Origin: Pyrobaculum ferrireducens
Lineage (GTDB): Archaea > Thermoproteota > Thermoprotei > Thermoproteales > Thermoproteaceae
Direction: 5' to 3'
Assembly: GCF_000234805.1 (NCBI RefSeq)
Contig: NC_016645.1
Location: 372,001 to 436,000, forward strand
DNA length: 64,000 nt
Positions 1 through 64,000 of the stretch are shown here, in pieces (the stretch's first letter is position 1; every line of letters starts with the position of its first letter). A program made the position numbers and the translations under genes. The notes beneath the pieces were generated by a model, which was not told the DNA's origin, did not search any database, and was given only the letters and a program-made list of their open reading frames with translations.

Positions 1-25
1 GCCGAGGAGAGCCGTTTCAGAAACG

Positions 26-55
26 CCTCTAGAGGCCGCGGCGCCGAGGTCTTGA
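26..55. repeat. 30-bp PaREP2-associated upstream module, copy 1
   Basis: This 30-bp stretch matches 31507-31536 at 27 of 30 positions. It contains the perfect 10-bp palindrome CCTCTAGAGG and the 6-bp palindrome GGCGCC. Both copies lie upstream of PaREP2 coding sequence in the same orientation, here 15 bp before the remnant gene and about 270 bp before it in the other copy. I infer that it belongs to the PaREP2 element, as a control site or an element edge. Its function is unknown. Confidence 0.6.
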
Positions 56-70
56 GTAGATCCCCGGAAG

Positions 71-1820
71 GTGGCTGAAGAGGTGGTGCAAGAGCTGAGG
101 AAAGCCTACGAGAAGGCGGCGAGAAAAGCTGGCATAACCCTCGACCGCTACACACAGCCGGGGGAGCACTGGGCCGGGGTGGTGCGGGAAATGGCCTTCG
201 AAAACGCCTCTCTGACCCGCTACTTCCTCTCGTGGCTGTCTATGTACCTCTGGGCTGTGGAGGGCGACGAGAAGGCGGTGGCTGACTCCCTCACCGCCAA
301 TAAGGCGGTAGCGGAGTTCCTCACCGCCGCGGTGATGGGAGACGGAAGCATACAGACTAGAGAGGTGACGCTGGCGGTAGGCAGATTCTCCGCGGATGAG
401 GAAAAGACTGGGCCCGTAACCCACGTCCACAAGGCGGCGCTGGCGCTGGCCGTTCTGAAGGCGGCTGGGCACGAGCCGGAGAGGGTGTACGCCAAGGCCG
501 ACGGGGGAGAGCCGGTGGTTTGAGCTGGCGTGGGGCGTCGACGCGGCCAGGGGCTTTCTGTCCAGCGCCTCTCTCTGGCTGTACGCGCCGGAGCTGGCCG
601 GCGGAAGCGACGAGATAAGGATTAAGTACTCCAGGGCCCTGGAGGCCGTGGGCGTGGAGGCGAGGATAGAGGGCCTCACCGCCAAGGGCAAGAGGCCCAG
701 GGCTAGGCTTGTGGTGAGGCTCGGCGGAGACGTGGCCGAGTACGCAATACGCCTGCGTGAAGGCAACGCTGTAGTGCTTGAATTCAACACAACTCGCCGT
801 GAGGAGGCTGAGCGGAGGGCCGCCTTGCTAAGGGCTGTGGGGGTGAGGGCGGAGGTAGGTAGATATTACCACAAATCCCTCGGCCGCGACCAGTGGCACA
901 TAGACGTCTCGACCAACGCCCTAGCCGCCGAGTCGGTACACGAGGCTGTTAGGAAGGCCGTCGCTGAGTTCCTTCAGCGGTGCAGAGAGGCCGGCGCCAT
1001 TGGAGAGGGGGCCTACAGACGCCTCGCCGCGAAGTTTGAGAGGGGCATGCCGGAGTGGGGAGAGGTAAAGTTCTCCGTAAAGCTGACAGAAGACGGCGCC
1101 GTGGTAGTACAATATAGACCCAACGACCCCCAGTCCTTTAACAAAGCGGTGGAGTTTCTGCTGGGGCTTGGCATGAGGGACACGTGCGAAGGGGAGTGGT
1201 GCATAGTACACTTCACCGCTAGGGAGCCGGAGGGCGGCAGGCCGGGCTACGTATACATCACCGCCGACGGCCTTAGGTACGTCGGCTGGCTCGCCCTACA
1301 CGGCGACGAGAGAGCCCAGCGGCTGAAGGAAATGTTGCTAAAGGAAGCGGAGGCAAGGGGGAGGGAGGTGCGCCGGCGGCTGGAGGAGTACTTCCGCGAA
1401 GGCGAGCAGTGGGGCACCGTAAAGCCGCCCATTGAGAAAGAGGTCGAGGTAGAGGGCAGGAGGGTGAAGGTACGCATCGAGGAGGTGGAAGCCGGCGTAA
1501 AGCAAGGCAAGACAAGGGAACACCTAGTCGTAAGAGTGAAGGCAAAGGTGTTCGACGGGAACAGCGAAGCGGCAGTGGAGAAAGATGCAAAGTTCTACAA
1601 AGCCAGTCGCAACATGATTAAGGGCTACGTCAACATACACGCCGGCGCCGAGGGAGGACGCGAGGCAGACTACATACGCACCGCCGCCGTGCTGAAAACC
1701 CTCGGCGTAGAGAGCTGGAGCAGACAGAAAGGACGGATACGCCTCACCGGAGGCGCCCTAGACACCCTCATGCGCCTAGAACCCGTGTGCACCACCCTAG
1801 GCCAATGCAGAAAAACTTAA
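71..1820 (+). pseudogene. PaREP2b family protein, truncated and frameshifted remnant
   Basis: The reading frame starting with GTG at 71 runs 150 codons to a TGA at 521. The next frame continues the protein from about residue 145 and runs to 1820. Removing one G from the five-G run at 503-507 joins the two frames into one continuous protein (…ADGESRWFELAWG…). The downstream part closely matches the C-terminal third of the PaREP2b protein encoded at 32414-35554, including an identical DNA stretch around 909-950. The first part carries the motif MGDG (residues 89-92), the counterpart of LGDG in the longer copy. Compared with that copy, roughly the first 500 residues are missing. The family is known as a multicopy Pyrobaculum repeat protein without an assigned function. 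The stop codon at 1818-1820 lies inside the TATA box of the following tRNA gene. Confidence 0.8.
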
Positions 1821-1824
1821 AAAC
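1816..1824 (+). promoter_or_regulatory. tRNA-type TATA box CTTAAAAAC overlapping a PaREP2b stop codon
   Basis: The box CTTAAAAAC is centred 24 bp before the tRNA-Arg 5' end. The same 9-bp box stands at 45687-45695 before tRNA-Ala and at 35550-35558 after the second PaREP2b gene. Here and at 35550 its TAA is the PaREP2b stop codon, at exactly the same offset. Confidence 0.7.
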
Positions 1825-1843
1825 ACACAAAAAATTGTAAAGG

Positions 1844-1974
1844 GGGCCCGTAGCTCAGTCAGGATAGAGCGGCGGTGGACCCGGCCTAGGTCCGCCGAGC
1901 CTCCTAAGCCGTAGGTCCCGTCAAGCCCCCGCGTGGGGGCTTGGGATAGGGTTCGAATCCCGGCGGGCCCGCCA
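1844..1974 (+). tRNA. tRNA-Arg (anticodon CCT) with two introns
   Basis: The acceptor stem GGGCCCG (1844-1850) pairs with CGGGCCC (1964-1970), followed by discriminator G and an encoded CCA. The D-arm is GCTC/GAGC. The gene folds only if two insertions are removed: 1876-1899 (24 nt, between positions 30 and 31) restores the anticodon stem GCGGC/GCCGT and the loop CTCCTAA with anticodon CCT at 1903-1905; 1920-1948 (29 nt, inside the T stem near 50/51) restores CCGGG-TTCGAAT-CCCGG. The second insertion contains a 9-bp hairpin, CAAGCCCCC pairing with GGGGGCTTG. Mature length is then 75 nt before CCA. Non-canonical tRNA introns removed at bulge-helix-bulge sites are known in the Thermoproteales. 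Exact splice sites may shift by a few bases. Confidence 0.85.
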
Positions 1975-1982
1975 GAGGAATT

Positions 1983-3293
1983 TTATAAGTGTTGGAGCAG
2001 TTTCTGTAATAGCTTTTTCGCAATTGGCTTTTCTGCCGTCTTCAAATATTCTGCAATTCTCTTCTTTAGTTCTGGATCGCCTCTCGCCATCTGGATTAGC
2101 GCCCCGCCTGGGATGTATACTACATATCGACTTCTGTCTTTGTACATCTTAGCGTACGGCGCGAGCTTTTCCGCGGTCTTCTTAGCCTCTTCCTCGCTGG
2201 CTAGCCGCGTCTCTGCGTACAGCGTCTTGGCGGCGAGGTGGAGGCGCATCTTTACTCCGCTTATTAATATGTAAGTTGGATTAAAGCGTCTGACAGAGGA
2301 GGAGGTTAGCCACTTTAAGTAGGCCCATTTATGAGAGTGTAGCACATCGAGAAGCGGTGCGTAGGTCCCAGCCTCCGCCATGGCTCTTGCAATCCGCCTA
2401 GCCTCAGCTCCACATATAATTATGCGGCCGCTTGTAAATGTTCCTAGTTCAGATTCTAGCCCTGACACGTCTTTTATTGATATTTGGAGACATCTGCGGC
2501 GATCTACTACGCCGTCTCCAAGCCACCAGGTGAGGAGAGGTCTGTATACGCCCCTTTTCGCCATGGCTAAGGCGAGGCGCTGGGCCTCTTGCTTAGTCCA
2601 CCTCTCTTCCCAGTCCTTGGCGATTAAGTGAAAGACCGTGGATAGTCCCCTTGCCGTGAGGGCGATGAAGTCTATACGCACCCACAACCTACCGGGTCGC
2701 GTGGCGGCCCAGGCTAGAATTTGCCACGGCTGTGTCGTGTTTAACCTGGGTCTACTATTCAATACGCCTTCGTCAGATGCCCGCCACCCGATCTGCAACG
2801 CCTCTAACTCTTCTCCTTGTAATATGTTGGGAAAATACAGCTCTCCCGACGCGCCACGTAGATGCAGTGTATATATTACAGACTTACTCATATACGTGTG
2901 GATACATGTTTCACCAGAACAAACGTAAAAAGTAGCCCCGTCCCCCTTCTCTACTTTAACACTACCTTCCTCTACAGCTCTACATATCTTTACTAATTTT
3001 TCTCTAGATTGATTTTCGGCGTTGTCCAGCAACGGAAACAGGCTGTCTACGAACTGTCTAAACTGCGCCGCAACATCATCTGGCAAGGATAAGGCTCTAG
3101 GCACTGCATCGGCTACGTACTGCATATACAGACTCCACTTTTTAAATAGCGTATAGACGCCGCCGCGCAACACTCCGCGCTCTCTAGACTCTTTCAACAC
3201 AGACTCAAAAGTCGGCTCGGCCTCACTGCTCAACGCCAACCTACACCTCTCTTTCAACCTTTCCACCAGCCTGGTAACATCTTCGCTTGACAT
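1983..3293 (-). CDS. Orphan PaREP2-like protein with LGDG motif, function unknown
   Basis: A 436-residue protein of unknown function. Residues 250-261 (RPLLTWWLGDGV) resemble the segment around LGDG at residues 556-559 of the PaREP2b protein encoded at 32414. A following stretch (GRIIICGAEARRIARA) resembles its NVILYGEEAKKFARA. The C-terminal part has the same pattern of a beta strand, then EEEAKK helices, then a strand. LGDG followed by beta strands recalls the LAGLIDADG endonuclease fold, but this is only a motif-level resemblance. The gene lies alone between tRNA-Arg (9 bp from its 3' end) and an orphan tRNA 3' fragment at 3598, which suggests a small integrated unit. A hairpin, CCCCAT pairing with ATGGGG, lies upstream near 3330. 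The ATG at 3293 is the longest start; I see no well-placed TATA box for it. Confidence 0.6.
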   Translation of the reverse strand: MSSEDVTRLVERLKERCRLALSSEAEPTFESVLKESRERGVLRGGVYTLFKKWSLYMQYVADAVPRALSLPDDVAAQFRQFVDSLFPLLDNAENQSREKLVKICRAVEEGSVKVEKGDGATFYVCSGETCIHTYMSKSVIYTLHLRGASGELYFPNILQGEELEALQIGWRASDEGVLNSRPRLNTTQPWQILAWAATRPGRLWVRIDFIALTARGLSTVFHLIAKDWEERWTKQEAQRLALAMAKRGVYRPLLTWWLGDGVVDRRRCLQISIKDVSGLESELGTFTSGRIIICGAEARRIARAMAEAGTYAPLLDVLHSHKWAYLKWLTSSSVRRFNPTYILISGVKMRLHLAAKTLYAETRLASEEEAKKTAEKLAPYAKMYKDRSRYVVYIPGGALIQMARGDPELKKRIAEYLKTAEKPIAKKLLQKLLQHL

Positions 3294-3571
3294 ATTAAAA
3301 TTCCGCTAGATGCCAGCTAAGCAGAGTCCCCATGGGTATGGGGATCTACATTTCCATATAACTCCTATCAGATAGGTTGTGCTGTGTAGATGTGGTAGAT
3401 GTGGGCACATATGTTTACTCAGATTAAAGTCAACTACGGCGTCTTGCCCTCCCTCTATGCTTCGCCTTACTCGCCACTATTCCCTTGTCCTGTTCAAAAA
3501 CGGCCAGCGATATTTCTATCGGAGCAGGCTCCAAGCTCTACACACAAGAACAACAGAAGACTGGCTTGAGC
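3294..3571. other. Gene-free stretch upstream of the orphan PaREP2-like gene
   Basis: No convincing coding frame is seen on either strand. The stretch is richer in A and T than its neighbours. It contains a 6-bp hairpin near 3330-3345 (CCCCAT, GGGT loop, ATGGGG) on the 5' side of the leftward gene. It may hold the promoter of that gene and relics of an insertion. Confidence 0.4.
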
Positions 3572-3582
3572 AAATTATAAAT
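3572..3582 (+). promoter_or_regulatory. TATA-like box before the orphan tRNA 3' fragment
   Basis: The box AAATTATAAAT is centred at 3577. By the spacing seen at the tRNA genes here (22-24 bp) it would start transcription at about 3599-3601, at position 38-39 of the tRNA fragment. No protein gene starts at that distance on the + strand. Confidence 0.45.
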
Positions 3583-3597
3583 CTGGTCTATAGCTTG

Positions 3598-3633
3598 AAC
3601 CGTAGGTCGTGGGTTCGAATCCCACCGGGCCCG
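3598..3633 (+). pseudogene. Orphan tRNA 3' fragment, tRNA-Lys-like
   Basis: These 36 bp fold as the 3' part of a tRNA from position 38: ACCGT for the 3' anticodon strand, variable loop AGGTC, T arm GTGGG-TTCGAAT-CCCAC, acceptor CGGGCCC and discriminator G. The next bases are CTA, not CCA. No 5' partner (GGGCCCG plus a D arm) is present in the preceding 300 bp. The T arm differs from that of the nearby tRNA-Arg and, as I recall, resembles crenarchaeal tRNA-Lys. The simplest reading is an attachment-site remnant left by an integrating element at tRNA-Lys. A transcribed tRNA half is a less likely alternative, raised by the TATA box at the right distance. It ends 9 bp from the bud32 stop codon. 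Confidence 0.7.
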
Positions 3634-3642
3634 CTACTTTTC

Positions 3643-4272
3643 TCAACTGCGCTCGGCGTAGCGTCCCGAGGCTCTTATCCGCGCGACTTCTTTCTCCACG
3701 GCTGTGGCTTTTTCGTGCATTTCTTGGCGGTAGCCTTCCCAGAACAGCGCCTTCAGCTCTTCGGCTTTTTCGCCGTAGAGGTCGAGTGTCCGTAGGAGCA
3801 CGTTGACGTCTCGGGCGAGTAGGACCGCGGTTCTCCTAGTCCAGCCCTTCCTGTGTTCACCTAGCCCGAAGTCTATGAAGCACAGCCCTCCCCTTGTTAG
3901 GATTATGTTTGTGGGGGCGAGATCGCCGTGTATCAAGCCCGCGCTGTGCATCCTCCCCACGAGGCGGCCCACGTCGCGGAGGTGGCTGTACCTGCCTTCG
4001 CCTATCAAGTCTCGGAGGTTTTTGCCCTCTACGTACTCCATAATTATGACGGCCTTCTCCGGGTCGAAGAAATACACGGCGGGGGTCCTCACGCCGAGGG
4101 TGTGCGCCGTGTACATATTCCTGACCTCGTTGATGGTGCGCCTCCGCCTTATGTAGCGGTCTAGCTCGGGGTCTCTGTAGGCTTTGGGTTTTCGCCACTT
4201 GAGGACGGCCTTAAGCCCGAACCACTCCATCAGGTAAATCTCGGCCTCGGCGCCTTTGGCTATGAGTTGCAC
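3643..4272 (-). CDS. bud32: KEOPS complex serine/threonine kinase Bud32 (PRPK)
   Basis: A 209-residue atypical small protein kinase. Visible motifs are a short glycine-poor loop, KGAEAEIY (6-13), the candidate ATP lysine K25 in VLKWRKPKAYR, the catalytic loop HGDLAPTN (115-122) and the metal-binding DFGLG (134-138). The tail is basic. Length and motifs match archaeal Bud32, which activates Kae1 in KEOPS for the threonylcarbamoyl-adenosine (t6A) modification of ANN-decoding tRNAs. A second KEOPS subunit, Pcc1, is encoded at 8662-8880. The start is GTG at 4272, 22.5 bp from the centre of the TATA box at 4290-4299, so the mRNA is probably leaderless and shares that box with the divergent gene at 4317. 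Confidence 0.93.
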   Translation of the reverse strand: MQLIAKGAEAEIYLMEWFGLKAVLKWRKPKAYRDPELDRYIRRRRTINEVRNMYTAHTLGVRTPAVYFFDPEKAVIIMEYVEGKNLRDLIGEGRYSHLRDVGRLVGRMHSAGLIHGDLAPTNIILTRGGLCFIDFGLGEHRKGWTRRTAVLLARDVNVLLRTLDLYGEKAEELKALFWEGYRQEMHEKATAVEKEVARIRASGRYAERS

Positions 4273-4289
4273 GGCGTCGCCTTGTTAAA

Positions 4290-4299
4290 GATTTTAAAC
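4290..4299. promoter_or_regulatory. Shared palindromic TATA box for bud32 and the radical SAM gene
   Basis: GATTTTAAAC reads GTTTAAAATC on the other strand. Its centre (4294.5) is exactly 22.5 bp from both GTG start codons, 4272 on the - strand and 4317 on the + strand. No other TATA-like box lies in the 44-bp intergenic space, so one box probably serves both leaderless transcripts. Confidence 0.65.
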
Positions 4300-4316
4300 T
4301 GATTCGCCTCTTATAC

Positions 4317-5438
4317 GTGTCGTGGGTGTTGTATAGGCCCGACGCGGTGGCTGTGTGGCGGGAGCCGGTGGTTCGGGAGAGGCTTAGGTGGTACTACTCG
4401 GTGATGCGGGACGAGGCGCCGGCTAAGTTTCACATCGCCGCCAGGGTGGAGGCGCCGGCGGACTACTCCTCGATGGGCGACGACGAGCTGTGGAGGGTGC
4501 ACGACGAGCTGGGCCGCGTCTTTGACGAGGAGTGGAGCCGCCAGAGGGAGAGGCCGGATATTTCGCTGGTGAAGAGGGGCCTCCCGGGGGCTTCGTTTCT
4601 AGATGTTAAGATCGAGCTTGCTAGGAGGCAGCTGAGGCGTTGTATGCTCTGCGAGAGGCGCTGTGGGGTGGATAGGACTGCGAGGGCCGGGGCGTGTCTT
4701 CTAGACGCCAGGGCCAGGGTGGCTAGCTACTTCCACCACCTGGGGGAGGAGGCGCCGCTGGTGCCGTCGGGGACTGTGTTTTTCGCCGGGTGTAACTTCC
4801 GCTGTGTGTACTGCCAGAACTGGGATATTTCCCAATTTCCAGATTCGGGCGTGGAGGCCTCTGCGGGGGCTCTGGCGGCTATTCAAGTGAGGCTGAGGGA
4901 GGAGGGTGCCCGCAACATCAACTGGGTTGGGGGCGAGCCAACGCCGAACATCCCCTACATACTCGAGTCGTTGAGAATCCTGGCTGGGAGGGGTGTGAAC
5001 GTGCCTCAGCTTTGGAATTCCAACATGTACCTCACGCCCCAGGGCCTCTCTCTCATTCTCCACGTCGTAGACATATGGCTACCGGATTTTAAATACGGCG
5101 ACGACTCGCATGCCCTTAGGTATTCCGTTGCGCCGCGGTACTGGGAGGTAACCACGCGGAATTTCTCGGTGATCTGCAGGAGGCGGGAGGATATCATTGT
5201 GCGGCATCTGGTGTTGCCGGGCCACGTGGAGTGTTGCACCAAGCCGGTGTTGAGGTGGCTTGCGGAGAACTGTAGACACGCTCTTGTGAATATCATGGAT
5301 CAGTACAGGCCCGAGTACCTCGTTGTAAAGCTAAACCGCTACAGGGAGCTTAGGCGCAGGGTCTCTGAGGAGGAGATGGAGGAGGCGTATAGATACGCAG
5401 ACGCCCTCGGCCTCGCCTGGCGGGAGGTCACTAGGTGA
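4317..5438 (+). CDS. PflA-like radical SAM protein (COG1313 type)
   Basis: A 373-residue radical SAM protein. The cluster motif CNFRCVYC supplies C159, C163 and C166 for the SAM-binding [4Fe-4S] cluster. An upstream set, CMLCERRC (C109, C112, C116) with C127, could bind another cluster or metal. GGEPTPN at about 205 is the usual GGE motif. The family is related to pyruvate formate-lyase activating enzyme, but its substrate is not established, and no glycyl radical enzyme is encoded nearby. GTG at 4317 is chosen because the TATA box at 4290-4299 lies 22.5 bp upstream. The 3' end overlaps the convergent gene at 5431 by 8 bp. Confidence 0.85.
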   Translation: MSWVLYRPDAVAVWREPVVRERLRWYYSVMRDEAPAKFHIAARVEAPADYSSMGDDELWRVHDELGRVFDEEWSRQRERPDISLVKRGLPGASFLDVKIELARRQLRRCMLCERRCGVDRTARAGACLLDARARVASYFHHLGEEAPLVPSGTVFFAGCNFRCVYCQNWDISQFPDSGVEASAGALAAIQVRLREEGARNINWVGGEPTPNIPYILESLRILAGRGVNVPQLWNSNMYLTPQGLSLILHVVDIWLPDFKYGDDSHALRYSVAPRYWEVTTRNFSVICRRREDIIVRHLVLPGHVECCTKPVLRWLAENCRHALVNIMDQYRPEYLVVKLNRYRELRRRVSEEEMEEAYRYADALGLAWREVTR

Positions 5439-6330
5439 TTCTCAGCATGTAGAGCTTGGCGGGGGGCGCCCCCTCGCGCTCCACGTCTATTTTCCCCGTG
5501 AGTATCAACAGGGCTGGGATGTGGGGGCTCTCCTCTATCCGCCTCCGCGTCTGCGGGTCTTTCAACGCCGTCTGCCACGCCTCGTGTATTTTCGACGGCG
5601 GCGTAAGTCTAAGGGTTCTTTCTAGGAGCTTCGTCGTGGTCTTGACGCACTGCCCCTTGGGGCAGTCCCGGCCCGCGGCTACCACCTTCACCGCGTAGTA
5701 GAGCATTGGTATCGTGATGCCCAGCCCCGTGGAGGGGTCTCTGTAGATTATGGCCGATCTGTTTCTCCACCTAGAGGCGATGCGCCACAGGAGTTGCGAC
5801 ACTATGTCGGGGTCGTCGGCCTCCACGGCGCCGCTTCTTATTATCCTGTCGGCCACGTCCTCCTCGTCGTCACCCTTGACTTGAAGCGCCCTCAGTCTGA
5901 CCACTATGTCGAAGTCGCGCCCGTCTCTGCCTCCCCCCACCACCTTAGAGCTGAGCGACTCCACCGGCTTCCCCCCCGTGAAGAGTTTATCCAGCCCGTC
6001 CACCCTTGTACATGTGTAGAGGGAGAGGGAGGTGGAGCTTCCCGCCACCGTGGACTTCACTAGGGGGGGCCCGGCGACCCAGCACTCCCTCTCGCCCACC
6101 ATCTTGTAGACGGAGGTGTGTAGCCTCGGCGCGTACCTCACCTCGGCGCCGTAGTTATCTACGGCCTCTAGAACGGCGATTTTGTTAAAGATGGGGCCCG
6201 ACGTCACCACGGTCAGCTTGGTAATCTGCGCCAGGGCCAACACGCCCAGCCCCCCGAGGGGGGTGGACGCGGCTAGCACCTGCGCCGGCTTTATATACTC
6301 GATACACTCCTGGAGAGAGGCGCAGAACAT
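5431..6330 (-). CDS. Hypothetical protein, 299 aa
   Basis: I do not recognise this protein. It opens with an alpha/beta region (residues 1-110) containing a Gly-rich turn, STPLGGLG, at about 23-30. A Ser/Thr-rich segment follows (VKSTVAGSSTSLSLYT), then a more charged C-terminal half with DCPKGQC. The HTSVYK…GSSTSL order loosely recalls phospholipase D-type folds, but the paired HxK motifs are absent, so I make no functional call. A longer frame is open upstream to 6402. ATG at 6330 is preferred because TTATAAAT at 6351-6358 lies about 25 bp upstream. Confidence 0.65.
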   Translation of the reverse strand: MFCASLQECIEYIKPAQVLAASTPLGGLGVLALAQITKLTVVTSGPIFNKIAVLEAVDNYGAEVRYAPRLHTSVYKMVGERECWVAGPPLVKSTVAGSSTSLSLYTCTRVDGLDKLFTGGKPVESLSSKVVGGGRDGRDFDIVVRLRALQVKGDDEEDVADRIIRSGAVEADDPDIVSQLLWRIASRWRNRSAIIYRDPSTGLGITIPMLYYAVKVVAAGRDCPKGQCVKTTTKLLERTLRLTPPSKIHEAWQTALKDPQTRRRIEESPHIPALLILTGKIDVEREGAPPAKLYMLRIT

Positions 6331-6350
6331 GGCCGCTTGTAAGCGGCTAT

Positions 6351-6521
6351 TTATAAATGTGGGCCCCCTCTCTTGGCGAGGTACTGGGCGTAGACCGCGC
6401 AACCGCTACCTCCGTTGTTACAGTACTTTTCTAGCTGCGTCTTCCTGGTCCGCCACTCCTCTGGCGGCATCAGTACGCACCTCAAGCCGTCTGCCGTGGG
6501 GCGCAACATGGGGCACCGCAC
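6351..6521 (-). CDS. Small four-cysteine protein, 56 aa
   Basis: A short frame starting with GTG at 6521 encodes 56 residues with four cysteines (C3, C15, C34, C41) arranged as two pairs, suggesting a small metal-binding or disulfide-stabilised protein. It contains the acidic-aromatic stretch MPPEEWRTRKTQLEKY between the pairs. The start is chosen because the box at 6541-6550 is centred 25 bp upstream and is shared with the gene at 6570; ATG codons at 6539 and 6509 are alternatives. It ends just ahead of the TATA box of the next leftward gene. Function unknown. Confidence 0.6.
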   Translation of the reverse strand: MRCPMLRPTADGLRCVLMPPEEWRTRKTQLEKYCNNGGSGCAVYAQYLAKRGGPHL

Positions 6522-6540
6522 AGGCCGCCTTGTTAACATT

Positions 6541-6550
6541 GTTTTTATAT
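6541..6550. promoter_or_regulatory. Shared TATA box for the genes at 6521 (-) and 6570 (+)
   Basis: GTTTTTATAT (ATATAAAAAC on the other strand) is centred at about 6545.5, 24-25 bp from both proposed GTG starts. Confidence 0.55.
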
Positions 6551-6569
6551 GTTTGCCTTTCCCAGAGGT

Positions 6570-7112
6570 GTGGAGTGCGACGTTGTGGTGGAGTATCTAG
6601 GCGAAAGGGGGATAGGGGCGAAGAGGGAGAGGGCGGAGCTCGTGCTCGCCTCGGTGGGGGATCTGCGGATAGGGTTCTGGTGCCCCCGGGACGAGTTCCC
6701 GGGTTTTGATGATATCGACGAGGTTAGAAAGACGCTGGGTATCGACTCGCTTGACGTGTTGGTGGTGGTTTCGTACAGGCCCTACGTGTTGGTTGACTAC
6801 CTGAACTCTTTGCTAGAGAGGGCTCATAGATGGTATGGAATTCGGCTTGACCTAAAGCTACTGGGGGTGAGCTCCGTGGAGATCGAGACGGGTCTGGAGG
6901 AGGCTCTGGGCAGGGCTTTGGTGGAGAAGCCCTCGAAGCTCGGGAGGGGGGTTAAGACGGAGTACGTGTGTCCTCAATGCGGGCGGGATTTCCTCCACCT
7001 ATATAGACAGGAGAAGTACTTTTCCAGGAGGTACAGGGGGCGGGTTGTGCAGAGCATATATGGGTGTCCCAGCTGTAGTTTCAAAGCCAGGAGGGTAGAT
7101 CTCCTAGACTAG
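6570..7112 (+). CDS. Hypothetical zinc-ribbon protein
   Basis: A 180-residue protein whose last 50 residues form a probable zinc ribbon: CPQC at 134-137 and CPSC at 166-169, separated by a basic, aromatic stretch. The first 130 residues look like a mixed alpha/beta domain with FWCPRDEFPG near residue 30. I do not recognise the N-terminal domain. Zinc ribbons of this kind often bind nucleic acid, which is inference here. GTG at 6570 is preferred over ATG at 6549, because the ATG overlaps the TATA box and the GTG lies 24 bp from its centre. The 3' end overlaps the convergent DHH gene by 9 bp. Confidence 0.7.
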   Translation: MECDVVVEYLGERGIGAKRERAELVLASVGDLRIGFWCPRDEFPGFDDIDEVRKTLGIDSLDVLVVVSYRPYVLVDYLNSLLERAHRWYGIRLDLKLLGVSSVEIETGLEEALGRALVEKPSKLGRGVKTEYVCPQCGRDFLHLYRQEKYFSRRYRGRVVQSIYGCPSCSFKARRVDLLD

Positions 7113-7994
7113 GGGGACGGCGTCGGGAAACAGCTTCTTTATCACCGCTCTCAGAAGGCTTGGCAACTCTCTCTTGCTTGTCCTCTCGCCCAGCACGGCG
7201 ACTGCGGCTTCTCTATGCCCCCCGCCTGCCCCCAGCGACTTCGCCATCTCGGCTACGTTCACCTCCCGCGATCTAAAGACGAGGTGCACGCCGTCTTTTT
7301 TCAAAGAGGCCACAACAGCCACCTTGCAACCAGCCGATAGGAGCAACGCCGCCAAGTCGGACTCGTGCGCGCCTACGTGCGACGTGCAGATTATCCCTAA
7401 TGAAGATTCGTAAATCTCCAGCCTCTGCATCCCCTTCAACAGCGCAATTGCCACGTGCTCCCCTCTCTGGCCCTCCTCGGCGCCTACCAAATCTCCCAGG
7501 ACCCCGCCGACCTTCTCCATGAGGTAGGCAACCCACCTCAGAGTCTCAGCATCGGCTCTCCTCAACCGGCCGGTGTCTGTGTAGATGCCTAAAACGGCTA
7601 GCCTCGCCACCTCCGGCGGAATATCGACGCCGGCCTCCTCGGCCAGCGTCAGAGCGACCTCGGTACAGCTCGGCCTGTTGGCCACGACGCCGGGTATCTC
7701 ATCCCCGACCAAGTGGTGATCCACTCTCACACATCTCCCACATATAGGGGGAATTTGGCTGAGAGACGCCACGTCGGCCAGCACGTATAAATCAACGCCG
7801 CTGGGGACCTCCTCTACGCATCCGCCCAGCGGGGAGCCCTCTGGACACACGACGGCGACAACCTCAACGCCAAGCCTCTCCAAAACCAGCTTCATTATCT
7901 CTGCACATGCCAAGGCGTCTGCGTCAGCTCTCCTATGCGTCACTACCGCGGCCCTCTCAGCGCCTCTCAACAAATCCCTTAGCTTTTCCAACAT
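7104..7994 (-). CDS. DHH-family phosphoesterase (DHH-DHHA1)
   Basis: A 296-residue protein with an N-terminal DHH domain: DADA at 24-27, D74 and DHH at 92-94 are candidate metal ligands. The C-terminal DHHA1 domain carries GAGGGHREAA at 255-264. This architecture is that of archaeal RecJ-like or NrnA-like phosphoesterases, which cleave single-stranded nucleic acids or very short oligonucleotides. It is the last gene of the leftward superoperon and overlaps the DUF3194 gene by 16 bp. ATG at 7994 is preferred over a 20-residue upstream extension, which lacks homology-like character. An RNA-end or nano-RNA role beside the exosome genes is an inference from location. Confidence 0.88.
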   Translation of the reverse strand: MLEKLRDLLRGAERAAVVTHRRADADALACAEIMKLVLERLGVEVVAVVCPEGSPLGGCVEEVPSGVDLYVLADVASLSQIPPICGRCVRVDHHLVGDEIPGVVANRPSCTEVALTLAEEAGVDIPPEVARLAVLGIYTDTGRLRRADAETLRWVAYLMEKVGGVLGDLVGAEEGQRGEHVAIALLKGMQRLEIYESSLGIICTSHVGAHESDLAALLLSAGCKVAVVASLKKDGVHLVFRSREVNVAEMAKSLGAGGGHREAAVAVLGERTSKRELPSLLRAVIKKLFPDAVPLV

Positions 7995-8254
7995 TTCTCG
8001 GCATCTCTTGGATCTAGGGGCCACCCCCGCTCCTTTACCAAATCTGCGATGCACACGCCCAACTCGGCGGCCTCCTCGACGACTTTCTGCAGGTAGGAGT
8101 CGTCCACCAGCACGCTTGCGTCGACGTCCACGTCCACCTCGACGTCGTTACCTGTGTAAGAAACGAAGACCGTGACGTGCTTGACCGCGTCCCCCAGCTT
8201 CTTCTCTATGTATCTAAGGACTTGGGAAGAAATAAACTCGTTGACGTCATCCAT
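7979..8254 (-). CDS. DUF3194 family protein
   Basis: A 91-residue acidic protein with a predicted alpha helix, then alternating valine/aspartate strands (VEVDVDVDASVLVD), then a helix with cysteines (GVCIADLV). Its size, character and position, directly downstream of prefoldin beta and upstream of a DHH phosphoesterase, match the archaeal family DUF3194, for which I know no function. It starts 5 bp after the prefoldin stop codon and overlaps the following gene, so it is certainly co-transcribed. Confidence 0.75.
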   Translation of the reverse strand: MDDVNEFISSQVLRYIEKKLGDAVKHVTVFVSYTGNDVEVDVDVDASVLVDDSYLQKVVEEAAELGVCIADLVKERGWPLDPRDAEKCWKS

Positions 8255-8259
8255 CTATG

Positions 8260-8640
8260 TTAGCCCCCGCCCTTCGCGGCCTCGGCGGCGCCTCCCTTGA
8301 GCCTCGCCAGCTCTTTGTTTATCTCGTCGCGGAGCTTATCAATCTGCTCCCTCAGCATGGACTCCTGCCTCGAAAGCGTCTTCACGTGTAGCTCAAGTAG
8401 CTCTTTCCTGTCTTTCAACTCCTGCAACGCCGCGTCGCGGCTCTGCGGCACGAGGAAGTTGCCGACGTTTTTAAAGATCCTCGCGTCTGGAGATAGACGC
8501 TCGATTTCCGCAATGGCCTTCTCCACTTCTCTCAACTCCGCCTCGTACTGCTGCTTCCTCAACAAGACGCTTTGCAACTGGGCTTGTGCTTGGTTAAATC
8601 TGTTAATTAGGTCTTGGAGAGATGGTGGTATCTGCGCCAT
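8260..8640 (-). CDS. pfdB: Prefoldin subunit beta
   Basis: A 126-residue protein made of two long coiled-coil helices (about 5-45 and 75-115) joined by a short hairpin with FKNVGNFLV near 57-65, the standard prefoldin beta layout. Prefoldin captures unfolded proteins and passes them to the thermosome. ATG at 8640 (MAQIPPSLQ) is preferred to 8649, because the TATA box CTTTATAAAG at 8661-8670 is centred 25 bp upstream. That box lies within the 3' end of the preceding gene, so prefoldin may also be transcribed from its own promoter inside the superoperon. Confidence 0.95.
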   Translation of the reverse strand: MAQIPPSLQDLINRFNQAQAQLQSVLLRKQQYEAELREVEKAIAEIERLSPDARIFKNVGNFLVPQSRDAALQELKDRKELLELHVKTLSRQESMLREQIDKLRDEINKELARLKGGAAEAAKGGG

Positions 8641-8661
8641 CGGCAACACGCACCCTCTGCT

Positions 8662-8880
8662 TTATAAAGATTTCCACTCCCCAATGTGCTCCACTACGTA
8701 CAACGCCCGCATTACTGTGTGGAGGAGCGACCTGAGGCTCGCCGCGTCGGCCGCCTCCGCCACTATGCTTCCCCCCTCTACGTAGAGGCGGCCTCGGGGA
8801 AAGCGCACCTCGCCCTCCAGGATTTTGAAGATGCGTAGCACGAGTTCGTCGTCGCCTACGTTAATCACTAGCCTATACAT
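8662..8880 (-). CDS. pcc1: KEOPS complex subunit Pcc1
   Basis: A 72-residue protein with the beta-beta-alpha-beta-beta-alpha pattern of the Pcc1/CTAG fold. The last helix is the usual LRSLLHTVMRAL type. Pcc1 dimerises and binds Kae1 in the KEOPS tRNA t6A complex. Its place between the Brix protein and prefoldin beta is the standard archaeal order and supports the call more than the sequence alone. Its start overlaps the Brix stop codon by 8 bp. Bud32 of the same complex is encoded 4.4 kb away. Confidence 0.75.
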   Translation of the reverse strand: MYRLVINVGDDELVLRIFKILEGEVRFPRGRLYVEGGSIVAEAADAASLRSLLHTVMRALYVVEHIGEWKSL

Positions 8881-9418
8881 GTCTATACACCACTTTTCTT
8901 ATCTTTATCGTGGAGGCCCTAGGCCCCAGGTCGCCTCCGAGCAACTCCACTAGGTAGCCCTCTCGGCGGGTGATTAGTATCACCGTGTCGAACAGCCCCC
9001 TCACGGCGTCCAGGCTATATATGATGGGGTAGTGAAATACCTCGGCGAGTATCTCGGCGAGCTCCCCGCCGGCCATGTCTACGATCACGGCGCTTTTGGC
9101 AGGCGGCCTCCTGGCTACGAACACGGGGAGCTCTCTACGCGTCTTGATGCCGGAGATTTTCAACATGTAGGGCTTCCACCGCCTGTTTGCTACGTCGTAG
9201 AAGAGCAACGCCGAGGGCATGCCGCGTCTATCCCAGATAAAAGCTATGTACCGCGCCCCGCAGGCCACAGCCTCTTCGAGAAGCGCGGCGAAGGACCTCT
9301 TGCCGCGTACAATCTTCCTGGCGCCTGGGAGGGAGTTAGCTAGGTCATTTACAAGCTCTAGGGTTTTTTTAGAGGGGTTTCTAGAGGTGGTTATAACTAC
9401 TTCACAGCCTCTTTCCAT
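8873..9418 (-). CDS. Archaeal Brix-domain ribosome biogenesis protein (Imp4-like)
   Basis: A 181-residue protein with the single Brix-domain layout of archaeal Imp4-like proteins: an N-terminal TSRNPSKKT segment, then RGKRSFAALLEEA and a C-terminal repeat-like half. Eukaryotic relatives such as Imp4 and Rpf2 bind pre-rRNA during subunit assembly. It overlaps rpl37ae by 22 bp and pcc1 by 8 bp, which implies translational coupling. The neighbourhood of ribosomal, exosome and SBDS genes fits a role in rRNA processing. Confidence 0.88.
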   Translation of the reverse strand: MERGCEVVITTSRNPSKKTLELVNDLANSLPGARKIVRGKRSFAALLEEAVACGARYIAFIWDRRGMPSALLFYDVANRRWKPYMLKISGIKTRRELPVFVARRPPAKSAVIVDMAGGELAEILAEVFHYPIIYSLDAVRGLFDTVILITRREGYLVELLGGDLGPRASTIKIRKVVYRHV

Positions 9419-9702
9419 TTAGCTTTCTGCGCCTCGACCTCTTTCAACTCCTCGGGGGCGAGGGCTCTGCCCATTATGGTCTGCGGAGTCCACGCGCCGC
9501 CGGCGAATGTGAAGCCGCATTTCGGGCATCTCCAGATGCCGAAGGCCAGCCTCTCAAGCCTAACAAGAGATCTGCAGCTCGGGCATCTGTGCTTGCCCTT
9601 CTGCTTAACCTCAATCGCGGCGACCTTACGGCGCAGGCCCATTCCGTACCTAGCGCCGTACCTCCCCGCAGGCCCAACGATCTTCGTGTGGCTAAAGGGC
9701 AT
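9397..9702 (-). CDS. rpl37ae: 50S ribosomal protein L37Ae
   Basis: A 101-residue ribosomal protein starting MPFSHTKIVGPAGRYG. It has the family zinc ribbon, CPSC near 37-40 and CPKC near 55-58, and a lysine/alanine-rich tail. It binds 23S rRNA in the large subunit. ATG at 9702 is chosen over an upstream extension, because ATATATAAATT at 9724-9734 lies about 26 bp upstream. It therefore has its own promoter downstream of the inserted membrane-protein gene. Confidence 0.96.
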   Translation of the reverse strand: MPFSHTKIVGPAGRYGARYGMGLRRKVAAIEVKQKGKHRCPSCRSLVRLERLAFGIWRCPKCGFTFAGGAWTPQTIMGRALAPEELKEVEAQKAKWKEAVK

Positions 9703-9850
9703 AACGGACTTGACTACAGGCAATTTATATATTTTAAGACTGGGGGGATGGGGAGTCGGCAACTACCCATCGACTCGACCAAGTGCTTAGGTTGCCGCGC
9801 CTAAAGCGCCGTGTACAGCGTTAGTGAATGCGGCCTTGGGAAAAAGAGGC

Positions 9851-10807
9851 TTATTTTAGAATTACTGTGATTTCTCCCTTGCCTGTTGACGCTGGGTGTA
9901 TCATAAATATCTCTGGCAGTGGATGTGGCAAGTAGCCTAGCGAGTTGTGGGCCACTACTAGGCGCGAGAGCCTATACCAGCCGCCGTGTTCGGGGATGTA
10001 GGTGGCCGATCTGTATATGTCCATAGCCGGTAGTAGCATCACGTCGCCGTCGAAGTAGAAGTAGTAGGTGGTGTTTCCCGTAGCCAGCGGCCGCCTATCT
10101 ACGGGTCTTGAAAATCTCAGCTCTATGTCTGGCTTTAGATATAGTTTGCCGCCTTCATAACGCCACTTGAAAGGCGCCAGTATTATCCCCTGGCTACGTA
10201 GCCAAGGCTCCAACCTAGCCGTTTCGTTGAGCATGTGCATGGCAGTCTCCCGGCTGACAGAAATCTCCCTCTCAATCACCACAGCGTTGTACTTCATAGA
10301 GCCTTCCTCAACGATTACGAAGAAGGCTGTTTTATTTAGAACAGTAAGGCCGGGCAACTGGTAGTCTCTGTACACAACTACCGCGTTTACCCCGGGGGGC
10401 ACGTAGAAGGGCTCCACACCTCGTACGGTGCCTTGTTTAGTTATGTTGTATACCTCGAAGAGTATCCAGCCGCCCTCCTCCCGCCCCCTATACGAACCCG
10501 TGCGGCATTGAGCCCTCCCGTCTTTTAACATCAACGTGATGTGCGTGCCGTTGTCAACAAACGCGGCGTCTCTACTCCATAAGTCACACCACTCCCCGTC
10601 TATATACAGCCTGAAGTAGAAATTAGAGCCGTTAAGAAAGCGTTCAAAGGCACCATCAGTATGCATTAGTGTAATACGAATCATATCGGTGTGGCGGTTG
10701 GATGAGCCATATGGAACAACGGCCATTATAATCGTTGCAACATATACGACAGCGACTATTGCTGATATCCCTATTATCAGTGGCAACCATCTGTATAAGC
10801 TATCCAC
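9851..10807 (-). CDS. Membrane-anchored extracellular protein, unknown function
   Basis: A 318-residue protein with one N-terminal membrane segment (about residues 8-32) and the rest outside the cell. The exterior part is rich in beta strands and aromatic residues, has two cysteines (in EWCDLW and AQCRTG, probably a disulfide), and several N-x-S/T sequons (for example NGS, NGT, NIT, NKT, NET, NTT) for N-glycosylation. No enzyme motif is seen. It has its own TATA box (AATAAAAATC centred about 10832, 25 bp upstream of ATG 10807). It sits between rrp42 and rpl37ae, where most archaea have no gene, so it is an insertion into a conserved operon. Confidence 0.75.
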   Translation of the reverse strand: MDSLYRWLPLIIGISAIVAVVYVATIIMAVVPYGSSNRHTDMIRITLMHTDGAFERFLNGSNFYFRLYIDGEWCDLWSRDAAFVDNGTHITLMLKDGRAQCRTGSYRGREEGGWILFEVYNITKQGTVRGVEPFYVPPGVNAVVVYRDYQLPGLTVLNKTAFFVIVEEGSMKYNAVVIEREISVSRETAMHMLNETARLEPWLRSQGIILAPFKWRYEGGKLYLKPDIELRFSRPVDRRPLATGNTTYYFYFDGDVMLLPAMDIYRSATYIPEHGGWYRLSRLVVAHNSLGYLPHPLPEIFMIHPASTGKGEITVILK

Positions 10808-10939
10808 ATTATTAGTTGTGCATATGGATTTTTATTCCTTTCCTTGTGGAAAGACGTAAATCTTTCGATTTTAAGGTAAGGTTTAATGATCTAGCGTTTC
10901 GCGTGTAGCACTTCGGGGCTCAGGGCGGGACCTCTGGCG

Positions 10940-11761
10940 TTAAATAACGCTCTTGAGTGTTTCGAGGAATTTTTCTCTTCCCTTTAGCGCTAGGCTGAGG
11001 GCTGTTTCTAGCTCTGCCTGTGTGAAGTAGCCGAGCGTCTTCTGGGCGGCGACTATTTTGTCTTCTGAGAATGTAAATGTGATTCTGCCGTCTAGGCTGA
11101 GCTCCTCCTCGAAGGTGGGGTCTAGGAATAGGACGTTTCCTATCTTCCCCACCGAGGCCGCGACGGGGGCCTTGGCGACATCTACCGGCAGTGGTAATTT
11201 GTTATTGCGATCTAGCTTCACAGCCCCGGCTTCGTCTTTCACAGCTGTGGGGAGTTGGGTGTTTTTGAGGGCGGCTACGGAGGCTAGGTTAGCCGCGTCT
11301 ACTAGATTCCCGTCGTCATTTATTACGTATAGATCGATCCAGAGTATATACGCCTTCCCCCCCTCCACGACCAGTTTTTTGAAGTCTACGTATCCGCAGT
11401 GTCTTATGCCTCTGTCAACAACCCTGGCGAGTTCTATAGCCGACTCGTCGGGGGGGCCCACCTCTGTGTAGGGCGACGCGTGGGGCAGGACCTCTGCGTT
11501 TACCACCAACACGCCCTCATCGGGGGCGTCGGGGAAGGGCTGGCCCAGCCCCACCTTGACGCCGGCGACTACATGCGTCTTGCCTAGCCTAACCTCGGCG
11601 GAGCCGTCGGCGGTCTTCACAACGCCGGTTTTTATCTCCACATCTCTCATCTGATCGGGCCCCCTCCCGTCTATCCTGTACTTGGCGGCGAGGAGCTTTC
11701 TGATCTGCTCCCGTCTGAGGTATGAGATAAACCGCTTCCCGTAGGGGCTTATCGACGCCAT
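10940..11761 (-). CDS. rrp42: Exosome complex subunit Rrp42
   Basis: A 273-residue RNase PH-fold protein. It has the DGRGPDQMRDVEI opening shared with Rrp41, but lacks the phosphate-binding arginine and catalytic aspartate pattern of Rrp41, as is usual for the structural Rrp42 subunit. Rrp41 and Rrp42 alternate in the hexameric ring of the archaeal exosome, which degrades or tails RNA phosphorolytically. It begins 1 bp after the rrp41 stop codon. Confidence 0.96.
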   Translation of the reverse strand: MASISPYGKRFISYLRREQIRKLLAAKYRIDGRGPDQMRDVEIKTGVVKTADGSAEVRLGKTHVVAGVKVGLGQPFPDAPDEGVLVVNAEVLPHASPYTEVGPPDESAIELARVVDRGIRHCGYVDFKKLVVEGGKAYILWIDLYVINDDGNLVDAANLASVAALKNTQLPTAVKDEAGAVKLDRNNKLPLPVDVAKAPVAASVGKIGNVLFLDPTFEEELSLDGRITFTFSEDKIVAAQKTLGYFTQAELETALSLALKGREKFLETLKSVI

Positions 11762-11762
11762 G

Positions 11763-12503
11763 CTACCTCCCGTATATCTCCTCGGCGATTGACGTGTATT
11801 TTGTCTTCAACGCATCTCTCGCTATTTGGTAGACGTGCTCCGCGCCTCTCACGGCGAGGTTGAGCGCTTGGAGGAACGCCTCTCTTGTCCACGCCCCGTC
11901 TAGCTGGAGGAGGGTAAACCTCTTTAGGTTGGGCATGTAGCCCACAGGGAGGTCACCCTCGCCGTATTGATCCTCGAGTCCGTTGAGATCCAACACCACA
12001 GTGCCGTCGACAAGCCCTACCGATACGCCTATTACCAAGTCCCTCATGTATATGCCGGCGTCTGCCAGCGCCAGCGACGCAGCCGTTAGCGAGGCCACTC
12101 TAGTGGATCCGTCTGCCTGTAGTATTTCGACGAAGACATCTATCCTAGATCTGGGGTACTGCTCAAGCATTATGGCGGGCTCAAGCGCCTCCCTCAACAC
12201 CTTGCTAATCTCTATCTCGCGCCTGCTGGGGGTGGGGCTCTTTCTCTCGTCCTTGGTACTGAAGGGGGCCATGTGGTACCTAACTCGCATAACCCCGCGG
12301 TCGGGGAGCGAGAGGTGTCTGGGGTGCATCTCCCGCGGGCCGTATACGGCGGCCACGGCGGTGGTGGTGCCGTAGGAAACCATGGCAGAGCCGTCGGCGT
12401 TGCTCACGACCCCCACGGAGATCTTCACCTCCCTCATCTGATCGGGCGCCCTTCCGTCCGCCCTCACACCGTTTTGAAGTAAAGGTACCGGCGGCTTCTT
12501 CAT
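11763..12503 (-). CDS. rrp41: Exosome complex catalytic subunit Rrp41
   Basis: A 246-residue RNase PH-fold protein. The opening RADGRAPDQMREVKI, the RSRIDVFVEILQADGS core near 119-134 and the active-site aspartate region DLNGLEDQYGEGD near 180-192 are typical of the catalytic archaeal Rrp41. It is the 3'-5' phosphorolytic subunit of the exosome ring. The start overlaps the end of rrp4 by 4 bp and the stop is 1 bp from the rrp42 start, so the three exosome genes form one translational unit. Confidence 0.97.
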   Translation of the reverse strand: MKKPPVPLLQNGVRADGRAPDQMREVKISVGVVSNADGSAMVSYGTTTAVAAVYGPREMHPRHLSLPDRGVMRVRYHMAPFSTKDERKSPTPSRREIEISKVLREALEPAIMLEQYPRSRIDVFVEILQADGSTRVASLTAASLALADAGIYMRDLVIGVSVGLVDGTVVLDLNGLEDQYGEGDLPVGYMPNLKRFTLLQLDGAWTREAFLQALNLAVRGAEHVYQIARDALKTKYTSIAEEIYGR

Positions 12504-13207
12504 ACGGCGCCTTGTTGCCTCTGCGTTTTATACTTTTCTATCTCCGCCCTTATTCTGTCGGTGAGGCCCATGACGTGGCTCTCCGCCTCAATCTTCTTGA
12601 TAAGCGTTGCCAGAAACACCTCGTCTCTTGTATCCCTACACCTTATCCACACCCTGCCGTTCTGCCCGACTATTATGTCGCACCCCACCTCCATCAACGT
12701 GTTGAGCATGCTACCCCTCTTTCCGATTAGCCGCGGGACTTTTACAGGGGTTATCTCCACGACCGTCCCGCTCTCCACCTTGCCAACGCGCTCCTCCTTC
12801 AGCGTGAGGATTATGGGATATTCATCTGTTAAATCGACGTCCTTGACCTTGGCAATTACCACGTCTCCTATGTTGAGGAAGGTTGTAAGCGGCGTGGTCT
12901 CGAGGTCCACGTGTCTATGCAACGCCTCGCTTACGGGGAGGTAGGCGGGCATGAAGGACCTCACGTCGATCTCCCAGCCGGTGGCCAGGACGTCTGTAAC
13001 GTAGCCCACCACGACGTCTCCCTTCTTCGGCTTGTAGGTCCCCTCGAGCGGGACCACAACCACGCCGTCCTCCCGAAACTCCACGAGGCCAACCACTAGA
13101 CTTCTATACCTACCGTTGTCCACATACACCGGCCCCTCGACTTTGCTGTCTGTCGTGGCTATTACGTCACCTGGAAATATCAGCTGGCGTGGGGTTACGA
13201 AGTACAT
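12500..13207 (-). CDS. rrp4: Exosome complex RNA-binding cap subunit Rrp4
   Basis: A 235-residue protein with an N-terminal domain, a central S1 domain (about 60-130) and a C-terminal KH domain containing the GxxG-type loop IGKRGSML near 161-168. Rrp4 forms the RNA-binding cap on the Rrp41-Rrp42 ring. The start codon overlaps the SBDS stop by one base (ATG on TTAGTA at 13207), and the stop overlaps the rrp41 start. Confidence 0.96.
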   Translation of the reverse strand: MYFVTPRQLIFPGDVIATTDSKVEGPVYVDNGRYRSLVVGLVEFREDGVVVVPLEGTYKPKKGDVVVGYVTDVLATGWEIDVRSFMPAYLPVSEALHRHVDLETTPLTTFLNIGDVVIAKVKDVDLTDEYPIILTLKEERVGKVESGTVVEITPVKVPRLIGKRGSMLNTLMEVGCDIIVGQNGRVWIRCRDTRDEVFLATLIKKIEAESHVMGLTDRIRAEIEKYKTQRQQGAV

Positions 13208-13905
13208 TAGTATACTATTTCGAGGATTTTGATATCAGCGTCGCCGTGGGTTACGTCGTTTACCCTGGCAATCAAGACGTCTTGCAGACCTGCGGGTAGC
13301 TCTAGTACCGCCTCCCACGAGCCGTCGGATCTGTACCTCTCGTTTACTATCCTAGCCATTTTAGCCACCAGCCCCTTTACCTTCTGGGCGTAGGCTGAAG
13401 AGATTGATAGAGCTATCCTAGCCGTAGCTATCTTTATTGGGATTATTCTCTGTATCTCCTTTAAGATCTCCTGCACCTGCTCCTCGGCGGACTTAAATGG
13501 GTCGATAGATACCCGGGCTTGCTCTAGGGCGTTTTCCACTCTCTGTGGGGGGACCGGCGTCTTCGTCCTCACATCTATACAGTTGCGGGATATCCACTCA
13601 ATTATCTGCCTCTTCTTATCCTCAATAAGCTTCCTCCTCTGCTCGGCGGTGAGTGGTATCTCGCCCTCTTTTATAATAATCTCGGCGATCTTCCTCACGT
13701 CGGAGGTGCCGAACACCTTTCTCAACGCCTGCTCCGAGGCACGTAGCCCCTTCTTGGCGTCTTTGTATATCTCTTCGTGAACTAACACCTTGTCTATCCC
13801 AAGGGGCTTCCCCATCTTTAGCTCCAACGCCGCGTCTGGATCTATCAATATCTCGAAGTGCTCTCCCCCCTTCTCCAGCTTCGCAACGGCGACTTTTTTA
13901 GTCAT
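13207..13905 (-). CDS. Ribosome maturation protein SBDS (Sdo1 homologue)
   Basis: A 232-residue three-domain protein: an N-terminal SBDS domain containing KLEKGGEHFEILIDPD, a helical middle domain with LTAEQRRKLIEDKKRQ near 90, and a C-terminal ferredoxin-like domain ending LIARVNDVTHGDADIKI. Family members help release the eIF6-like factor from the large ribosomal subunit. In archaea the gene commonly precedes rrp4, as here. It begins 11 bp after thiR and may be read from the thiR promoter. Confidence 0.95.
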   Translation of the reverse strand: MTKKVAVAKLEKGGEHFEILIDPDAALELKMGKPLGIDKVLVHEEIYKDAKKGLRASEQALRKVFGTSDVRKIAEIIIKEGEIPLTAEQRRKLIEDKKRQIIEWISRNCIDVRTKTPVPPQRVENALEQARVSIDPFKSAEEQVQEILKEIQRIIPIKIATARIALSISSAYAQKVKGLVAKMARIVNERYRSDGSWEAVLELPAGLQDVLIARVNDVTHGDADIKILEIVY

Positions 13906-13916
13906 CGCCTTGTTCT

Positions 13917-14810
13917 CTAGACGTGTTTATAATCTTTAGGCCCTAGGCACTTCGCCAGCTCAATAACCTTAGTCGCCACGTCGACTGCGTCGATGCCGAA
14001 GATGTAGGCGTTAGGCTCAATGCCGCTACCTCCCATGTCGTACACGACGTCGTAGATCCCTTTCTGAAACGCCGCCGTCACGTTGGCGACGATCTCCTCC
14101 TCACTGTTGCTAGGCCCTACCTCGGCCACAGAAAACACTTTCCCCGCGCAGTCTCTAGCGACGTACGCCACGTTGGCCACGGCCTTTATCTCTGGGTGTA
14201 GCTTATTCACCTCACTTACTAAATTTGTTAAGAAGCGGGAGGCTCCTGGTCTAGGCCTCCCCCGCGCCATGATCTGGGCGCCCTCTACGTAGATCCTGCC
14301 CGGGTACCCGACGCCGCCCTCGGGGCCCAGCTCTACTATGTTCATCAACACCTTGGGCACCAGTCTGTAGCAGTCTCTACACCTCTTCAGGAGGTCGAAG
14401 GCCATCTCCACCCTCTTTGCCGTCTCTGTATACACCTGGAGATCTCTACATATTTCGCAATTACCCAGCTCCGGATACGCAGATCTGTGGAGGGGACACA
14501 GCCGTAGCGAGGAGAGGAGTCCCACCGAGTAGTTGTTTACATATCGCAGAAACTCCTCCACACTTGCGTACTCCACCAAGGTTGTCAAAGTCCTGAGCAG
14601 GCGCTGGAGCTCCTGCCTCTCTAATACCTTTAGCAACTTCTCTTCGTAGAGATGTTTGGGATTTTTGAGATATGAGCTAACTGCTGGTTGCGAAATTCCC
14701 AGCAACTGGCCTATACGGCTCTGGGAGTACCCCCTCTCGGCGAGTTGGTGCGCTACCAGTCCCTTCAGGGGCGTCACCACGACCTCAACGACGAACTCTA
14801 AGGGCAACAC
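13917..14810 (-). CDS. thiR: ThiR-type thiamine regulator (HTH plus ThiN domain)
   Basis: A 297-residue protein with an N-terminal helix-turn-helix (GYSQSRIGQLLGISQPAVSS, about 27-46), a middle Cys-containing region (CPLHRS…CEIC at about 103-120) that may bind metal, and a C-terminal domain resembling the ThiN thiamine-phosphate synthase domain (GGSGIEPNAYIFG near the end). Archaeal proteins of this layout are known as ThiR, which represses thiamine genes in response to thiamine phosphate. The start is GTG at 14810. It is divergent from the ATPase gene at 14849, with overlapping TATA-like sequences between them, so autoregulation and control of the neighbour are plausible. The gene is inserted in the exosome superoperon upstream of SBDS. 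Confidence 0.82.
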   Translation of the reverse strand: MLPLEFVVEVVVTPLKGLVAHQLAERGYSQSRIGQLLGISQPAVSSYLKNPKHLYEEKLLKVLERQELQRLLRTLTTLVEYASVEEFLRYVNNYSVGLLSSLRLCPLHRSAYPELGNCEICRDLQVYTETAKRVEMAFDLLKRCRDCYRLVPKVLMNIVELGPEGGVGYPGRIYVEGAQIMARGRPRPGASRFLTNLVSEVNKLHPEIKAVANVAYVARDCAGKVFSVAEVGPSNSEEEIVANVTAAFQKGIYDVVYDMGGSGIEPNAYIFGIDAVDVATKVIELAKCLGPKDYKHV

Positions 14811-14848
14811 AGTACGACATTTTTAATACAATTATAGATTTTCGCTTG

Positions 14849-15772
14849 ATGGTGGACTATGTAGAGGTCGAGATACGCGGCAGGAAGGCGGCTGCGCGCC
14901 TCGCCAGCGCGACTTTTATAACGGGGACAGGTAAGTCGACCTTTATCGAGATTATGTATAGAGTTTTGTCCAGCGTGGGTAAAAAACTGCCAAGGGTGGG
15001 AGGAGGGTGGAGCTTCTACGCGCAGAGCGGGGATGTGGCTTATTTAATCACTGTGGGCAAAAGCCGTGTAAGACAGTCTGTAGCTGTGGGAGGTGAGGAG
15101 TTGGTGTTTGAGTACATCCCCTCGAGAAGTGCGCACCGGATAGTGAAGCCTATAAACATGTCGGTGGCCGACGCCGACGTCGTCATCCCGCTGGTTAGGG
15201 CTGAGGAGCACGTGTCAATGGTGGCCGATGAGGATATCGAGAGGTTTAACTCCATGCTGGCAACAGCCAGGAAGGCCCTCGGCGTCAAGATACAGCTTCT
15301 AGGCCCCTACATAGCCCCCAGATCTGTGGTAGACGCCGAGGTTAAGAACGTGAATTTACTTGAACGCCATGGACGTAATTTAGTTGCCGTCTTGTCAAAT
15401 CTAGCGCTCTATAGACCCACGGCGTATGACTCGATAAGGGCCATCCTCAGGAAGGTGGGCTTCACGGTGTCTGTGGGCTTGGCTAAGCCCGGCAAGATCG
15501 GCGCCTTTGTTGCTACTGGCACCTTGAAGATGCCGCTGGGAAAGGCGCCGTGTTCTGTAAAGAGCCTTCTCGCCCTCGCCGTGGCGCTGGAGCTAAAGCC
15601 CGACATTCTCGTAGTGGATAACCTAGACTACTGCCTGACGCCCAGCGTAGCGGAGGCGCTCACCTCAATACTTAGACAGAGACCAACTAAATTGGTGGCA
15701 GAGGTACATCACAGAGATGTGGTTGACTGGATTGGAGTACCTGACAAGGCCATAGTTGAAATTAGGCTGTAA
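14849..15772 (+). CDS. P-loop ATPase of unknown role
   Basis: A 307-residue protein with a Walker A motif, GTGKST, at 26-31 and a Walker B-like strand, ILVVDNLD, at 253-260, followed by VAEVHHRDVVDW. The order (P-loop near the N-terminus, a long variable middle, Walker B near the end) resembles ABC/RecF-type or AAA_21-type ATPases, but I see no clear ABC signature motif. Target unknown. ATG at 14849 is chosen because TTTTTAATAC at 14820-14829 is centred 24 bp upstream; a TTG lies one codon earlier. It is divergent from thiR. Confidence 0.7.
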   Translation: MVDYVEVEIRGRKAAARLASATFITGTGKSTFIEIMYRVLSSVGKKLPRVGGGWSFYAQSGDVAYLITVGKSRVRQSVAVGGEELVFEYIPSRSAHRIVKPINMSVADADVVIPLVRAEEHVSMVADEDIERFNSMLATARKALGVKIQLLGPYIAPRSVVDAEVKNVNLLERHGRNLVAVLSNLALYRPTAYDSIRAILRKVGFTVSVGLAKPGKIGAFVATGTLKMPLGKAPCSVKSLLALAVALELKPDILVVDNLDYCLTPSVAEALTSILRQRPTKLVAEVHHRDVVDWIGVPDKAIVEIRL

Positions 15773-15797
15773 ACGTATACTACACGTAAACTTTGTT

Positions 15798-16022
15798 TTA
15801 TGCAACTAGGTTTTTCAACTCGTCGAGAATCCTCAGAAGCTCTTTTAATTCTTCTATTTCTTGCCGAGCCATCTGCTCCGCCCCATGTATAACCTCTTTC
15901 GAGGGCCCCCCCACCTCCAGTTCGAAGATTACGTAGTTTACTATAGACCTGGCCCCGGCGCCTTCTAGCCTGTTTGCCACCTCTCTGAGTCTCTTTACCA
16001 CATCTTCAGGTAGGTATTCCAT
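15798..16022 (-). CDS. Small hypothetical helical protein, 74 aa
   Basis: A 74-residue charged protein, predicted mostly helical, ending in a leucine-rich amphipathic helix (EEIEELKELLRILDELKNL type). It lies 14 bp downstream of the RNA-binding protein gene at 16037 and is probably co-transcribed with it. No domain is recognised. Confidence 0.6.
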   Translation of the reverse strand: MEYLPEDVVKRLREVANRLEGAGARSIVNYVIFELEVGGPSKEVIHGAEQMARQEIEELKELLRILDELKNLVA

Positions 16023-16036
16023 ATGGAGGTTTTTAG

Positions 16037-16453
16037 CTATCTTTTTAACGCTTCTCTCATCGAGAGAAGAAAACTCCTCATGTCGTCGACGGCCAGCGCC
16101 CTCCCCCGCACCTCCACGTAGACCACATCGTCGCTGTGGGAAATCTTCAAGACGCCCCTATACGCATACTGTTTGTCAAATTTTGCATATAGCCTAGTCC
16201 CCTCTATACCTGAAAGCATTACTAAAAACTCGATATCGTCAAGCCTCGCCACGATGGACTTCAAGGCTTCCAACGCCTCGCAGTCCTCTAGCCTGACTTG
16301 TACTATATTAATGACATTGCCGTGGTGGCCTCTGGCGACTGTCGCGACGTAGCGTCCAGAAACCACGTTTTTAAGTGCTTGTATTACCCTGTCGGGATCT
16401 TCCGTGGCGTGTATGTAGACCCTGGCGTGGAGGAGGGAAACTGGACATGACAT
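16037..16453 (-). CDS. RNA-binding exosome-associated protein (COG1325 type)
   Basis: A 138-residue protein starting MSCPVSLLHARVYIHATED. The HARVYIHATEDPDRVI opening and the alternating strand-helix pattern match the archaeal family annotated as an RNA-binding exosome subunit with a dsRBD-like fold. Its place between psmA and SBDS also fits the superoperon described for archaea. ATG at 16453 is chosen because the TATA box at 16473-16482 is centred 24.5 bp upstream; the longer frame to 16600 runs through the divergent promoter. Confidence 0.78.
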   Translation of the reverse strand: MSCPVSLLHARVYIHATEDPDRVIQALKNVVSGRYVATVARGHHGNVINIVQVRLEDCEALEALKSIVARLDDIEFLVMLSGIEGTRLYAKFDKQYAYRGVLKISHSDDVVYVEVRGRALAVDDMRSFLLSMREALKR

Positions 16454-16472
16454 GTGTGATACGTGTTGAAAT

Positions 16473-16482
16473 GTATTTAAAC
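16473..16482. promoter_or_regulatory. Shared palindromic TATA box for the genes at 16453 (-) and 16501 (+)
   Basis: GTATTTAAAC reads GTTTAAATAC on the other strand. Its centre (16477.5) is 24.5 bp from the leftward ATG and 23.5 bp from the rightward GTG. It is the only TATA-like box between the two genes. Confidence 0.65.
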
Positions 16483-16500
16483 CGCTCTGGAGGTGGGCCC

Positions 16501-16764
16501 GTGAGTGTGTATGTTCTTCAAAGCAGTGATGTGTCTCTTGAGTGCGACATGGAGTACGGCGCTGGCAAGGAAGTCGTGTGTATTGTAAGAGGCGCAGCAC
16601 AGGAGTGTGTAGAGGGAGCAGTTAAGAGGAGTAGCTACGCCGACTATATGAAAGTCGTGAGGGGGGATGCGACTATGCTGTACATCTCGACGTCGGTATT
16701 TAAGGTTGGTAAGACACCGGGGGAGTTAGTGAAGGAGCTTTTCGTATTGCTACGACTGTGTTAA
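16501..16764 (+). CDS. Small hypothetical protein, 87 aa, KEOPS/Pcc1-like size
   Basis: An 87-residue protein with three cysteines and a strand-helix pattern: two N-terminal strands (VYVLQS, VVCIVRG), a helix, a strand (ATMLYISTS) and a C-terminal leucine-rich helix (ELVKELFVLLRLC). The order and size resemble a Pcc1-like fold, but the resemblance is weak and a Pcc1 gene already exists at 8662, so this is only a thought. GTG at 16501 follows from the TATA box 23.5 bp upstream. The stop overlaps the convergent psmA stop by 4 bp. Confidence 0.6.
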   Translation: MSVYVLQSSDVSLECDMEYGAGKEVVCIVRGAAQECVEGAVKRSSYADYMKVVRGDATMLYISTSVFKVGKTPGELVKELFVLLRLC

Positions 16765-17492
16765 CTCTTCTTAAGTAAGCCTAGCTTAGCCAGCAACGTG
16801 GCCACGTCGTCTTGACTCAACTTCTTAACCTTTTTCTCATCTATAGTTGCATACGCCACCTCGATGTTGGCGCTGTCTGAGATCTCTACGGCAGACGCCA
16901 GCGCCTTCACGGCCAGATCAATGCAGTCGCCCATTTCTAGATCGAATTTGTAGTTCTTCTCTAGGTACTCGGTGATTGTGCCCGACTCAGCGCCTATGGC
17001 TGCGGCAAAGTAGCCGATGTATACTCCTGAGGGATCTGTCTGGTACAGCCTCGCGCCGTGTCTGTCTATGCCGGCGATTAGGAGGGCGACGCCGAAGGGC
17101 CTCGCGCCGCCGAACTGTGTGTACTGTTGCTTCAGGTTACACACAGCCTTTGTCAAAAACTCAACGTCGATAGGCTCGTCGTAAATAAACCGGTGGCTCA
17201 GCGCCACGTCGCGGGCGTAGTCTATTAGTATCCGCGCATCGGCAAGGAGGCCTGAGGGAGACGCCGCGACGTGGTCGTCAATTAGATAAATTTTGTCAAG
17301 TGACGACGAGTCGAAAAGTGCCGATATTTTCCTTTTCTCAGCGGCAAGCACGACGCCAGATTTACACTTAACCCCCACGGTGGGCCACCCTCTTTTTACA
17401 GCCTCGCCAGCGTACTCAACCTGGTAGATTTTACCCTCAGGAGAGAAGATGGTTATTGCTCTATCGTAGCCGGCCATTGCAGGCGGAAACAT
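16761..17492 (-). CDS. psmA: 20S proteasome subunit alpha
   Basis: A 243-residue alpha-type proteasome subunit. The alpha-specific N-terminus AGYDRAITIFSPEGKIYQVE is present, together with the RPFGVALLIAG strand and GAESGTITEYLE region. Alpha subunits form the outer gates of the 20S core and carry no active site. The TATA box ATTTATAAAG at 17512-17521 is centred about 24 bp before ATG 17492, giving a leaderless start. It heads the leftward exosome/proteasome gene array. Confidence 0.97.
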   Translation of the reverse strand: MFPPAMAGYDRAITIFSPEGKIYQVEYAGEAVKRGWPTVGVKCKSGVVLAAEKRKISALFDSSSLDKIYLIDDHVAASPSGLLADARILIDYARDVALSHRFIYDEPIDVEFLTKAVCNLKQQYTQFGGARPFGVALLIAGIDRHGARLYQTDPSGVYIGYFAAAIGAESGTITEYLEKNYKFDLEMGDCIDLAVKALASAVEISDSANIEVAYATIDEKKVKKLSQDDVATLLAKLGLLKKS

Positions 17493-17647
17493 GCACGCAC
17501 TGAGATTGTGGCTTTATAAATATAATGACCCAGGGGGATGTCGCGCAGTCTAAAAATAGGGCGGCCTAGCGGCGTGCAGTCTCTGTGAATAGCCGCATGT
17601 CAGAGGGGCCGGCGTTAAACTTTTAATAATTCACCATGTGGCTCGTC

Positions 17648-19237
17648 GTGACCTCAATGTACGCTTACGAGGCTTTGCCGGTGGCTGAGTGGTTCCGTAG
17701 GAACCGGGAGCTGGCGGGTTTTCACAACCCGACTAGGGCGCTGTACCAGACAATAAGGGAGTTGACGGAGAATTCTCTTGACGCCACGGAGACGTACGGC
17801 ATACTCCCCACTATACTACTAAGGGTTAACGTAGAGGATGAGCAGAAGGGGTGGGTGTCTGTGTACGCAGAAGACAACGGTATTGGGATACCTGGCAACG
17901 AGATCCCAAATGTCTTTGGCCGGGTTTTCTATAGTAGCAAATACCGCATTAAGCAACACAGAGGGGTCTTCGGCCTAGGTCTCAAGATGGTGGTGCTGTA
18001 CGCCCAGAGCACTACAAACAAGCCGGTTCTAGTGAGATCGGCTACGCTGAAATCCGACAAGATTTTTGAATATCAAATAATGATAGATACCAATAGCAAC
18101 AGCCCCATTATCCTCGACAGGAGGGAGTATCCGAATAAGTACAGGTGGCACGGCACTGCGGTAAAGGTGTATCTAGAGGGTAACTGGCTAGCCTCCAAAA
18201 AGCGTATTGAGGACTATCTAAGGAGAACCGCTATAATTGCCCCCTACGCCGAGATCATCTTCAAAGGGCCTGATTTAGAGCTGTGGCTAAAGAGGAGGAC
18301 TACCAAACTGCCGCCGGCTCCCAAGGAGGGTCTTCCTCACCCGAGAAGTGTTGACGTCGATACATTAAAGCAGATGATTCAGGAAAGCAGAGGGCTGACG
18401 TTGCAGGAATTCCTAATGGAGAACTTCGACGCCGTGGGCGAGGGCACCGCCAAGGCCTTTCTGGAGTGGGCGGGGTTTAACCCAAATATGAAGGTCAGGG
18501 CGCTTACACCCGAGGAGTTGGTGAGGCTTGTGGAGAAGATGAAGCAGTACGAGGGGTGGCGGAGACCGCGCTCCGACTGGCTCTCCCCAGCCGGTGCGGA
18601 GCTTCTGGAGATAGGCGCCAAGGCCATACTGGGCGCGGAGGCCGTCTTTGCCGTGACGCGGAAGCCGGAGTCCTACGGCGGCCATCCCTTTATCGTTGAG
18701 GCTGCGGTGGCGTGGGGCGGGCAGATACCCCCCGGCGACAGGCCGGTGTTGCTCCGCTACGCAAACAAAATCCCGTTGCTCTACGACGAGGGGGCTGACG
18801 TCGCGAGGAAGGTGGTTGACGAGTTTAACTGGCAGAATTACAAGGTAAAATTCCCGGCGCCACTCGCAGTCATAATTCATGTCTGTTCCACTAAAATACC
18901 TTACGCCTCCGCGGGGAAGGAGGCCATAGCAGAGGTGCCCGAGATAGAGAAGGAGATGCGGCTCGCCTTGAGAGACGCCGCAAAGAAGCTTAGGCTATAC
19001 CTCTCGAGAAAGGAGAAGGAGATGGAGATGTTAAACCGCTACATTACGCTTGCCAAGTACATAGACGAGGTAGCCTACAACCTTGCTCTTGTCACGCGGA
19101 TAGATAAGGAGTCGATAGCTAGGAATCTCCATAAGTTGATTGAGAAGAAGATAGGTCTCACCGTCGATGAATTAGTAAAGCACACCCTATCAATGTCGTC
19201 GGCACAGCAGGAGATGGCCGAGGCGGCGCCTCAGTAG
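17648..19237 (+). CDS. top6B: DNA topoisomerase VI subunit B
   Basis: A 529-residue GHKL ATPase subunit. Visible motifs are the N box RELTENSLDAT (near 38-48), EDNGIGIP (near 78-85) and GVFGLGLKMV (near 112-121), followed by the helix-two-turn-helix and transducer regions. Topoisomerase VI passes DNA duplexes through double-strand breaks and relaxes or decatenates DNA. A frame is open to ATG 17636; GTG 17648 is preferred because TTTTAATAAT at 17621-17630 is centred 22.5 bp upstream, and ATG 17657 is also possible. Subunit A follows 40 bp downstream, the usual pairing. Confidence 0.96.
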   Translation: MTSMYAYEALPVAEWFRRNRELAGFHNPTRALYQTIRELTENSLDATETYGILPTILLRVNVEDEQKGWVSVYAEDNGIGIPGNEIPNVFGRVFYSSKYRIKQHRGVFGLGLKMVVLYAQSTTNKPVLVRSATLKSDKIFEYQIMIDTNSNSPIILDRREYPNKYRWHGTAVKVYLEGNWLASKKRIEDYLRRTAIIAPYAEIIFKGPDLELWLKRRTTKLPPAPKEGLPHPRSVDVDTLKQMIQESRGLTLQEFLMENFDAVGEGTAKAFLEWAGFNPNMKVRALTPEELVRLVEKMKQYEGWRRPRSDWLSPAGAELLEIGAKAILGAEAVFAVTRKPESYGGHPFIVEAAVAWGGQIPPGDRPVLLRYANKIPLLYDEGADVARKVVDEFNWQNYKVKFPAPLAVIIHVCSTKIPYASAGKEAIAEVPEIEKEMRLALRDAAKKLRLYLSRKEKEMEMLNRYITLAKYIDEVAYNLALVTRIDKESIARNLHKLIEKKIGLTVDELVKHTLSMSSAQQEMAEAAPQ

Positions 19238-19277
19238 GGAGTGAAAAAGTTATATTCCGCGCCTAGTTAGGCGATCT

Positions 19278-20381
19278 GTGAGTAGCCGGGCTGAGTTTCT
19301 AAAGCGTCTGGAGGACTGGGGGGCCGCTCTGACCAACTCTATTCTCAAGCTTCAGGAACCTGTGATGGAGATACCGGCGCGTACGCTTAGCAATACTATT
19401 TGGGATGAGAAGGCGAGGATGTTGAGACTTGGCCCCGAGAAGTTGCAGAGAAGATTTCTCGACATGAAAGAGGCGAGGCGGTTTATGCAGACAGTCTTGA
19501 TGTTGCGTCTCATTGTGGAGGCTATTAGGGAGGACGTGTATCCCACGATACGTGATCTCTACTACAACGGGAAGCACACTATAGTCTTTAAGGATCCCCT
19601 GGGTAGGACGCATAGAGAGAATACGTGGGATGAGCAAGCCGAGTCCAATGCGGTGATTGAGGATATTGAAGTGGCTGCAAATGTGTTGCGGGAGGAGATG
19701 GGAGTATCGGCTGATGTTAAGGGAAAGATCGTGGGGCCTATTGTGGTGAGGTCTCAAGGTTATGAGCTCGACGCCAGTAAGTTCGGCGAGACTGCTCTCA
19801 GCCTGCCAGTTAACGTAGACGCCTTGGAGATAGTGAAGGTGGAGGCTACTTACGTACTTGTGGTAGAGAAAGACGCGATATTCCAGCGTCTTGTGAGAGA
19901 GAAGTTCTGGAGCCAGGAAAACGCCATATTAGTTACGGCGAAGGGCATGCCGGATAGAGCGACTAGGCGGTTTATTAGGAGGTTGAATGAGGAGTACAAG
20001 CTCCCGGTATATGTGCTCACAGACGGCGATCCCTATGGGTGGTACATATACTCTGTCTATAAAAGTGGGTCAATTAAGCTGAGTTATGAAAGTGAGCGCT
20101 TAGCTACGCCGGATGCCAAGTTTCTGGGGTTGACCGCCACGGACATAGACGCTTATAAAATATCTGACAACTACGTCATTGCGGCAAATGATCGCGATAT
20201 TAAGAGAGCCCAGGAGTTGCTTAGGTATCCCTGGTTCCAGAAGCCTGAGTGGACTCGTGAAGTGAATCTGTTCCTGAGGAAAAAGAAGAAGGTGGAAATA
20301 GAGGCGCTTTCGACGCACGGCCTGAAGTTTCTACATGACTACCTCAGGGATAAGATACGCGGCAGGAAGTTTATCGACTAG
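19278..20381 (+). CDS. top6A: DNA topoisomerase VI subunit A (Spo11-like)
   Basis: A 367-residue protein with the 5Y-CAP domain containing the catalytic tyrosine region IRDLYYNGKHT (Y95/Y96) and a Toprim domain with VVEKDA (195-200) and DGDPYGW (249-255). It cuts both strands and is the archaeal relative of Spo11. The start is GTG at 19278; a TATA-like box (AAAAAGTTATAT) about 26 bp upstream suggests an extra promoter between the B and A genes. Confidence 0.96.
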   Translation: MSSRAEFLKRLEDWGAALTNSILKLQEPVMEIPARTLSNTIWDEKARMLRLGPEKLQRRFLDMKEARRFMQTVLMLRLIVEAIREDVYPTIRDLYYNGKHTIVFKDPLGRTHRENTWDEQAESNAVIEDIEVAANVLREEMGVSADVKGKIVGPIVVRSQGYELDASKFGETALSLPVNVDALEIVKVEATYVLVVEKDAIFQRLVREKFWSQENAILVTAKGMPDRATRRFIRRLNEEYKLPVYVLTDGDPYGWYIYSVYKSGSIKLSYESERLATPDAKFLGLTATDIDAYKISDNYVIAANDRDIKRAQELLRYPWFQKPEWTREVNLFLRKKKKVEIEALSTHGLKFLHDYLRDKIRGRKFID

Positions 20382-20453
20382 ATATATAGAGGTCAGATAC
20401 CGCTCTTTTGGAGTTGGGTGTAGTATATTTATATATGTTTTCTATTTAGAGCT

Positions 20454-21467
20454 ATGCGAGGAGAGGTTAGAAAGGTCCAGCTAACCGGGGGTGCGACTCT
20501 CATTGTGAGTCTTCCGAAGGAGTGGGCGAAGCGCATTTCGCTATCCCCAGGTGACGAGGTGATGGTGGTGACTCAGCCCGACGACACGCTGGTCCTCATA
20601 CCGAAGAAATTAGGAAAGCGGGCTGGGGTGATGGCTGAACTCGTCATCAACCGGCCGGTGGATGTGGCCGAGCTGGAGAGGCTCTTCATGACTTTATACA
20701 TAGGCGGCGCAGAGGTTATTGTGGTGAGGTTCTCGCCAGCGGCTATGAGTCTGCGAAAGCAGATTAAGGAGTTTATACGGAGGCGTATAGTCGATATGGA
20801 GATTGTGGAGGAGGCCAGCGATAAACTGATTGTACAGTCAATGGTGTCGACTACGGAGCTGGCCGTCATGGACATAGCAGTGAAAATGCTACGGCTGGTG
20901 AGTAACATGCTCAGCGACTTAGTGGCGGGCTTGGAGAGAGATGACGTGGCTATGTTGAGAGATATTATAGAGAGAGACGACGAGGTTGATAGGCTGTATT
21001 GGTTAATAGAGCGCCAATTGAAGAGGGCGGCTATGTCTAGATATGTGATGCTGGAACTCAAGATCGACGATCCGCGGGATTTAGTGGAGTATGTAATAAT
21101 AGCGAAGTCTATTGAGAGAATGGCTGACCACATATGTAGAATAGCTTATGTAAATCAAGAGGAGAAGGTGGACATGCGCCTGTTGGGTCCGATCTTGTCC
21201 AAGGTCTCCGAGTTTTTAAGACAGGCTGAAAATTTGCTGGTAAGCGAAACGCCTGCGCAGAGGGTAGCCGAGTTGCAAGGCGAAATAATTGCGTGGAGCC
21301 AGAAGGCGAGGCGGGAGGAGATGCCGTCTGACCCCGCCACAACTATCGCCAAGGAGAGCGCCTTGAGAATTGGCGAATATGTCGGCGATATAGTAGAGTC
21401 GCTCGGGAGAATAAGGCTTAAAGACAAGGCCTTAGTCATTGGCGAGGCTTTGGGCAGACAGCAGTAA
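20454..21467 (+). CDS. AbrB-PhoU phosphate-uptake regulator-like protein
   Basis: A 337-residue protein with an N-terminal AbrB/SpoVT-type DNA-binding domain (residues 1-45, VSLPKEWAKRISLSPGDEV) and two PhoU-like helical bundles (about 105-200 and 215-330, with the ER(D/M)ADH-type segment SIERMADHICRIAY). Archaeal proteins of this build are annotated as phosphate uptake regulators. No Pst transporter is encoded nearby, so the target is inferred. The TATA box ATTTATATATG centred about 20430 gives a leaderless ATG at 20454. The 3' end overlaps the convergent methyltransferase by 32 bp. Confidence 0.85.
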   Translation: MRGEVRKVQLTGGATLIVSLPKEWAKRISLSPGDEVMVVTQPDDTLVLIPKKLGKRAGVMAELVINRPVDVAELERLFMTLYIGGAEVIVVRFSPAAMSLRKQIKEFIRRRIVDMEIVEEASDKLIVQSMVSTTELAVMDIAVKMLRLVSNMLSDLVAGLERDDVAMLRDIIERDDEVDRLYWLIERQLKRAAMSRYVMLELKIDDPRDLVEYVIIAKSIERMADHICRIAYVNQEEKVDMRLLGPILSKVSEFLRQAENLLVSETPAQRVAELQGEIIAWSQKARREEMPSDPATTIAKESALRIGEYVGDIVESLGRIRLKDKALVIGEALGRQQ

Positions 21468-21936
21468 CTGTGTATATGGTCTCGAAAAAGAGGTGAATCT
21501 TCCTAGCTCTAACTACGGCGCACTGCGCTCTTAACGCGTCTAGTATAAAGTCCGCCCTACCAAGGGAGCTAAATGTCAAAACGACGACGCGGGGTCTAAC
21601 CATCGATATCCACCTCAAGAACCGGGGCACAACGCCTGTGTCATGCACCGCGGCGTCAGTTGGCTCCTCAGGCGGTAGATATGGCAGATTAAACACTACG
21701 ACGTCTGCCCTCCGCACAGCGTTAGCCACGTCGCTACACACAACATCGACAGGTGGTTTACACATTTTACATGAATTCAGGTCTATGTCGACGGCCAGTG
21801 TGACTCTACACTTCGCGGCCAGCGCCATCCCCACGATACAAGTGCCGGTTCCGACGTCGACGCAGATATCCCCTTCTTCTATCTCCTCCACAGACTCGAG
21901 AGTTAGGTATGTGTCTTCAGCTGGTGTATATGGCAT
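21436..21936 (-). CDS. HemK2/PrmC-like class I methyltransferase
   Basis: A 166-residue SAM-dependent methyltransferase. The SAM-binding motif is DVGTGTC (27-33) and the catalytic motif is NLPY (83-86), a variant of the NPPY of glutamine methyltransferases. The short length without an N-terminal helical domain fits the archaeal/eukaryotic HemK2 (Mtq2) type, which methylates the GGQ glutamine of the release factor. Its start overlaps the last base of the upstream membrane-protein gene, so the two are translationally coupled. Confidence 0.82.
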   Translation of the reverse strand: MPYTPAEDTYLTLESVEEIEEGDICVDVGTGTCIVGMALAAKCRVTLAVDIDLNSCKMCKPPVDVVCSDVANAVRRADVVVFNLPYLPPEEPTDAAVHDTGVVPRFLRWISMVRPRVVVLTFSSLGRADFILDALRAQCAVVRARKIHLFFETIYTVTAVCPKPRQ

Positions 21937-22733
21937 TAGCGTAGTGGAGCGAGGTAGAAGAGCGCTGGGATTACGAAAAATGCCAAGAGGGAGCGGGCCA
22001 GAGCGGCTTCATAAGTTGTGCCAACTTCAAGGGAGTAAACCGTGGCGAAGATGGTCGCAGTGAAGAGAAGAGCTACGAATAGCAGGATTTGAGAGAGGGT
22101 GATGAGGTAGACATAGTCGAGAGAGCGGGCGAGTTGTACTAGGGTTAGGTGGGTGGCTGGGTAAATCGATAGGGGGGATACCCCCACCGCTGTTTTATAG
22201 AGAGACATCTTCTTATTAGTTATGAGATAGATCGCAAGGATTATTCCCGATAACGAAAGTAGAGAGACGGCCATTGATATTTGTGGTGGTAGATTTATTG
22301 AAAGTGGAAGGTAGTACCCAACATACAGTACGTAGATCATCGAGAGGGATGGATTTTGAAGACTCCCTACTACAATGCTGAAAATCCAGCCAGTTAGAAG
22401 AACTAAGGCGGCCGCCGGTAGCAACGGCGACATGAGTAGCCACACAACCAACGGCCTCAGGCCTATTACCGATAGGAAGTTAAGCGATTTAAGAGGCTCC
22501 GCCGTTGCGATGATAGAGGCAACCTTCTCTCCAAGTTCTGTGAGAGACACCAGAGACTCCTCCCTCTTCACGATGCCCAGCCTCTCGAGAGCCGAGAGTT
22601 CAAATAGTAGGGTGGATGCCGACGTCCCCAGCGCCGCCCTTAGTCTTGCAAGTGTCATGGGGCCTTCTCTATGCAGTACGAGGATTATGTCGCGCCGCCT
22701 TCCCACAGAGGCTCCGTAGATAACGCGTTCCAC
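21936..22733 (-). CDS. Winged-helix membrane protein
   Basis: A 265-residue protein with an N-terminal winged helix (about 8-75, REGPMTLARLRAALGTSAST as recognition region) and about five to six membrane segments from residue 90 to the end. This ArsR-like domain joined to a membrane domain suggests a membrane-tethered regulator. The signal is unknown. It precedes the methyltransferase with a one-base overlap. No TATA box stands out, although TTTATAATTATT lies just upstream near 22750. Confidence 0.72.
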   Translation of the reverse strand: MERVIYGASVGRRRDIILVLHREGPMTLARLRAALGTSASTLLFELSALERLGIVKREESLVSLTELGEKVASIIATAEPLKSLNFLSVIGLRPLVVWLLMSPLLPAAALVLLTGWIFSIVVGSLQNPSLSMIYVLYVGYYLPLSINLPPQISMAVSLLSLSGIILAIYLITNKKMSLYKTAVGVSPLSIYPATHLTLVQLARSLDYVYLITLSQILLFVALLFTATIFATVYSLEVGTTYEAALARSLLAFFVIPALFYLAPLR

Positions 22734-22816
22734 TGTGTACTAGAGGGCTTTTATAATTATTACACAACTACGTGAGAGGCGAAATTGTTAAATACCCAAG
22801 CTGTTAAGGGTTGGCC

Positions 22817-23095
22817 ATGGCAACAGAACAGACAATACTAGTAGGGAAAAAACCAGCTACAAACTACGTAATTGCAACGGTGATGGCGTTCAACGCCGGT
22901 GTTAAGAAAGTGGTGTTGAAGGCTAGAGGTGCAGCTATCTCCAAGGCCGTCTCGACTGCTGTAATGGTGAGGGACAGATTCCTCCCAGGCAAGGTGCAGA
23001 TAAAAGACGTTAAGTTGCTAAGCGACAAGGTACAGGGCCAGGGCGGCAGGGAGAGAACAGTTGCGGCTATTGAGGTAGTACTCGAAATGGCCTAG
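22817..23095 (+). CDS. alba: Chromatin protein Alba
   Basis: A 92-residue protein matching Alba: GKKPATNYVIATVMAF near the N-terminus, with K11/K12 corresponding to the acetylatable lysine region, then the RGAAISKAVSTA helix and the DRFLPGKVQIKDV strand. Alba dimers coat DNA and RNA in crenarchaea. ATG at 22817 lies 26-28 bp from the TTAAATAC box near 22789; a TTG two codons earlier is possible. The UbiD-like gene starts 32 bp downstream. Confidence 0.96.
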   Translation: MATEQTILVGKKPATNYVIATVMAFNAGVKKVVLKARGAAISKAVSTAVMVRDRFLPGKVQIKDVKLLSDKVQGQGGRERTVAAIEVVLEMA

Positions 23096-23127
23096 ACGTT
23101 TTTTCCGCGCCACCGCCATCTTTTTAG

Positions 23128-24402
23128 ATGCGCGTCTCCGACCTGGTCAGCAACCTTCCTGACATACAGATCTACAACCCGCCCTACGGCGAGTTCACCA
23201 TCGCCAGGGTTTTGAGAGAGACAGAGGGCCGATCTACGCCAGTATTTAGAGAGGTAAAACCCGGCTACGTGGGGGTAGGCAATATTATAGACACAAGGTT
23301 AAAGCTGTATCGATATCTCGGAGTTAGTAGAGACGAGGAGGCTTATCAAAAACTACTAGCCGCGGTAGAGAGCCCGGCTTCCGTGGAGAGGATATCCACG
23401 TGGCGCGACCTATATAGGACTGTAGATTCGCTCTACGAGTTGCCCATGGTTAGGTACTACGAGAAGGAGGCGCGCCCCTACGTCACATCTGGCGTCGTCG
23501 TGGGCTTGGGTTTAGACGGTGTGTACAACGCCTCTATACACAGATTCTCGCCCGTGGGAGGCAAGAAAGCTGTTGTGAGGCTTGTCCCGAGGCATTTGTA
23601 CCACATCTACAAGACCAGCGTTGCAAGAGGCCGTGAGGTGCCCATCGCTGTGGCGTGGGGTGTCCACCCCCTGGTGCTCCTCGCCGCCGCCACCTCCCCG
23701 CCCTACGGCGTTTTTGAGCTCGGCGTAGCCGCGCGCCTCCTGGGGGGGCTCAAGGTGATGGAGCTCGACAACGGAGCCGTTGCGCCGTTTCTATCCTCTG
23801 TAGTTATTGAGGGCTTCTTAACTTCGGAGCAGGCAGAGGAGGGGCCCTTTGTCGATATAGTAGGCGTATACGACAGGGTGAGGCTTCAGCCTGTTGTGAG
23901 AGTGGAGAGGATATACGTGTTGCGGGAGGAGGCGTATGTCCACTACCTACTGCCGGCGGGCTCTGAGCACATGCTCCTAATGGGTTTCGAGAGAGAGGCA
24001 AAGATTTGGAGAGCTGTTAAGTCTGTAGCTCCCATGGTGAGGAAGGTGAGGCTGACAAAGGGGGGGTTTGGCTGGCTAGTGGCGGTGATTTCGCTAGACA
24101 AGTCTGTCGAGGGCGACGCGAAGAACGCACTGCTGGCGGCTTTTGCGGCCCACCCCAGTTTAAAAATCGCCATAGCTGTTGACAGCGATGTGGATCCCGA
24201 CAACCCAGTGGAGGTGGAGTGGGCTGTGGCCACGAGGCTCAGGGCGGATAGGGGTCTCTTTGTTATTCCCTACGTAAGGGGGTCCACGCTGGATCCCGTT
24301 GCCTTAAACGAGGAGGGGTTGACCCACAAGGTGGGTATCGACGCCACGAGGCCACTGGATGTCGATCCAGTATTGTTCGAGCGGGCGAGGATACCTGAAT
24401 AG
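23128..24402 (+). CDS. UbiD-family decarboxylase (probable anhydromevalonate phosphate decarboxylase)
   Basis: A 424-residue UbiD-type decarboxylase, a family that uses prenylated FMN to remove a carboxylate from unsaturated acids. The family core is visible in the region GLDGVYNASIHRFSPVG through ELGVAARLLGG and the C-terminal TRLRADRGLFVIPYVRGSTLDP. It is followed at once by the two subunits of an aconitase X-type dehydratase. In the archaeal mevalonate pathway these enzymes turn mevalonate 5-phosphate into trans-anhydromevalonate 5-phosphate and then isopentenyl phosphate. I therefore infer the decarboxylase step rather than a quinone-pathway role. It may be read through from alba. Confidence 0.85.
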   Translation: MRVSDLVSNLPDIQIYNPPYGEFTIARVLRETEGRSTPVFREVKPGYVGVGNIIDTRLKLYRYLGVSRDEEAYQKLLAAVESPASVERISTWRDLYRTVDSLYELPMVRYYEKEARPYVTSGVVVGLGLDGVYNASIHRFSPVGGKKAVVRLVPRHLYHIYKTSVARGREVPIAVAWGVHPLVLLAAATSPPYGVFELGVAARLLGGLKVMELDNGAVAPFLSSVVIEGFLTSEQAEEGPFVDIVGVYDRVRLQPVVRVERIYVLREEAYVHYLLPAGSEHMLLMGFEREAKIWRAVKSVAPMVRKVRLTKGGFGWLVAVISLDKSVEGDAKNALLAAFAAHPSLKIAIAVDSDVDPDNPVEVEWAVATRLRADRGLFVIPYVRGSTLDPVALNEEGLTHKVGIDATRPLDVDPVLFERARIPE

Positions 24403-24428
24403 TTAATTAGAGGGTTCGATAAATCTAT

Positions 24429-25550
24429 GTGTCTCGTGAGTATGCGCGTGAGATGGTGCTTAGAATTGCAGATGCGGTGTCGGGCGGAGAGGTTGTCCCC
24501 GTGGAGACCGCCCATATATCTGGGGTATCTTACTTCACAATTGGAGAGTACGGAGTGGAGTTTCTCGAATTTCTAGCTAGCTCTGGCGCCAAGGTTTCCA
24601 TCTTAACTACGTCTAATCCGGCGGCTATTGACCTCAGCGGCTTGTTGCAGGTAGACGAGAAGGTGGTGGAGGGGCAGAGCAGAATATCGAAGGCGCTTAG
24701 ATCGATGGGGGTGAGCATCTTCTATACATGCGCGCCGTATGAGTTTATACTCACCAGGCCACGTACTTACCACGCGTGGGCGGAATCGAACGCGATAACC
24801 TACATAAATACCTTCAGGGACTCCTGGTCAGATAAGAATCCCGGCCCCCTGGCTCTGTTGGGAGCTATTGCTGGGTTTGTGCCCAAGACGGCTCTATATA
24901 CTCTAGACGGGAGGCGCCCCACCGCGGCTGTAGAAGTCAACATAGGGCCTCTGGGGCCTCTGGAGGCTGGCGTGGTTGGGGCATTGATAGGGGAACGCAT
25001 CGGCTCCGGCGTGCCCTACATTAAGGGAGCCGTCTTCGCCGATGAGGAGAGCCGTAGGGAATTCGCCGCAGCCCTCTCCACCTACTCCGCCATGGTTTTC
25101 GCCGTGGTTGAGGGCGCGACGCCTAACTGGCGTCAATATCTCGAGTTGGCGGATTTCCGAGACAAGATCCAGATATCGGCAGAAGACATCGCTAGCTACG
25201 TAAGAGACGTCGAGACGCCCGACGTGGTGTATATCGGGTGCCCCTTCGCAGATCTAGAGACAGTTTTACAGATAGTGGCAGAGGTTAGGGGGAGGGGACC
25301 TACAAAAAGGCCGGTGTACATATCCACCTCCCCTGGCGTCTATAAGCAGATACAGAGACTCGTAGAGGAGGTCAGCGGCTACAACGTGAAGATATTTTCA
25401 GGCGCGTGTCTGGTGGTGTCGCCCTACACCCGTAGATTTAGGGTAATAGCCACCGACTCGCTGAAGGCGATGTTCTACATCCCCAAGCTACACGGCGTTA
25501 GAGTTGTCCCATGCAGACGCGAGGAGTGTCTCGAACTTGCCTATGCTTAA
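24429..25550 (+). CDS. Aconitase X large subunit (phosphomevalonate dehydratase large subunit)
   Basis: A 373-residue aconitase X catalytic domain. Candidate iron-sulfur ligands are C101 (TCAPYE), C271 (GCPF) and C327 (GACLVV); WAESNAITYINT near 117-128 is a conserved family stretch. In archaea the large and small aconitase X subunits form mevalonate 5-phosphate dehydratase of the modified mevalonate pathway for isoprenoid lipids. The small subunit gene overlaps by 8 bp and the decarboxylase gene lies 26 bp upstream. The start is GTG at 24429. Confidence 0.9.
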   Translation: MSREYAREMVLRIADAVSGGEVVPVETAHISGVSYFTIGEYGVEFLEFLASSGAKVSILTTSNPAAIDLSGLLQVDEKVVEGQSRISKALRSMGVSIFYTCAPYEFILTRPRTYHAWAESNAITYINTFRDSWSDKNPGPLALLGAIAGFVPKTALYTLDGRRPTAAVEVNIGPLGPLEAGVVGALIGERIGSGVPYIKGAVFADEESRREFAAALSTYSAMVFAVVEGATPNWRQYLELADFRDKIQISAEDIASYVRDVETPDVVYIGCPFADLETVLQIVAEVRGRGPTKRPVYISTSPGVYKQIQRLVEEVSGYNVKIFSGACLVVSPYTRRFRVIATDSLKAMFYIPKLHGVRVVPCRREECLELAYA

Positions 25551-25893
25551 GCCGATAGTAAGGGGCTGGGGCCGGGCCGCCTCCCGTGTTGTAAAGATAA
25601 CAACGCCTGTGTCGCTACTCGGCGATCTAGATCCAGAGAGGGGCACGCTTGCGGGGGTTGACGTCTCTGGGAAAATAGTGGTGTTGCCCTATGTCAAGGG
25701 CTCTACTGTGGGGCCTTACGTGCTGTGGGGGGCGGCTAGGAGGGGCAAGGCGCCTTTGGCGATAGTGGCGCAGAAACCGGATCTAATGCTTATCTCGGCT
25801 TGTGTACTCGCCGGCGTCCCGCTCTTCCAGGGGGATCTCGAAGAGGAGTGTATTAATATCGATTTAGAGAGTGGGGTGTATGACAAGTGCTGA
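25543..25893 (+). CDS. Aconitase X small (swivel) subunit, phosphomevalonate dehydratase
   Basis: A 116-residue swivel-domain protein, MLKPIVRGWGRAASRVVK at the start and LPYVKGSTVGPYVLWG near residue 48-63, the conserved serine-containing loop of the family. It partners the large subunit encoded just upstream. ATG at 25543 overlaps the upstream stop by 8 bp; its own stop overlaps the next start at 25880. The tight spacing indicates one operon with the decarboxylase. Confidence 0.9.
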   Translation: MLKPIVRGWGRAASRVVKITTPVSLLGDLDPERGTLAGVDVSGKIVVLPYVKGSTVGPYVLWGAARRGKAPLAIVAQKPDLMLISACVLAGVPLFQGDLEEECINIDLESGVYDKC

Positions 25894-26173
25894 TAGGGAT
25901 GTGTTGGCTAGGGCGGCTTTGTTGATGCTAGAGGAGCTGGCGCTGAGGAGAGACGGCAAGGCGAAGCTCAGGTACTGGAAGACATATAGAATGGCCGTGT
26001 TTTGGCTGGGGAGGGGCGTCGCCGACGGCATCGTGGCGAAGCTGGCGGAAGGCGGGTACATAAAGGTAGAGGGGAGGTATGTGGTATTGGTAAAGCGGTT
26101 TACGCACGGGCGGTCGCTCAACTCTATTTTAAAAGAGGTTTACAATCTCTTCGCCACTGGAACAAGGCGATGA
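25880..26173 (+). CDS. Hypothetical protein, 97 aa, last gene of the mevalonate operon
   Basis: A 97-residue basic protein, mostly helical, with a pattern (LRYWKTYRMAVFWLGRGVADGIVAKL then YIKVEGRYVVLV) that resembles a winged helix with a beta wing. DNA binding is possible but unproven. It overlaps the preceding gene by 14 bp and, convergently, the AGOG gene by 50 bp, an unusually long 3' overlap. Confidence 0.6.
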   Translation: MTSADRDVLARAALLMLEELALRRDGKAKLRYWKTYRMAVFWLGRGVADGIVAKLAEGGYIKVEGRYVVLVKRFTHGRSLNSILKEVYNLFATGTRR

Positions 26174-26894
26174 CCCCCTCCGGCACGCCGTGTATGTTTT
26201 CCCCGTAGAGTACCGCCCTGCCGGCTAGCCATAGCAATGTGTCGATGTGAAGGGGAGGTATCCCAGCCTCGTGGGCGACCTCGTCCCATATCCTTTGGAC
26301 AACTTCGTAGCGCCTCATCGCCTCCTGAGGTGGGAGATCTATAAGCCCAGCACACCATGTGAGGTGGGCAACCCGGTAGTCGACTGGGATGGGTATGTCG
26401 AATGGCAGGATCCTGTCCACCCCCCTGCTACACATGTACACATAGTTAAGGATCTTAACGGCGAATACTATCGTCTTCTGCTCGCTTCTAGCTTCTAACA
26501 AACTGGATAGCTGGCGCAGTGTAGCACCTAGATCCTCCAGATTCGGCGCGTAGTTACAAATCTTCAATACCCTCTTTCTCCTGCCGTCCAGGCCTATTCT
26601 CAAATAGGGGCTCGCGTCTAGATATCTCAAAAAGTCTCTGCATACGTCATGTATCTCTAACTTGGTGAAGAATTTCCCGAAAAACTCCCAATGCTCCTCC
26701 CCCCTGCCAGTGAGGCGGTAGCTTATAACTGCGTTTAGCATCGCCAGCCTCGCCCCTATCGACTCCCCGTGTTTACTTACTACGCTACACACAGCGCGGT
26801 ACTGCGGATCGCGCCTCTCCAGCTCCAGAATTGCGTTTATACCTAAGCTCCTAAGCGCCTCAATTACTCTTCTTAACTGTGACCTTGCGGCCAT
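26124..26894 (-). CDS. Archaeal 8-oxoguanine DNA glycosylase/lyase AGOG
   Basis: A 256-residue helix-hairpin-helix DNA glycosylase of the AGOG family, which removes 8-oxoguanine and nicks the strand. The catalytic residues reported for the Pyrobaculum aerophilum enzyme, K140 and D172, fall on K140 (in SEQKTIVF) and D172 (in PVDYRVAH) here without any renumbering, which supports both the start codon and the genus. It overlaps the primase large subunit gene by 35 bp, so repair and replication genes are co-expressed. Confidence 0.95.
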   Translation of the reverse strand: MAARSQLRRVIEALRSLGINAILELERRDPQYRAVCSVVSKHGESIGARLAMLNAVISYRLTGRGEEHWEFFGKFFTKLEIHDVCRDFLRYLDASPYLRIGLDGRRKRVLKICNYAPNLEDLGATLRQLSSLLEARSEQKTIVFAVKILNYVYMCSRGVDRILPFDIPIPVDYRVAHLTWCAGLIDLPPQEAMRRYEVVQRIWDEVAHEAGIPPLHIDTLLWLAGRAVLYGENIHGVPEGVIALFQWRRDCKPLLK

Positions 26895-27909
26895 ACTGCA
26901 CCGGGTTCTTCACTCCGCATCCCAAATTCGTGGGGCAGAGCCCCCAGGAATTCATGGTCTCGCAACTCGGCACGGCGTATTCCTTCCTTCCCCCAACCTG
27001 GCCCGCTATGTGTTGCACCTGGTAGCGTGTAATCTTTTCATTAAAATCTGGCGACGTACGAAAGAGATCTACTATCTGTTCCACATCCCATCCCCTGTGT
27101 AGTAGGTACGTCGCTATGGCAAACCTAGCTGTGTGGGGCAGGTTGTCGCCGCTCTTAAGGGCGTCTAGAATCGCCTTCATACACGGGGGGTGAGGCCCCT
27201 CTGCTGGTTGAGACGGCGCTTTTAACGGCTTATGAGCGTATTTTTTCAACAAGTCCTCTACCAAGGAGGCGTCTATAGATGCGGCTACCCTGCCTACGGC
27301 CAACTCGTTTTCTCTTGCCGTCTTTAGAATCTGTTCTTCATAAGCCTCTTCAAGCAACCTCTCGAAATCCTCGAGGGGCACCACAACCCACCCCTTGACG
27401 ACAGGCCTATTTATCATAGCCCAGAAGGGGTCTTGAGGCGCGTATCTTAGATAGGAAGTCCATCTGACGGCAACCGGATTCCCAAACGTTGCCACGACTA
27501 TGCCGGTCACCACCTCATGCGCGGGCTTTGCGACGACGCCGAGATCTCTCGCAATTTCAATCTTACACCGCAGGTCTTGGATGCCCGGAACCTTCCTCAT
27601 CAACTCTAGAAAACGTTTACTTTCACTATCTGCAAACCTCTTTAATAGATAGGGGTTTTTCGTGGCGGCCGCTATATACAACGCCAATCTGGCGGCCGCG
27701 GCCCAATCCTCTGGCGAGTCTATACAAGACCTGGGATTAAGAGGCTCCCGCGCAAGCGACTTCCTAAGCCTCTCAAGCGCCATGTCCAGGAGGTTTTTGC
27801 TATTTATTACGGCGTCTAGCGCCATTCCTCTTTTTTGGAGATACGATGCAGATTTATTTAAGAATGGGAAGTGGCATGAGAGCTCTCCTAAAGAGATGTC
27901 GCATGACAC
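26860..27909 (-). CDS. priL: DNA primase large subunit PriL
   Basis: A 349-residue primase large subunit. Four cysteines that fit the [4Fe-4S] cluster of the C-terminal domain are C243, C316, C325 and C331. The N-terminal half is helical. PriL works with the catalytic PriS subunit, which is not in this window. The start is GTG at 27909, 23 bp from a GGTTTATATATCC box centred near 27932. Confidence 0.92.
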   Translation of the reverse strand: MSCDISLGELSCHFPFLNKSASYLQKRGMALDAVINSKNLLDMALERLRKSLAREPLNPRSCIDSPEDWAAAARLALYIAAATKNPYLLKRFADSESKRFLELMRKVPGIQDLRCKIEIARDLGVVAKPAHEVVTGIVVATFGNPVAVRWTSYLRYAPQDPFWAMINRPVVKGWVVVPLEDFERLLEEAYEEQILKTARENELAVGRVAASIDASLVEDLLKKYAHKPLKAPSQPAEGPHPPCMKAILDALKSGDNLPHTARFAIATYLLHRGWDVEQIVDLFRTSPDFNEKITRYQVQHIAGQVGGRKEYAVPSCETMNSWGLCPTNLGCGVKNPVQYGRKVTVKKSN

Positions 27910-27941
27910 GTATTGAGCTGGTCGCGGATATATAAACCACC

Positions 27942-29018
27942 TCAGCTATGTAGACCTAGGAGATCTGTGGTGGGCGTAAGCTCTCTGTATCTGCCGCCAG
28001 TTATTTTAGCTACTTGTCTTAAAAACTGGCTTCGCTCGGTAGCCACTACGTGGATACGTCTAAACCTCCGAGCTAGCTGTAGAACTCTCTCCGGGTCGTT
28101 TGTCCGCCCGTCTGACACCACCACAACCTCCCTATTGGCGTTGTTTGCATGAAGTAGCTCTAGGGCAGAGGCCAGCTCTGTCCCCCCCATCGCATATACG
28201 TATTTCAAAATCCCCAGCATCTCACGTAGATATTTATACGGCGGATACGGCGTCCACAAGAAGTCGGCCTCTGTATTAAATAGCACTAGTGATACGAAGC
28301 CTCTTAAATCTGCCATCTGCCTCAGATATCTAGCCAACACGTTCTTAGCAACTCTGAGCTTAGTGACTCCTCCTACGTACTCCTTCATCGACCCGGATAC
28401 GTCCAAAGCCACGTATACAGGCTTGTCAACTATGTAAGTATACTCCCGTAGGTAGAAATCCTCATCTGATATAGGCTTCCCTTGGAGAGATTTTCTTGAT
28501 ATAGACATGGCGGTTCTAATTATGTCTACGTCAGCCACCGAGGCGTTGGGGTAGTACCTCTTCACAAGCCTCACAGCCGATTTCAAAGCCAGCCCCTCCC
28601 CGCGCGCGTATATCCTGCCACCTAGCTCGTCCACAGCCTCGGCCGGGAGATTCAGCCTCCTAATCACCTCGAGCTTAGCCCGAGGCGTGGCGTCGACAGG
28701 AACGTGCCTATTTACTAAATGGGCTAGGGTGGGTGCCTTTTCGCTACCCACCGACCCGACTAGAGAAGGCGCAGGGGGCGCCTCAGCTGGCGGGGATGTG
28801 CACCGCAGAGCGGCCTCTATAATTTTTCTAGCCTCCCCCGGCGTGGCGCCTAGAGAACCCGCCAAGTTCTGCGCTATCACCTCTATCAACTTCTTCTCGT
28901 CTACATCCCCCAGATACGACCTTGCGTATACATCAGCCACGGCATATATCAAACTTCTCGTAGACACCCCGCCTAGACAGCTACTAATTGCGAGGAGGAG
29001 TTCAACAACTTTATTCAT
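27942..29018 (-). CDS. VWA-domain protein (MoxR partner)
   Basis: A 358-residue protein with a C-terminal von Willebrand A domain carrying the metal-site motif DVSGS (206-210), followed by TELAS and VVVSDGRTND for the other MIDAS loops. The N-terminal 190 residues are helical with a proline/alanine-rich linker near 75-90. MoxR ATPases are commonly paired with VWA proteins in chaperone-like systems that act on metal enzymes or complexes. It overlaps the upstream MoxR gene by 8 bp. The client is unknown. Confidence 0.87.
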   Translation of the reverse strand: MNKVVELLLAISSCLGGVSTRSLIYAVADVYARSYLGDVDEKKLIEVIAQNLAGSLGATPGEARKIIEAALRCTSPPAEAPPAPSLVGSVGSEKAPTLAHLVNRHVPVDATPRAKLEVIRRLNLPAEAVDELGGRIYARGEGLALKSAVRLVKRYYPNASVADVDIIRTAMSISRKSLQGKPISDEDFYLREYTYIVDKPVYVALDVSGSMKEYVGGVTKLRVAKNVLARYLRQMADLRGFVSLVLFNTEADFLWTPYPPYKYLREMLGILKYVYAMGGTELASALELLHANNANREVVVVSDGRTNDPERVLQLARRFRRIHVVATERSQFLRQVAKITGGRYRELTPTTDLLGLHS

Positions 29019-29925
29019 TGATAGCCTTGTCGAATATTGTAATGAGCATGTTTTTCGTCTCCTGGTCGTGAGGCAGGTTTAAGATCAGCGCTTTCTTCAA
29101 GTCGCGTATCTCCACATCTCTACGTTGAGACCACGCCGACGCCGCCGCGTCGGCGAGGGCGTAGCTGAGAGAGCGCACAGACTGCGGGTAGCCTGCCTTC
29201 TCAGCTTCGTGGGCGAACTTGGCTAGTATATCTGCGAGGCGCGGCGGTATTTCCACCTCCAGCTCTCCAAGGGCTTCTCTCGCCTTCCAGAGGAGTATAG
29301 ATCGGAGGAGTTCTCTGCCCGGCGTTTTGACCTCCACAAATTTCAACCTGTCAGCCAGCGCCTCTGTGAGCTCATACACGCCCTCGTACTCGCTCGGGTT
29401 CGCCGTGCCTACCAAGGCGAAATCCGTCCTAATCCTATATCCTCTAATGTAGACATAGTGCTCCTGTATTGCCTGTAGCAACGCCGCTTGGGCGTACGGG
29501 TTTAGCCTATTAATCTCGTCCATGACCAGAACTGTTCCGTGCGCCATTACCAGAGGCCCCGGTATGTAAGAAAGCGGGTGGTCAAACCCCGCCTGCAACA
29601 CCACGGCGATGTCTATATCACCTGTGAGATCCACCGCCGTCATGTGCGAGTGGCAGGCCACCTCTATATACGGCGGATCGCTCAGCGCTAGAATTTCTGC
29701 AACTGCCTCGGCCAGGGTGGTTTTGCCAAGCCCCACCGTGCCTACTAAAACCACAGGTCTGCCTATCATCAAACCGCTTAATACATCTAGAACAACGTCA
29801 TCGAGACCCTTCAACACTTTATTTACCCTATTCCTAATCTCGTCTACTCCGATGCGGCGCACCCGATCTCTGATATTTTTTGCGATGTCTACCGGATGGC
29901 GTTGTAGTAGCTCTGAAAGACGCAC
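29011..29925 (-). CDS. MoxR-family AAA+ ATPase
   Basis: A 304-residue AAA+ protein with Walker A GTVGLGKTT (62-70), Walker B VLVMDEINR (near 143-151) and a sensor 1-type GTANPSEY (near 184-191). It is typical of the MoxR/RavA branch. The TATA box GTTTAAAAGG centred near 29948 lies about 23 bp before ATG 29925. The VWA partner follows with an 8-bp overlap, then PriL and AGOG lie further downstream on the same strand. Confidence 0.9.
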   Translation of the reverse strand: MRLSELLQRHPVDIAKNIRDRVRRIGVDEIRNRVNKVLKGLDDVVLDVLSGLMIGRPVVLVGTVGLGKTTLAEAVAEILALSDPPYIEVACHSHMTAVDLTGDIDIAVVLQAGFDHPLSYIPGPLVMAHGTVLVMDEINRLNPYAQAALLQAIQEHYVYIRGYRIRTDFALVGTANPSEYEGVYELTEALADRLKFVEVKTPGRELLRSILLWKAREALGELEVEIPPRLADILAKFAHEAEKAGYPQSVRSLSYALADAAASAWSQRRDVEIRDLKKALILNLPHDQETKNMLITIFDKAINE

Positions 29926-30009
29926 ATATCTACGCGGCAGGTAGTTTAAAAGGATATTTGGGAGGCGGCGCTAAACACAAGTTAAAAACATCTGAGTAGC
30001 CAATTATGT

Positions 30010-31287
30010 ATGTCTGTCCGCGTTATGAAGGCCGGCGAGATGTACAGGATAGAGGGCCCTGCGAAGGTCGTCGTGAGGCGCGGGCGGATCTACGCCACTG
30101 GAGTCGAGTACTCCGATGGGCAGAGCTTCACTGTGCTGAGGGCCCGCTCCCTTGCCGTTAGAGCAGTTACAGACTCGGAGGTTGAGCTCGTCCTAGGCCC
30201 TGGGGCGTTGTTAGAAAAGGCGGAGCCGGGCGAGGAGATAATCGACGAGTGGGAGGCCGGGATCTCAACCGTCGATCCAAGCGGCGTGATAATCGTGGTT
30301 GGTATGATAGACGTGGGCAAGTCCACCATGACGGCTATGCTGGGGAACAAAGCCCTGGCCCGGGGGTATAGAGTTGCCGTTATAGACGCAGATGTGGGCC
30401 AGAACGACCTAGGCCCGCCCACCACAATCTCCCTGGCCCGGCTAACGAGGTATGTCACCCATCTTAGACAGCTGGTGGCCGAGAAGAGCATCTTCCTCCA
30501 GGCGACTAGTCTAGAACGTATATGGCCCAGGGCTGTCGAGCAAATAGCCAGAGCTGTGGAATACGCCAGGAGGGTGTGGCGCGCCGATTCGGTAATACTA
30601 AATACAGACGGGTGGGTCCTCGACGAAGAAGCCGTAGTTTTCAAGCGCCAGTTAATAGAGAAGATAAAGCCGTCTTTAATAGTGGCGATACAGGTGGAGA
30701 AGGAGCTCGCCCCCATACTTAACGGGTATAGTAATGTGCTGATTCTCCCGCCGCCTCCACACGCCAGGTCGAGATCTCGGGAAGATAGGAAAATTCACAG
30801 AGAGATGGGGTACGGCCGCTATATATTCCCACCTGTGGAGATCGCAGTATCTCTTGATAAAATACCAATATGTAATTTACCTATTTTCAAGGGGATCGAG
30901 ATGGGTGAGGAACTCAGGAAGATACTCTCCAGAGCGTTAGGCCTAGGCGTTGAGAAGGCTTACCAAGTGGGTAGCCGGGTATATGCCATTGTTGAGGGCG
31001 ACACATGGGTTGTGAGAAAAGTCAGCGGCTTCCAAGTGATAGGACTGCCACACGACTTCGAGCGGGGACTGTTAGTAGGGCTTGAAGACGCTGAGCGGTT
31101 CTTGGTGGGCCTCGGCGTAGTGAAGAAAATATACTACGACAAGAGGAAGGCCATCATATATACGTCAAGCGACGTCGAAAAAAGAATGGGAGAGGTAAAA
31201 TGCATTAGGCTAGGTCTCGTGAGGCTAGACGACAATTTCAACGAAGTGGAAAAAGCCATGAACATACTCAAGGCCGAGTCTGAGTAG
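30010..31287 (+). CDS. Clp1/Grc3-type polynucleotide 5'-kinase
   Basis: A 425-residue protein with a Walker A motif, GMIDVGKST (98-106), the family motif DADVGQNDLGPP (near 125-136) in the lid/base-binding region, and flanking N- and C-terminal domains. Archaeal members phosphorylate the 5'-OH of RNA and DNA and are thought to act in tRNA splicing or repair, which fits a genome with many tRNA introns. The TATA box AGTTAAAAAC is centred about 26 bp before ATG 30010, separate from the divergent MoxR promoter. Confidence 0.9.
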   Translation: MSVRVMKAGEMYRIEGPAKVVVRRGRIYATGVEYSDGQSFTVLRARSLAVRAVTDSEVELVLGPGALLEKAEPGEEIIDEWEAGISTVDPSGVIIVVGMIDVGKSTMTAMLGNKALARGYRVAVIDADVGQNDLGPPTTISLARLTRYVTHLRQLVAEKSIFLQATSLERIWPRAVEQIARAVEYARRVWRADSVILNTDGWVLDEEAVVFKRQLIEKIKPSLIVAIQVEKELAPILNGYSNVLILPPPPHARSRSREDRKIHREMGYGRYIFPPVEIAVSLDKIPICNLPIFKGIEMGEELRKILSRALGLGVEKAYQVGSRVYAIVEGDTWVVRKVSGFQVIGLPHDFERGLLVGLEDAERFLVGLGVVKKIYYDKRKAIIYTSSDVEKRMGEVKCIRLGLVRLDDNFNEVEKAMNILKAESE

Positions 31288-31809
31288 ATCCACAATCGAA
31301 GGGCGAAACGTATATAACCTACACGCTGTTATTTAACTGGATGAGCGGTGCGGGCAGCGTCAGAGCTGTGACGAGACCGTCTCACGGTGATCCGCATATA
31401 TCCATATCAACGCCGTGTAGAGATGTTGGTGTTGTTTGGGTTTTGTGTGATTTGCCGCTGTAGGGCGCTTTCTTTTTGACGTCTCGTCCGTCGGCGACTA
31501 TTCGAGCCTCTAGAGGCCACGGCGCCGATGCCTTGAAGGCCCCGCGCCAAGACGTTTGGAGCACTCAGCGACGTGGATCGGAACGCGTCGGCGCCGCCGC
31601 GGGGCGCCTGCGAGCCCCCAGCCGTTCAGCCCCCGCCGCCTTCTCCACGCCGCTACCTATCTTTATGGGGGGTTTCTGGAAGTTTCGGCGGGGTTTACGG
31701 AGGCGCTGGTTTAGAGTCGTGGTGTTGGTGAAGACTACAGCTGGATAGAGCCGAGGACGCCGCCCGCGGCCTCGGGCCGAGGAGCTCAGCGGAGGCAGAC
31801 GCCGCGAGG
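31288..31809. other. PaREP2 upstream region without a confident gene
   Basis: About 520 bp. GTATATAACC near 31308-31317 lies 26 bp before a 40-codon frame (ATG 31341-31463), for which I see no protein-like character. The 30-bp PaREP2 module is at 31507-31536. From 31661 a 26-codon frame begins MGGFWKFRRGLRRRWFR and breaks at a TAG; another frame then leads in-phase into the PaREP2a frame from about 31732. This suggests that the PaREP2a gene once started further upstream and has lost its 5' part by further frameshifts. Confidence 0.45.
31507..31536. repeat. 30-bp PaREP2-associated upstream module, copy 2
   Basis: It matches 26-55 with three mismatches, and has the same orientation relative to the downstream PaREP2 reading frame. 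It keeps the CCTCTAGAGG palindrome intact. Confidence 0.6.
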
Positions 31810-32364
31810 GTGTTTGCAGACATACGCGAAAGGCTGGAGAGAATTAGGGCGGAGCTGGGCGGAGAGGCGGCGGGGGAGGCCTGGCGCTATGCGTATGCGG
31901 TGGGTAGGGAGGTGATTAAGGCGTTGATCTCGGTGCACGAGGGCTCTCTCAAGGCGGTGGCCACAGTTGAACAAGCCCTTAGGCTTACCGCATTTGCCGG
32001 GGCGGCTACAGAATCCATAATTGCGCTCCACCACGGCCTCTACAGCGAGGCTGTTGTGTCGGCGGTGGCTGGCGCCATAGCGCTTGTTGAGGAGGGTAGG
32101 TTTGAGAGGGCGGTAGAGTACGTAAAGAGAGCCGCAGAGGCGGCTTATGAGGCTCTGCGTGATGTTTTCGAAAAGGCGAGGGTAGCGCTGGAGAGGCTGT
32201 ATGAGCTTTTCGTCGAGGCGATCGCTAGGGTAGTCGCATGGGTGGATGAGCACAGGGCTTGGCTTTTCCTCGCCGCGGCCGCGGCGGCTGACATCATCGT
32301 GTGGGCCTTTGCCCGCGACGTCTTCGGCTCTATAGAGCTGGGGGAAGTTTGCGTTAGCTTTTAG
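31810..32364 (+). CDS. PaREP2a-like N-terminal part, frameshifted from PaREP2b
   Basis: 184 residues from GTG 31810, in-frame open as far up as about 31732. Almost entirely helical and alanine-rich, with a hydrophobic stretch near the end (RAWLFLAAAAAADIIVWAFA) that could be a membrane segment. The frame ends at TAG 32362. Removing one G from the run 32340-32344 lets the protein continue (…IELGKFALAFRPIGFGDSEKPP…) straight into the PaREP2b frame. The original gene was therefore probably one PaREP2a-PaREP2b protein, or the two parts are joined by slippage. The family function is unknown. Confidence 0.65.
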   Translation: MFADIRERLERIRAELGGEAAGEAWRYAYAVGREVIKALISVHEGSLKAVATVEQALRLTAFAGAATESIIALHHGLYSEAVVSAVAGAIALVEEGRFERAVEYVKRAAEAAYEALRDVFEKARVALERLYELFVEAIARVVAWVDEHRAWLFLAAAAAADIIVWAFARDVFGSIELGEVCVSF

Positions 32365-32413
32365 GCCAATAGGATTCGGCGACTCGGAGAAGCCTCCCGC
32401 CGCCGAGGAGCTG

Positions 32414-35400
32414 GTGGAGGAGGCTAAAAAGAGAAGTGTGGATGTGGGCAAGGCGCTTGAGGAGCTGTTTAGCATTGTTGACCAGCTCTCCAGAGGCGCG
32501 GCCGACGTGGACGAGAAGAGGCTAATGAGGCTTGTAAATCTGCTGGAGGCGGCTGGGGGCGTTAAGGTGCCTTGGCTGGGGCCTGTGGCTGAGGCTATGA
32601 GGAATTGGTACAACCCGGCGCGTAGCAAAGATGAGAGGAGTGAGTACGCCAAGGCGGCTTTTCTAATCGTTTGGGCTGTGCTTCAGCGCCGCGCCCATGA
32701 GCTGTACGACAAGTTGGCGGAAATGTGGAATGTGAGAAAAGAAGCCGCCGCGGTTTTGAAGCAGGCATTGGAGAGTAACGACAGAGAGAAGTGGAGGGAG
32801 TTCTACAGCTTAGTGAAGAGGCTGGAGGAGGCCGAGGGGGAGGTGTTGAAAATCGCTGAAGAAGTGGCGAACGAGCTTAATACCATCGCCGTCCATCTAA
32901 AAACCGCGGCTAAGAAGAAGGGCGCGAAAGCGCTGGAGAAGGTGGCGAGGTGGATAGAGGTTGACGCGTTGGAGGCGAGGAGGCTGGCAGAGGCGACTAG
33001 GGATGAACTGTCTAGATTCTCCGGCGCCAGCTACGGCACTAGGGCCGTGGCGTATCTAAAGGCCATTGTTAACGACAACATCGTTGGCTTGACTGTGCTG
33101 AGGGCTTTCGCCGCGGAGGACTTAGCCACGCTTGTTGCTAATACGCCGCACGGTGCGTACAACAAGTTGCTGGGGAGGGCGCAAAGCGTTAAACGCGGGC
33201 AGCTGAGGGACCTTCCGCTCGAGGAGAGGCTGGCGGTGGAGCTGGGCAGAGCTTTGAGATACGCAAAAGTGAATGACGAGCTGAAGCCTCTGGTGGAGGC
33301 GTTCGAGAGTGGGAAGGCGAGGGTGGAGAAGAGGGGCGAAGGCAAATACGTCATATACGCCGGCGGTAAGACTGCGGAACTGAAGCTCTTGAGGGGCGGC
33401 GGCGCTATGCTATACGTCGACGAGCTGACCGGCCCGCTGGCTGACAAAAAGCTGGCCGAGGCAAGGAAGGCTGTTGAGAAGTACGAGGAGATGCTGAAGA
33501 AGGGCAAGGCGCCTCTGCCTCTGCGCGAGGCGCAGGACGGCTGGCTGTTGAGCGATGTCACTGTGGAGGAGACTAGCGAAGAGGGGCGCAGAGTAGTTAT
33601 GGTAACAGCCTCCTTGGAGCAGGTCGTGGTGTTCCTCTCCGCCTTCGGCGTAAGGGCGGGGGAGATACACTGGGGCCGAGGCGAGAGGGGGAAGAAGCCT
33701 GTCAAGATCTATGTTAAGCACTTCGACGTGACTAGCGAGGGGCTGAGGCCTGCGTACCAAGTTGAGCTTTACGACAAATACGCAGAGGAGGCGTGGGATA
33801 GGCTGTCGGCGGCGCGCACTATGCCTAAGGAGGAGAGGGAGAGGCTCATAGATTTCGTGGCTAGGCTACTAGAAGGCTCTGGCGTAGATCACGAGGCGTT
33901 TAGGCAGAAGCTGGAGAAGTGGATCGGCGAGTGGCTTGCAAAGGCGCCGGGTCTCAAGGAGCACCGGGTGTTCCACACTCTGGTGAACTCCTTGAGAGAG
34001 ATGGCGAGAAGCGAGCAGGATGCTGGAAAGCGCGAGGTTGCGAGGAGGCGCGCCGTGGGTATGCTCCTCCACGCAGTGCTGGGGGACGGAACCGTGACGG
34101 CGGACAAGGTTGTGCTATACGTCGGCGGCGGGGAGGAGGATGAAGTGCCGGCGGAGGTCAAGGCGGATCTCTACTACGCACTGTTGAGGGCGTTGGGGTG
34201 CCAGCCGAAGATGTACAAAGCCAAGGGCACCATCAACGTAATTCTGTATGGCGAAGAGGCTAAGAAATTCGCCCGGGCCGCTCTGCCGCATCTAGTGGGC
34301 CTCGAACGCGTGCTTGAGGCTGTGAAAAGAGATGAGCAAATTTATTCCAAAGTTGTAAAGATGATTGACATCGCTAGGGCTGAGAGGGTCAAGGCGTGGA
34401 TTAAGGACTTGACTACGGAGGGTAAGATGCTCAGGTCTAGGCTGGTAGTTGAGGCAGACGGCGTAGCGGCGGAGTACCAGATGTACCTGCGTAAAGACAA
34501 TGAAGTAGTGCTTGAATTCGGCACAACTAACCGCGAAGAGGCTGAGCGGAGGGCGGCGGTGCTGAGGGCAGTGGGCGTGATGGTGGAAGTTGACAAACGC
34601 CACAACAAAGCCCGCAACCGCGACGTGTGGCGCATACAGGTCTCGACCAACGCCCTAGCCGCCGAGTCGGTACACGAGGCTGTTAGAAAGGCGGTGTTGG
34701 AGTTCCTCAAGCAGTGCAGAGAGGCTGGCGCCATCGAAGAGGAGGCGTACAGACGCCTCGCCGCGAAGTTCGAGAGGGGCATGCCGGAGTGGGGCGAGGT
34801 AAGGCTCTCTGTGGATCTGACGAGAGGCGGCGCTGTGGTTGTGGAGTACAGACCCAACGACCCCCAGTCCTTCAGCAAGGCGGTGGAGTTTCTGAGGAAG
34901 CTCGGCCTAAGGGACACATGTGAAAGCGACTGGTGCTTTATCCACTTCACGGCTAGGGAGCCTAGAGAGGGTAAGGAGGGCTATGTCTACATCACCGCCG
35001 ACGGACTTAAGTACATCGGCTGGCTGGCCAGCCGCGGCGATGAGAGGGCGCAGTGGCTGAAAGAAATGTTGCTAAAGGAGGCCGAGGTTAAGGGCGTCAA
35101 GATGCGTGAACAGCTAGAGCAACGCTTCGGCGAGGGGGAAGAGTGGGGTAGAGTAAGGCCGCCCGTCGAGAGGGAGGTTGAGGTTGAGGGCAGGAGGCTA
35201 AAGGTGCTAATCGAGGAGGTGGAGGCCGGCGTAGAACGCGGCAGAGCAAAAGAGCTCTTAGTCGTCAAAATAAGGGCAAAGGTGTTTGAGGGGAACAGCG
35301 AAGTAGCGGTAGAGAAGGAGGCGAAGTTTTACAAAGAGAGGCGCGGTGCCGTGAGAGGCTACGTCAACATACACGCCGGCGCCAAGGGTGGGCCAGAGGC

Positions 35401-35554
35401 GGACTACGTGAGGACGGCGGCTGTGTTGAAGGTCTTGGGGGTGGAGAAGTGGAGCAGAAAACCAAATCAGATACAGCTCACCAGAGACGCCCTGGATGCG
35501 CTGATGAGGCTGGAGCCTGTGTGCAGAGCTTTGGGCATATGCCAAAAAGCTTAA
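32414..35554 (+). CDS. PaREP2b family protein, long copy
   Basis: 1046 residues from GTG 32414; the frame is open upstream to 32342 and joins the PaREP2a part if one G is removed. The first 330 residues are helical, followed by alternating strand-helix domains. HAVLGDGTVTADK with LGDG at 556-559 is the clearest motif and is shared with the remnant at 71-1820 (MGDG) and the orphan at 1983-3293 (LGDG). The last 400 residues are nearly collinear with the remnant. The layout of short strands, EEAERRAALLRAVGV helices and IHFTAREP-type strands repeats, suggesting duplicated beta-alpha domains. LAGLIDADG-like nuclease ancestry is a hypothesis only. The stop codon lies in a tRNA-type TATA box. Confidence 0.75.
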   Translation: MEEAKKRSVDVGKALEELFSIVDQLSRGAADVDEKRLMRLVNLLEAAGGVKVPWLGPVAEAMRNWYNPARSKDERSEYAKAAFLIVWAVLQRRAHELYDKLAEMWNVRKEAAAVLKQALESNDREKWREFYSLVKRLEEAEGEVLKIAEEVANELNTIAVHLKTAAKKKGAKALEKVARWIEVDALEARRLAEATRDELSRFSGASYGTRAVAYLKAIVNDNIVGLTVLRAFAAEDLATLVANTPHGAYNKLLGRAQSVKRGQLRDLPLEERLAVELGRALRYAKVNDELKPLVEAFESGKARVEKRGEGKYVIYAGGKTAELKLLRGGGAMLYVDELTGPLADKKLAEARKAVEKYEEMLKKGKAPLPLREAQDGWLLSDVTVEETSEEGRRVVMVTASLEQVVVFLSAFGVRAGEIHWGRGERGKKPVKIYVKHFDVTSEGLRPAYQVELYDKYAEEAWDRLSAARTMPKEERERLIDFVARLLEGSGVDHEAFRQKLEKWIGEWLAKAPGLKEHRVFHTLVNSLREMARSEQDAGKREVARRRAVGMLLHAVLGDGTVTADKVVLYVGGGEEDEVPAEVKADLYYALLRALGCQPKMYKAKGTINVILYGEEAKKFARAALPHLVGLERVLEAVKRDEQIYSKVVKMIDIARAERVKAWIKDLTTEGKMLRSRLVVEADGVAAEYQMYLRKDNEVVLEFGTTNREEAERRAAVLRAVGVMVEVDKRHNKARNRDVWRIQVSTNALAAESVHEAVRKAVLEFLKQCREAGAIEEEAYRRLAAKFERGMPEWGEVRLSVDLTRGGAVVVEYRPNDPQSFSKAVEFLRKLGLRDTCESDWCFIHFTAREPREGKEGYVYITADGLKYIGWLASRGDERAQWLKEMLLKEAEVKGVKMREQLEQRFGEGEEWGRVRPPVEREVEVEGRRLKVLIEEVEAGVERGRAKELLVVKIRAKVFEGNSEVAVEKEAKFYKERRGAVRGYVNIHAGAKGGPEADYVRTAAVLKVLGVEKWSRKPNQIQLTRDALDALMRLEPVCRALGICQKA

Positions 35555-35558
35555 AAAC
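35550..35558 (+). promoter_or_regulatory. tRNA-type TATA box CTTAAAAAC over the PaREP2b stop codon
   Basis: It is identical to the boxes before tRNA-Arg and tRNA-Ala. Centred at 35554, it lies 22 bp before the tRNA-like 5' fragment at 35576. Confidence 0.6.
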
Positions 35559-35575
35559 GGTGAAGGAAGGGGAAC

Positions 35576-35592
35576 GGAGCCGTAGTCTAGCG
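35576..35592 (+). pseudogene. tRNA-like 5' fragment
   Basis: GGAGCCG-TA-GTCTAGCG has the exact layout of tRNA positions 1-17 (7-nt acceptor strand, TA at 8-9, D-arm start), similar to GGGCCGG-TA-GTCTAGCG of tRNA-Ala in this window. No CGGCTCC acceptor partner or T arm follows within 150 bp. It is 21 bp beyond the PaREP2b stop, as tRNA-Arg is 23 bp beyond the other copy. I read it as the remnant of a tRNA gene broken beside the element. Confidence 0.45.
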
Positions 35593-35617
35593 CCTCGTCT
35601 TATATGTTTTGTAGATA
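35589..35617 (+). repeat. 29-bp inverted repeat, left arm
   Basis: The reverse complement of this stretch occurs at 37624-37652 with a single mismatch. The right arm contains the TATA box of the AAA+ ATPase operon. The two arms enclose about 2 kb with the phosphoesterase, ParA-like, 37-aa and GNAT genes. Confidence 0.7.
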
Positions 35618-35652
35618 TAGCGCCTCAAGAGAAGGTGTTGAATGTGCCGTAG

Positions 35653-36420
35653 CTAGACTATGTTGGTTATGTCTGACAGAGTTCCTACAAATGTAAAATC
35701 GGTTAGGTAGATCTCTACGCTTTCCGGGTTCCACTCTATGTATTTGAGAAATGTACGTCCCTCGGCGGCCATTTTGGGTATCTCTCTAACGTCGACGCCT
35801 GTAATCAATGGGTGGCTAGCCGGTAGCACCACCACCTTAACTCTGCCGCGCCTCCTACACGGCTCCTCGTAGAGGGCTTTACATATTTTCGTTCGTGAGG
35901 CATATATCTTGAGTATCGCCGGCTCCTTCACGGCGTAGCCTAGCTCGTCTCTAATCACCACGGCGGGGTGTGTATGGCCCATGATAACCCCCTCCGCCCG
36001 CTCTAAATCCTCCTTAGCCGGCTTTACATGTCCGTGGAAGAGCAGGTACTTCTCAAGCAGTACCCCCCTGGCCGGCGCCACCTCGACGCCCTCTATGCCG
36101 CTTGCAATCTCCTGAAGGAGGGAGTCGTGGTTGCCTGGTATTAGGAGGAGCGGCACCTTTCTCGCCACGGCTCTGAGGAACGTCTTTACCTCCTCGACGC
36201 TTTCCCGGGGCACCGGGAGCTCGTGCTTCACGTCGCCTAATATAGCCACCGAGGTTACGCCGTGGTGATCCACAAGCTCGAGAACGCCGTCGATCAGCTT
36301 CCGGGTCTGGCTCATAACATTTATCCCGCGTTCCCTCCTCAACTCTACCTCGTACCCCACGTGGGTGTCGGCTAGTAGCAGGATCTTCTCGCGGCGGAGG
36401 CTCAGCACCACGCCTCTCAC
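35653..36420 (-). CDS. Calcineurin-like metallophosphoesterase (COG1407 type)
   Basis: A 255-residue phosphoesterase with the metal-binding motifs in order: DTHVG (18-22), GDVKHE (60-65), GNHD (95-98), the GH of FHGHVK (133-138) and GHTHP (147-151). Archaeal members of this group are predicted ICC-like phosphoesterases of unknown substrate. The start is GTG at 36420, with an AGATAAAATTG box about 24 bp upstream. Confidence 0.88.
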   Translation of the reverse strand: MRGVVLSLRREKILLLADTHVGYEVELRRERGINVMSQTRKLIDGVLELVDHHGVTSVAILGDVKHELPVPRESVEEVKTFLRAVARKVPLLLIPGNHDSLLQEIASGIEGVEVAPARGVLLEKYLLFHGHVKPAKEDLERAEGVIMGHTHPAVVIRDELGYAVKEPAILKIYASRTKICKALYEEPCRRRGRVKVVVLPASHPLITGVDVREIPKMAAEGRTFLKYIEWNPESVEIYLTDFTFVGTLSDITNIV

Positions 36421-36444
36421 GTAGCTACACCGTTCTATACAATT

Positions 36445-36954
36445 TTATCTTTTCCCAGCGTTGGCACATTTGTAAAGCTCCACTGCCGCCTTAGCCATGT
36501 CAAGTGTAGCTATTGACCTAACTCTATAGGGAGGCACGCCCACGGCTCTGTGCACCGCCATCTTCTCGTCGAAACGCACCACATGGATCTCTCCCAATCT
36601 GCCGTATTGCCTAAGGAAGTCTCTACCTGGACGCTTAATCACCTTGTTCAGCACCACCCCCAACACCGGCTTCCTGACTATTGCGTGCACCACCTCGACG
36701 GAGGCCAGCGTCTGGTAGTCCTCGTCAGCAACATAGATAACAAAGTTGCAACGGAGAAGCTCAGCCAGGTGGCGCCTATCAGTCAATTGAAAGGCTGGGA
36801 AGTCGACGATCAGAAGCCCAGAGCCGGGGCTTCCCCCCAGCGGCTTCACCACACGCGCCGGGTTGCCCAGCGCCCTCCAGACAAACGCCATTAGCTCGGC
36901 AAATGTACTTTTTCCAGTTCCCCCTTTGGCGCCGCTCGTGACGCAGATCCGCAC
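36445..36954 (-). CDS. ParA/MinD-like deviant-Walker ATPase
   Basis: A small ATPase of about 169 residues with the deviant Walker A motif KGGTGKST (residues 10-17 from GTG 36954) and DFPAFQL as a Walker B-like segment. It is shorter than typical MinD or ParA (about 250 residues) and lacks a membrane-targeting helix. An upstream ATG at 36978 would add eight residues. GTG 36954 places it at the same distance (27.5 bp) from CTATAG at 36979-36984 as the divergent small frame at 37009. Partner genes are not seen nearby, so its cargo is unknown. Confidence 0.75.
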   Translation of the reverse strand: MRICVTSGAKGGTGKSTFAELMAFVWRALGNPARVVKPLGGSPGSGLLIVDFPAFQLTDRRHLAELLRCNFVIYVADEDYQTLASVEVVHAIVRKPVLGVVLNKVIKRPGRDFLRQYGRLGEIHVVRFDEKMAVHRAVGVPPYRVRSIATLDMAKAAVELYKCANAGKR

Positions 36955-37008
36955 ACATTGTATTGCATTTATACCCACCTATAGTTAGCTAAAAAGCGTA
37001 TATGGGAC

Positions 37009-37122
37009 GTGGATAGGAAGTTCCTAGAGGGCTACATAAAGCTGGAAGACTACGTCAAGCTGCACCACCTAAAGAAGTGCAGACCTGCTCTATACCTGGT
37101 GAAGCTTCTCTTTGACGTCTAG
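37009..37122 (+). CDS. Candidate 37-aa small protein
   Basis: A frame from GTG 37009 encodes 37 residues of protein-like composition (MDRKFLEGYIKLEDYVKLHH at the start, a leucine-rich helix at the end). It is charged, aromatic and likely helical. It faces the ParA-like gene and overlaps the 3' end of the convergent GNAT gene by 33 bp. It could be a real microprotein or the relic of a longer gene. No homology can be stated. Confidence 0.35.
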   Translation: MDRKFLEGYIKLEDYVKLHHLKKCRPALYLVKLLFDV

Positions 37123-37578
37123 ACAGAACTCCCGAGCTCTTTTCTTATCTCTCAAGACAAGCCTATAGCCGTCTTCCCCATCGCCGTAGTAAGACTTAAT
37201 CATCTCCGAGATCTCAAACCCAGCGGCTCTGTAGAGGCTAAGCGCGGGTGTGTTGGAAACCCTAACTTCGAGAAAAACTTCGGCGACCTTGCCTGTTGCC
37301 AGTAGTTGCAACGCGGTGCACAACAACGCCCTGCCCACGCCGCGCCTCCGGTATCCAGGCGCCACGGCGATGGATATGACGTGCGCCGCGTTGCCCTCTA
37401 TACACGTTATAATATACCCGACTACGCCCCCGGAGGTTACATATACATATGAGTGATCGTTGCAGTAGGCGCATAAGAACCTGAGTAGATCCTCGCTATA
37501 TACGTCGTCTTGTTTAAACGACACATATTCAATTTCAAGAATACGAGGAATGTCAAGCGCTTGACAGCGGCGAATCAC
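37090..37578 (-). CDS. RimI-like GNAT N-acetyltransferase
   Basis: A 162-residue GNAT protein starting MIRRCQALDIPRILEIE, with the acetyl-CoA loop APGYRRRGVGRALL (near 75-88) and EVRVSNTPALSLYRAAGFE (near 108-126). This pattern is that of RimI and the archaeal Ard1-type N-terminal acetyltransferases. GTG 37578 is chosen over 37596, because CTATATTAAC at 37597-37606 is centred 24 bp upstream. Substrates are probably protein N-termini, by family. Confidence 0.87.
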   Translation of the reverse strand: MIRRCQALDIPRILEIEYVSFKQDDVYSEDLLRFLCAYCNDHSYVYVTSGGVVGYIITCIEGNAAHVISIAVAPGYRRRGVGRALLCTALQLLATGKVAEVFLEVRVSNTPALSLYRAAGFEISEMIKSYYGDGEDGYRLVLRDKKRAREFCLDVKEKLHQV

Positions 37579-37623
37579 ACAAAGCCCAAATAGCACCTAT
37601 ATTAACATCTCTACACGGTAATT

Positions 37624-37652
37624 TATCTACAGAACATATAAGACGAGGCGCT
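37624..37652 (-). repeat. 29-bp inverted repeat, right arm, spanning the ATPase-operon promoter
   Basis: Reverse complement of 35589-35617 with one mismatch. It includes ACATATAAGA, the TATA box 23 bp before GTG 37663. The left arm therefore carries a copy of this promoter pointing away from the operon. Confidence 0.7.
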
Positions 37653-37662
37653 GAGTTGTTAA

Positions 37663-40521
37663 GTGTACGCCTTTGTCGATCTGCCGTTTAGTCCCAGCGG
37701 GGTGACGCACCTCCTGCGCAGACACAGGACAGTCGGCTTCGACAAGGAGCTCAGAGAGCTGGCTGAGGTGCTGAGGACGGTAAAGGAGGGCAACAACAAC
37801 GTGCTTGCAGTGGTCATCGCGCCTTATGGCTGGGGCAAGAGCGAGTTACTAGACGAGCTGGAGTCCCTGGCAGAGGGGGAGGGGTTCGACGTGTACAGAA
37901 CGGCGCTTTCGCTAGAGGAGGACTTCGTCATAGAGGTGGCGTCGAAAAAACGGGACAAGCCGATGCTGGTCTTAATAGACGAGGCAGATGAGCTCTCCCG
38001 CATCGTCGCGGTTCATAAACTAGGCGCGTTGAGCGACGATAGATTTGTCAAAATGGTGCAGAAAGTCGCCACCTACATAAGAGCCCTCCTAGAGCCCAGG
38101 TCGTACAGATACCTCCTAGGAGAACCAGAGAGGTTTAACAAAGTGGCTATCGTGGCGGCGCTGACGCCGCAGCTCTACTACACCATACTTAAGAACGTGG
38201 TGCCAGATGTCTTCGATCTGACAAGCGGCAGAGTCTACAGAGAGGTGGTAATAGACACGAGATTTCCGTTTTGGCAATTTGTGGAGCTTGTAAAGCAGAG
38301 ACTACTCGCATATTCAGACGACGAGAGAATAAGAGAAATAGAGAGAGGCGAGCTAGACCAGCTGAGCCCCTTCTCTATACATGAGCTGTCGGCGGTGTAC
38401 CACCTGGCGAAGCGGAGAGGGGAGGCCGCGCCTAGGCCTCTGCTGAAGCTAATGGCAAGGCTTTTCCAGATAAAGAAAGAGGGGGGGAGGCTGGCGCGCC
38501 TCCTAAGAGAAGAGGGGTTTGACCTAGATGTAGATGACGAAATTCTGGAACTCGCATTCGCCGCAATACCGGTGAAATACAAAAAGGCGTATCTAAAAGA
38601 GGTGTACCTCTACAGAATACCCTTCGAGGATAAAGACGCCATGAGTGTTGCTAGGGAGTACGTCGCGGCGAGAGGCAAGGAGCTGGACATAAAGGATCCT
38701 AAAAACATATCCTACGAGCCGTACCTGTACTACTCCCTGGTGGAGGGGGGGAGGCTCTTCCTCTACCTAATCGCCGAAGAGGATCTTGCCCTAGAGAGAT
38801 ATTCACTTGGCAGAGGATACATCGTTTCTGAAGACGTGGCGAAGCTCGTCGGCTGGGAGGAGGCGCAGACAATCGCCGCGGTGGCAAAGGAGTACAGCCA
38901 GCGGCTGGAGAACCCAGTAGCCCTGCTGGAAGAAGCCGAGAGGGCGCTGTCTCTGGAGGGAATAAGGCTGAGGCGTTGCTGTGGCTATGCGCTGTGGAAT
39001 AACAACATGGGCCTGCGCGAGGCCTACCTATTCCTGTACATCGACAGAGAGGAGGAGTTGAGGAAAATCTCCGAAGAGCTCTCAGAAGTGGCGTCGCAGG
39101 GCGTCTTAAACGGCTACGTAGTCGACTACCTCAACGTCTTTGTCGTAAGCCGCGTCTTGCTCACCGACACGATACAACAAGCCTTGGCCCCCCTGATGAC
39201 TGCCTACTGGAAGCGCCACTTCCGCGACCCAGTGTCGAAATTCGCCACTGTGGAGATATACGGCGCCGACAAGTACGAGAAGCTGAAACAGGAAATTGTA
39301 AAATACGTGATTGACAAGTTGTTGAAGAGAGGGGAAAAGCCACCCGAGTTTGTAGACGCCGTGAGACTCGGGAGGGAGAAGGCGAGAGAGAACATACTCA
39401 AATACACCATAGCGCTGAAGAAGGGCAGGGAGAAGAAGATCGTGGCGCTTGTAAAAGCCGCCGAGGCGCTGGACGGCGGAGGGGACGTAGAGGGGCTTAG
39501 GTCATACCGCGAAATCGAGGAAATTCTACTCTCAGCCTTCGAAGAGTCGATACATGAGAAAGAACTGAAATCGCTCATAGCGACGCTGTTCCCAGTAAAC
39601 CTATGGAGAGAGATGAGGGAAGAGGACCTCATTGAGTTAATGAAGCTAAGAGGCGTCGTGGTGCCGCTCGGCGAGAGGCTGTATAAGTACAGAGACGACC
39701 TAGCCAAGAGATACATCTCCGAGATCCTGCGCCAGCTAGAGGCTCTCAGAGAGGTAAGAGTCGAGAAGCAGACCCCGCTGGGGCCTGTGAAACTAGTGAA
39801 GAAGATGGACATAGGCGAGTTAAAGACTTCGGTAGCAGACAGACAAGACTATGCCAAGGCCTTGAGAGAAGCTGTGTTGAAACTACACGAAGCCAGGGAA
39901 ATGTACGAGAAAGTCAAAGAAGAACTGGAGCGAGAAGCCGAGGAAAAGGCCAAACTTTTGAGGAAGATATCGACGGTGCTAGACAAGTATCCACAGAGGA
40001 GGAAGTTTATAGATCTAGGCAGGCTAGACGAGAATACTATAAGAAGAGAGGAGTCAATCGTCCAGAAGGCCGAGGAGGCGTTGAAGATCTGGGGCGGCGT
40101 TAGGCAGATGGCCAGCGCAGTGGGCTCGCGGCTAGACGTGGAGAGGGACCTAAAGCTTCTGCTGGAGCTACCGGAGCCCTGGCTCGACGACTACGTGGCG
40201 GCTCTTAAGATATACGCCGCCGAGATCGAGAAGAGATACGGCGCGTTGATGGAGCTGGAGAGGGCTAGAAAAGCCGCCTTGGAGTGGCTAAGGGCTAAGC
40301 TCGGGATTGAGGAAGAGGATTTAGACAAGGCCCTAGACATAGCCGCCGCGAAAACTGGCGTACGTAGAAAGTTGCTAGAGTCCGTGGCCCGCCGGGGAAG
40401 AGGCGCCGTACTAGACGTCGACGAGCTGGCGAAGGAGTCGGGTGTTGAGAAAGAGGAGGTTGAGAGAGATCTAGAAAAGCTCTACAAAGCCCGTGTAATT
40501 GAGAAGAAATATGTCGCCTAG
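37663..40521 (+). CDS. Large AAA+ ATPase of an ATPase-nuclease operon
   Basis: A 952-residue protein. Residues 20-300 form an ORC/Cdc6- or STAND-like AAA+ module with Walker A APYGWGKS (53-60), Walker B MLVLIDEADE (101-110) and a lid-like region (SPFSIHELSAVYHLAKRRGE). The middle (300-700) is unfamiliar and charged. Residues about 735-790 form a coiled coil rich in E, K and L, and the last 70 residues look like a winged helix (LDVDELAKESGVEKEEVERDL). It is not a HerA-type RecA-fold ATPase by motif. ATG of the next gene overlaps the stop by 11 bp and a NurA-like nuclease follows. The start is GTG 37663, 23 bp from ACATATAAGA. I infer an ATP-driven DNA-processing or defence machine. Confidence 0.8.
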   Translation: MYAFVDLPFSPSGVTHLLRRHRTVGFDKELRELAEVLRTVKEGNNNVLAVVIAPYGWGKSELLDELESLAEGEGFDVYRTALSLEEDFVIEVASKKRDKPMLVLIDEADELSRIVAVHKLGALSDDRFVKMVQKVATYIRALLEPRSYRYLLGEPERFNKVAIVAALTPQLYYTILKNVVPDVFDLTSGRVYREVVIDTRFPFWQFVELVKQRLLAYSDDERIREIERGELDQLSPFSIHELSAVYHLAKRRGEAAPRPLLKLMARLFQIKKEGGRLARLLREEGFDLDVDDEILELAFAAIPVKYKKAYLKEVYLYRIPFEDKDAMSVAREYVAARGKELDIKDPKNISYEPYLYYSLVEGGRLFLYLIAEEDLALERYSLGRGYIVSEDVAKLVGWEEAQTIAAVAKEYSQRLENPVALLEEAERALSLEGIRLRRCCGYALWNNNMGLREAYLFLYIDREEELRKISEELSEVASQGVLNGYVVDYLNVFVVSRVLLTDTIQQALAPLMTAYWKRHFRDPVSKFATVEIYGADKYEKLKQEIVKYVIDKLLKRGEKPPEFVDAVRLGREKARENILKYTIALKKGREKKIVALVKAAEALDGGGDVEGLRSYREIEEILLSAFEESIHEKELKSLIATLFPVNLWREMREEDLIELMKLRGVVVPLGERLYKYRDDLAKRYISEILRQLEALREVRVEKQTPLGPVKLVKKMDIGELKTSVADRQDYAKALREAVLKLHEAREMYEKVKEELEREAEEKAKLLRKISTVLDKYPQRRKFIDLGRLDENTIRREESIVQKAEEALKIWGGVRQMASAVGSRLDVERDLKLLLELPEPWLDDYVAALKIYAAEIEKRYGALMELERARKAALEWLRAKLGIEEEDLDKALDIAAAKTGVRRKLLESVARRGRGAVLDVDELAKESGVEKEEVERDLEKLYKARVIEKKYVA

Positions 40522-41023
40522 GATCACAATTTTGAGAGAAGAAGCCGCCGCGGAGGAGGGAGACGTAATAATAGACGCAAGAGGCCAGCCCCAGTTCTTC
40601 GACGTAGTAATCCTAAGCGGCAGAGAGCTGAAGTCCATAGTAGCCACTGGAGCCGTCAGCGCCGGGGTCCCCATAGGCGTGGGTAAGTATACCAAGAAGC
40701 CCGTGGCGGCGGTGATAGGCGAGAAGATATACATCAAGGGGGTACCCCTCACCCTATACGCCGAGATGGGGATTCTCGAAAAGGAGTTGACGGAGGCGCT
40801 CAGCAAAACCAGCCACGAGACGGACATATTGCTTCGAAAGCTAAAAGAAATCGTCGTCGCCGAGAGGCGGCGCCACAAGAGGTCACAAACTCTCTCAATA
40901 CTAGGGCAGTACGTAGCAGGAGAAATTAACGAACTCCCCCCACACCTAGCAGATCTACTGGGGGGGCTGGATAGGGAGTCTATAAGGAAATTATTCGACC
41001 GCCTAGTTGAGGAGATTTACTAA
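40511..41023 (+). CDS. Middle protein of the ATPase-NurA operon, unknown
   Basis: A 170-residue protein starting MSPRITILREEAAAEEGD. The first 80 residues are rich in beta strands and glycine (VVILSGRELKSIVATGAV, then VGKYTKKPVAAVIG), compatible with a small barrel. The C-terminal half is helical and basic, with KEIVVAERRRHKRSQT and a leucine-rich end. A barrel before an ATPase partner recalls the HAS-barrel of HerA, but that is conjecture. It overlaps the ATPase gene by 11 bp and shares one base with the NurA start (TAATG). Confidence 0.65.
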   Translation: MSPRITILREEAAAEEGDVIIDARGQPQFFDVVILSGRELKSIVATGAVSAGVPIGVGKYTKKPVAAVIGEKIYIKGVPLTLYAEMGILEKELTEALSKTSHETDILLRKLKEIVVAERRRHKRSQTLSILGQYVAGEINELPPHLADLLGGLDRESIRKLFDRLVEEIY

Positions 41024-41772
41024 TGAGAGACCTCCTATCCGCCGTGCTCAGGCTGGCTGAGTTGGAGACCCCGCCGAGGCTCCTGGAGATACCCAGAGAG
41101 CTGAGTGAATTAGTCACTCCATGTGAGGAGGGGGGTAAGCCTATTGAGTACTACGCGGTAGACTCCGGCTACGTTGTGCAGAGGGCAGGCCCACGAGACA
41201 TCCTAATACAGTCAATAGTCGCCATCGGGCGAGACATCAAGAGAAAATACATCGTCACTACAGTGACGGGCGATCCCCACGTCGAAGCGCGCATCCGGGA
41301 AATACGCTTTGCAGAGTTCATAAACTCAGACATAGTGCTGGTGGACGGCCCCCTCACGCCCTATGTAAACACGGCCAGAATCGTGGGGGTATCCAAAGAT
41401 CCGCGGCTTGCGAGATACGGGCCGAGAATACCCGACGCAGATCTAAGAGACAAATTCACAAAACTCTCCAGATACGTAGGGGAGAGGGGAGTCGTAGAAG
41501 CTCTGTTAGCCAGAGCCCCCTCAGGCTCGTATCTACCCCCGGTGGATCTAGGGGAGCTGGCTGGCACATTTTTCAAATCAGACTGGGTAATATATGTAGA
41601 GTTTCCAAAAAGCTATAGGCCGGAGGTCTTGTGCCAGCTATTTAGGAGGTATCCCATAAGGCTGAGGCTGGCGCATCACTTGGCAAAGGTTAATAGAGAG
41701 TATCTAAAAACAGTGAAGATAATGCTGTCAACGGTACTGGGCGCGCCGCCTCGTTTCAGGGATTTTCTATAA
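41023..41772 (+). CDS. NurA-like nuclease
   Basis: A 249-residue protein with features of the NurA domain: an early acidic strand, YYAVDSGYV, with D47; an RDILIQSIVAIG strand; and a second acidic strand, DIVLVDGPL, with D108. These are plausible metal ligands of the RNase H-like nuclease core. NurA is a 5'-3' nuclease that normally pairs with the HerA translocase in DNA end resection. Here it is coupled to a different type of ATPase and no Mre11 or Rad50 is encoded in the window. The 3' end overlaps the stop of the convergent microprotein gene. Confidence 0.75.
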   Translation: MRDLLSAVLRLAELETPPRLLEIPRELSELVTPCEEGGKPIEYYAVDSGYVVQRAGPRDILIQSIVAIGRDIKRKYIVTTVTGDPHVEARIREIRFAEFINSDIVLVDGPLTPYVNTARIVGVSKDPRLARYGPRIPDADLRDKFTKLSRYVGERGVVEALLARAPSGSYLPPVDLGELAGTFFKSDWVIYVEFPKSYRPEVLCQLFRRYPIRLRLAHHLAKVNREYLKTVKIMLSTVLGAPPRFRDFL

Positions 41773-41907
41773 CCCTTTATACACATATATAAGTTGTGCA
41801 AGAGCCATGTTAATACAATCGTCAAGAGAGTCGAGGTTATACCTCTTGCATATCTTATATAGATGTTCTAATTCCTCCTCCGAAAGAGGAATTACTACCT
41901 GTTCCAT
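41767..41907 (-). CDS. Ribbon-helix-helix microprotein, 46 aa
   Basis: A 46-residue frame from ATG 41907: a short strand (EQVVIPLS), a first helix (EEELEHLYKICKRYN) and a second helix (SLDDCINMALAQLIYVYK), the strand-helix-helix order of CopG/Arc-type DNA-binding dimers. The TATA box GTATATAACC, read on the - strand at 41926-41935, is centred about 24 bp upstream, as for the other leaderless genes. It lies between the nuclease operon (convergent, 6-bp overlap) and the aminotransferase (divergent), so it could regulate either. No toxin gene is adjacent. Confidence 0.65.
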   Translation of the reverse strand: MEQVVIPLSEEELEHLYKICKRYNLDSLDDCINMALAQLIYVYKGL

Positions 41908-41992
41908 ATCCAAGTGTATGGCCCTGGTTATATACCCCCTTTACAAAAAACGTACACGTAAACATATATATACAATCCATCCGACGGACATA

Positions 41993-43174
41993 ATGCGAGG
42001 GCTTTCTCCCAGAATCTCGGCTCTTAGAGAGTCGCCCACCCGCAAAATTGACGAACTACGTGAAAAACTTAAGAGAGAGAACAGAGACGTAATTCTACTC
42101 TCAACAGGCCAGCCATCTATCCCACCCCCCCGCGAGGTGAGGGAGGCCCTCGGGGAACTACTCAAGACAGAGTCGATGGAGCTGTACGGGTACACGCCAA
42201 GCCAAGGTATTTATGAAGTTAGGCAGGCGGTATCAGAGGACTTGAGGAGGCTAGGCGGCCTAGAGGTGCCCCCAGAGCAGATAGTCCTAACAGCCGGGGG
42301 CCAGGCCGCCATGTTTTCCACACTGGCGACGTTAATAGAGCCGGGAGACGAAGTCGTGGTGACAGACCCCACGTATTTCGGCTATAGACCGCTGTTGGAG
42401 TACTTCGGCGCAGTTATAAAACCCATAGTCACGTCGCTGGAAGGCGGTTTTCAACCAGACCCCGAGATTTTGAAAGGTGTAGTTAGCAGAAAGACGAAGG
42501 CTATGATACTAGTAAGCCCCGACAACCCCACTGGGAGGACTCTGAAAGAGGACGTGGCCAAGGCCGTGGCAGACCTCGCCGTTGACTACGACTTCTGGCT
42601 AATAACCGACGAGGCCTACAAAACACTGATCTACGAAGGGAGCCACGTGTATCTCTACAAAATGGCGCCAGAGCGCACGATTTCAATCAATACCTTTTCT
42701 AAGGACCCGGCCATCCCCGGGTGGCGTCTTGGCTACGTATACGGGCCGCCGGAGGTGATACCCAGAATCAAGCTGGTCAACGAGGAAATGGTCTACTGCC
42801 CCCCGTCGTTCGCCCAGAGGCTCGTGGCTATCTACCTCCGCTCCGAGTCTAGGACGAGGTATATAAGGGAGGTGGTGGAGATATACCGCCAGAAAAGAGA
42901 CGTCGCCGTGGCGGCGTTGAGGAGGTACGTGCCAGAGGCGAGGTTTGTGGTGCCGTCGGGGTCCATGTTCGTATTTGCAGACCTCTCGCGGTACATAAGC
43001 GACGGGGAGATCTTCGCGAGGGAGTTGCTGGAAAGGTACGGAGTCGCGGTGGTCCCCGGCTCCTACTTCAGCAATGTGTACAAAGCCGCTGTACGTATCT
43101 CCTTCGTGACGGAGACGCCGCAGAGGATTGAGGAGGGGATTAGGAGGATCGGCGAGGCGCTTAGAGCCACGTGA
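41993..43174 (+). CDS. PLP-dependent class I/II aminotransferase
   Basis: A 393-residue fold-type I aminotransferase. The PLP lysine is K237 in TFSKDPAIPGWR, with N178 (SPDNPTG), D206 and Y209 (ITDEAYK) and R245 as co-factor ligands. Such archaeal enzymes often act on aspartate, alanine or aromatic amino acids; substrate cannot be read from the sequence. ATG 41993 is chosen since AACATATATATAC at 41961-41973 is centred 26 bp upstream; the frame is open for 62 more codons but these cover promoters. A NUDIX gene overlaps the stop by 4 bp. Confidence 0.93.
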   Translation: MRGLSPRISALRESPTRKIDELREKLKRENRDVILLSTGQPSIPPPREVREALGELLKTESMELYGYTPSQGIYEVRQAVSEDLRRLGGLEVPPEQIVLTAGGQAAMFSTLATLIEPGDEVVVTDPTYFGYRPLLEYFGAVIKPIVTSLEGGFQPDPEILKGVVSRKTKAMILVSPDNPTGRTLKEDVAKAVADLAVDYDFWLITDEAYKTLIYEGSHVYLYKMAPERTISINTFSKDPAIPGWRLGYVYGPPEVIPRIKLVNEEMVYCPPSFAQRLVAIYLRSESRTRYIREVVEIYRQKRDVAVAALRRYVPEARFVVPSGSMFVFADLSRYISDGEIFARELLERYGVAVVPGSYFSNVYKAAVRISFVTETPQRIEEGIRRIGEALRAT

Positions 43175-43665
43175 TACTTGTAGAGACGCTTCTGTACCTG
43201 GTCAGGGGCGGGGAGGTCCTTCTGATCCTAAAGAAGCGGGGACTCGGGGCGGGCCTCTACAACGGCGTAGGCGGCAAGGTGAAGCCGGGGGAGACGCCGG
43301 AGGAGGCCGCCGTGAGGGAGGCCGTGGAGGAGATCGGCGTGAAACCGTTGCAGCTGAATTGGGGCGGCCTTCTTGAGTTTTGGAATTTTGTAGACGGCGG
43401 CGTTGAGTCCGTCCACTACGTCCACGTGTTTACGTCGAATAGCTACGTGGGGGAGCCGCGGGAAAGCGAGGAGGCCATCCCCCAGTGGTTTAGGAAAGAG
43501 GAGGTGCCTTACGACAAGATGTGGGAAGACGACCGCTACTGGCTCCCTGTTGTGCTGGGAGGAGGGCGGATCTACGGGAGGTTTGAGTTTCAAAAATGGA
43601 AGTTGAGGAGGTGGAGCCTCTACCTACTTGAGGAGGCTAGCCAGCCTCTCCTTGATCTGGTTTAG
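43171..43665 (+). CDS. NUDIX hydrolase (MutT-like)
   Basis: A 164-residue NUDIX protein. The box lies at 35-57 with G35, E41, R49, E50, E53, E54 and G56 in the required positions. The C-terminal half (YDKMWEDDRYWLPVVLGG and GRFEFQ) is like MTH1 and MutT-type 8-oxo-dGTPases, so sanitation of oxidised purine nucleotides is likely. It starts with GTG inside the aminotransferase stop region (4-bp overlap). Its 3' end overlaps the convergent ThermoDBP-like gene by 42 bp. Confidence 0.88.
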   Translation: MILVETLLYLVRGGEVLLILKKRGLGAGLYNGVGGKVKPGETPEEAAVREAVEEIGVKPLQLNWGGLLEFWNFVDGGVESVHYVHVFTSNSYVGEPRESEEAIPQWFRKEEVPYDKMWEDDRYWLPVVLGGGRIYGRFEFQKWKLRRWSLYLLEEASQPLLDLV

Positions 43666-44187
43666 CTCGGCGCGTAGCCTCTCCACCTCCTGCCTCAGCT
43701 TCGTGTTTTCCTCTGCGAGGTCTTTACACTCCCTCGGCGCCGCGACTTGTTGACACCTGTCGCTTCTGACCCAGTAGTAGAGCTCTGTCTTGTCTTTCCG
43801 CCACCGGAGCTCCCCAGTGGAGGGATCTAGCTCTATTTCGGTTATTACCATGAATATGTCGCCTTTGTCCAAGCCGTGTCTAGGCGCCTGTTCGTTGAAA
43901 AACCACTCTTTCATCTCGTCGAAGATCTCTCTGCTGGTTCTCCTAAACTCCTCGGAGTCCCTAATCTTGTTAAAAATCTCCTCCCCCTGGGGCCCGAACT
44001 TCTCCCTAAGGGAGCCCGCCACTGCGCCAAACAGTAGCCTAAAGAAGTCGGGCCTCCCCCCGGCGCCGTATCTTCCGAATAGCCTCCCCGCCGAGGTCTT
44101 ACCCGTATTCCACCGGATGACGAGGATCTGCTTACCCGCCCTCTCCTCCACGTGTATCCTCTCTACCGTCCTCTCCTCCTCAGCCAT
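43624..44187 (-). CDS. ThermoDBP-like single-stranded DNA-binding protein
   Basis: A 187-residue protein with a compact N-terminal domain (about 8-140, containing GRLFGRYGAGGRPDFFRLLF) and a C-terminal leucine-zipper helix from about residue 157 (leucines at heptad spacing in LAEENTKLRQEVERLRAEL). This layout agrees with ThermoDBP, the protein that replaces the usual OB-fold SSB in the Thermoproteales. The assignment rests on architecture and lineage rather than residue identity, so an uncharacterised DUF2258-type relative is the alternative. The box at 44204-44216 lies 23 bp upstream of the ATG and is shared with the next gene. Confidence 0.62.
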   Translation of the reverse strand: MAEEERTVERIHVEERAGKQILVIRWNTGKTSAGRLFGRYGAGGRPDFFRLLFGAVAGSLREKFGPQGEEIFNKIRDSEEFRRTSREIFDEMKEWFFNEQAPRHGLDKGDIFMVITEIELDPSTGELRWRKDKTELYYWVRSDRCQQVAAPRECKDLAEENTKLRQEVERLRAELNQIKERLASLLK

Positions 44188-44203
44188 GTATACAAACTTA
44201 CAG

Positions 44204-44216
44204 TTTTTAAATAAAG
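44204..44216. promoter_or_regulatory. Shared TATA box for the genes at 44187 (-) and 44232 (+)
   Basis: TTTTTAAATAAAG is centred at 44210, 23 bp from the leftward ATG and 22 bp from the rightward GTG, with no other TATA-like box in the 44-bp spacer. Confidence 0.6.
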
Positions 44217-44231
44217 ATCCGCGCCCCGTAC

Positions 44232-45131
44232 GTGTATTACAACATGGTGTTTAGAGGGGGCTTCGCAAGGGGGTGCGAGCTGTGCCTCCTGGGCGCCAAA
44301 AGCGTAATATTTATCACAGGCCTCTGTCCCCTTAGCTGTTTCTACTGTCCCGTGGGCGCCGAGAGGTTCGGCCGCGACGTTGTTTATGTAAACGACGTGC
44401 CTGTACAGAGGCTGGAAGATATACCCAAAATCGTCGCAGAGTACGCCTCCGACGGCGCCGCCGTGACCGGGGGGGATCCCTCGGTGGTGGCCGAGAGAGT
44501 CAAGGTCGTGGCGGACATCTTAAAGAGAGAATTCGGCGACGGCTTCCACATACACATGTACACCCACATACTCAACCTAAACGGCAAAAGAGTCGGCATC
44601 TTGGCGTCCAGCCGGGTGGACGAGGTTAGGATACACATAACGTCGAGGGGGCAGGCGGCTGGGAGGGAGAAGTATCTAAAGGCCCTTGCCGCGGCTGGGA
44701 AAACCCTCGGCGCCGAGGTGCCGGCCCTGCCGGGATATGAAAGAGAAATCGCCGATGCCGTCAACGCCTTGGCGCCCTACATAAGCTTCGTAAACATCAA
44801 CGAGCTAGACGTCTCTGAAAGCAACGTGGAGAGGCTGAGGGCCGCGGGGTTCAGAGTGGAGGGCCTCAACGTGGCTGGGAGCCTAGAGGCGGCGAGGAAG
44901 ATAGCCGAGATGGTGGCTGTGCCGGCCCACGTATGTACAGGCCGTTCGAAAGACATTGTGCAGATTGGATCACGCCTATTTAGACACGCCATGGCCACGG
45001 CCGCGCCGAACGAATATGTGCGCGACGACGGAGCCGTGTACTACGACGAGGGGGGAGCACATCCGCGAAGCCTAAAGGCGAGCAACATAAAGATAAGGCT
45101 GACAGTAGGCACGAAAAAACTCGAGATATAG
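44232..45131 (+). CDS. Radical SAM protein (COG2108 type)
   Basis: A 299-residue radical SAM protein with CPLSCFYC (C32, C36, C39) as the cluster motif and TGGDPSVV (near 78-85) as the GGD/GGE motif. A further pair, CELC (C15, C18), precedes the cluster and could bind a second cluster or metal. The family is predicted, mostly archaeal, with unknown substrate. GTG 44232 fits the shared TATA box; ATG 44244 is an alternative. The pilin-like gene starts 25 bp downstream. Confidence 0.82.
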   Translation: MYYNMVFRGGFARGCELCLLGAKSVIFITGLCPLSCFYCPVGAERFGRDVVYVNDVPVQRLEDIPKIVAEYASDGAAVTGGDPSVVAERVKVVADILKREFGDGFHIHMYTHILNLNGKRVGILASSRVDEVRIHITSRGQAAGREKYLKALAAAGKTLGAEVPALPGYEREIADAVNALAPYISFVNINELDVSESNVERLRAAGFRVEGLNVAGSLEAARKIAEMVAVPAHVCTGRSKDIVQIGSRLFRHAMATAAPNEYVRDDGAVYYDEGGAHPRSLKASNIKIRLTVGTKKLEI

Positions 45132-45156
45132 TTGCTTATTAAGGTGTTAAATAGAC

Positions 45157-45462
45157 GTGAAGATACTCACAGCACTCCTCATCCTAACACCCATCGTAAT
45201 AGCCGCTACAAACGCCACAGACCCCTTTGCCAAGATAAGCCAGACAATAGAGAACATACTCTCGTCAATAGACAGCTTTCTACAAAACCTCAAAAATGTA
45301 CTAAAGACGCACATAATCTCCATCTCGAAAACACTATCAGTAATCCTCGGACTCGTCGGGGCTCTCCTCTACTTTTCAGGCCTAAATAAATACGGCGGAC
45401 GCGGCATGATAATAGGCGCCCTACTGCTATACCTCCTATCAGAATTCGTAAGCACACTCTAG
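45157..45462 (+). CDS. TedC/VirB2-like pilin candidate
   Basis: A 101-residue protein: hydrophobic signal segment (1-17), a polar amphipathic stretch, a first hydrophobic helix (about 55-75), the short basic loop NKYGGRG (78-83) and a second hydrophobic helix (84-99). Two hydrophobic helices joined by a small positive loop after a signal peptide is the VirB2/TrbC pilin layout. A pilin of this type, TedC, builds the DNA-import pili of Pyrobaculum. The assignment is by layout only; any small two-helix membrane protein could look similar. The start is GTG. No TedB-type ATPase is in the window. Confidence 0.5.
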   Translation: MKILTALLILTPIVIAATNATDPFAKISQTIENILSSIDSFLQNLKNVLKTHIISISKTLSVILGLVGALLYFSGLNKYGGRGMIIGALLLYLLSEFVSTL

Positions 45463-45686
45463 AAACCCCAGCCACTCTCCGGCCCCAACGCCAAGACACA
45501 TACACCGACGCCCCGCCAGCCTCAACAACACACCACAAAAGCAACACCGCGACGCCCTCAGACGCCTTAACCTCGCTCCCGCCTCATTGCGACAAGAAAT
45601 TGCAAACTTGGATGCGCCCTTGAGCCCACCTACAGTCTGCGAAGCGCCTCGCCCCCCACACCGCACCTATCCACAGCAGAGAAAAG
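45463..45686. other. C-rich gene-free stretch before tRNA-Ala
   Basis: About 220 bp, strikingly C-rich on the + strand (G-rich on the other). Open frames on the - strand exist only because of this composition and look repetitive. I see no RNA fold or gene that I would defend. Confidence 0.4.
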
Positions 45687-45713
45687 CTTAAAAACACGTA
45701 CTATATATGTAAA

Positions 45714-45805
45714 GGGCCGGTAGTCTAGCGGAAGGATGCCCGCTTGGCGGGCGTCCGCGCCCAAACTGCGGGAGATCCCGGGTTCGAATCCCGGCCGGTC
45801 CACCA
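45714..45805 (+). tRNA. tRNA-Ala (anticodon GGC) with one intron
   Basis: Acceptor GGGCCGG pairs with CCGGTCC and contains the G3-U70 wobble that marks alanine tRNAs. The anticodon stem is CCCGC/GCGGG, the loop TTGGCG-T with anticodon GGC at 45746-45748. A 17-nt intron at about 45750-45766 follows position 37, the canonical site. The T arm is CCGGG-TTCGAAT-CCCGG, discriminator A at 45802, and CCA (45803-45805) is encoded. The promoter box CTTAAAAAC (45687-45695) is centred 23 bp upstream. Confidence 0.9.
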
Positions 45806-46110
45806 CTCTTCTCTCGTTCTACGAGGCAGAGCCCAATGGGAGCAAGTTGATTTTTGCCTCAGTTCAGTCCTGAGGAGGTTTGTAAAACCCCACCTGTCTC
45901 ATCACGTGAGGGGGGTACGGATGCGTGCATCTGTTGAATCTGTGTGGTTCCAAGCCCCGCGGTTGATGTCTACTTTGCACGTCATTTCCGCGCCTTGGCC
46001 TCTCATCGTGGGGATCCGCGGGATAAGGGTTCACTGACGCGATCTGTTTTTTGTTTATCAAGGGTTTGTGTAGGGTGTTGTTGAGTGGCGGTTTTGGCGG
46101 GCCGCGGGGG
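45806..46110. other. Gene-free stretch after tRNA-Ala
   Basis: About 300 bp with no convincing gene on either strand. It holds several short GC-rich inverted repeats (for example around CCTGAGGAGG and CCGCGG) and ends at the TATA box ATCTATAAATATG of the surface-protein gene. Confidence 0.4.
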
Positions 46111-46143
46111 CAATCTATAAATATGTCTTTTTTCTACTTATTT

Positions 46144-47322
46144 ATGAACTCGGGAAAGATGTTCCTAGCAGTTATATTTGCCGCATTGATATATGCACAG
46201 GGTGTGCTTACTGTACAAACGGCCACTGACCCCACTGAAGACTACAAGGGGCCTGGCTGGTTTACACCACCTCAGAACCCCGTTTTTAAAAACGGCACGG
46301 TATTCGACTTGACTAAGTTCGAGGTGCTTTACAACGCAACGGCGGATGCCCTCGTCTTTAGAATAACCTTTGCAGATCTAGGCGGCAACCCCTGGGGCTC
46401 CGAGACTGGCTTCTCGCTCCAGTACGTCCAGATATACATAAGCCGGGGGTTCCCGGGCAACCCCTGGGGCACCGTGTCCTGCTCCGTGCTTAGGCCGGAC
46501 GACGGCGATGTCGCGTCTGGCAACGCCTTCTTCGACGAAGCCACCCGCTTCTTCTGTCCGGATCCGGCGAATCTAACCCAGTATAAGTACACGCCCGGCG
46601 TGAGATTTTCGGGGCAGGCTCCGTGGGATGTTGCTATTTTCATTGGGCCTAAGTGGGGTAACGAGACGGTTAACTATGTGGCTGTGGCGGACGTCACTGG
46701 CGGAATCATCAGCGTGTCTCCGCTACCCCGCGTATACGCCCAGGGCAACTCCATAGTGGCTGTTGTGCCGAGGGAGCTCATACCTCCCACCACTAGGCTG
46801 ATGAGCGACTTCCCACAACCCACGTGGAGATACTACGTCTTAGTTACGTCATACGACGGCTTTGGCCCCGGCCGGATCAGGCCCTTCGGGCCGGTGGCCC
46901 AGGAGTGGACTGTGGGCGTCGGCGCGGCTAACGCCTCGGCGGTGCTCTCCGGCACCGTGCCAAGGGTCCTAGACATACTAGGGCCAAATACGCCACTCAG
47001 GACATTCACGAGGAATGCCTCCGCGGTTTTGGAGCCGCAGTCTTTGAGCTGGGGCAACTTCCCGCTGGCGTACACCACCACCACTGTGAACAGGATTGTG
47101 CCTCTGACTGTTACGAGGACCGACACGTTAACCATTACAGAGACATCCTACGTCACTACGACGTCCGTCAGTACTGTTACGCAGACTCATACTTCATACG
47201 TCACGCAGACGCAGCAGATATATGTGGAGAAGCCGTATGTCGATCCGACTAGCTACGCCGTGATGGGGCTTGGCGTCGTCGCTGGGCTGGCGGGGGCGCT
47301 TGCCGCGGCGAGGCGTAAGTAG
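46144..47322 (+). CDS. Stalked surface protein with glucodextranase-type DOMON-like domain
   Basis: A 392-residue secreted protein. A signal peptide (about 1-19) is followed by a beta-rich domain (about 25-260: GPGWFTPPQNPVF, then LQYVQIYI, FSGQAPWDVAIFIGP and SIVAVVPRELI) like the C-terminal DOMON-like domain of glucodextranases. Next is a Thr/Ser-rich stalk (near 315-365, TTTSVSTVTQTHTSY type) and a C-terminal membrane anchor ending in RRK. Sugar or surface-layer binding is inferred. ATG 46144 follows ATCTATAAATATG by about 26 bp. It lies just upstream of an ABC importer with the same stalk-anchor build. Confidence 0.78.
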   Translation: MNSGKMFLAVIFAALIYAQGVLTVQTATDPTEDYKGPGWFTPPQNPVFKNGTVFDLTKFEVLYNATADALVFRITFADLGGNPWGSETGFSLQYVQIYISRGFPGNPWGTVSCSVLRPDDGDVASGNAFFDEATRFFCPDPANLTQYKYTPGVRFSGQAPWDVAIFIGPKWGNETVNYVAVADVTGGIISVSPLPRVYAQGNSIVAVVPRELIPPTTRLMSDFPQPTWRYYVLVTSYDGFGPGRIRPFGPVAQEWTVGVGAANASAVLSGTVPRVLDILGPNTPLRTFTRNASAVLEPQSLSWGNFPLAYTTTTVNRIVPLTVTRTDTLTITETSYVTTTSVSTVTQTHTSYVTQTQQIYVEKPYVDPTSYAVMGLGVVAGLAGALAAARRK

Positions 47323-47545
47323 GATAGGAATCCTAATAGCATTAGGTTTTTTACTGCTCTTTTTTTCTTTATTTATCGCATTCCAGCAGTCGTATCGGCA
47401 GGCTCACTGTGGCGAGGGGCGATGTGTAGATCCTCTGTTTGTTCTCGTGGCTCTTTTTCTACTTATTGCGGGAGCCGTTATTCTTCTCTATTCGGTTACT
47501 ATTTTTATAAATGTAAAAATAGAGGAAAATTTAAAAAGGACATGA
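47300..47545 (+). CDS. Small membrane protein with two transmembrane segments
   Basis: About 81 residues from TTG 47300 (MPRRGVSRIGILIALGF), with hydrophobic segments at about 9-27 and 43-66 separated by a loop with two cysteines (HCGEGRC). A TTG at 47270 would lengthen it by ten residues; no ATG or GTG start exists, so the start is uncertain. It overlaps the end of the surface-protein gene by 23 bp and precedes the binding-protein gene. Function unknown. Confidence 0.5.
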   Translation: MPRRGVSRIGILIALGFLLLFFSLFIAFQQSYRQAHCGEGRCVDPLFVLVALFLLIAGAVILLYSVTIFINVKIEENLKRT

Positions 47546-47557
47546 ATCGTGTAACTT

Positions 47558-50188
47558 ATGAAAATCAAAATAGTCCTATTGGCGATAATGATACTAGGCG
47601 CGGCGCTTTTTGCCCAATACACGCCTCCCACCACAAGCCCAGGTCCAGCTGTTGATAAAATCATCGGTAAATCTGTACCGATTGCCCAGGCGGCCGCCGC
47701 GGTTAAGGCTGGCGACATAGATGTCTATATATTCGGCATGAGAGCGTCGCTGGCGGCTCCGCTTAAGGGAGATCCGACTGTCGCGCTCTACACAGCTGCC
47801 GCCGGCTTCAACGACATAGTTCTCAACCCCGCGCCGACAAATCCGCCTTGTCTCAACCCGTTCTCCGACCGCGAGATTAGGTTCGCCATGCAGTTTGTTG
47901 TGGATAGGGACTACGTGGCGAATGAAATTTTCAAGGGGTTCGCCGTGCCGATGTACATCTGGCTGTCCCCCTACGACCCCACATATTCTGTGGTGGCTGA
48001 CATAATTTCACAGCTTGGGATAAGGTACGACCTAGACTACGCCAAGTCTGTGGTGGATAGGAGAATGCCCCAGCTGGGCGCCACGAAGGGCGCCGACGGC
48101 AAGTGGTACTGTGGGGGTAAGCCGGTGACGGTAATAGGTCTGATCCGCATCGAGGACGAGCGTAAGGACATCGGCGACGCCTTCGCCTCGGCCCTTGAGC
48201 AATTGGGATTCACAGTGGATAGGAAGTATGTAACGTTTGACGTGGCGATACAGACTGTATACGGAACCGATCCCAAGGAGTTCCAGTGGCATTTCTACAC
48301 CGAGGGCTGGGGTAAGGGCGCACTTGACAGGTGGGATACAAGCTCTATTTCGCAGTACTGCGCCTCGTGGTTTGGCTACATGCCCGGGTGGGGCACCACT
48401 GGCTGGTACAACTACGCAAATGAGACAATAGACAAGATTACGGACACGTTATATAAGGGCGCCTTTAAGTCCTTCCAAGAATATGTAGATCTCTATAGAC
48501 AGGCCACTTTAATGTGTGTCAGTGAGTCGATAAGGGTGTTTGTCAATACAAATCTAAACGCCTACGTAGCCTCACCCAACCTAAAAGGTGTAACTGTTGA
48601 CCTAGGCGCCGGGCTGAGGGCTTCTGTGTACAACGCAAGGAACTGGTACGTGCCAGGTAAAGACGTGGTTAACGTGGGCCACCTGTGGATCTGGACCGCG
48701 TCAAGTGCCTGGAACCCGGTTCCGCAGGGCGGCTTCACCGACGTCTATTCGGTTGATTGGTACAGGATGATGTACGACCCAGCGATGTGGAACCATCCGT
48801 TTACCGGCGAGCCGATGCCGTTTAGGGCCACCTACTCTGTGGAAACTAAGGGGCCAGACGGGTATTTCGACGTTCCGGCTGATGCCTATAGATGGGACGC
48901 AAAGCAGAAGGCTTGGGTCAGCGCTGGCGGCGCCAAGGCCAAATCAAAGGTAGTCATCAACTACGCTAAATACATAGGTGCCAAGTGGCACGACGGCCAG
49001 CCGATAAAGCTGGCCGATGTGTTGTATATCTATGCATTCCTGTGGGATATTTCTAACGATCCGAAAAAGGTGGCCCGCGAGTCTGGCGTTGCTTCATATG
49101 TGAATAGCACGATGGCGATAATTAAGGGGATTAGGATAATAAACGACACGGCGATTGAGGTCTACGTCGACTACTGGCACTTCGACCCCAACTACATAGC
49201 GGCGCAAGCCGTGATAACTCCAGACATGCCTTGGGAGGTCTACTACGCGGTGGATCAGCTGGTCTACGTGAATCAGACATACGCCGCTTCTAGGGCTGGG
49301 GCTACCAAATACAATGTGCAGTGGCTGTCGCTGATTTTGAAAGACCACGCCAAGGCGGCCGCTACTGTTCTACAGTCGGCGGCTGATAAAGGCGTTTTCC
49401 CAGAAAACTGGTTTAAGATCGGGGACAAGGTCCTATTTACGAAAGACGAAGCTTTGGCGAGGTACAGGGCCGCTGTGGATTGGTACAACAAGTACAGCCA
49501 CATGGTGATATCCCAGGGCCCGTTCTATCTCTACGCGATAGACACAGCTAAGCAGTACATCGAGCTTAGGGCGTATAGAGATCCCACCTACCCCTACAAG
49601 CCAGGTGCATTCTACTTTGGTACCGCGTCACCTGTGTCTGTCAAGGCGATTAATGTTCCCACGATCGCCGTGGGCCAATCCGGCTCTGTGTCTATTTCGC
49701 TGGAGGTGCCGCCGGACGCCGGTAAGATATACTACAAGTGGGGCATTATAGACCCAACCACTGGGAAATTTGTATACATATCGGATTTAGCCTCGGCGAG
49801 CGCCGCACCTCTTACAGTTACGATACCTGCAGATGTGGCGTCGAAGTTAACGGCTAACAAGGCGTATAAATTCTGGCTACTGACTTACGCGGAGAACGTG
49901 CCGGTGGTCTCCGAGGCGACTCAGGTATTCATACCAAAGACCGCGGCCCCCACCACGCCAACCACAACGCCTACCCCGACCCCATCGCCCACGCCTTCTC
50001 CAACTCCATCGCCACAGCCCACTTCTCCGCCGCCTCCGACCGTGGTGACTACCACGACGGCTTTGCCTGCCACCGGCACTACAGAGGCTCTAGCCGCCGG
50101 TGTAGTTGGTTTACTCGCCGTGTTAGGTGCTTTAGCCTTCGCGCTTAGGAAGAGAGGCGGGGGTAAAGAGGAGACGAAGGTTAGATAG
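47558..50188 (+). CDS. ABC transporter substrate-binding protein, peptide/nickel (family 5) type
   Basis: An 876-residue extracellular binding protein. Signal peptide 1-19; family 5 (DppA/OppA-like) solute-binding fold through about residue 690 with characteristic segments such as DREIRFAMQFVVDRDYVANEIF and AKWHDGQPIKLADVLY; a beta-sandwich region to about 815; a Pro/Thr-rich stalk (near 818-845); and a C-terminal anchor followed by RKRGGGK. Archaeal binding proteins anchored this way are known. The first lobe seems shortened. The TATA box ATTTAAAAAGG lies about 25 bp before ATG 47558. Peptides or oligosaccharides are the usual ligands of the family. Confidence 0.9.
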   Translation: MKIKIVLLAIMILGAALFAQYTPPTTSPGPAVDKIIGKSVPIAQAAAAVKAGDIDVYIFGMRASLAAPLKGDPTVALYTAAAGFNDIVLNPAPTNPPCLNPFSDREIRFAMQFVVDRDYVANEIFKGFAVPMYIWLSPYDPTYSVVADIISQLGIRYDLDYAKSVVDRRMPQLGATKGADGKWYCGGKPVTVIGLIRIEDERKDIGDAFASALEQLGFTVDRKYVTFDVAIQTVYGTDPKEFQWHFYTEGWGKGALDRWDTSSISQYCASWFGYMPGWGTTGWYNYANETIDKITDTLYKGAFKSFQEYVDLYRQATLMCVSESIRVFVNTNLNAYVASPNLKGVTVDLGAGLRASVYNARNWYVPGKDVVNVGHLWIWTASSAWNPVPQGGFTDVYSVDWYRMMYDPAMWNHPFTGEPMPFRATYSVETKGPDGYFDVPADAYRWDAKQKAWVSAGGAKAKSKVVINYAKYIGAKWHDGQPIKLADVLYIYAFLWDISNDPKKVARESGVASYVNSTMAIIKGIRIINDTAIEVYVDYWHFDPNYIAAQAVITPDMPWEVYYAVDQLVYVNQTYAASRAGATKYNVQWLSLILKDHAKAAATVLQSAADKGVFPENWFKIGDKVLFTKDEALARYRAAVDWYNKYSHMVISQGPFYLYAIDTAKQYIELRAYRDPTYPYKPGAFYFGTASPVSVKAINVPTIAVGQSGSVSISLEVPPDAGKIYYKWGIIDPTTGKFVYISDLASASAAPLTVTIPADVASKLTANKAYKFWLLTYAENVPVVSEATQVFIPKTAAPTTPTTTPTPTPSPTPSPTPSPQPTSPPPPTVVTTTTALPATGTTEALAAGVVGLLAVLGALAFALRKRGGGKEETKVR

Positions 50189-50238
50189 ATCTATATAAAC
50201 CTCCGATAGCTTTTTTAAACTTCTTGTTTTTTGGATCC

Positions 50239-51309
50239 ATGGCTTCTCTTGCAAAAACGCTTATCGTAAAGGCCGTAACTCTCATAATTGTTTTAATCGG
50301 CGTACTGTTTCTATTAGCTATTATAATGGGGGCAACAGGCCTGTCTGATAAGGTACTAAACTCCACATTAACTGCCGAGGTGCAGGAATATAAACAACAG
50401 CTTAGTAGGCAGATAAAGGACCCTACAGTTTTGGAAAGGGCTGTTGAGGAGTATAAGAAGGAGAGGGCCGCGGCGCTGGGTCTCGACAAGCCTTGGTACG
50501 TGAGGTTGCCTCAGTTAATCTACAGGTTGTTATTTCTAGATTTGGGGTATTCCAGGACATTACAGTCGTCTTGGGGATCTAACAAGATATCTGACCTAAT
50601 CATAGATCGGCTACCTAACACCATCATACTCACCACCACGGGTATACTCTTCACCTCTCTTGTGGGCATATGGATGGGTCTGTACATAGGCTCTAATATT
50701 GGAAGCAGATCTGATAGGGTTGTCTCTATCTCATCGGCGGCTTCCTACGCCCTCCCGCTGTGGTTTACGGGCCTCGTTTTAATACTGGCCCTCGCCTATG
50801 GGCCTAAGGTGTTGTGGGGTGTGCAGATATTCCCGCCGGGGGGTATGGTGTCTGTGCCCCCTCCCAAGGAGCCGCTGGCGTATGCCCTCGACTTGTTGTG
50901 GCACCTAGCACTGCCCCTCATGGCCTCATTCATTGTGTTCTTCGGAAGCTGGGCGTATACCACCAGGAACATAGTCTTTAACGTGTCGCAAGAGGATTTT
51001 GTTAACTTCGCCAGGGCTAAGGGCCTCCCGGAGGGTGTGGTGAGGAGTAGGTATATTCTCCGGCCATCTCTGCCGCCTATATTGACAAACTTAATTCTAA
51101 GCCTTGCATATTCCATTTCTGGCTACATAATTACCGAGAGGGTCTTCAACTGGCCTGGGATGGGGTCGCTTTATTACCAAGCGATTACGGCGCTGGACGA
51201 GCCGGTGATTTTCGCCTTGACGTATGTCTTCACCTTGGTTTATATCGTGGCTAGGTTTATCCTGGAGGTTCTCTACGTCGTGGTGGATCCGCGTATTAGG
51301 TTGTCATGA
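50239..51309 (+). CDS. ABC transporter permease, DppB-like
   Basis: A 356-residue integral membrane protein with an N-terminal membrane segment, a charged extracellular loop (about 35-110) and five further membrane segments. The coupling EAA-type loop is FARAKGLPEGVVRSRYILRP near 252-271. ATG 50239 is chosen: TTTTTTAAAC centred near 50215 is 24 bp upstream; a TTG 15 bp earlier is possible. The DppC-like gene overlaps by 4 bp. Confidence 0.9.
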   Translation: MASLAKTLIVKAVTLIIVLIGVLFLLAIIMGATGLSDKVLNSTLTAEVQEYKQQLSRQIKDPTVLERAVEEYKKERAAALGLDKPWYVRLPQLIYRLLFLDLGYSRTLQSSWGSNKISDLIIDRLPNTIILTTTGILFTSLVGIWMGLYIGSNIGSRSDRVVSISSAASYALPLWFTGLVLILALAYGPKVLWGVQIFPPGGMVSVPPPKEPLAYALDLLWHLALPLMASFIVFFGSWAYTTRNIVFNVSQEDFVNFARAKGLPEGVVRSRYILRPSLPPILTNLILSLAYSISGYIITERVFNWPGMGSLYYQAITALDEPVIFALTYVFTLVYIVARFILEVLYVVVDPRIRLS

Positions 51310-52721
51310 TTAGGGAGTTTTTTAAGAGTCCAGCGGGGCTGGCGGGAGCGGCGATTCTGATACTGTTCTCGCTGATTTCGATATACGTGGTGTTAACCTT
51401 CCCGCTTGACTACGGCACCAAGTACTGGTCAAATCCGAAATTCTGGGAGGACTATCCGAAGCTTGTCCCGCCTGTTTGGTACAACTACTTCGTGCCGTAT
51501 AGATTACCCCAGCATTATGTTAAAAATATGTATAGGCCTAGTGAGGTGTCTGAAAATGTGAAAAGGTGGGTGTTTAATTATACCCTAGACTCAGATAAAT
51601 TCCCCACTGGGATAATTTTCAAATACTCAAATCTGACCTTCTACGGAGATGTCCCAGTGATTTCTCTTAAAGTAAAGAGGCCAGACGGCAGAGAGGTCGT
51701 CTTGCTTGACTACGATACAGGTATACCTCCGCCTAGGCCTGGAGAGGCGGCGCCGTATGTTAGGTTTGTGGAGAACCCCAGATCTATTATCCTCAGCGCA
51801 GATCCCCAAGCTATAAGGAAGGTGACAGCCTTTGCTAACGATCTGGGGGTTGCCTGCACCACCTCGGACGTCAGAGAGGCCTCTTTGTTGCCCTACATAG
51901 TCTTTGGCCAGCCCCTTTCCAAAAACTGCGTAGCTGAGTCGTTTAAGACGCTGAAGGGCACCTATGTTTTCGAGGTTGAGATGGTGGGAGACCCGAGAGA
52001 TGAGATCGGTCTCGTCCGCCTCGTCATCCAGGGCGCTGTCTACGGCGCGATGGGGTCAGATTACCTAGGCCGCGACCTCGCCCAAGGCCTATTATTTGGC
52101 TTCCCCGTGGCTCTCTTCATCGGCGGCGTGGTGGCGTTGCTCTCCACCTTGGTGGGGCTGGCTTTGGGCATTCTCAGTGGCTACGTCGGCGGTAGAGTAG
52201 ACGAGGGGATTCAGAGATTTGCAGACGTCATGAATAACCTGCCCACCCTCCCACTCCTTATTCTATTTGTCTTTGTGCTTGGACGCAGTATTTTCAACAT
52301 AATACTGGTGTTAGTGGTCTTTGGCTGGGCTGGCACCGCGATTATTGTCAGATCTATGGTGTTGAGCATAAAGTCGAGTCAGTTCGTCGAGGCTGCGAAG
52401 CTGGCTGGGGCTAGTAGCTGGTGGATTATGAGGAGGCATATACTGCCGCCGGTGTTGCCCTACGCCTTTGCCCTCATGATATTTGCAATACCGGGGGCCA
52501 TATTGTCTGAGGCTAGCCTCAGCTTTCTGGGGCTGGGCGATCCCTCGATACCCACCTGGGGCCAGATTTTGCAACAGGCTTTCGACAACGGCGCACTTCA
52601 GAACTTCGCGTGGTGGTGGATCCTGCCGCCCGGCCTGTTGATTATCGTGACGGCGGTTGGGTTTGTGCTGGTGTTCTTCGCTCTGGAGCCTATTGTCAAC
52701 CCCAGGCTCAAGCGGCAATAA
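51306..52721 (+). CDS. ABC transporter permease, DppC-like, with large extracellular insert
   Basis: A 471-residue permease, much longer than the usual 280-300. After the first membrane segment (about 10-28) comes an extracellular domain of about 210 residues before the conventional permease core. The EAA loop is EAAKLAGASSWWIMRRHILP near 360-379. The insert may contact the anchored binding protein. The ATP-binding subunits that complete such importers are not encoded downstream; ribosomal protein S13 follows instead. Confidence 0.9.
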   Translation: MIREFFKSPAGLAGAAILILFSLISIYVVLTFPLDYGTKYWSNPKFWEDYPKLVPPVWYNYFVPYRLPQHYVKNMYRPSEVSENVKRWVFNYTLDSDKFPTGIIFKYSNLTFYGDVPVISLKVKRPDGREVVLLDYDTGIPPPRPGEAAPYVRFVENPRSIILSADPQAIRKVTAFANDLGVACTTSDVREASLLPYIVFGQPLSKNCVAESFKTLKGTYVFEVEMVGDPRDEIGLVRLVIQGAVYGAMGSDYLGRDLAQGLLFGFPVALFIGGVVALLSTLVGLALGILSGYVGGRVDEGIQRFADVMNNLPTLPLLILFVFVLGRSIFNIILVLVVFGWAGTAIIVRSMVLSIKSSQFVEAAKLAGASSWWIMRRHILPPVLPYAFALMIFAIPGAILSEASLSFLGLGDPSIPTWGQILQQAFDNGALQNFAWWWILPPGLLIIVTAVGFVLVFFALEPIVNPRLKRQ

Positions 52722-52751
52722 AAATTTAAAAACTCTGCCGTCCCGCCTTCT

Positions 52752-53213
52752 GTGTCTCAGGAAATGAGGGCCATCGTACGTATTGGCGATACGGATCTTA
52801 ACGGGGGGAATGAGGTGGCTTACTCCCTGGCTAAAATCAAGGGAATTGGCATAGCCACTGCCTATGCGATTTGTTGGAAGCTGGGTATAGATCCCCACGC
52901 CATCCTAGGCGCGCTCCCGGAGGAGCAGATTAACAAACTTGACTGGGCGGTGCGGAACCTCCACGAACTGGCGCCCGCCTGGTTTTTAAATAGAAGGAAG
53001 GACCCAGAGACGGGTAGAGATATCCACTTGATTGGCTCTGAGCTCGTGCTGGCGGCTAAGAGAGATGTGGACCTGGCGAAGAAGTTGAAGAGCTGGAGGG
53101 GTGTCAGACACTCTCTTGGCTTAAAGGTTAGAGGCCAGAGGACGGTTACCACTGGGAGGTTTGGGGCTACTGCCGGCGTTACTAAGAAGAAGGCCGCCGC
53201 TGGGGGTAAGTAA
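52752..53213 (+). CDS. rps13: 30S ribosomal protein S13
   Basis: A 153-residue S13 with the archaeal-type opening RAIVRIGDTDLNG, the helix-two-turn-helix AYSLAKIKGIGIATAYAIC and the C-terminal RGVRHSLGLKVRGQRT followed by a lysine tail. It binds 16S rRNA at the subunit head. GTG 52752 is about 25 bp after the AATTTAAAAAC box. Confidence 0.97.
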   Translation: MSQEMRAIVRIGDTDLNGGNEVAYSLAKIKGIGIATAYAICWKLGIDPHAILGALPEEQINKLDWAVRNLHELAPAWFLNRRKDPETGRDIHLIGSELVLAAKRDVDLAKKLKSWRGVRHSLGLKVRGQRTVTTGRFGATAGVTKKKAAAGGK

Positions 53214-53247
53214 AAACTTATAAAGTGTGCAGTGCTGAGGCGGGTGT

Positions 53248-53727
53248 ATGGGTGGCTTGAAGAAGCCTAAGAAGAGATACCTCGCCGGTAAGCCGAAGAA
53301 GATCTGGAACAAGTCTCTTTTGCTAGAGGAGCTCCAGCTGATGGGTGAGTACGGGCTTAGGAATAAGAAGGAGCTGTGGCTTGCAAGGGCGAGGCTGAAG
53401 TGGATTGTGAGGCGCGCCCGCTCTCTGCTTTCTATGACTGCCGAGGAGAGGGCGCCGCTTGAGATGCCGTTTAAGGAGAAGCTCTACAAGATGGGGTTTA
53501 TCGAAGATCCCAACGTCTCTCTAGATAGAATACTGTCGCTTGATGTGAGGGCTGTATTAGAGAGGAGGTTGCAAACAGTTATATACAGGATGGGGCTGGC
53601 GAAGTCTATATACCACGCTAGGCAGTTGATAGTACATGGACACGTGGCTGTGGCGGGGAGGAGGGTTACCTCCCCGGGCTTTCTAGTGCCCAGGGAGCTT
53701 GAGGATAAGATTTCTCTCATCCAGTGA
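53248..53727 (+). CDS. rps4: 30S ribosomal protein S4
   Basis: A 159-residue archaeal S4 with the S4 RNA-binding domain near 105-155 (GLAKSIYHARQLIVHGHVAV). It nucleates 30S assembly. It follows S13, the normal archaeal order, but the usual next genes (S11, RNA polymerase subunit D) are not here; an isoaspartyl peptidase gene overlaps the stop instead. Confidence 0.97.
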   Translation: MGGLKKPKKRYLAGKPKKIWNKSLLLEELQLMGEYGLRNKKELWLARARLKWIVRRARSLLSMTAEERAPLEMPFKEKLYKMGFIEDPNVSLDRILSLDVRAVLERRLQTVIYRMGLAKSIYHARQLIVHGHVAVAGRRVTSPGFLVPRELEDKISLIQ

Positions 53728-54629
53728 AGCCGGTAGTCGCCGTCCACGGCGGGGCTGGGCAATGGAGGGTTGATGAACAGCGCAGGAACCGCGTTTTGAA
53801 GATCCTCGCAGATGCAATAGTAGAGGGCTTGCACGCGGCTGAGAGGGGTAGCGCCCTCGACGCCGTGGTCGCCGCTGTGGAGTATATGGAGAGGAGCGGC
53901 GTCTTCAACGCTGGGTATGGCTCGGTGTACGCCATAGATGGGAGAATCTACATGGACGCGGGGGTGATGGATGGACGTGTTAAGAAGGCGGGCGCCGTCG
54001 CCGCCGTCGACGGTGTTAAGAGCGCCGTGAGGCTGGCGCGCTACGTCTTAGAAAACACCGACCACGTAATAATATCTGGCGAAGGCGCGAAGCTGTTGGC
54101 TGCGAGAGCCGGCCTGCTGGATCACAGCCATAAATTCTACACCGAGGAGAAAAACAAAAGGTTCTACGAGGTGCTCCAGGAGGCTAGGCAGGGGAGGTGG
54201 TACTACAAGAAACTTGTAGAATTTATGGGGGACACCGTCGGCGCCGTCGCTGTGGATAGGGACGGCAACGTGGCCGCCGCGACCTCCACAGGAGGGGTGT
54301 GGCTGAAGTGGCCTGGGAGGATTGGCGACAGCCCGATCCCCGGGGCTGGCTTCTGGGCGGAGAACGGGGTGGGGGCCTTCAGCGCCACCGGCGTGGGCGA
54401 GGTCATAATAATGTCTGCCCTGTCGCTGAGGGCGCGCGACGAGCTTTTAAAGACGGGCGACGTGGCTACTGCTCTGGAGACTGTCGTGAGACGTGTTACC
54501 GAGATCTACGGCCCAGACACCGTGGGCATAATTGGAGTAGACTCCAAGGGGAGCCCGGCCTACGCCTATAACACAAAGGGGATGGCGAGGGGGTGGGGAA
54601 AAGGAGGCGAGATTTATGTAGATATTTAA
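53724..54629 (+). CDS. Isoaspartyl peptidase/L-asparaginase (Ntn hydrolase)
   Basis: A 301-residue plant-type asparaginase. HGGAGQW near the N-terminus and GDTVGAVAVD around residue 168-177, where the threonine would be the nucleophile freed by autocleavage, are the family marks; FSATGVGEVII lies in the beta subunit. It removes damaged isoaspartyl residues from peptides or hydrolyses asparagine, useful at high temperature, where asparagine deamidates quickly. GTG start, 4-bp overlap with rps4. Confidence 0.92.
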   Translation: MKPVVAVHGGAGQWRVDEQRRNRVLKILADAIVEGLHAAERGSALDAVVAAVEYMERSGVFNAGYGSVYAIDGRIYMDAGVMDGRVKKAGAVAAVDGVKSAVRLARYVLENTDHVIISGEGAKLLAARAGLLDHSHKFYTEEKNKRFYEVLQEARQGRWYYKKLVEFMGDTVGAVAVDRDGNVAAATSTGGVWLKWPGRIGDSPIPGAGFWAENGVGAFSATGVGEVIIMSALSLRARDELLKTGDVATALETVVRRVTEIYGPDTVGIIGVDSKGSPAYAYNTKGMARGWGKGGEIYVDI

Positions 54630-54826
54630 GCCCTCTTTCTCCAAGTCTTGGTGTCTGGGTCAAATTTAAAGCCCATCTTCTTTAGCTCGTTGATAGTTTC
54701 TCTAAACTGGGACTCTGGGAGCCTCTTCCCCTTGCCCACCTTAACCACAATCTCGCCGTCCTCTTCCGTGTAGTCTACAGGGAGCCTACGAAGATTCTCC
54801 TCGACGCTTCTCCGTTTATCGCTCAT
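54626..54826 (-). CDS. Small hypothetical protein, 66 aa
   Basis: A 66-residue highly charged protein with alternating short strands and helices (GEIVVKVGKGKRLPESQF, then INELKKMGFKFDPDTKTW). The segment NELKKMGFKFDPDTKTW is like a small beta-alpha-beta nucleic-acid-binding fold seen at the ends of helicases, but I do not assign it. Its stop overlaps the peptidase stop by 4 bp (convergent). TATA-like ATATATAAATG (54844-54854) lies about 23 bp upstream. Confidence 0.65.
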   Translation of the reverse strand: MSDKRRSVEENLRRLPVDYTEEDGEIVVKVGKGKRLPESQFRETINELKKMGFKFDPDTKTWRKRA

Positions 54827-54857
54827 TGGGCCATGGGGCTATGGATATATAAATGTT

Positions 54858-55211
54858 TTAGAAAAGCCGCGATATCTTCACAATCTTCTTCATGGCCATC
54901 TCCAATGCCCACTGCGGTAGCTCGTACTTCTTCAAGACGTGGTTAACTAGACGCTCCACCTCGTCGCAGTCTGTCCCCGTCTGCTCTCTGCATAGTTTGA
55001 CTAGGAATTTAGACCTAGCCTCGAATAACTCAGGCGTCATTTTAATACGTCGGCACTCGTGGTCGTATGTATAGCCCCTCTCTAGATCTCTCATATGGAG
55101 GTAGAGGTGGGCCGCCGCCTTTGCTAAGTCCATCTTGCCCCCCTCTACATACATGCCCTCCGCCGTTGCGTAGCAACTCTGTACTCCGGAGTATATTGAC
55201 TTCTTATCCAC
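54858..55211 (-). CDS. Hypothetical helical protein, 117 aa
   Basis: A 117-residue protein, mostly helical, with four cysteines (C13, C53, C74, C81 or nearby) and a C-terminal helix. I recognise no domain. A TTAACTTATTAAC-type region (55224-55236) about 20-25 bp upstream may be its promoter. It lies upstream of the 66-aa gene but that gene has its own TATA box. Confidence 0.62.
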   Translation of the reverse strand: MDKKSIYSGVQSCYATAEGMYVEGGKMDLAKAAAHLYLHMRDLERGYTYDHECRRIKMTPELFEARSKFLVKLCREQTGTDCDEVERLVNHVLKKYELPQWALEMAMKKIVKISRLF

Positions 55212-55250
55212 GGCACTGCACTGTTAATAAGTTAAATAGGCAGTATCTAT

Positions 55251-55973
55251 GTGAAGGTGTTAGTTGGCACGTGCGGCTTCCCCAAAGCCCGCCGCGTCGT
55301 GTACGAGACCTTAGACGTCGTGGAGTTGCAGGAGACGTTTTACAACATGCCCCGGCGGGAGAGGATGGCGGAGCTTAGGCGGGAGGCCCCAGAATTCCGC
55401 TTCACGGCCAAGGTGTTTCAAGGCATTACACACCCCCCCGACAGCCCGACATTTAAAAGGACCAGGGGCTTCAAGCCGGGGGAGGGGCACGGCTTGTTAA
55501 AACCGACTAGGGAAAACCTTAGGCTCTGGGAGGAGTTTCTAGAGGCAGTTGCGCCTCTGCGCCCCGAGGTGTTGGTCTTCCAGACTCCACCAAGCCTCAA
55601 GCCGTTGCCGCACATCTACGACTTTTTTAGGTCTGTAGCCGGTGGCTGGAGGCTGGCGTGGGAACCCAGAGGCGAGACGTATAGAGATCCCGGCCTCATA
55701 AGGAAGGTGGCCGACCTGGGCATCCTCATCGTAGTAGATCCGTTGAGGAGGGAGCCGTTGCCCGCCGATTTATACTACTTCAGACTCCACGGGCTTGGCA
55801 AGGGCGAGGTTAACTACCGCTACAAATACACCGATGACGATTTAAAGAAAATAGCCGCGGTTATAAGAAAGCTCCGGGGCGACGCGGTATACGTCATGTT
55901 TAACAACATCTATATGTATGACGACGCAGTTGCGTTGAAACAGATGCTGAGCCGCGAGGCGCCGGACACATAG
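55251..55973 (+). CDS. DUF72 family protein (YecE-like TIM barrel)
   Basis: A 240-residue protein with the DUF72 pattern: VGTCGFP at the start, VVELQETFYNMP (near 24-35), FTAKVFQGITH (near 51-61), LVFQTPPSL, WEPRGETY and YYFRLHG. The function of the family is unknown. The start is GTG at 55251; the TTAATAAGTTAAATAGG region upstream provides TATA-like sequence. Confidence 0.88.
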   Translation: MKVLVGTCGFPKARRVVYETLDVVELQETFYNMPRRERMAELRREAPEFRFTAKVFQGITHPPDSPTFKRTRGFKPGEGHGLLKPTRENLRLWEEFLEAVAPLRPEVLVFQTPPSLKPLPHIYDFFRSVAGGWRLAWEPRGETYRDPGLIRKVADLGILIVVDPLRREPLPADLYYFRLHGLGKGEVNYRYKYTDDDLKKIAAVIRKLRGDAVYVMFNNIYMYDDAVALKQMLSREAPDT

Positions 55974-56227
55974 GCTCTAAAAGACGCCGTCAGCGAGATT
56001 TGCCCCCGGGGGCTGGGCGGCGGTCAGTTGCGGACGGCCGCTTATGGCTTTACCTGCAAAACGCCTTATGCACTAACTCGCTCTGCGCACGTACGCTAAT
56101 GAAACGAGTTTCCGGTGTGTCAAGGGCGTCAGAGGATGTGGTTATCGGGGAAGGCAGTTGTGTTGGAGCCGCCAGGGTCGTTCAGAGGCGTTGAGAGGTA
56201 TTGTAGGGCGCCGCGTGGTGGTGGACA
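55974..56227. other. Gene-free stretch before rpl6
   Basis: About 250 bp. Short frames exist on the + strand but show no protein-like composition. No tRNA, CRISPR repeat or clear C/D-box pair is seen. It ends at the TTTTTAAATG box (56230-56239) that precedes rpl6 by about 25 bp. Confidence 0.4.
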
Positions 56228-56258
56228 AACTTTTTAAATGTGGCGTTGAACGCGGCTT

Positions 56259-56849
56259 ATGCGTGTGGCTTACAGCGTCGAGGAGGTTGAGGTGCCGAAG
56301 GGCGTCAGCGTCGCTATTGAGAAGACTGGGCCCTTTGACTACCTAGTGAAGGTAAAGGGGCCTCTTGGCGAGGTTGTGAAGGAGTTTAGAAACACGCCGG
56401 TGGTGATGAGCCTCCAAGACGGGAGGATTATCCTGGAGGTTTTCAACGCTAGGAAGAGAGACTATGCAATAATTGGGACGTATAAGGGTATTCTTAAAAA
56501 CATGTTTCTCGGCGTGACTAAGGGGTGGAGGTATAAGCTCAAGGTTATATACACGCACTTCCCCATGTTGGTGAAGGTGCAGGGGAACCAGCTAATTATT
56601 GAAAACTTCCTTGGCCGCAAGTCCAAGATAGTGTTAGAGATCCCCAAGGGGGTGAAGGTGGAGGTGAAGGGGAAGGAGGATCTAATTGTCGAGGGTATTG
56701 ACAGGGAGTTGGTGAGCCGGTTCGCCGCCGCCATACAAGCGGCCACGGAGCTACACGGCGAGGAGAGGCCGTCACCCCACGGCCGCGAGGGTGGGCTGGG
56801 CGTGGTGGATGGGATCTACGTCGTTGGACACGAGCACATTAAAAGCTGA
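56259..56849 (+). CDS. rpl6: 50S ribosomal protein L6
   Basis: A 196-residue L6 with two repeated beta-alpha domains; GPFDYLVKVKGPLGEV near 28-43 and the C-terminal LIVEGIDRELVSRFAAAIQ helix are diagnostic. It binds the sarcin-ricin region side of 23S rRNA. It is isolated from the main ribosomal protein operon here. The TATA box is centred about 25 bp upstream of ATG 56259. The end overlaps the transporter gene. Confidence 0.95.
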   Translation: MRVAYSVEEVEVPKGVSVAIEKTGPFDYLVKVKGPLGEVVKEFRNTPVVMSLQDGRIILEVFNARKRDYAIIGTYKGILKNMFLGVTKGWRYKLKVIYTHFPMLVKVQGNQLIIENFLGRKSKIVLEIPKGVKVEVKGKEDLIVEGIDRELVSRFAAAIQAATELHGEERPSPHGREGGLGVVDGIYVVGHEHIKS

Positions 56850-57921
56850 TCTCAGGGCGTATTCCCTACTCTCCACTCCCTACTCCCTCGTAGTTTTCCT
56901 ACTCCCATTCTACATCCTGGAGCTCGGCGGCGGGGAGCTGGAGATTGGCCTCGCGTTCTCAACGTACGCCCTGGCGGTGGTAGCGATACGTCCTGTTGCG
57001 GGAGCCTCCGCCGACCTTCTTGGTAGGAGGCTTACCAACATGGTGGGAGCCGCCGTGTTGGTCGCCGCCATGGCTTTGCTAGGTTGCTCCAGCCAAATTT
57101 TGCATATATACATGGCGCTGTTCCTCGCCGGGGTTGCCTCAAGCCTAGTCAACGTGGCCACAATAGCCTATATATCTGACATTGGGGGCCTGGAGAATCC
57201 CAACTTGTACTCCAAAATGAGGATTGCGGCGGCTGTCGGCGCAGTAGGCGGCGGCGCGTTTATACCAATCACATACCTTCTAGACAAGCTGTGGGGCTAC
57301 GCGCCGGCCTTCAAGACATCTGCCCTAGCCCTCGCTATAATATCTGCGACCTCTCTCCTACTACTGCCGAGTGAAACTGTCCACCTGGCGGCCCGTCACA
57401 AGGAGGAAAATATCAGAGTTGCGGGTTGTATAGTCGCCGTGGCGTTTCTCCTGGGGCTAGCCACCGGCTTGTACGGACCTCAGATTCTGCCATATCTACA
57501 CGGTAAGTTCTCTCTCTCGCCGTTTTCAGCAATTCTAGTCTACCTCCCAGCCGTCTTCTCGTGGCTATACGGGCCGAGACTCGCCAGGCCAGACGCGCCC
57601 CTTTTATTGGCTGGCGGCGTCTTAATGGCCGTCGCCTTAGTCGGCATGGCCACGGCGCAGAGCCCCGTCGTGTTTTCCCTATGGTGGGTGTTGGAGAGCC
57701 TGGGGACGGCGATCGCCTCTACCTCGCTTGACCAGTCACTATCGAGGTACGTGGCTGGCGCCTACTGGGGCAGGGGTTACGGGATATACCAAGCTGTAAA
57801 TAACCTCGGCTACGCCATGGGGGCGGCGGCCTCTGGAGTGCTGGCAAATCCCTTTTTCAGCGCCGTCGCGCCGCTTGTCGTAATGATGCTCCTCGCCGCT
57901 ATATGTTCAAAACTCCGATAA
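56809..57921 (+). CDS. MFS-type transporter
   Basis: A membrane protein of about 370 residues with roughly 11-12 hydrophobic segments. RPVAGASADLLGRRLTN (near 65-82) is the loop 2-3 motif of the major facilitator superfamily (G-x3-D-x-hydrophobic-GRR). The central loop is short. The substrate is unknown. ATG 56809 gives a 41-bp overlap with rpl6; TTG 56824 is also possible. The 3' end overlaps the convergent UbiA gene by 23 bp. Confidence 0.82.
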   Translation: MGSTSLDTSTLKADLRAYSLLSTPYSLVVFLLPFYILELGGGELEIGLAFSTYALAVVAIRPVAGASADLLGRRLTNMVGAAVLVAAMALLGCSSQILHIYMALFLAGVASSLVNVATIAYISDIGGLENPNLYSKMRIAAAVGAVGGGAFIPITYLLDKLWGYAPAFKTSALALAIISATSLLLLPSETVHLAARHKEENIRVAGCIVAVAFLLGLATGLYGPQILPYLHGKFSLSPFSAILVYLPAVFSWLYGPRLARPDAPLLLAGGVLMAVALVGMATAQSPVVFSLWWVLESLGTAIASTSLDQSLSRYVAGAYWGRGYGIYQAVNNLGYAMGAAASGVLANPFFSAVAPLVVMMLLAAICSKLR

Positions 57922-58774
57922 ATATCCCTAACGGTATCAGCAGTCCCACCGACAGATTAAGGTTGAATCCTGTGGCTTCCTGCCCCCTCGCCCCGAGCAC
58001 TGCTGAGTAGACCTCAAGAGCCGCCCCTACGAGAGTCACCGCAAGCCCGACGGGCCCCAGACGGTGGACTAGGTAGTTGAGTATGTTCAACGCCGCTGAG
58101 GTGGCCAGTAGTGCAAACGCCGCGTAGTCGGCAGCCCTCAAGCCGAAGCACGCTGGTATGCTACCGAGGCCGTGTGACTTGTCGAATTCACAGTCGTTTT
58201 TTGAGTACATTACGTCAAAGCCGGCGACCCACAGTGCTGCGGCGAGTACGAGAAGCCAAGGCGTGTTGGACAGGGCGGCTACGATGTCTGAGGGATACAC
58301 GGCGATGCTGGCGCCCAGGGGCACAAGCGCGTAGACCGCGCCTAGGTGTATATGGGGGAGGCAGTGGATCCTCTTCGCGTATGGGTACGAAACGACTACC
58401 AACAGGTATGGGATCGACAGCGCCAGGGGCCACGGCCCCAACGCGGCCGCCGACAGGACAAAAGTCAAGGCGCCGAATAAGAAGACGCCGTACGCCTCCT
58501 TGAAGCTGACCTTCCCCGAAACCAACATGCGGCGCTGTGTCCTGGGGTTGAGTTTATCTATCGGGTAGTCTGCTATGTTGTTCCACGACATGCCGGCGGT
58601 CCGTAGGCCAAATACAGCAAGCCCTATAAAGAGGGCCCTCCAGAGATCTAGTTCGCCTCCCGCTAGCAACGCGGCGGCGTAAGCCATTGGCAGTGTGAAA
58701 ACCGTGTGCTCAACCCTAATAAATCTAAGTATTCTAACCGTCGTCGCGCCGACGACCTCGGGGTCAAACGACAC
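57899..58774 (-). CDS. UbiA-family prenyltransferase (quinone biosynthesis, possibly MqnP)
   Basis: A 291-residue membrane protein with about eight or nine helices. The first aspartate motif is NNIADYPID (near 66-74) followed by KLNPRTQRR; the second is DVMYSKNDCEFD (near 184-195). These bind the prenyl diphosphate through magnesium. Members attach prenyl chains to aromatic quinone precursors. The NPRT segment fits the MqnP/UbiA branch rather than haem O or chlorophyll enzymes, and menaquinone is the known Pyrobaculum quinone. GTG 58774 lies 25 bp from a TTTTTATACTT-type box (on the other strand). Confidence 0.85.
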   Translation of the reverse strand: MSFDPEVVGATTVRILRFIRVEHTVFTLPMAYAAALLAGGELDLWRALFIGLAVFGLRTAGMSWNNIADYPIDKLNPRTQRRMLVSGKVSFKEAYGVFLFGALTFVLSAAALGPWPLALSIPYLLVVVSYPYAKRIHCLPHIHLGAVYALVPLGASIAVYPSDIVAALSNTPWLLVLAAALWVAGFDVMYSKNDCEFDKSHGLGSIPACFGLRAADYAAFALLATSAALNILNYLVHRLGPVGLAVTLVGAALEVYSAVLGARGQEATGFNLNLSVGLLIPLGIFIGVLNI

Positions 58775-58858
58775 GCCCCGCCTTGGAACAAGTATAAAAA
58801 TTTAGATGAGGAGCCGCGGCCGCTATAGTTTTAAAATGGGATTCAAACAAAGCCCTTG

Positions 58859-59284
58859 ATGGATGAAATCGACAGATTGCTGTGGAAAAAAGCTCTGGAG
58901 CTCAGTAGTGGAGACAGGAAGCCCAGATGTTGCACAGTCAGCTACGCGCCAGGCCACGTCCTAAGAGGCGGGGTCCAGCTAAAAAACGCACTTTATGGAT
59001 GTAAAGTGACTTTTATTATGTTCTTCGGAAAGACATGTCCATACTGCCAGATGTTTGACCCAATCTTCCGACAGGTAGGCGAGCGCTATAGCGACGTCGC
59101 AAATTTCGTGAAGGCAGATATAGAGGAGTTCTACCAACTAGCCGCCTCCCTAGGCGTCATGGGAACACCCACGACAGTGGCTTTCTACAACGGACAGCCT
59201 GTAGATCTCGCCCCCGGCTTCATGACGGCCCCGCAGTTTAAAATATTCGTCGAGTCGGTGCTCTCGAGAGCGGGCTGTAAATAA
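58859..59284 (+). CDS. Thioredoxin-like protein (CPYC)
   Basis: A 141-residue protein with an N-terminal extension of about 45 residues that contains adjacent cysteines (C24, C25) and C48, then a thioredoxin fold with active-site CPYC (60-63) and the cis-proline segment MGTPTTVAFYNG (near 102-113). It should reduce disulfides in the cytoplasm. ATG 58859 is centred 25 bp after GTTTTAAAAT. The flavoprotein gene that follows 27 bp downstream has its own TATA box but may be functionally linked as an electron source. Confidence 0.88.
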   Translation: MDEIDRLLWKKALELSSGDRKPRCCTVSYAPGHVLRGGVQLKNALYGCKVTFIMFFGKTCPYCQMFDPIFRQVGERYSDVANFVKADIEEFYQLAASLGVMGTPTTVAFYNGQPVDLAPGFMTAPQFKIFVESVLSRAGCK

Positions 59285-59311
59285 CTTAAAAAACGGAAAA
59301 AGTGTAGCTCC

Positions 59312-60658
59312 ATGGTACGTGTAGTAGTAATTGGCGGGGGAGCCGCCGGGGCCTCGGCGGCGGCTAGGGCCAGAAGGCTAGACCCAAGCGCCGAGGTGAC
59401 GCTCATCGAGCGCGGATCAATGATCACACATGCGCCCTGCGGCATGCCGTATGCAATCGGGGGGCTTGTTAAGAGCCAAGACGATCTGATGACGTACAGC
59501 CCCGAGGAGTTTGAAAAAGAGCGTAACATAAAGGTACTCATAAGATCTGAAGTCGTCGATGTTGATGTTGAAAAGAGGAATGTCACAGTTAAACGGGGCG
59601 GATCCATCGAAAAGATTGCGTGGGATAAGCTAGTCATCGCAACAGGCGCCAAGCCCCTAGTCCCAAAGATACCGGGGGTGGAGCTGAAGGGCGTCCTAAC
59701 CATGAGGCACCCCGACGAGGTCCCCAGCTTGAAAGGACACCTAGAGAAGGCGAAGACTGTGGCCGTCGTTGGGGGTGGATACATCGGCGTCGAGATGTCG
59801 GAGGTGATGCTTGAAATGGGTAAGAAAGTGTTGCTTTTTGAAATGTTTGACCAGGTACTGCCCGCGGCTTTGGACCCCGACGTGGCGGCTCTCGTGGCTG
59901 AGGAGATGAAGGCGAGGGGGGTCGAGCTACACCTGGGGGAGAAGGTTGTGGAGTTTAGAGGGGACGACCACGTCAACAAAGTGGTCACGGAGAAGGGGGA
60001 ATACTCCGTCGACGAGGTCCTGCTGGCCGTCGGGGTGCGGCCCGACGTAGATCTCGCAGTGAGAACGGGAGCTAAGCTTGGGGAGACCGGGGCCGTCTAC
60101 GTAAATGAGTACATGGAGACGACGGTTCCCGACGTCTATGCCGCCGGCGACGTGGCGGAGAAAGTCCATAGATTAACCGGCAGACGTGTGTGGATTCCGC
60201 TGGCGCCCACCGCCAACAAGGAGGGGCAGGTGGCGGGGGGCAACGCCGTGAGGAGCCGCGTGTTGAAATTCCCCGGCGTCGTGGGCACCGCAGTCACCAA
60301 GTTTTTCAACCTCTACATAGCCCGGACAGGTCTAAGCGAGCGGGAGGCAGCTCAGCTGGGCTTCAAGACGCAGAGCGCGTTGATAAAGGCGAGGACCAAG
60401 GCGCACTACATGCCCGGCGGCGGGGTGGTTCACGTGAAGCTGGTAGCAGAGGAGTCCACCGGTAGAATTCTAGGAGGCCAGATAGTCGGGGGGAGCCAGG
60501 TGGTTGCCTCCTACGCAGACATATTAGCCGTCGCTCTGCAGTCGGGCTACACAGTCTCCGACCTCTTCTTCTCAGACATAGGCTATATGCCAGACACGGC
60601 GCCTGTCTGGCACCCCTTGATAGTGGCCGCTAGGGTGCTCAGCCGCGGTAAATTATAA
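59312..60658 (+). CDS. CoA-disulfide reductase / NADH oxidase-type flavoprotein
   Basis: A 448-residue FAD/NAD(P)H oxidoreductase. GGGAAGASAAARARR (8-22) is the FAD dinucleotide motif, C43 in HAPCGMPY is the single redox cysteine at exactly the position of CoA-disulfide reductases, GGGYIGVEMSE (near 155-165) binds NAD(P)H, and YAAGDVAE (near 273-280) is the second FAD motif. It could reduce CoA disulfide or other low-molecular disulfides, or elemental sulfur by-products. AACTTAAAAAACGG is centred about 25 bp upstream of ATG 59312. Confidence 0.9.
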   Translation: MVRVVVIGGGAAGASAAARARRLDPSAEVTLIERGSMITHAPCGMPYAIGGLVKSQDDLMTYSPEEFEKERNIKVLIRSEVVDVDVEKRNVTVKRGGSIEKIAWDKLVIATGAKPLVPKIPGVELKGVLTMRHPDEVPSLKGHLEKAKTVAVVGGGYIGVEMSEVMLEMGKKVLLFEMFDQVLPAALDPDVAALVAEEMKARGVELHLGEKVVEFRGDDHVNKVVTEKGEYSVDEVLLAVGVRPDVDLAVRTGAKLGETGAVYVNEYMETTVPDVYAAGDVAEKVHRLTGRRVWIPLAPTANKEGQVAGGNAVRSRVLKFPGVVGTAVTKFFNLYIARTGLSEREAAQLGFKTQSALIKARTKAHYMPGGGVVHVKLVAEESTGRILGGQIVGGSQVVASYADILAVALQSGYTVSDLFFSDIGYMPDTAPVWHPLIVAARVLSRGKL

Positions 60659-60724
60659 TTTTGGCTAGTACTCATTCGACTAGATAGGAAAGAAAGCATT
60701 TTACCTAGATTTATTTAGATATCT

Positions 60725-61654
60725 ATGATAACAATAATTGGAAGTGGGAGGGTGGGCGCGGCGGCCGCCATAATTATGGGCTTAATGAAGATAGATACAA
60801 AGATCTTGCTTATTGATATTGTAAAGGGGTTGCCACAGGGCGAGGCGTTGGACATGAACCACATGAGTTCTATACTAGGGCTAGACGTAGAGTATGTGGG
60901 TTCCAACGAGTACAGGGACATGGAGGGGAGTGACCTGGTGGTAGTCACCGCTGGGCTCCCCAGAAAGCCCGGCATGACGAGGGAGCAGTTGCTAGAGGCA
61001 AACGCCAAGATAGTGGCGGAAATAGGCAGGGAGATTAGGAAATACGCGCCTAACTCCGTGGTGATATTAACCACAAACCCACTCGACGCCATGACGTATG
61101 TGATGTGGAAAGCCACAGGTTTCCCGAGAGAGCGAGTTATTGGCTTCAGCGGCGTCCTCGACGCGGGAAGACTCGCCTACTACGCGGCCAAGAAGCTGGG
61201 CGCCTCCCCCGCCTCAATACTGCCAATAGTCCTTGGCCAACACGGCGAGAGCATGTTCCCAGTGCCGAGCAAGAGCTTCCTCCACGGCGTTCCGCTCAGC
61301 AAGCTACTGACAGAGGAGCAGCTGAGGGAGGTAGTTGAGGACACCGTCAAGGCCGGCGCGAGGATAACCGAGTTGAGGGGCTTCTCCTCTAACTGGGGTC
61401 CCGGCGCCGGGCTTGCCATCATGGCAGAGGCTGTGAAGCGCGACGCCAAGAGATCGCTCATAGCCTCCGTCGTCCTACAGGGGGAGTACGGCGTACGCGA
61501 CATACCCGTCGAGGTGCCTCTAATCCTCGGGAGAGGCGGAGTCGTAAAAATCCTAGAGGTGGAGCTCACAGAGGAGGAGAAACAGAAGTTTATGCAGAGC
61601 GTAGAGGCTGTGCGGAAGCTCGTGGCCTCAATCCCGCCGGCCTACCTCCAATAA
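60725..61654 (+). CDS. mdh: Malate dehydrogenase (LDH/MDH family)
   Basis: A 309-residue NAD(P)-dependent dehydrogenase. GSGRVG (7-12) is the Rossmann motif; R80 and R86 (LPRKPGMTRE) bind the substrate, arginine at position 80 marking malate rather than lactate use; D146 and R149 (LDAGR) and the catalytic H173 (GQHGES) complete the site. It interconverts malate and oxaloacetate in the citric acid cycle or its autotrophic variants. ATG start, TATA-like TTTTACC near 60698. Confidence 0.94.
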   Translation: MITIIGSGRVGAAAAIIMGLMKIDTKILLIDIVKGLPQGEALDMNHMSSILGLDVEYVGSNEYRDMEGSDLVVVTAGLPRKPGMTREQLLEANAKIVAEIGREIRKYAPNSVVILTTNPLDAMTYVMWKATGFPRERVIGFSGVLDAGRLAYYAAKKLGASPASILPIVLGQHGESMFPVPSKSFLHGVPLSKLLTEEQLREVVEDTVKAGARITELRGFSSNWGPGAGLAIMAEAVKRDAKRSLIASVVLQGEYGVRDIPVEVPLILGRGGVVKILEVELTEEEKQKFMQSVEAVRKLVASIPPAYLQ

Positions 61655-61684
61655 TTTTTTAACTACATCTTTACGTGACCTTCC

Positions 61685-62089
61685 GTGGACAAGGTTCTGT
61701 TTGAAGTCGCAGGTGAGAGGGGTAAGGTGGCGGTTTATGAAGACTCTGAGCTAGGCCACGTATTCGCCGTCATGCCGTTCAACGGAAAGGTGAATCCGAC
61801 CATTTTAAGAGAGGTGAGAGAGATGACTCTTGATCCGTGGAGGTATGTAGAAGGGATAGGCTTCCTGCTAGACTTAACCGCATGGAGGCAGGAGTCCCAA
61901 GTCGATGTCGACGATATTAAGAACAAGGTTGAAGGTAAGTACAGAGAGATTATAGATCAGATATTCCAGTACCTCGAGACGGCCCCCTCTAAAACTGCCG
62001 AGGAGAAGAAGAGAGCTAAGAAGAAGAGGAAATCCAGGAAAAAAACCAAGAAGGCTAAGAAAGGAGGGAAGAAGAGGAGGCAAGCTTAA
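61685..62089 (+). CDS. Hypothetical protein with a highly basic C-terminal tail
   Basis: A 134-residue protein. The first 95 residues look like a small alpha/beta domain (VLFEVAGERGKVAVYED, then DPWRYVEGIGFLLDLTAW). The last 35 residues are almost only lysine, arginine, alanine and serine, like tails of chromatin or ribosome-binding proteins. I infer nucleic-acid binding through the tail. GTG 61685 is about 25 bp after a TTTTTTTAAC box. The next gene has its own TATA box. Confidence 0.68.
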   Translation: MDKVLFEVAGERGKVAVYEDSELGHVFAVMPFNGKVNPTILREVREMTLDPWRYVEGIGFLLDLTAWRQESQVDVDDIKNKVEGKYREIIDQIFQYLETAPSKTAEEKKRAKKKRKSRKKTKKAKKGGKKRRQA

Positions 62090-62113
62090 TATATACTACT
62101 CGTTCATCAGCTC

Positions 62114-62845
62114 ATGGCCGTCCCTATAGGAGGTCCAGAGGAGGTGCCTCATATCGAGGTTGATGAGGAGACTCAGGAAATAATTAAAGAGATGTTATCA
62201 CAGATGGAGGGCTCGGTAGATATAAACTTCTTTACAAGTTCCAACTGCGCTGGGCGCGACACCAACTGGTGTGTCCCTACGGAGGAGTTACTAGACCTAC
62301 TCGTGAAACTGGCGCCTCCAGGTAAGCTCAATGTCAAGAAGTACCACGCCGAGAGAGACATGGAGGCGTTTAAGAGGTTCGGAGTGGAGCCTCAGAGAGT
62401 CCCAGCGATATATTTCGGAGACGGGTTTATAAGGTACTGGGGGGCCCCCATGGGCGAGGAGGTGAGGGCCTTCATAGAGACTGTGGTTAGGCTCAGCACG
62501 GGGAAGACTGGATTGAGGCAGAAGACCAGGGCCGAGCTCTCGAATCTCGCCCAGAACGCGCCAAAGAGGGTATATATCTTAACTTTCGTCACGCCGAGTT
62601 GCCCCTACTGCCCATACGCGGCGTTGTTGGCCAATATGTTTGCTTTCGAAAGCAAGGGGAAGGTCGTGTCGGTGGTTGTAGAGGCTTATGAAAACCCGGA
62701 TCTGGCAGATATGTACGGAGTAACTGGAGTCCCCACGGTGGTTCTACAGGCGGAGGACGCCGCCGTGGGAGATGTGGAGTTCGTCGGCGTGCCGCCGGAG
62801 CACGAGCTCCTGGCCCGTGTCAGGTACCACATGGGCCTCTCTTGA
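62114..62845 (+). CDS. Protein disulfide oxidoreductase (PDO), N-terminal CxxC lost
   Basis: A 243-residue protein of two thioredoxin folds. The C-terminal unit has CPYC (163-166) and the cis-proline segment GVTGVPTVV. In the N-terminal unit the expected CxxC is replaced by C45-x7-C53 (NCAGRDTNWC). Archaeal PDOs form and shuffle disulfide bonds in cytoplasmic proteins, which are common in Pyrobaculum. The altered first site suggests a changed or single-site activity. ATG 62114 lies 22 bp after TTAATATATAC. The next gene overlaps by one base (TGATG). Confidence 0.88.
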   Translation: MAVPIGGPEEVPHIEVDEETQEIIKEMLSQMEGSVDINFFTSSNCAGRDTNWCVPTEELLDLLVKLAPPGKLNVKKYHAERDMEAFKRFGVEPQRVPAIYFGDGFIRYWGAPMGEEVRAFIETVVRLSTGKTGLRQKTRAELSNLAQNAPKRVYILTFVTPSCPYCPYAALLANMFAFESKGKVVSVVVEAYENPDLADMYGVTGVPTVVLQAEDAAVGDVEFVGVPPEHELLARVRYHMGLS

Positions 62846-63408
62846 TGAAAATAAGGCTTGCGACAAACAACCCCCATAAGCTCGCCGAGGTTTCTCAAAT
62901 CCTCGCCCCCTTCGGCGTTGAAGTAGAGAGGCTGGACGCGGAGAAGGTAGAAATTCAACACGACGATGTGGAAGCCGTCGCGCGGAGAGCCGCAGAGCTC
63001 CTATGCAGTAGATACGGCGACTATGTAGCCGTGGAAGACACAGGCCTATATATAGAGGCTCTAGGCGGCTTCCCAGGGCCCTACGCCGAGTATGTCTACA
63101 GAACCATCGGCCTAGGCGGGGTTCTGAAACTCCTCAAAGGGGTGGCCAATCGGCGGGCGCTTTTTAAATGCGCAGTGGCTATATGTATAGGGGGTAGGGT
63201 CGAGGTTTTTACGGGGGAGGCCAGGGGCTACATTGCGAACGAGCCGAGGGGCCGCGGCGGGTTTGGATACGACCCGATCTTCATACCTGATGGCATGTCC
63301 CAAACCTTTGCAGAGCTCGGAGAAGAGGTGAAGAATAAAATTTCTCACAGAGCGAGGGCTTTCTCAGCGCTGGGGGCTTGGCTGACTAAAAAGAATTTAT
63401 TTAAATAA
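62845..63408 (+). CDS. rdgB: RdgB/HAM1-type non-canonical purine NTP pyrophosphatase
   Basis: A 187-residue protein with the family opening RLATNNPHKLAEV, VEDTGLYIEALGGFPGPY (near 66-83, acidic metal site) and GYDPIFIPDG (near 149-158) with the C-terminal SHRARA. It hydrolyses ITP, dITP and XTP to monophosphates, cleaning deaminated purines from the pool, and complements the NUDIX enzyme at 43171. ATG 62845 overlaps the PDO stop codon. Confidence 0.95.
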   Translation: MKIRLATNNPHKLAEVSQILAPFGVEVERLDAEKVEIQHDDVEAVARRAAELLCSRYGDYVAVEDTGLYIEALGGFPGPYAEYVYRTIGLGGVLKLLKGVANRRALFKCAVAICIGGRVEVFTGEARGYIANEPRGRGGFGYDPIFIPDGMSQTFAELGEEVKNKISHRARAFSALGAWLTKKNLFK

Positions 63409-63424
63409 GGCCGTTTGTAAAGTT

Positions 63425-64000
63425 GTGGATCTCTTCAGCAGACCTGTAATTGAGTTCGCCACAAAAAATGTAGTGACTGTAGGAGAGCGGGAGAAAGTCC
63501 TAAACGCGATGAAGACAATGGTAAGTCTCGACATTAGGAGGCTCCCCATTGTACGTGGAGATAAGCTAGTAGGCATAATAACAATGCTGGACATCTTAGA
63601 TGCGATATATTCATGGGTTAGTGATAAAAACGCCGAGGGCTCTCTCTACAGCGACATCTATATGAAAAACGTGATTGAGATAGGCACGAGAAGTGTAGTT
63701 TCCGCCAGGCCCGAGACCCCAGTGGCTGAGGTGATTTCCCTCTTCCTAAGACACAACTTCGGATCTATGCCCATAGTCGACGAGGCCGGGAGGCTTTTGG
63801 GAATATTCACAGAGTGGGATGTGTTAAAAATCGCCTCCCAGCTAGACTTCCCGCACAGAGTTAGAGACGTGATGACGCGCATTATCTACGTCCTAACCCC
63901 GTACTCCACGGTGATGGACGTCCTGGAGGGGATCACCATTTACAAATTCAGACGGTACCCCATTGTAGACGAAAGCGGACGAGTTGTGTCAATGTTGCAC
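63425..64000 (+). CDS. CBS-domain protein, cut by the window end
   Basis: An open frame of 192 codons from GTG 63425 to the window end without a stop. It contains tandem CBS motifs: KNVVTVGEREKVLNAMKTM with LPIVRGDKLVGIIT (first), SVVSARPETPVAEVISLF with MPIVDEAGRLLGIFT (second), and VRDVMTRIIYVLTPYSTVMD with YPIVDESGRVVSML (third, incomplete). CBS pairs bind adenosine nucleotides and sense energy state. TTATTTAAATAA is centred about 24 bp upstream. A partner domain may follow beyond 64000. Confidence 0.9.
   Translation, partial: MDLFSRPVIEFATKNVVTVGEREKVLNAMKTMVSLDIRRLPIVRGDKLVGIITMLDILDAIYSWVSDKNAEGSLYSDIYMKNVIEIGTRSVVSARPETPVAEVISLFLRHNFGSMPIVDEAGRLLGIFTEWDVLKIASQLDFPHRVRDVMTRIIYVLTPYSTVMDVLEGITIYKFRRYPIVDESGRVVSMLH

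Follow-up and report, generated by a model that had tools for sequence, protein, structure and literature searches.

An AAA+ ATPase, a middle protein and a NurA-family nuclease encoded by overlapping genes in Thermoproteales

The three genes and their products

In the window, the whole stretch of 64,000 nucleotides that was analysed, three genes on one strand encode a large AAA+ ATPase, a small middle protein and a NurA-family nuclease. The features are as follows.

37635..37642, + strand: possible TATA element catataag, a by-eye reading with no score or conservation test
37663..40521, + strand: AAA+ ATPase gene, GTG start, 952 aa, with coiled coil and C-terminal winged helix
37819..37842, + strand: Walker A motif APYGWGKS of the ATPase, residues 53-60, read from the sequence
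37963..37992, + strand: Walker B motif MLVLIDEADE, residues 101-110, read from the sequence
39841..40122, + strand: coiled-coil helices, residues 727-820, from the secondary structure of a low-confidence AlphaFold model
40321..40512, + strand: C-terminal winged-helix region, residues 887-950, from AlphaFold helices; HTH matches are weak in the window protein and stronger in homologues
40511..41023, + strand: middle-protein gene, ATG start, 170 aa; translation might also begin further upstream, at a TTG at 40499
41023..41772, + strand: NurA-family nuclease gene, ATG start, 249 aa, Pfam PF09376 above cut-off
41161..41163, + strand: codon of nuclease D47, which pairs in the alignment with the AIDGG-motif Asp of 2ygk (position 58, our count)
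41299..41301, + strand: codon of nuclease E93, invariant acidic residue
41344..41346, + strand: codon of nuclease D108, invariant acidic residue of a DG motif

The overlaps of 11 bp and 1 bp given in the original prediction are borne out by the ORF coordinates. The first runs from the ATG at 40511 to the end of the ATPase stop codon, and the second is formed by TAATG. The possible TATA element is centred about 25 nt upstream of the ATPase GTG, a spacing compatible with a leaderless mRNA. The neighbours of the trio, as named from their sequences, are an aminotransferase-like ORF and a divergent ORF that is GNAT-like, and neither mre11 nor rad50 adjoins it in the window. Relative to the 98%-identical locus L044, dN/dS of the trio is 0.09, 0.29 and 0.17; against more distant loci, dS was saturated or nearly so.

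For the ATPase, an ORC/STAND-like AAA+ module with these two motifs, a coiled coil and a C-terminal winged helix had been predicted, and each of these was recovered. Y55, G56, G58 and K59 of Walker A and D106, E107, D109 and E110 of Walker B are invariant in 34 aligned homologues (alignment A1, with L063 and L070 left out of 36 frames; A6 is also without L044). AAA_16 matches 28 of these 34 members (best 2.9e-5), and no Pfam or NCBIfam family reaches its cut-off in the window protein. A second coiled-coil helix stretch is found at residues 840-880 of the same low-confidence model, whose mean pLDDT is 55, with block means of 53-84 in the coiled-coil region; residues 300-590 are poorly modelled. 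The winged helix is seen in profile matches to MarR_2 (14/34 members), TrmB (13/34) and HTH_24 (7/34), the last being above cut-off in one member, L068, among those whose cut-offs were checked. In a structure search with this weak model, clamp loader, ORC and RuvB rows (Z no higher than 6.8) appeared alongside unrelated ones. Foldseek returned nothing at or below E 0.001, either for this model or for that of the middle protein.

The middle protein had been described as matching nothing familiar; indeed, that of the window belongs to no family in Pfam, NCBIfam, PADLOC or PHROGs. Searches with 36 members matched 16 families, all weakly (best 0.0029; PTPlike_phytase in five). Its N-terminal half is strand-rich and mostly below 50 pLDDT in the AlphaFold model, and its C-terminal half is helical. 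E118, R119 and Y170 are invariant in 36 rows (alignment A2, L069 left out of 37), and the protein diverges fast, with 18-29% identity between family f1 and families f2/f3. The middle protein could conceivably be a split-off version of the NurA-binding HAS-barrel of HerA, although the HAS-barrel is absent from the 16 weak families and Foldseek, as stated above, returned nothing for this model.

By sequence, the third protein is a genuine member of the NurA family that keeps the catalytic Asp, and its Mn-dependent nuclease activity is predicted. It matches Pfam PF09376 at E 6.8e-9 (36.0 bits against a cut-off of 21), and the NurA profile finds the solved NurA structure 2ygk at 5.9e-8. D47 and D108, the two acidic residues pointed out beforehand, are invariant together with E93 in 35/35 rows (alignment A3, L069 and L070 left out of 37). 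According to the available text of PMC4641729, the D58A change deprives Sulfolobus NurA of its nuclease activity towards linear DNA.

Conservation across Thermoproteales

The ATPase was found in 41 of 45 Thermoproteales genomes, including all 25 near-complete ones. Apart from fragmentary G048, each of these contributed one locus, so that 40 loci from 40 genomes were examined, the window included. Long frames (ATPase of at least 800 aa, middle protein of at least 100 aa, NurA of at least 180 aa) are present in 34 loci. In 33 of the 34, the order ATPase-middle-NurA is kept with adjacent genes on one strand, L043 being the exception; thus, the expectation that the three genes travel together holds across the order. 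One of the 33, L070, has broken ATPase and NurA frames. As for the six remaining loci, L051 and L063 lie at contig ends, L069, L073 and L074 have broken ATPase frames with the middle and NurA genes kept, and neither middle nor NurA was found at L064.

Six genera have more than one row in the 34-row ATPase tree, and every one of them makes up one side of a branch by itself; the flanks of the trio are syntenic within family f1. As judged from these sequences, the ATPase is vertically inherited within Thermoproteales. Searches of viral, phage, plasmid and PHROGs data yielded no relative. A literature search, mostly of open-access papers, found no description of the operon; the likeliest earlier mention, the 2004 FtsK-HerA survey, lies outside that search. 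The main text of PMC1852104, examined for core or signature proteins of Thermoproteales, contains no gene with either of the two prefixes tried.

HerA in the genome and in related operons

The original prediction held that the partner of the nuclease is not a HerA-type pump. In agreement with this, the window ATPase has no HAS-barrel or DUF87 match in Pfam, and HerA has no match in any of the 40 loci, the whole window included. HerA and Mre11-Rad50 were also taken to be missing. This is correct for the locus, since HerA is absent from the window and Mre11-Rad50 does not lie beside the trio, but not for the genome, which has a canonical NurA-HerA-Mre11-Rad50 operon elsewhere (L052 2824-9044); the separate HerA-NurA pair that was proposed as a check does exist. 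The trio shares with this operon a NurA domain with catalytic Asp and an ATPase gene tightly coupled to nurA. It differs in that the adjacent ATPase is not HerA and that neither mre11 nor rad50 flanks it, and the two operons sit separately in the genome.

Nine DUF87 matches and four NurA genes besides that of the trio were found in this genome. HerA adjoins three NurA genes and lies 1.5 kb from a fourth, and the trio NurA is without a neighbouring HerA. A published NurA set from the same genus, to whose NurA proteins that of the trio is paralogous, comprises in the available part of the source three NurA-HerA pairs and an unmatched HerA group. Because the trio NurA lacks a HerA partner, it is probably not among these pairs. 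Conversely, one HerA of the window's genome has no NurA nearby. This lone HerA is the likeliest candidate partner of the trio NurA, by an elimination in which four further DUF87 matches were left out of the classification. Its orthologue occurs in 40/45 Thermoproteales genomes and 25/25 near-complete ones, the NurA-less neighbourhood being shown for G000. G047, a genome 82% complete, has the trio and no match to the lone HerA.

HerA does share an operon with NurA and a large ATPase in two further lineages. In family f32, which we take to be Sulfolobaceae, a P-loop ATPase of about 1000 aa lies between HerA and NurA in 11/11 loci examined, and a protein of about 220 aa was recognised in nine of them. 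This ATPase is present in 18 of the 31 genomes of the family, patchily between genera, and its likeness to the Thermoproteales ATPase is confined to the surroundings of the P-loop and Walker B. G317 encodes its ATPase (1196 aa), NurA and HerA in overlapping genes. Aligned to the Thermoproteales AAA+ profile (E 1.5e-10), the G317 ATPase covers 254 columns, spanning the whole AAA+ module including the N-terminal GFxxxPFxxxGVP and the TPQ motif, and it is isolated (one of 131 genomes in its class sample). Outside Thermoproteales, weak matches to the AAA+ profile occur in 9 of 398 genomes, and two of the nine led to the f32 operon. Other candidates were rejected as relatives: in L093-L095, ORFs of 901-908 aa beside an ORF of 372-375 aa were read as Rad50-Mre11 (Pfam on L093 gave AAA_22 only), and the four weak matches L096-L099 are short P-loop matches only.

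The HerA tree (38 rows, long branches) does not group the lone HerA with the HerA of the f32 operon, so that the two were not joined. The middle protein, compared at full length with the f32 protein of about 220 aa, shows no convincing likeness. Their C-terminal halves, a region picked after viewing, score 22.2, and the best of 100 column shuffles reaches 17.3; for the same region the hhalign probability is 8.5%, and homology is not claimed. The 292-aa gene product of G317 does not match the middle protein.

Possible roles of the trio

Our tentative preference is that the operon encodes an ATP-controlled NurA complex, bridged by the middle protein, aided by HerA and belonging to the basic gene set of Thermoproteales. 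The ATPase would be a DNA-binding protein that spends ATP on loading, opening or licensing the nuclease, either at DNA ends or at stalled structures; the middle protein would bridge the ATPase and NurA, and NurA would perform the cutting. The machine probably also uses HerA: a ring encoded elsewhere, most likely the lone order-wide HerA, may thread duplex DNA through to NurA in the manner of the canonical complex. In favour of this reading stand the kept gene order, the joint conservation, the vertical descent and the unbroken motifs of ATPase and nuclease, and, for the part of HerA, the f32 and G317 operons and the lone HerA. The role would be a housekeeping one in the processing of DNA ends or forks. 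What such a second end-processing set would be for has to be explained, since the genome already has the canonical resection operon. An alternative DNA-end-processing or anti-mobile-element machine had been proposed from the sequence. For the former, an AAA+ partner does stand in the place of an adjacent HerA.

As to the latter, the trio may, though this is doubtful, be a HerA/FtsK "capture" system that has become fixed and acts against invaders, in which the AAA+ protein would sense or dock on invading DNA, HerA would pump and NurA would destroy it. In the available text of PMC10853773 and PMC12839542, HerA/FtsK with Orc/Cdc6 AAA+, fast-evolving wHTH proteins and nucleases form recurrent anti-invader systems. 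The trio has in common with these, including the BRC systems of PMC12839542, the general pattern of an ORC/STAND-like AAA+, a wHTH, a nuclease and, in related operons, HerA. Its nuclease, however, is NurA, a name with 0 occurrences in either paper, and HerA is present in the G317 and f32 operons but not in the Thermoproteales operon (40 loci). A large AAA+ of the ORC/STAND kind is also shared with BREX BrxC/PglY (PF10923); BrxC_BrxD weakly matches 13 of the 34 ATPase members (E no higher than 0.1, lowest 2.1e-5), and the two matches viewed in full reach 15.2 and 17.0 bits, short of the cut-off of 22.2, and cover the P-loop end only. In PADLOC, the window ATPase matches SngB (7.3e-4, P-loop side) and Csa3 (8e-4, wHTH side), and LmuB leads the matches of the 34 members, 11 of which hit it (best 5.3e-6), but where positions were given these are short P-loop, coiled-coil or wHTH likenesses. 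The isolation of the G317 relative, the patchiness of the f32 form and the fast divergence of the middle protein also suit a defence system. Against this, capture systems are mobile, whereas the trio is order-wide and vertical (34 aligned ATPases), with syntenic f1 flanks, and the searches gave no relative from a plasmid, a phage or another virus. Near-universal vertical inheritance is unusual for accessory defence genes, and chromosome upkeep is the more likely role.

It is improbable that the AAA+ protein replaces HerA and drives the trio NurA alone. The ATPase is a near-constant neighbour of NurA, and HerA has no match throughout the 40 loci, as this would predict. However, an alternative to HerA becomes less likely because the f32 and G317 lineages have the large ATPase in addition to HerA, all in one operon, and the lone HerA is itself widely kept in the order. 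Slightly less probable still is preparation of ends or single strands for cell-to-cell DNA exchange via the Thermoproteales Ted import/mating system: HerA-NurA has been proposed as the ssDNA maker for Ced/Ted transfer (PMC9905601) and in Thermus efficient DNA donation depends on a NurA-like nuclease encoded next to the HerA-like TdtA (PMC5365140), but the published Ted loci are said, in the available text, to carry HerA, ParA/MinD and Rad50, with the trio not mentioned there.

The preferred reading, an ATP-controlled and HerA-aided NurA complex, can be extended to a broader and rather speculative one. The trio may represent an unnamed class of archaeal machines that place NurA under the control of a giant ORC/STAND-like AAA+ protein and an adaptor. 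Such a class would have arisen early in Thermoproteota, become fixed in the chromosome-maintenance core of Thermoproteales, where the AAA+ protein would now be the main NurA engine, and survived in Sulfolobaceae and scattered lineages with HerA in the operon.

NurA is regarded as the nuclease of HerA, and the repair and division genes of Thermoproteales are unusual. An order-wide NurA with fixed AAA+ ATPase and middle-protein partners suggests one or more additional modes of NurA control, and Thermoproteales gain a second candidate DNA-processing machine. The HerA-containing operon of f32, presumably Sulfolobaceae, makes the question directly testable, as genetics is available there.

Composition of the operon

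The operon reads as follows, with the tight gene overlap claimed in the original prediction:

37663-41772, + strand: genes for a 952-aa AAA+ ATPase, a 170-aa protein and a 249-aa nuclease, overlapping by 11 bp and 1 bp

These three genes look like a transcription unit of their own, since the ORF upstream (GNAT-like from reading of the sequence) is divergent. A TATA-like stretch, read by eye 25 nt upstream of the ATPase GTG, would suit a leaderless mRNA. The host genome is 2.47 Mb. Among named genomes, the closest ones to turn up were those of Pyrobaculum oguniense TE7, Pyrobaculum sp. WP30 and Thermoproteus sp. AZ2, from which its order was taken to be Thermoproteales.

The nuclease, proposed to be NurA-like, is a NurA. 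It matches Pfam PF09376 with 36 bits (cut-off 21), and the solved NurA 2ygk was found at 5.9e-8 by a profile of 35 orthologues. D47 and D108, which the proposal named, and E93 are invariant in 35/35 rows. D47 is aligned to the Asp of the AIDGG motif of 2ygk, position 58 by our count; according to excerpts of a study of Sulfolobus NurA, D58A loses activity on linear DNA and retains nicking (PMC4641729).

The middle protein was said to resemble nothing known, and this holds: neither Pfam, NCBIfam, PADLOC nor PHROGs assigns the window protein to a family, 36 members gave scattered family matches only (best 0.0029), and a fold search with its model returned no match. It is composed of one strand-rich and one helical half, and E118, R119 and Y170 are invariant in the 36 rows.

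In the ATPase, the Walker A and Walker B cores, T168-P169, G189-R190 and P257-R258 are invariant in 34 rows. Members match AAA_16 (28/34), nSTAND_NTPase5 (25/34) and BrxC_BrxD (13/34). The AlphaFold model was built with four sequences and has a mean pLDDT of 55, and its structural comparison gave clamp loader, ORC and RuvB AAA+ rows together with unrelated ones, at Z <=6.8. PADLOC gave SngB and Csa3 for the window ATPase, both near 8e-4. Overall, "ORC/STAND-like AAA+" is a fair label but not a firm one. The C-terminal winged helix also stands, as wHTH families are matched among the 34 members scanned, and in the six members whose scores were compared to cut-offs, a single HTH_24 match was the only one to pass among all these families.

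Distribution and inheritance

The ATPase is present in 41/45 genomes of the order Thermoproteales and in 0/36 other genomes of the class; completeness is 54-88% for the four order genomes that lack it. A 398-genome phylum sample yielded its AAA+ module in 39 order genomes, plus weak matches in nine genomes from elsewhere. For the middle protein, 397 phylum genomes gave 38 from the order, plus three others with weak matches. The three genes travel together: long frames of all three (at least 800, 100 and 180 aa) occur in 34/40 loci, and 33 of these 34, including one whose frames are broken (L070), keep the same order and strand. At locus L043 (5586-13564, genome G069) the ATPase gene is inverted and ~3.8 kb from the other two, either by a real rearrangement or by an assembly error. 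At L064, ABC transporter genes come after the ATPase gene, and the locus yielded neither a middle nor a NurA gene. In the ATPase tree, each of the six multi-row genera forms one side of a branch, and a search for plasmid, phage or viral relatives found none. The operon is a vertically inherited core gene set.

Elsewhere in the window, a 1046-aa ORF at 32414-35554 (+) has no blastp relative (E 1e-5) in 39 related loci, while genes on both its flanks have relatives in many of them; it looks like a lineage-specific insertion. A small CbiA/MinD-like protein (36445-36978, -; 18 bits, under cut-off) has relatives close to the operon in 14/39 loci.

HerA and the place of the ATPase

No HerA match was found at any of the 40 operon loci examined. 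The original prediction took HerA and Mre11-Rad50 as absent and the AAA+ protein as a substitute for HerA. The first point does not hold for the genome, which carries five NurA genes and nine DUF87 matches. One NurA is the first gene of a NurA-HerA-Mre11-Rad50 operon (L052), where Mre11 was identified from sequence and a 702-aa SMC_N protein was taken as Rad50. Two further NurA genes directly adjoin a HerA, a third has one 1.5 kb off, and the window NurA is without a neighbouring HerA. There is also a lone HerA (G000:C1:1298311-1299873; L161 7309-8874), flanked by EF-1A and diphthamide synthesis genes and with no NurA nearby; none of nine scanned neighbours, a subset from six genomes, is NurA. 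Its orthologue is found in 40/45 order genomes (best E <=1e-60; six of the 40 in pieces), and the remaining five give 1e-20 to 1e-23, the level of paralogues. It probably belongs to the unmatched HerA group of Pyrobaculum mentioned in excerpts of PMC3396285. Because the other NurA genes already lie near a HerA, we infer by elimination, with four other DUF87 matches unclassified, that the lone HerA serves the window NurA. Among incomplete genomes, G047 has the operon without the lone HerA, and G075 and G079 the reverse.

Outside the order, a large ATPase recurs beside NurA with HerA in the same operon. In a family taken for Sulfolobaceae (named from the 828 bits of the canonical HerA of genome G157 against the solved Sulfolobus HerA 4d2i), the order HerA, 960-1020-aa ATPase, NurA is kept in 11/11 loci (L091, L092, L110-L118), with a ~220-aa protein recognised between ATPase and NurA in 9/11. 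The ATPase occurs in 18/31 family genomes, including all seven of one genus (g80), and is patchy between genera. Profiles of the two NurA groups align over 264 columns (94%, E 1.9e-7), those of the ATPases only in a stretch of 90 columns at the P-loop (94%, E 1.2e-7); this operon may be parallel or distantly related to that of Thermoproteales. In one genome of another family of the phylum (G317), there is a set of overlapping genes in the order 292-aa gene, 1196-aa ATPase, NurA, HerA. Its ATPase, the sole match when 131 genomes sampled from its class were scanned, aligns with the AAA+ profile of Thermoproteales over 254 columns (E 1.5e-10). It scores 85.5; among 82 P-loop ORFs, counting itself and two family fragments, the best unrelated one reaches 74.5, but across just 93 columns, and 100 shuffled controls reach at most 28.5. 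The NurA profile is matched in 98 genomes outside the order. In 14 loci from among the better of these matches, HerA is close to NurA in all 14, but a set that includes a large ATPase gene occurs in G317 alone; L187 has an 898-aa ORF, but on the opposite strand.

Since the large ATPase recurs by NurA and shares operons with HerA outside the order, it most likely acts, judged from sequence, as an additional control on a machine of the HerA-NurA type, and its role as a HerA substitute is less favoured. In Thermoproteales, HerA is not encoded within the operon. By the logic outlined, in the excerpts available, for HerA with Orc/Cdc6 AAA+ proteins, an ATPase of this sort could serve to place the machine on its DNA; the authors view those sets as anti-invader systems (PMC10853773, PMC12839542). 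Unlike these, the present operon is inherited order-wide and vertically, which favours, with moderate confidence, a housekeeping function in the processing of DNA ends or forks. The operon may represent a form of NurA-based DNA processing that uses an adaptor and a different ATPase, one as yet without a name; no description of it was found in the literature searched, where coverage of subscription journals is thin. Upstream of the G317 ATPase-NurA-HerA set, a 437-aa ORF (L181 14509-15822, -) matches the PCNA N-terminal domain at 1.2e-5.
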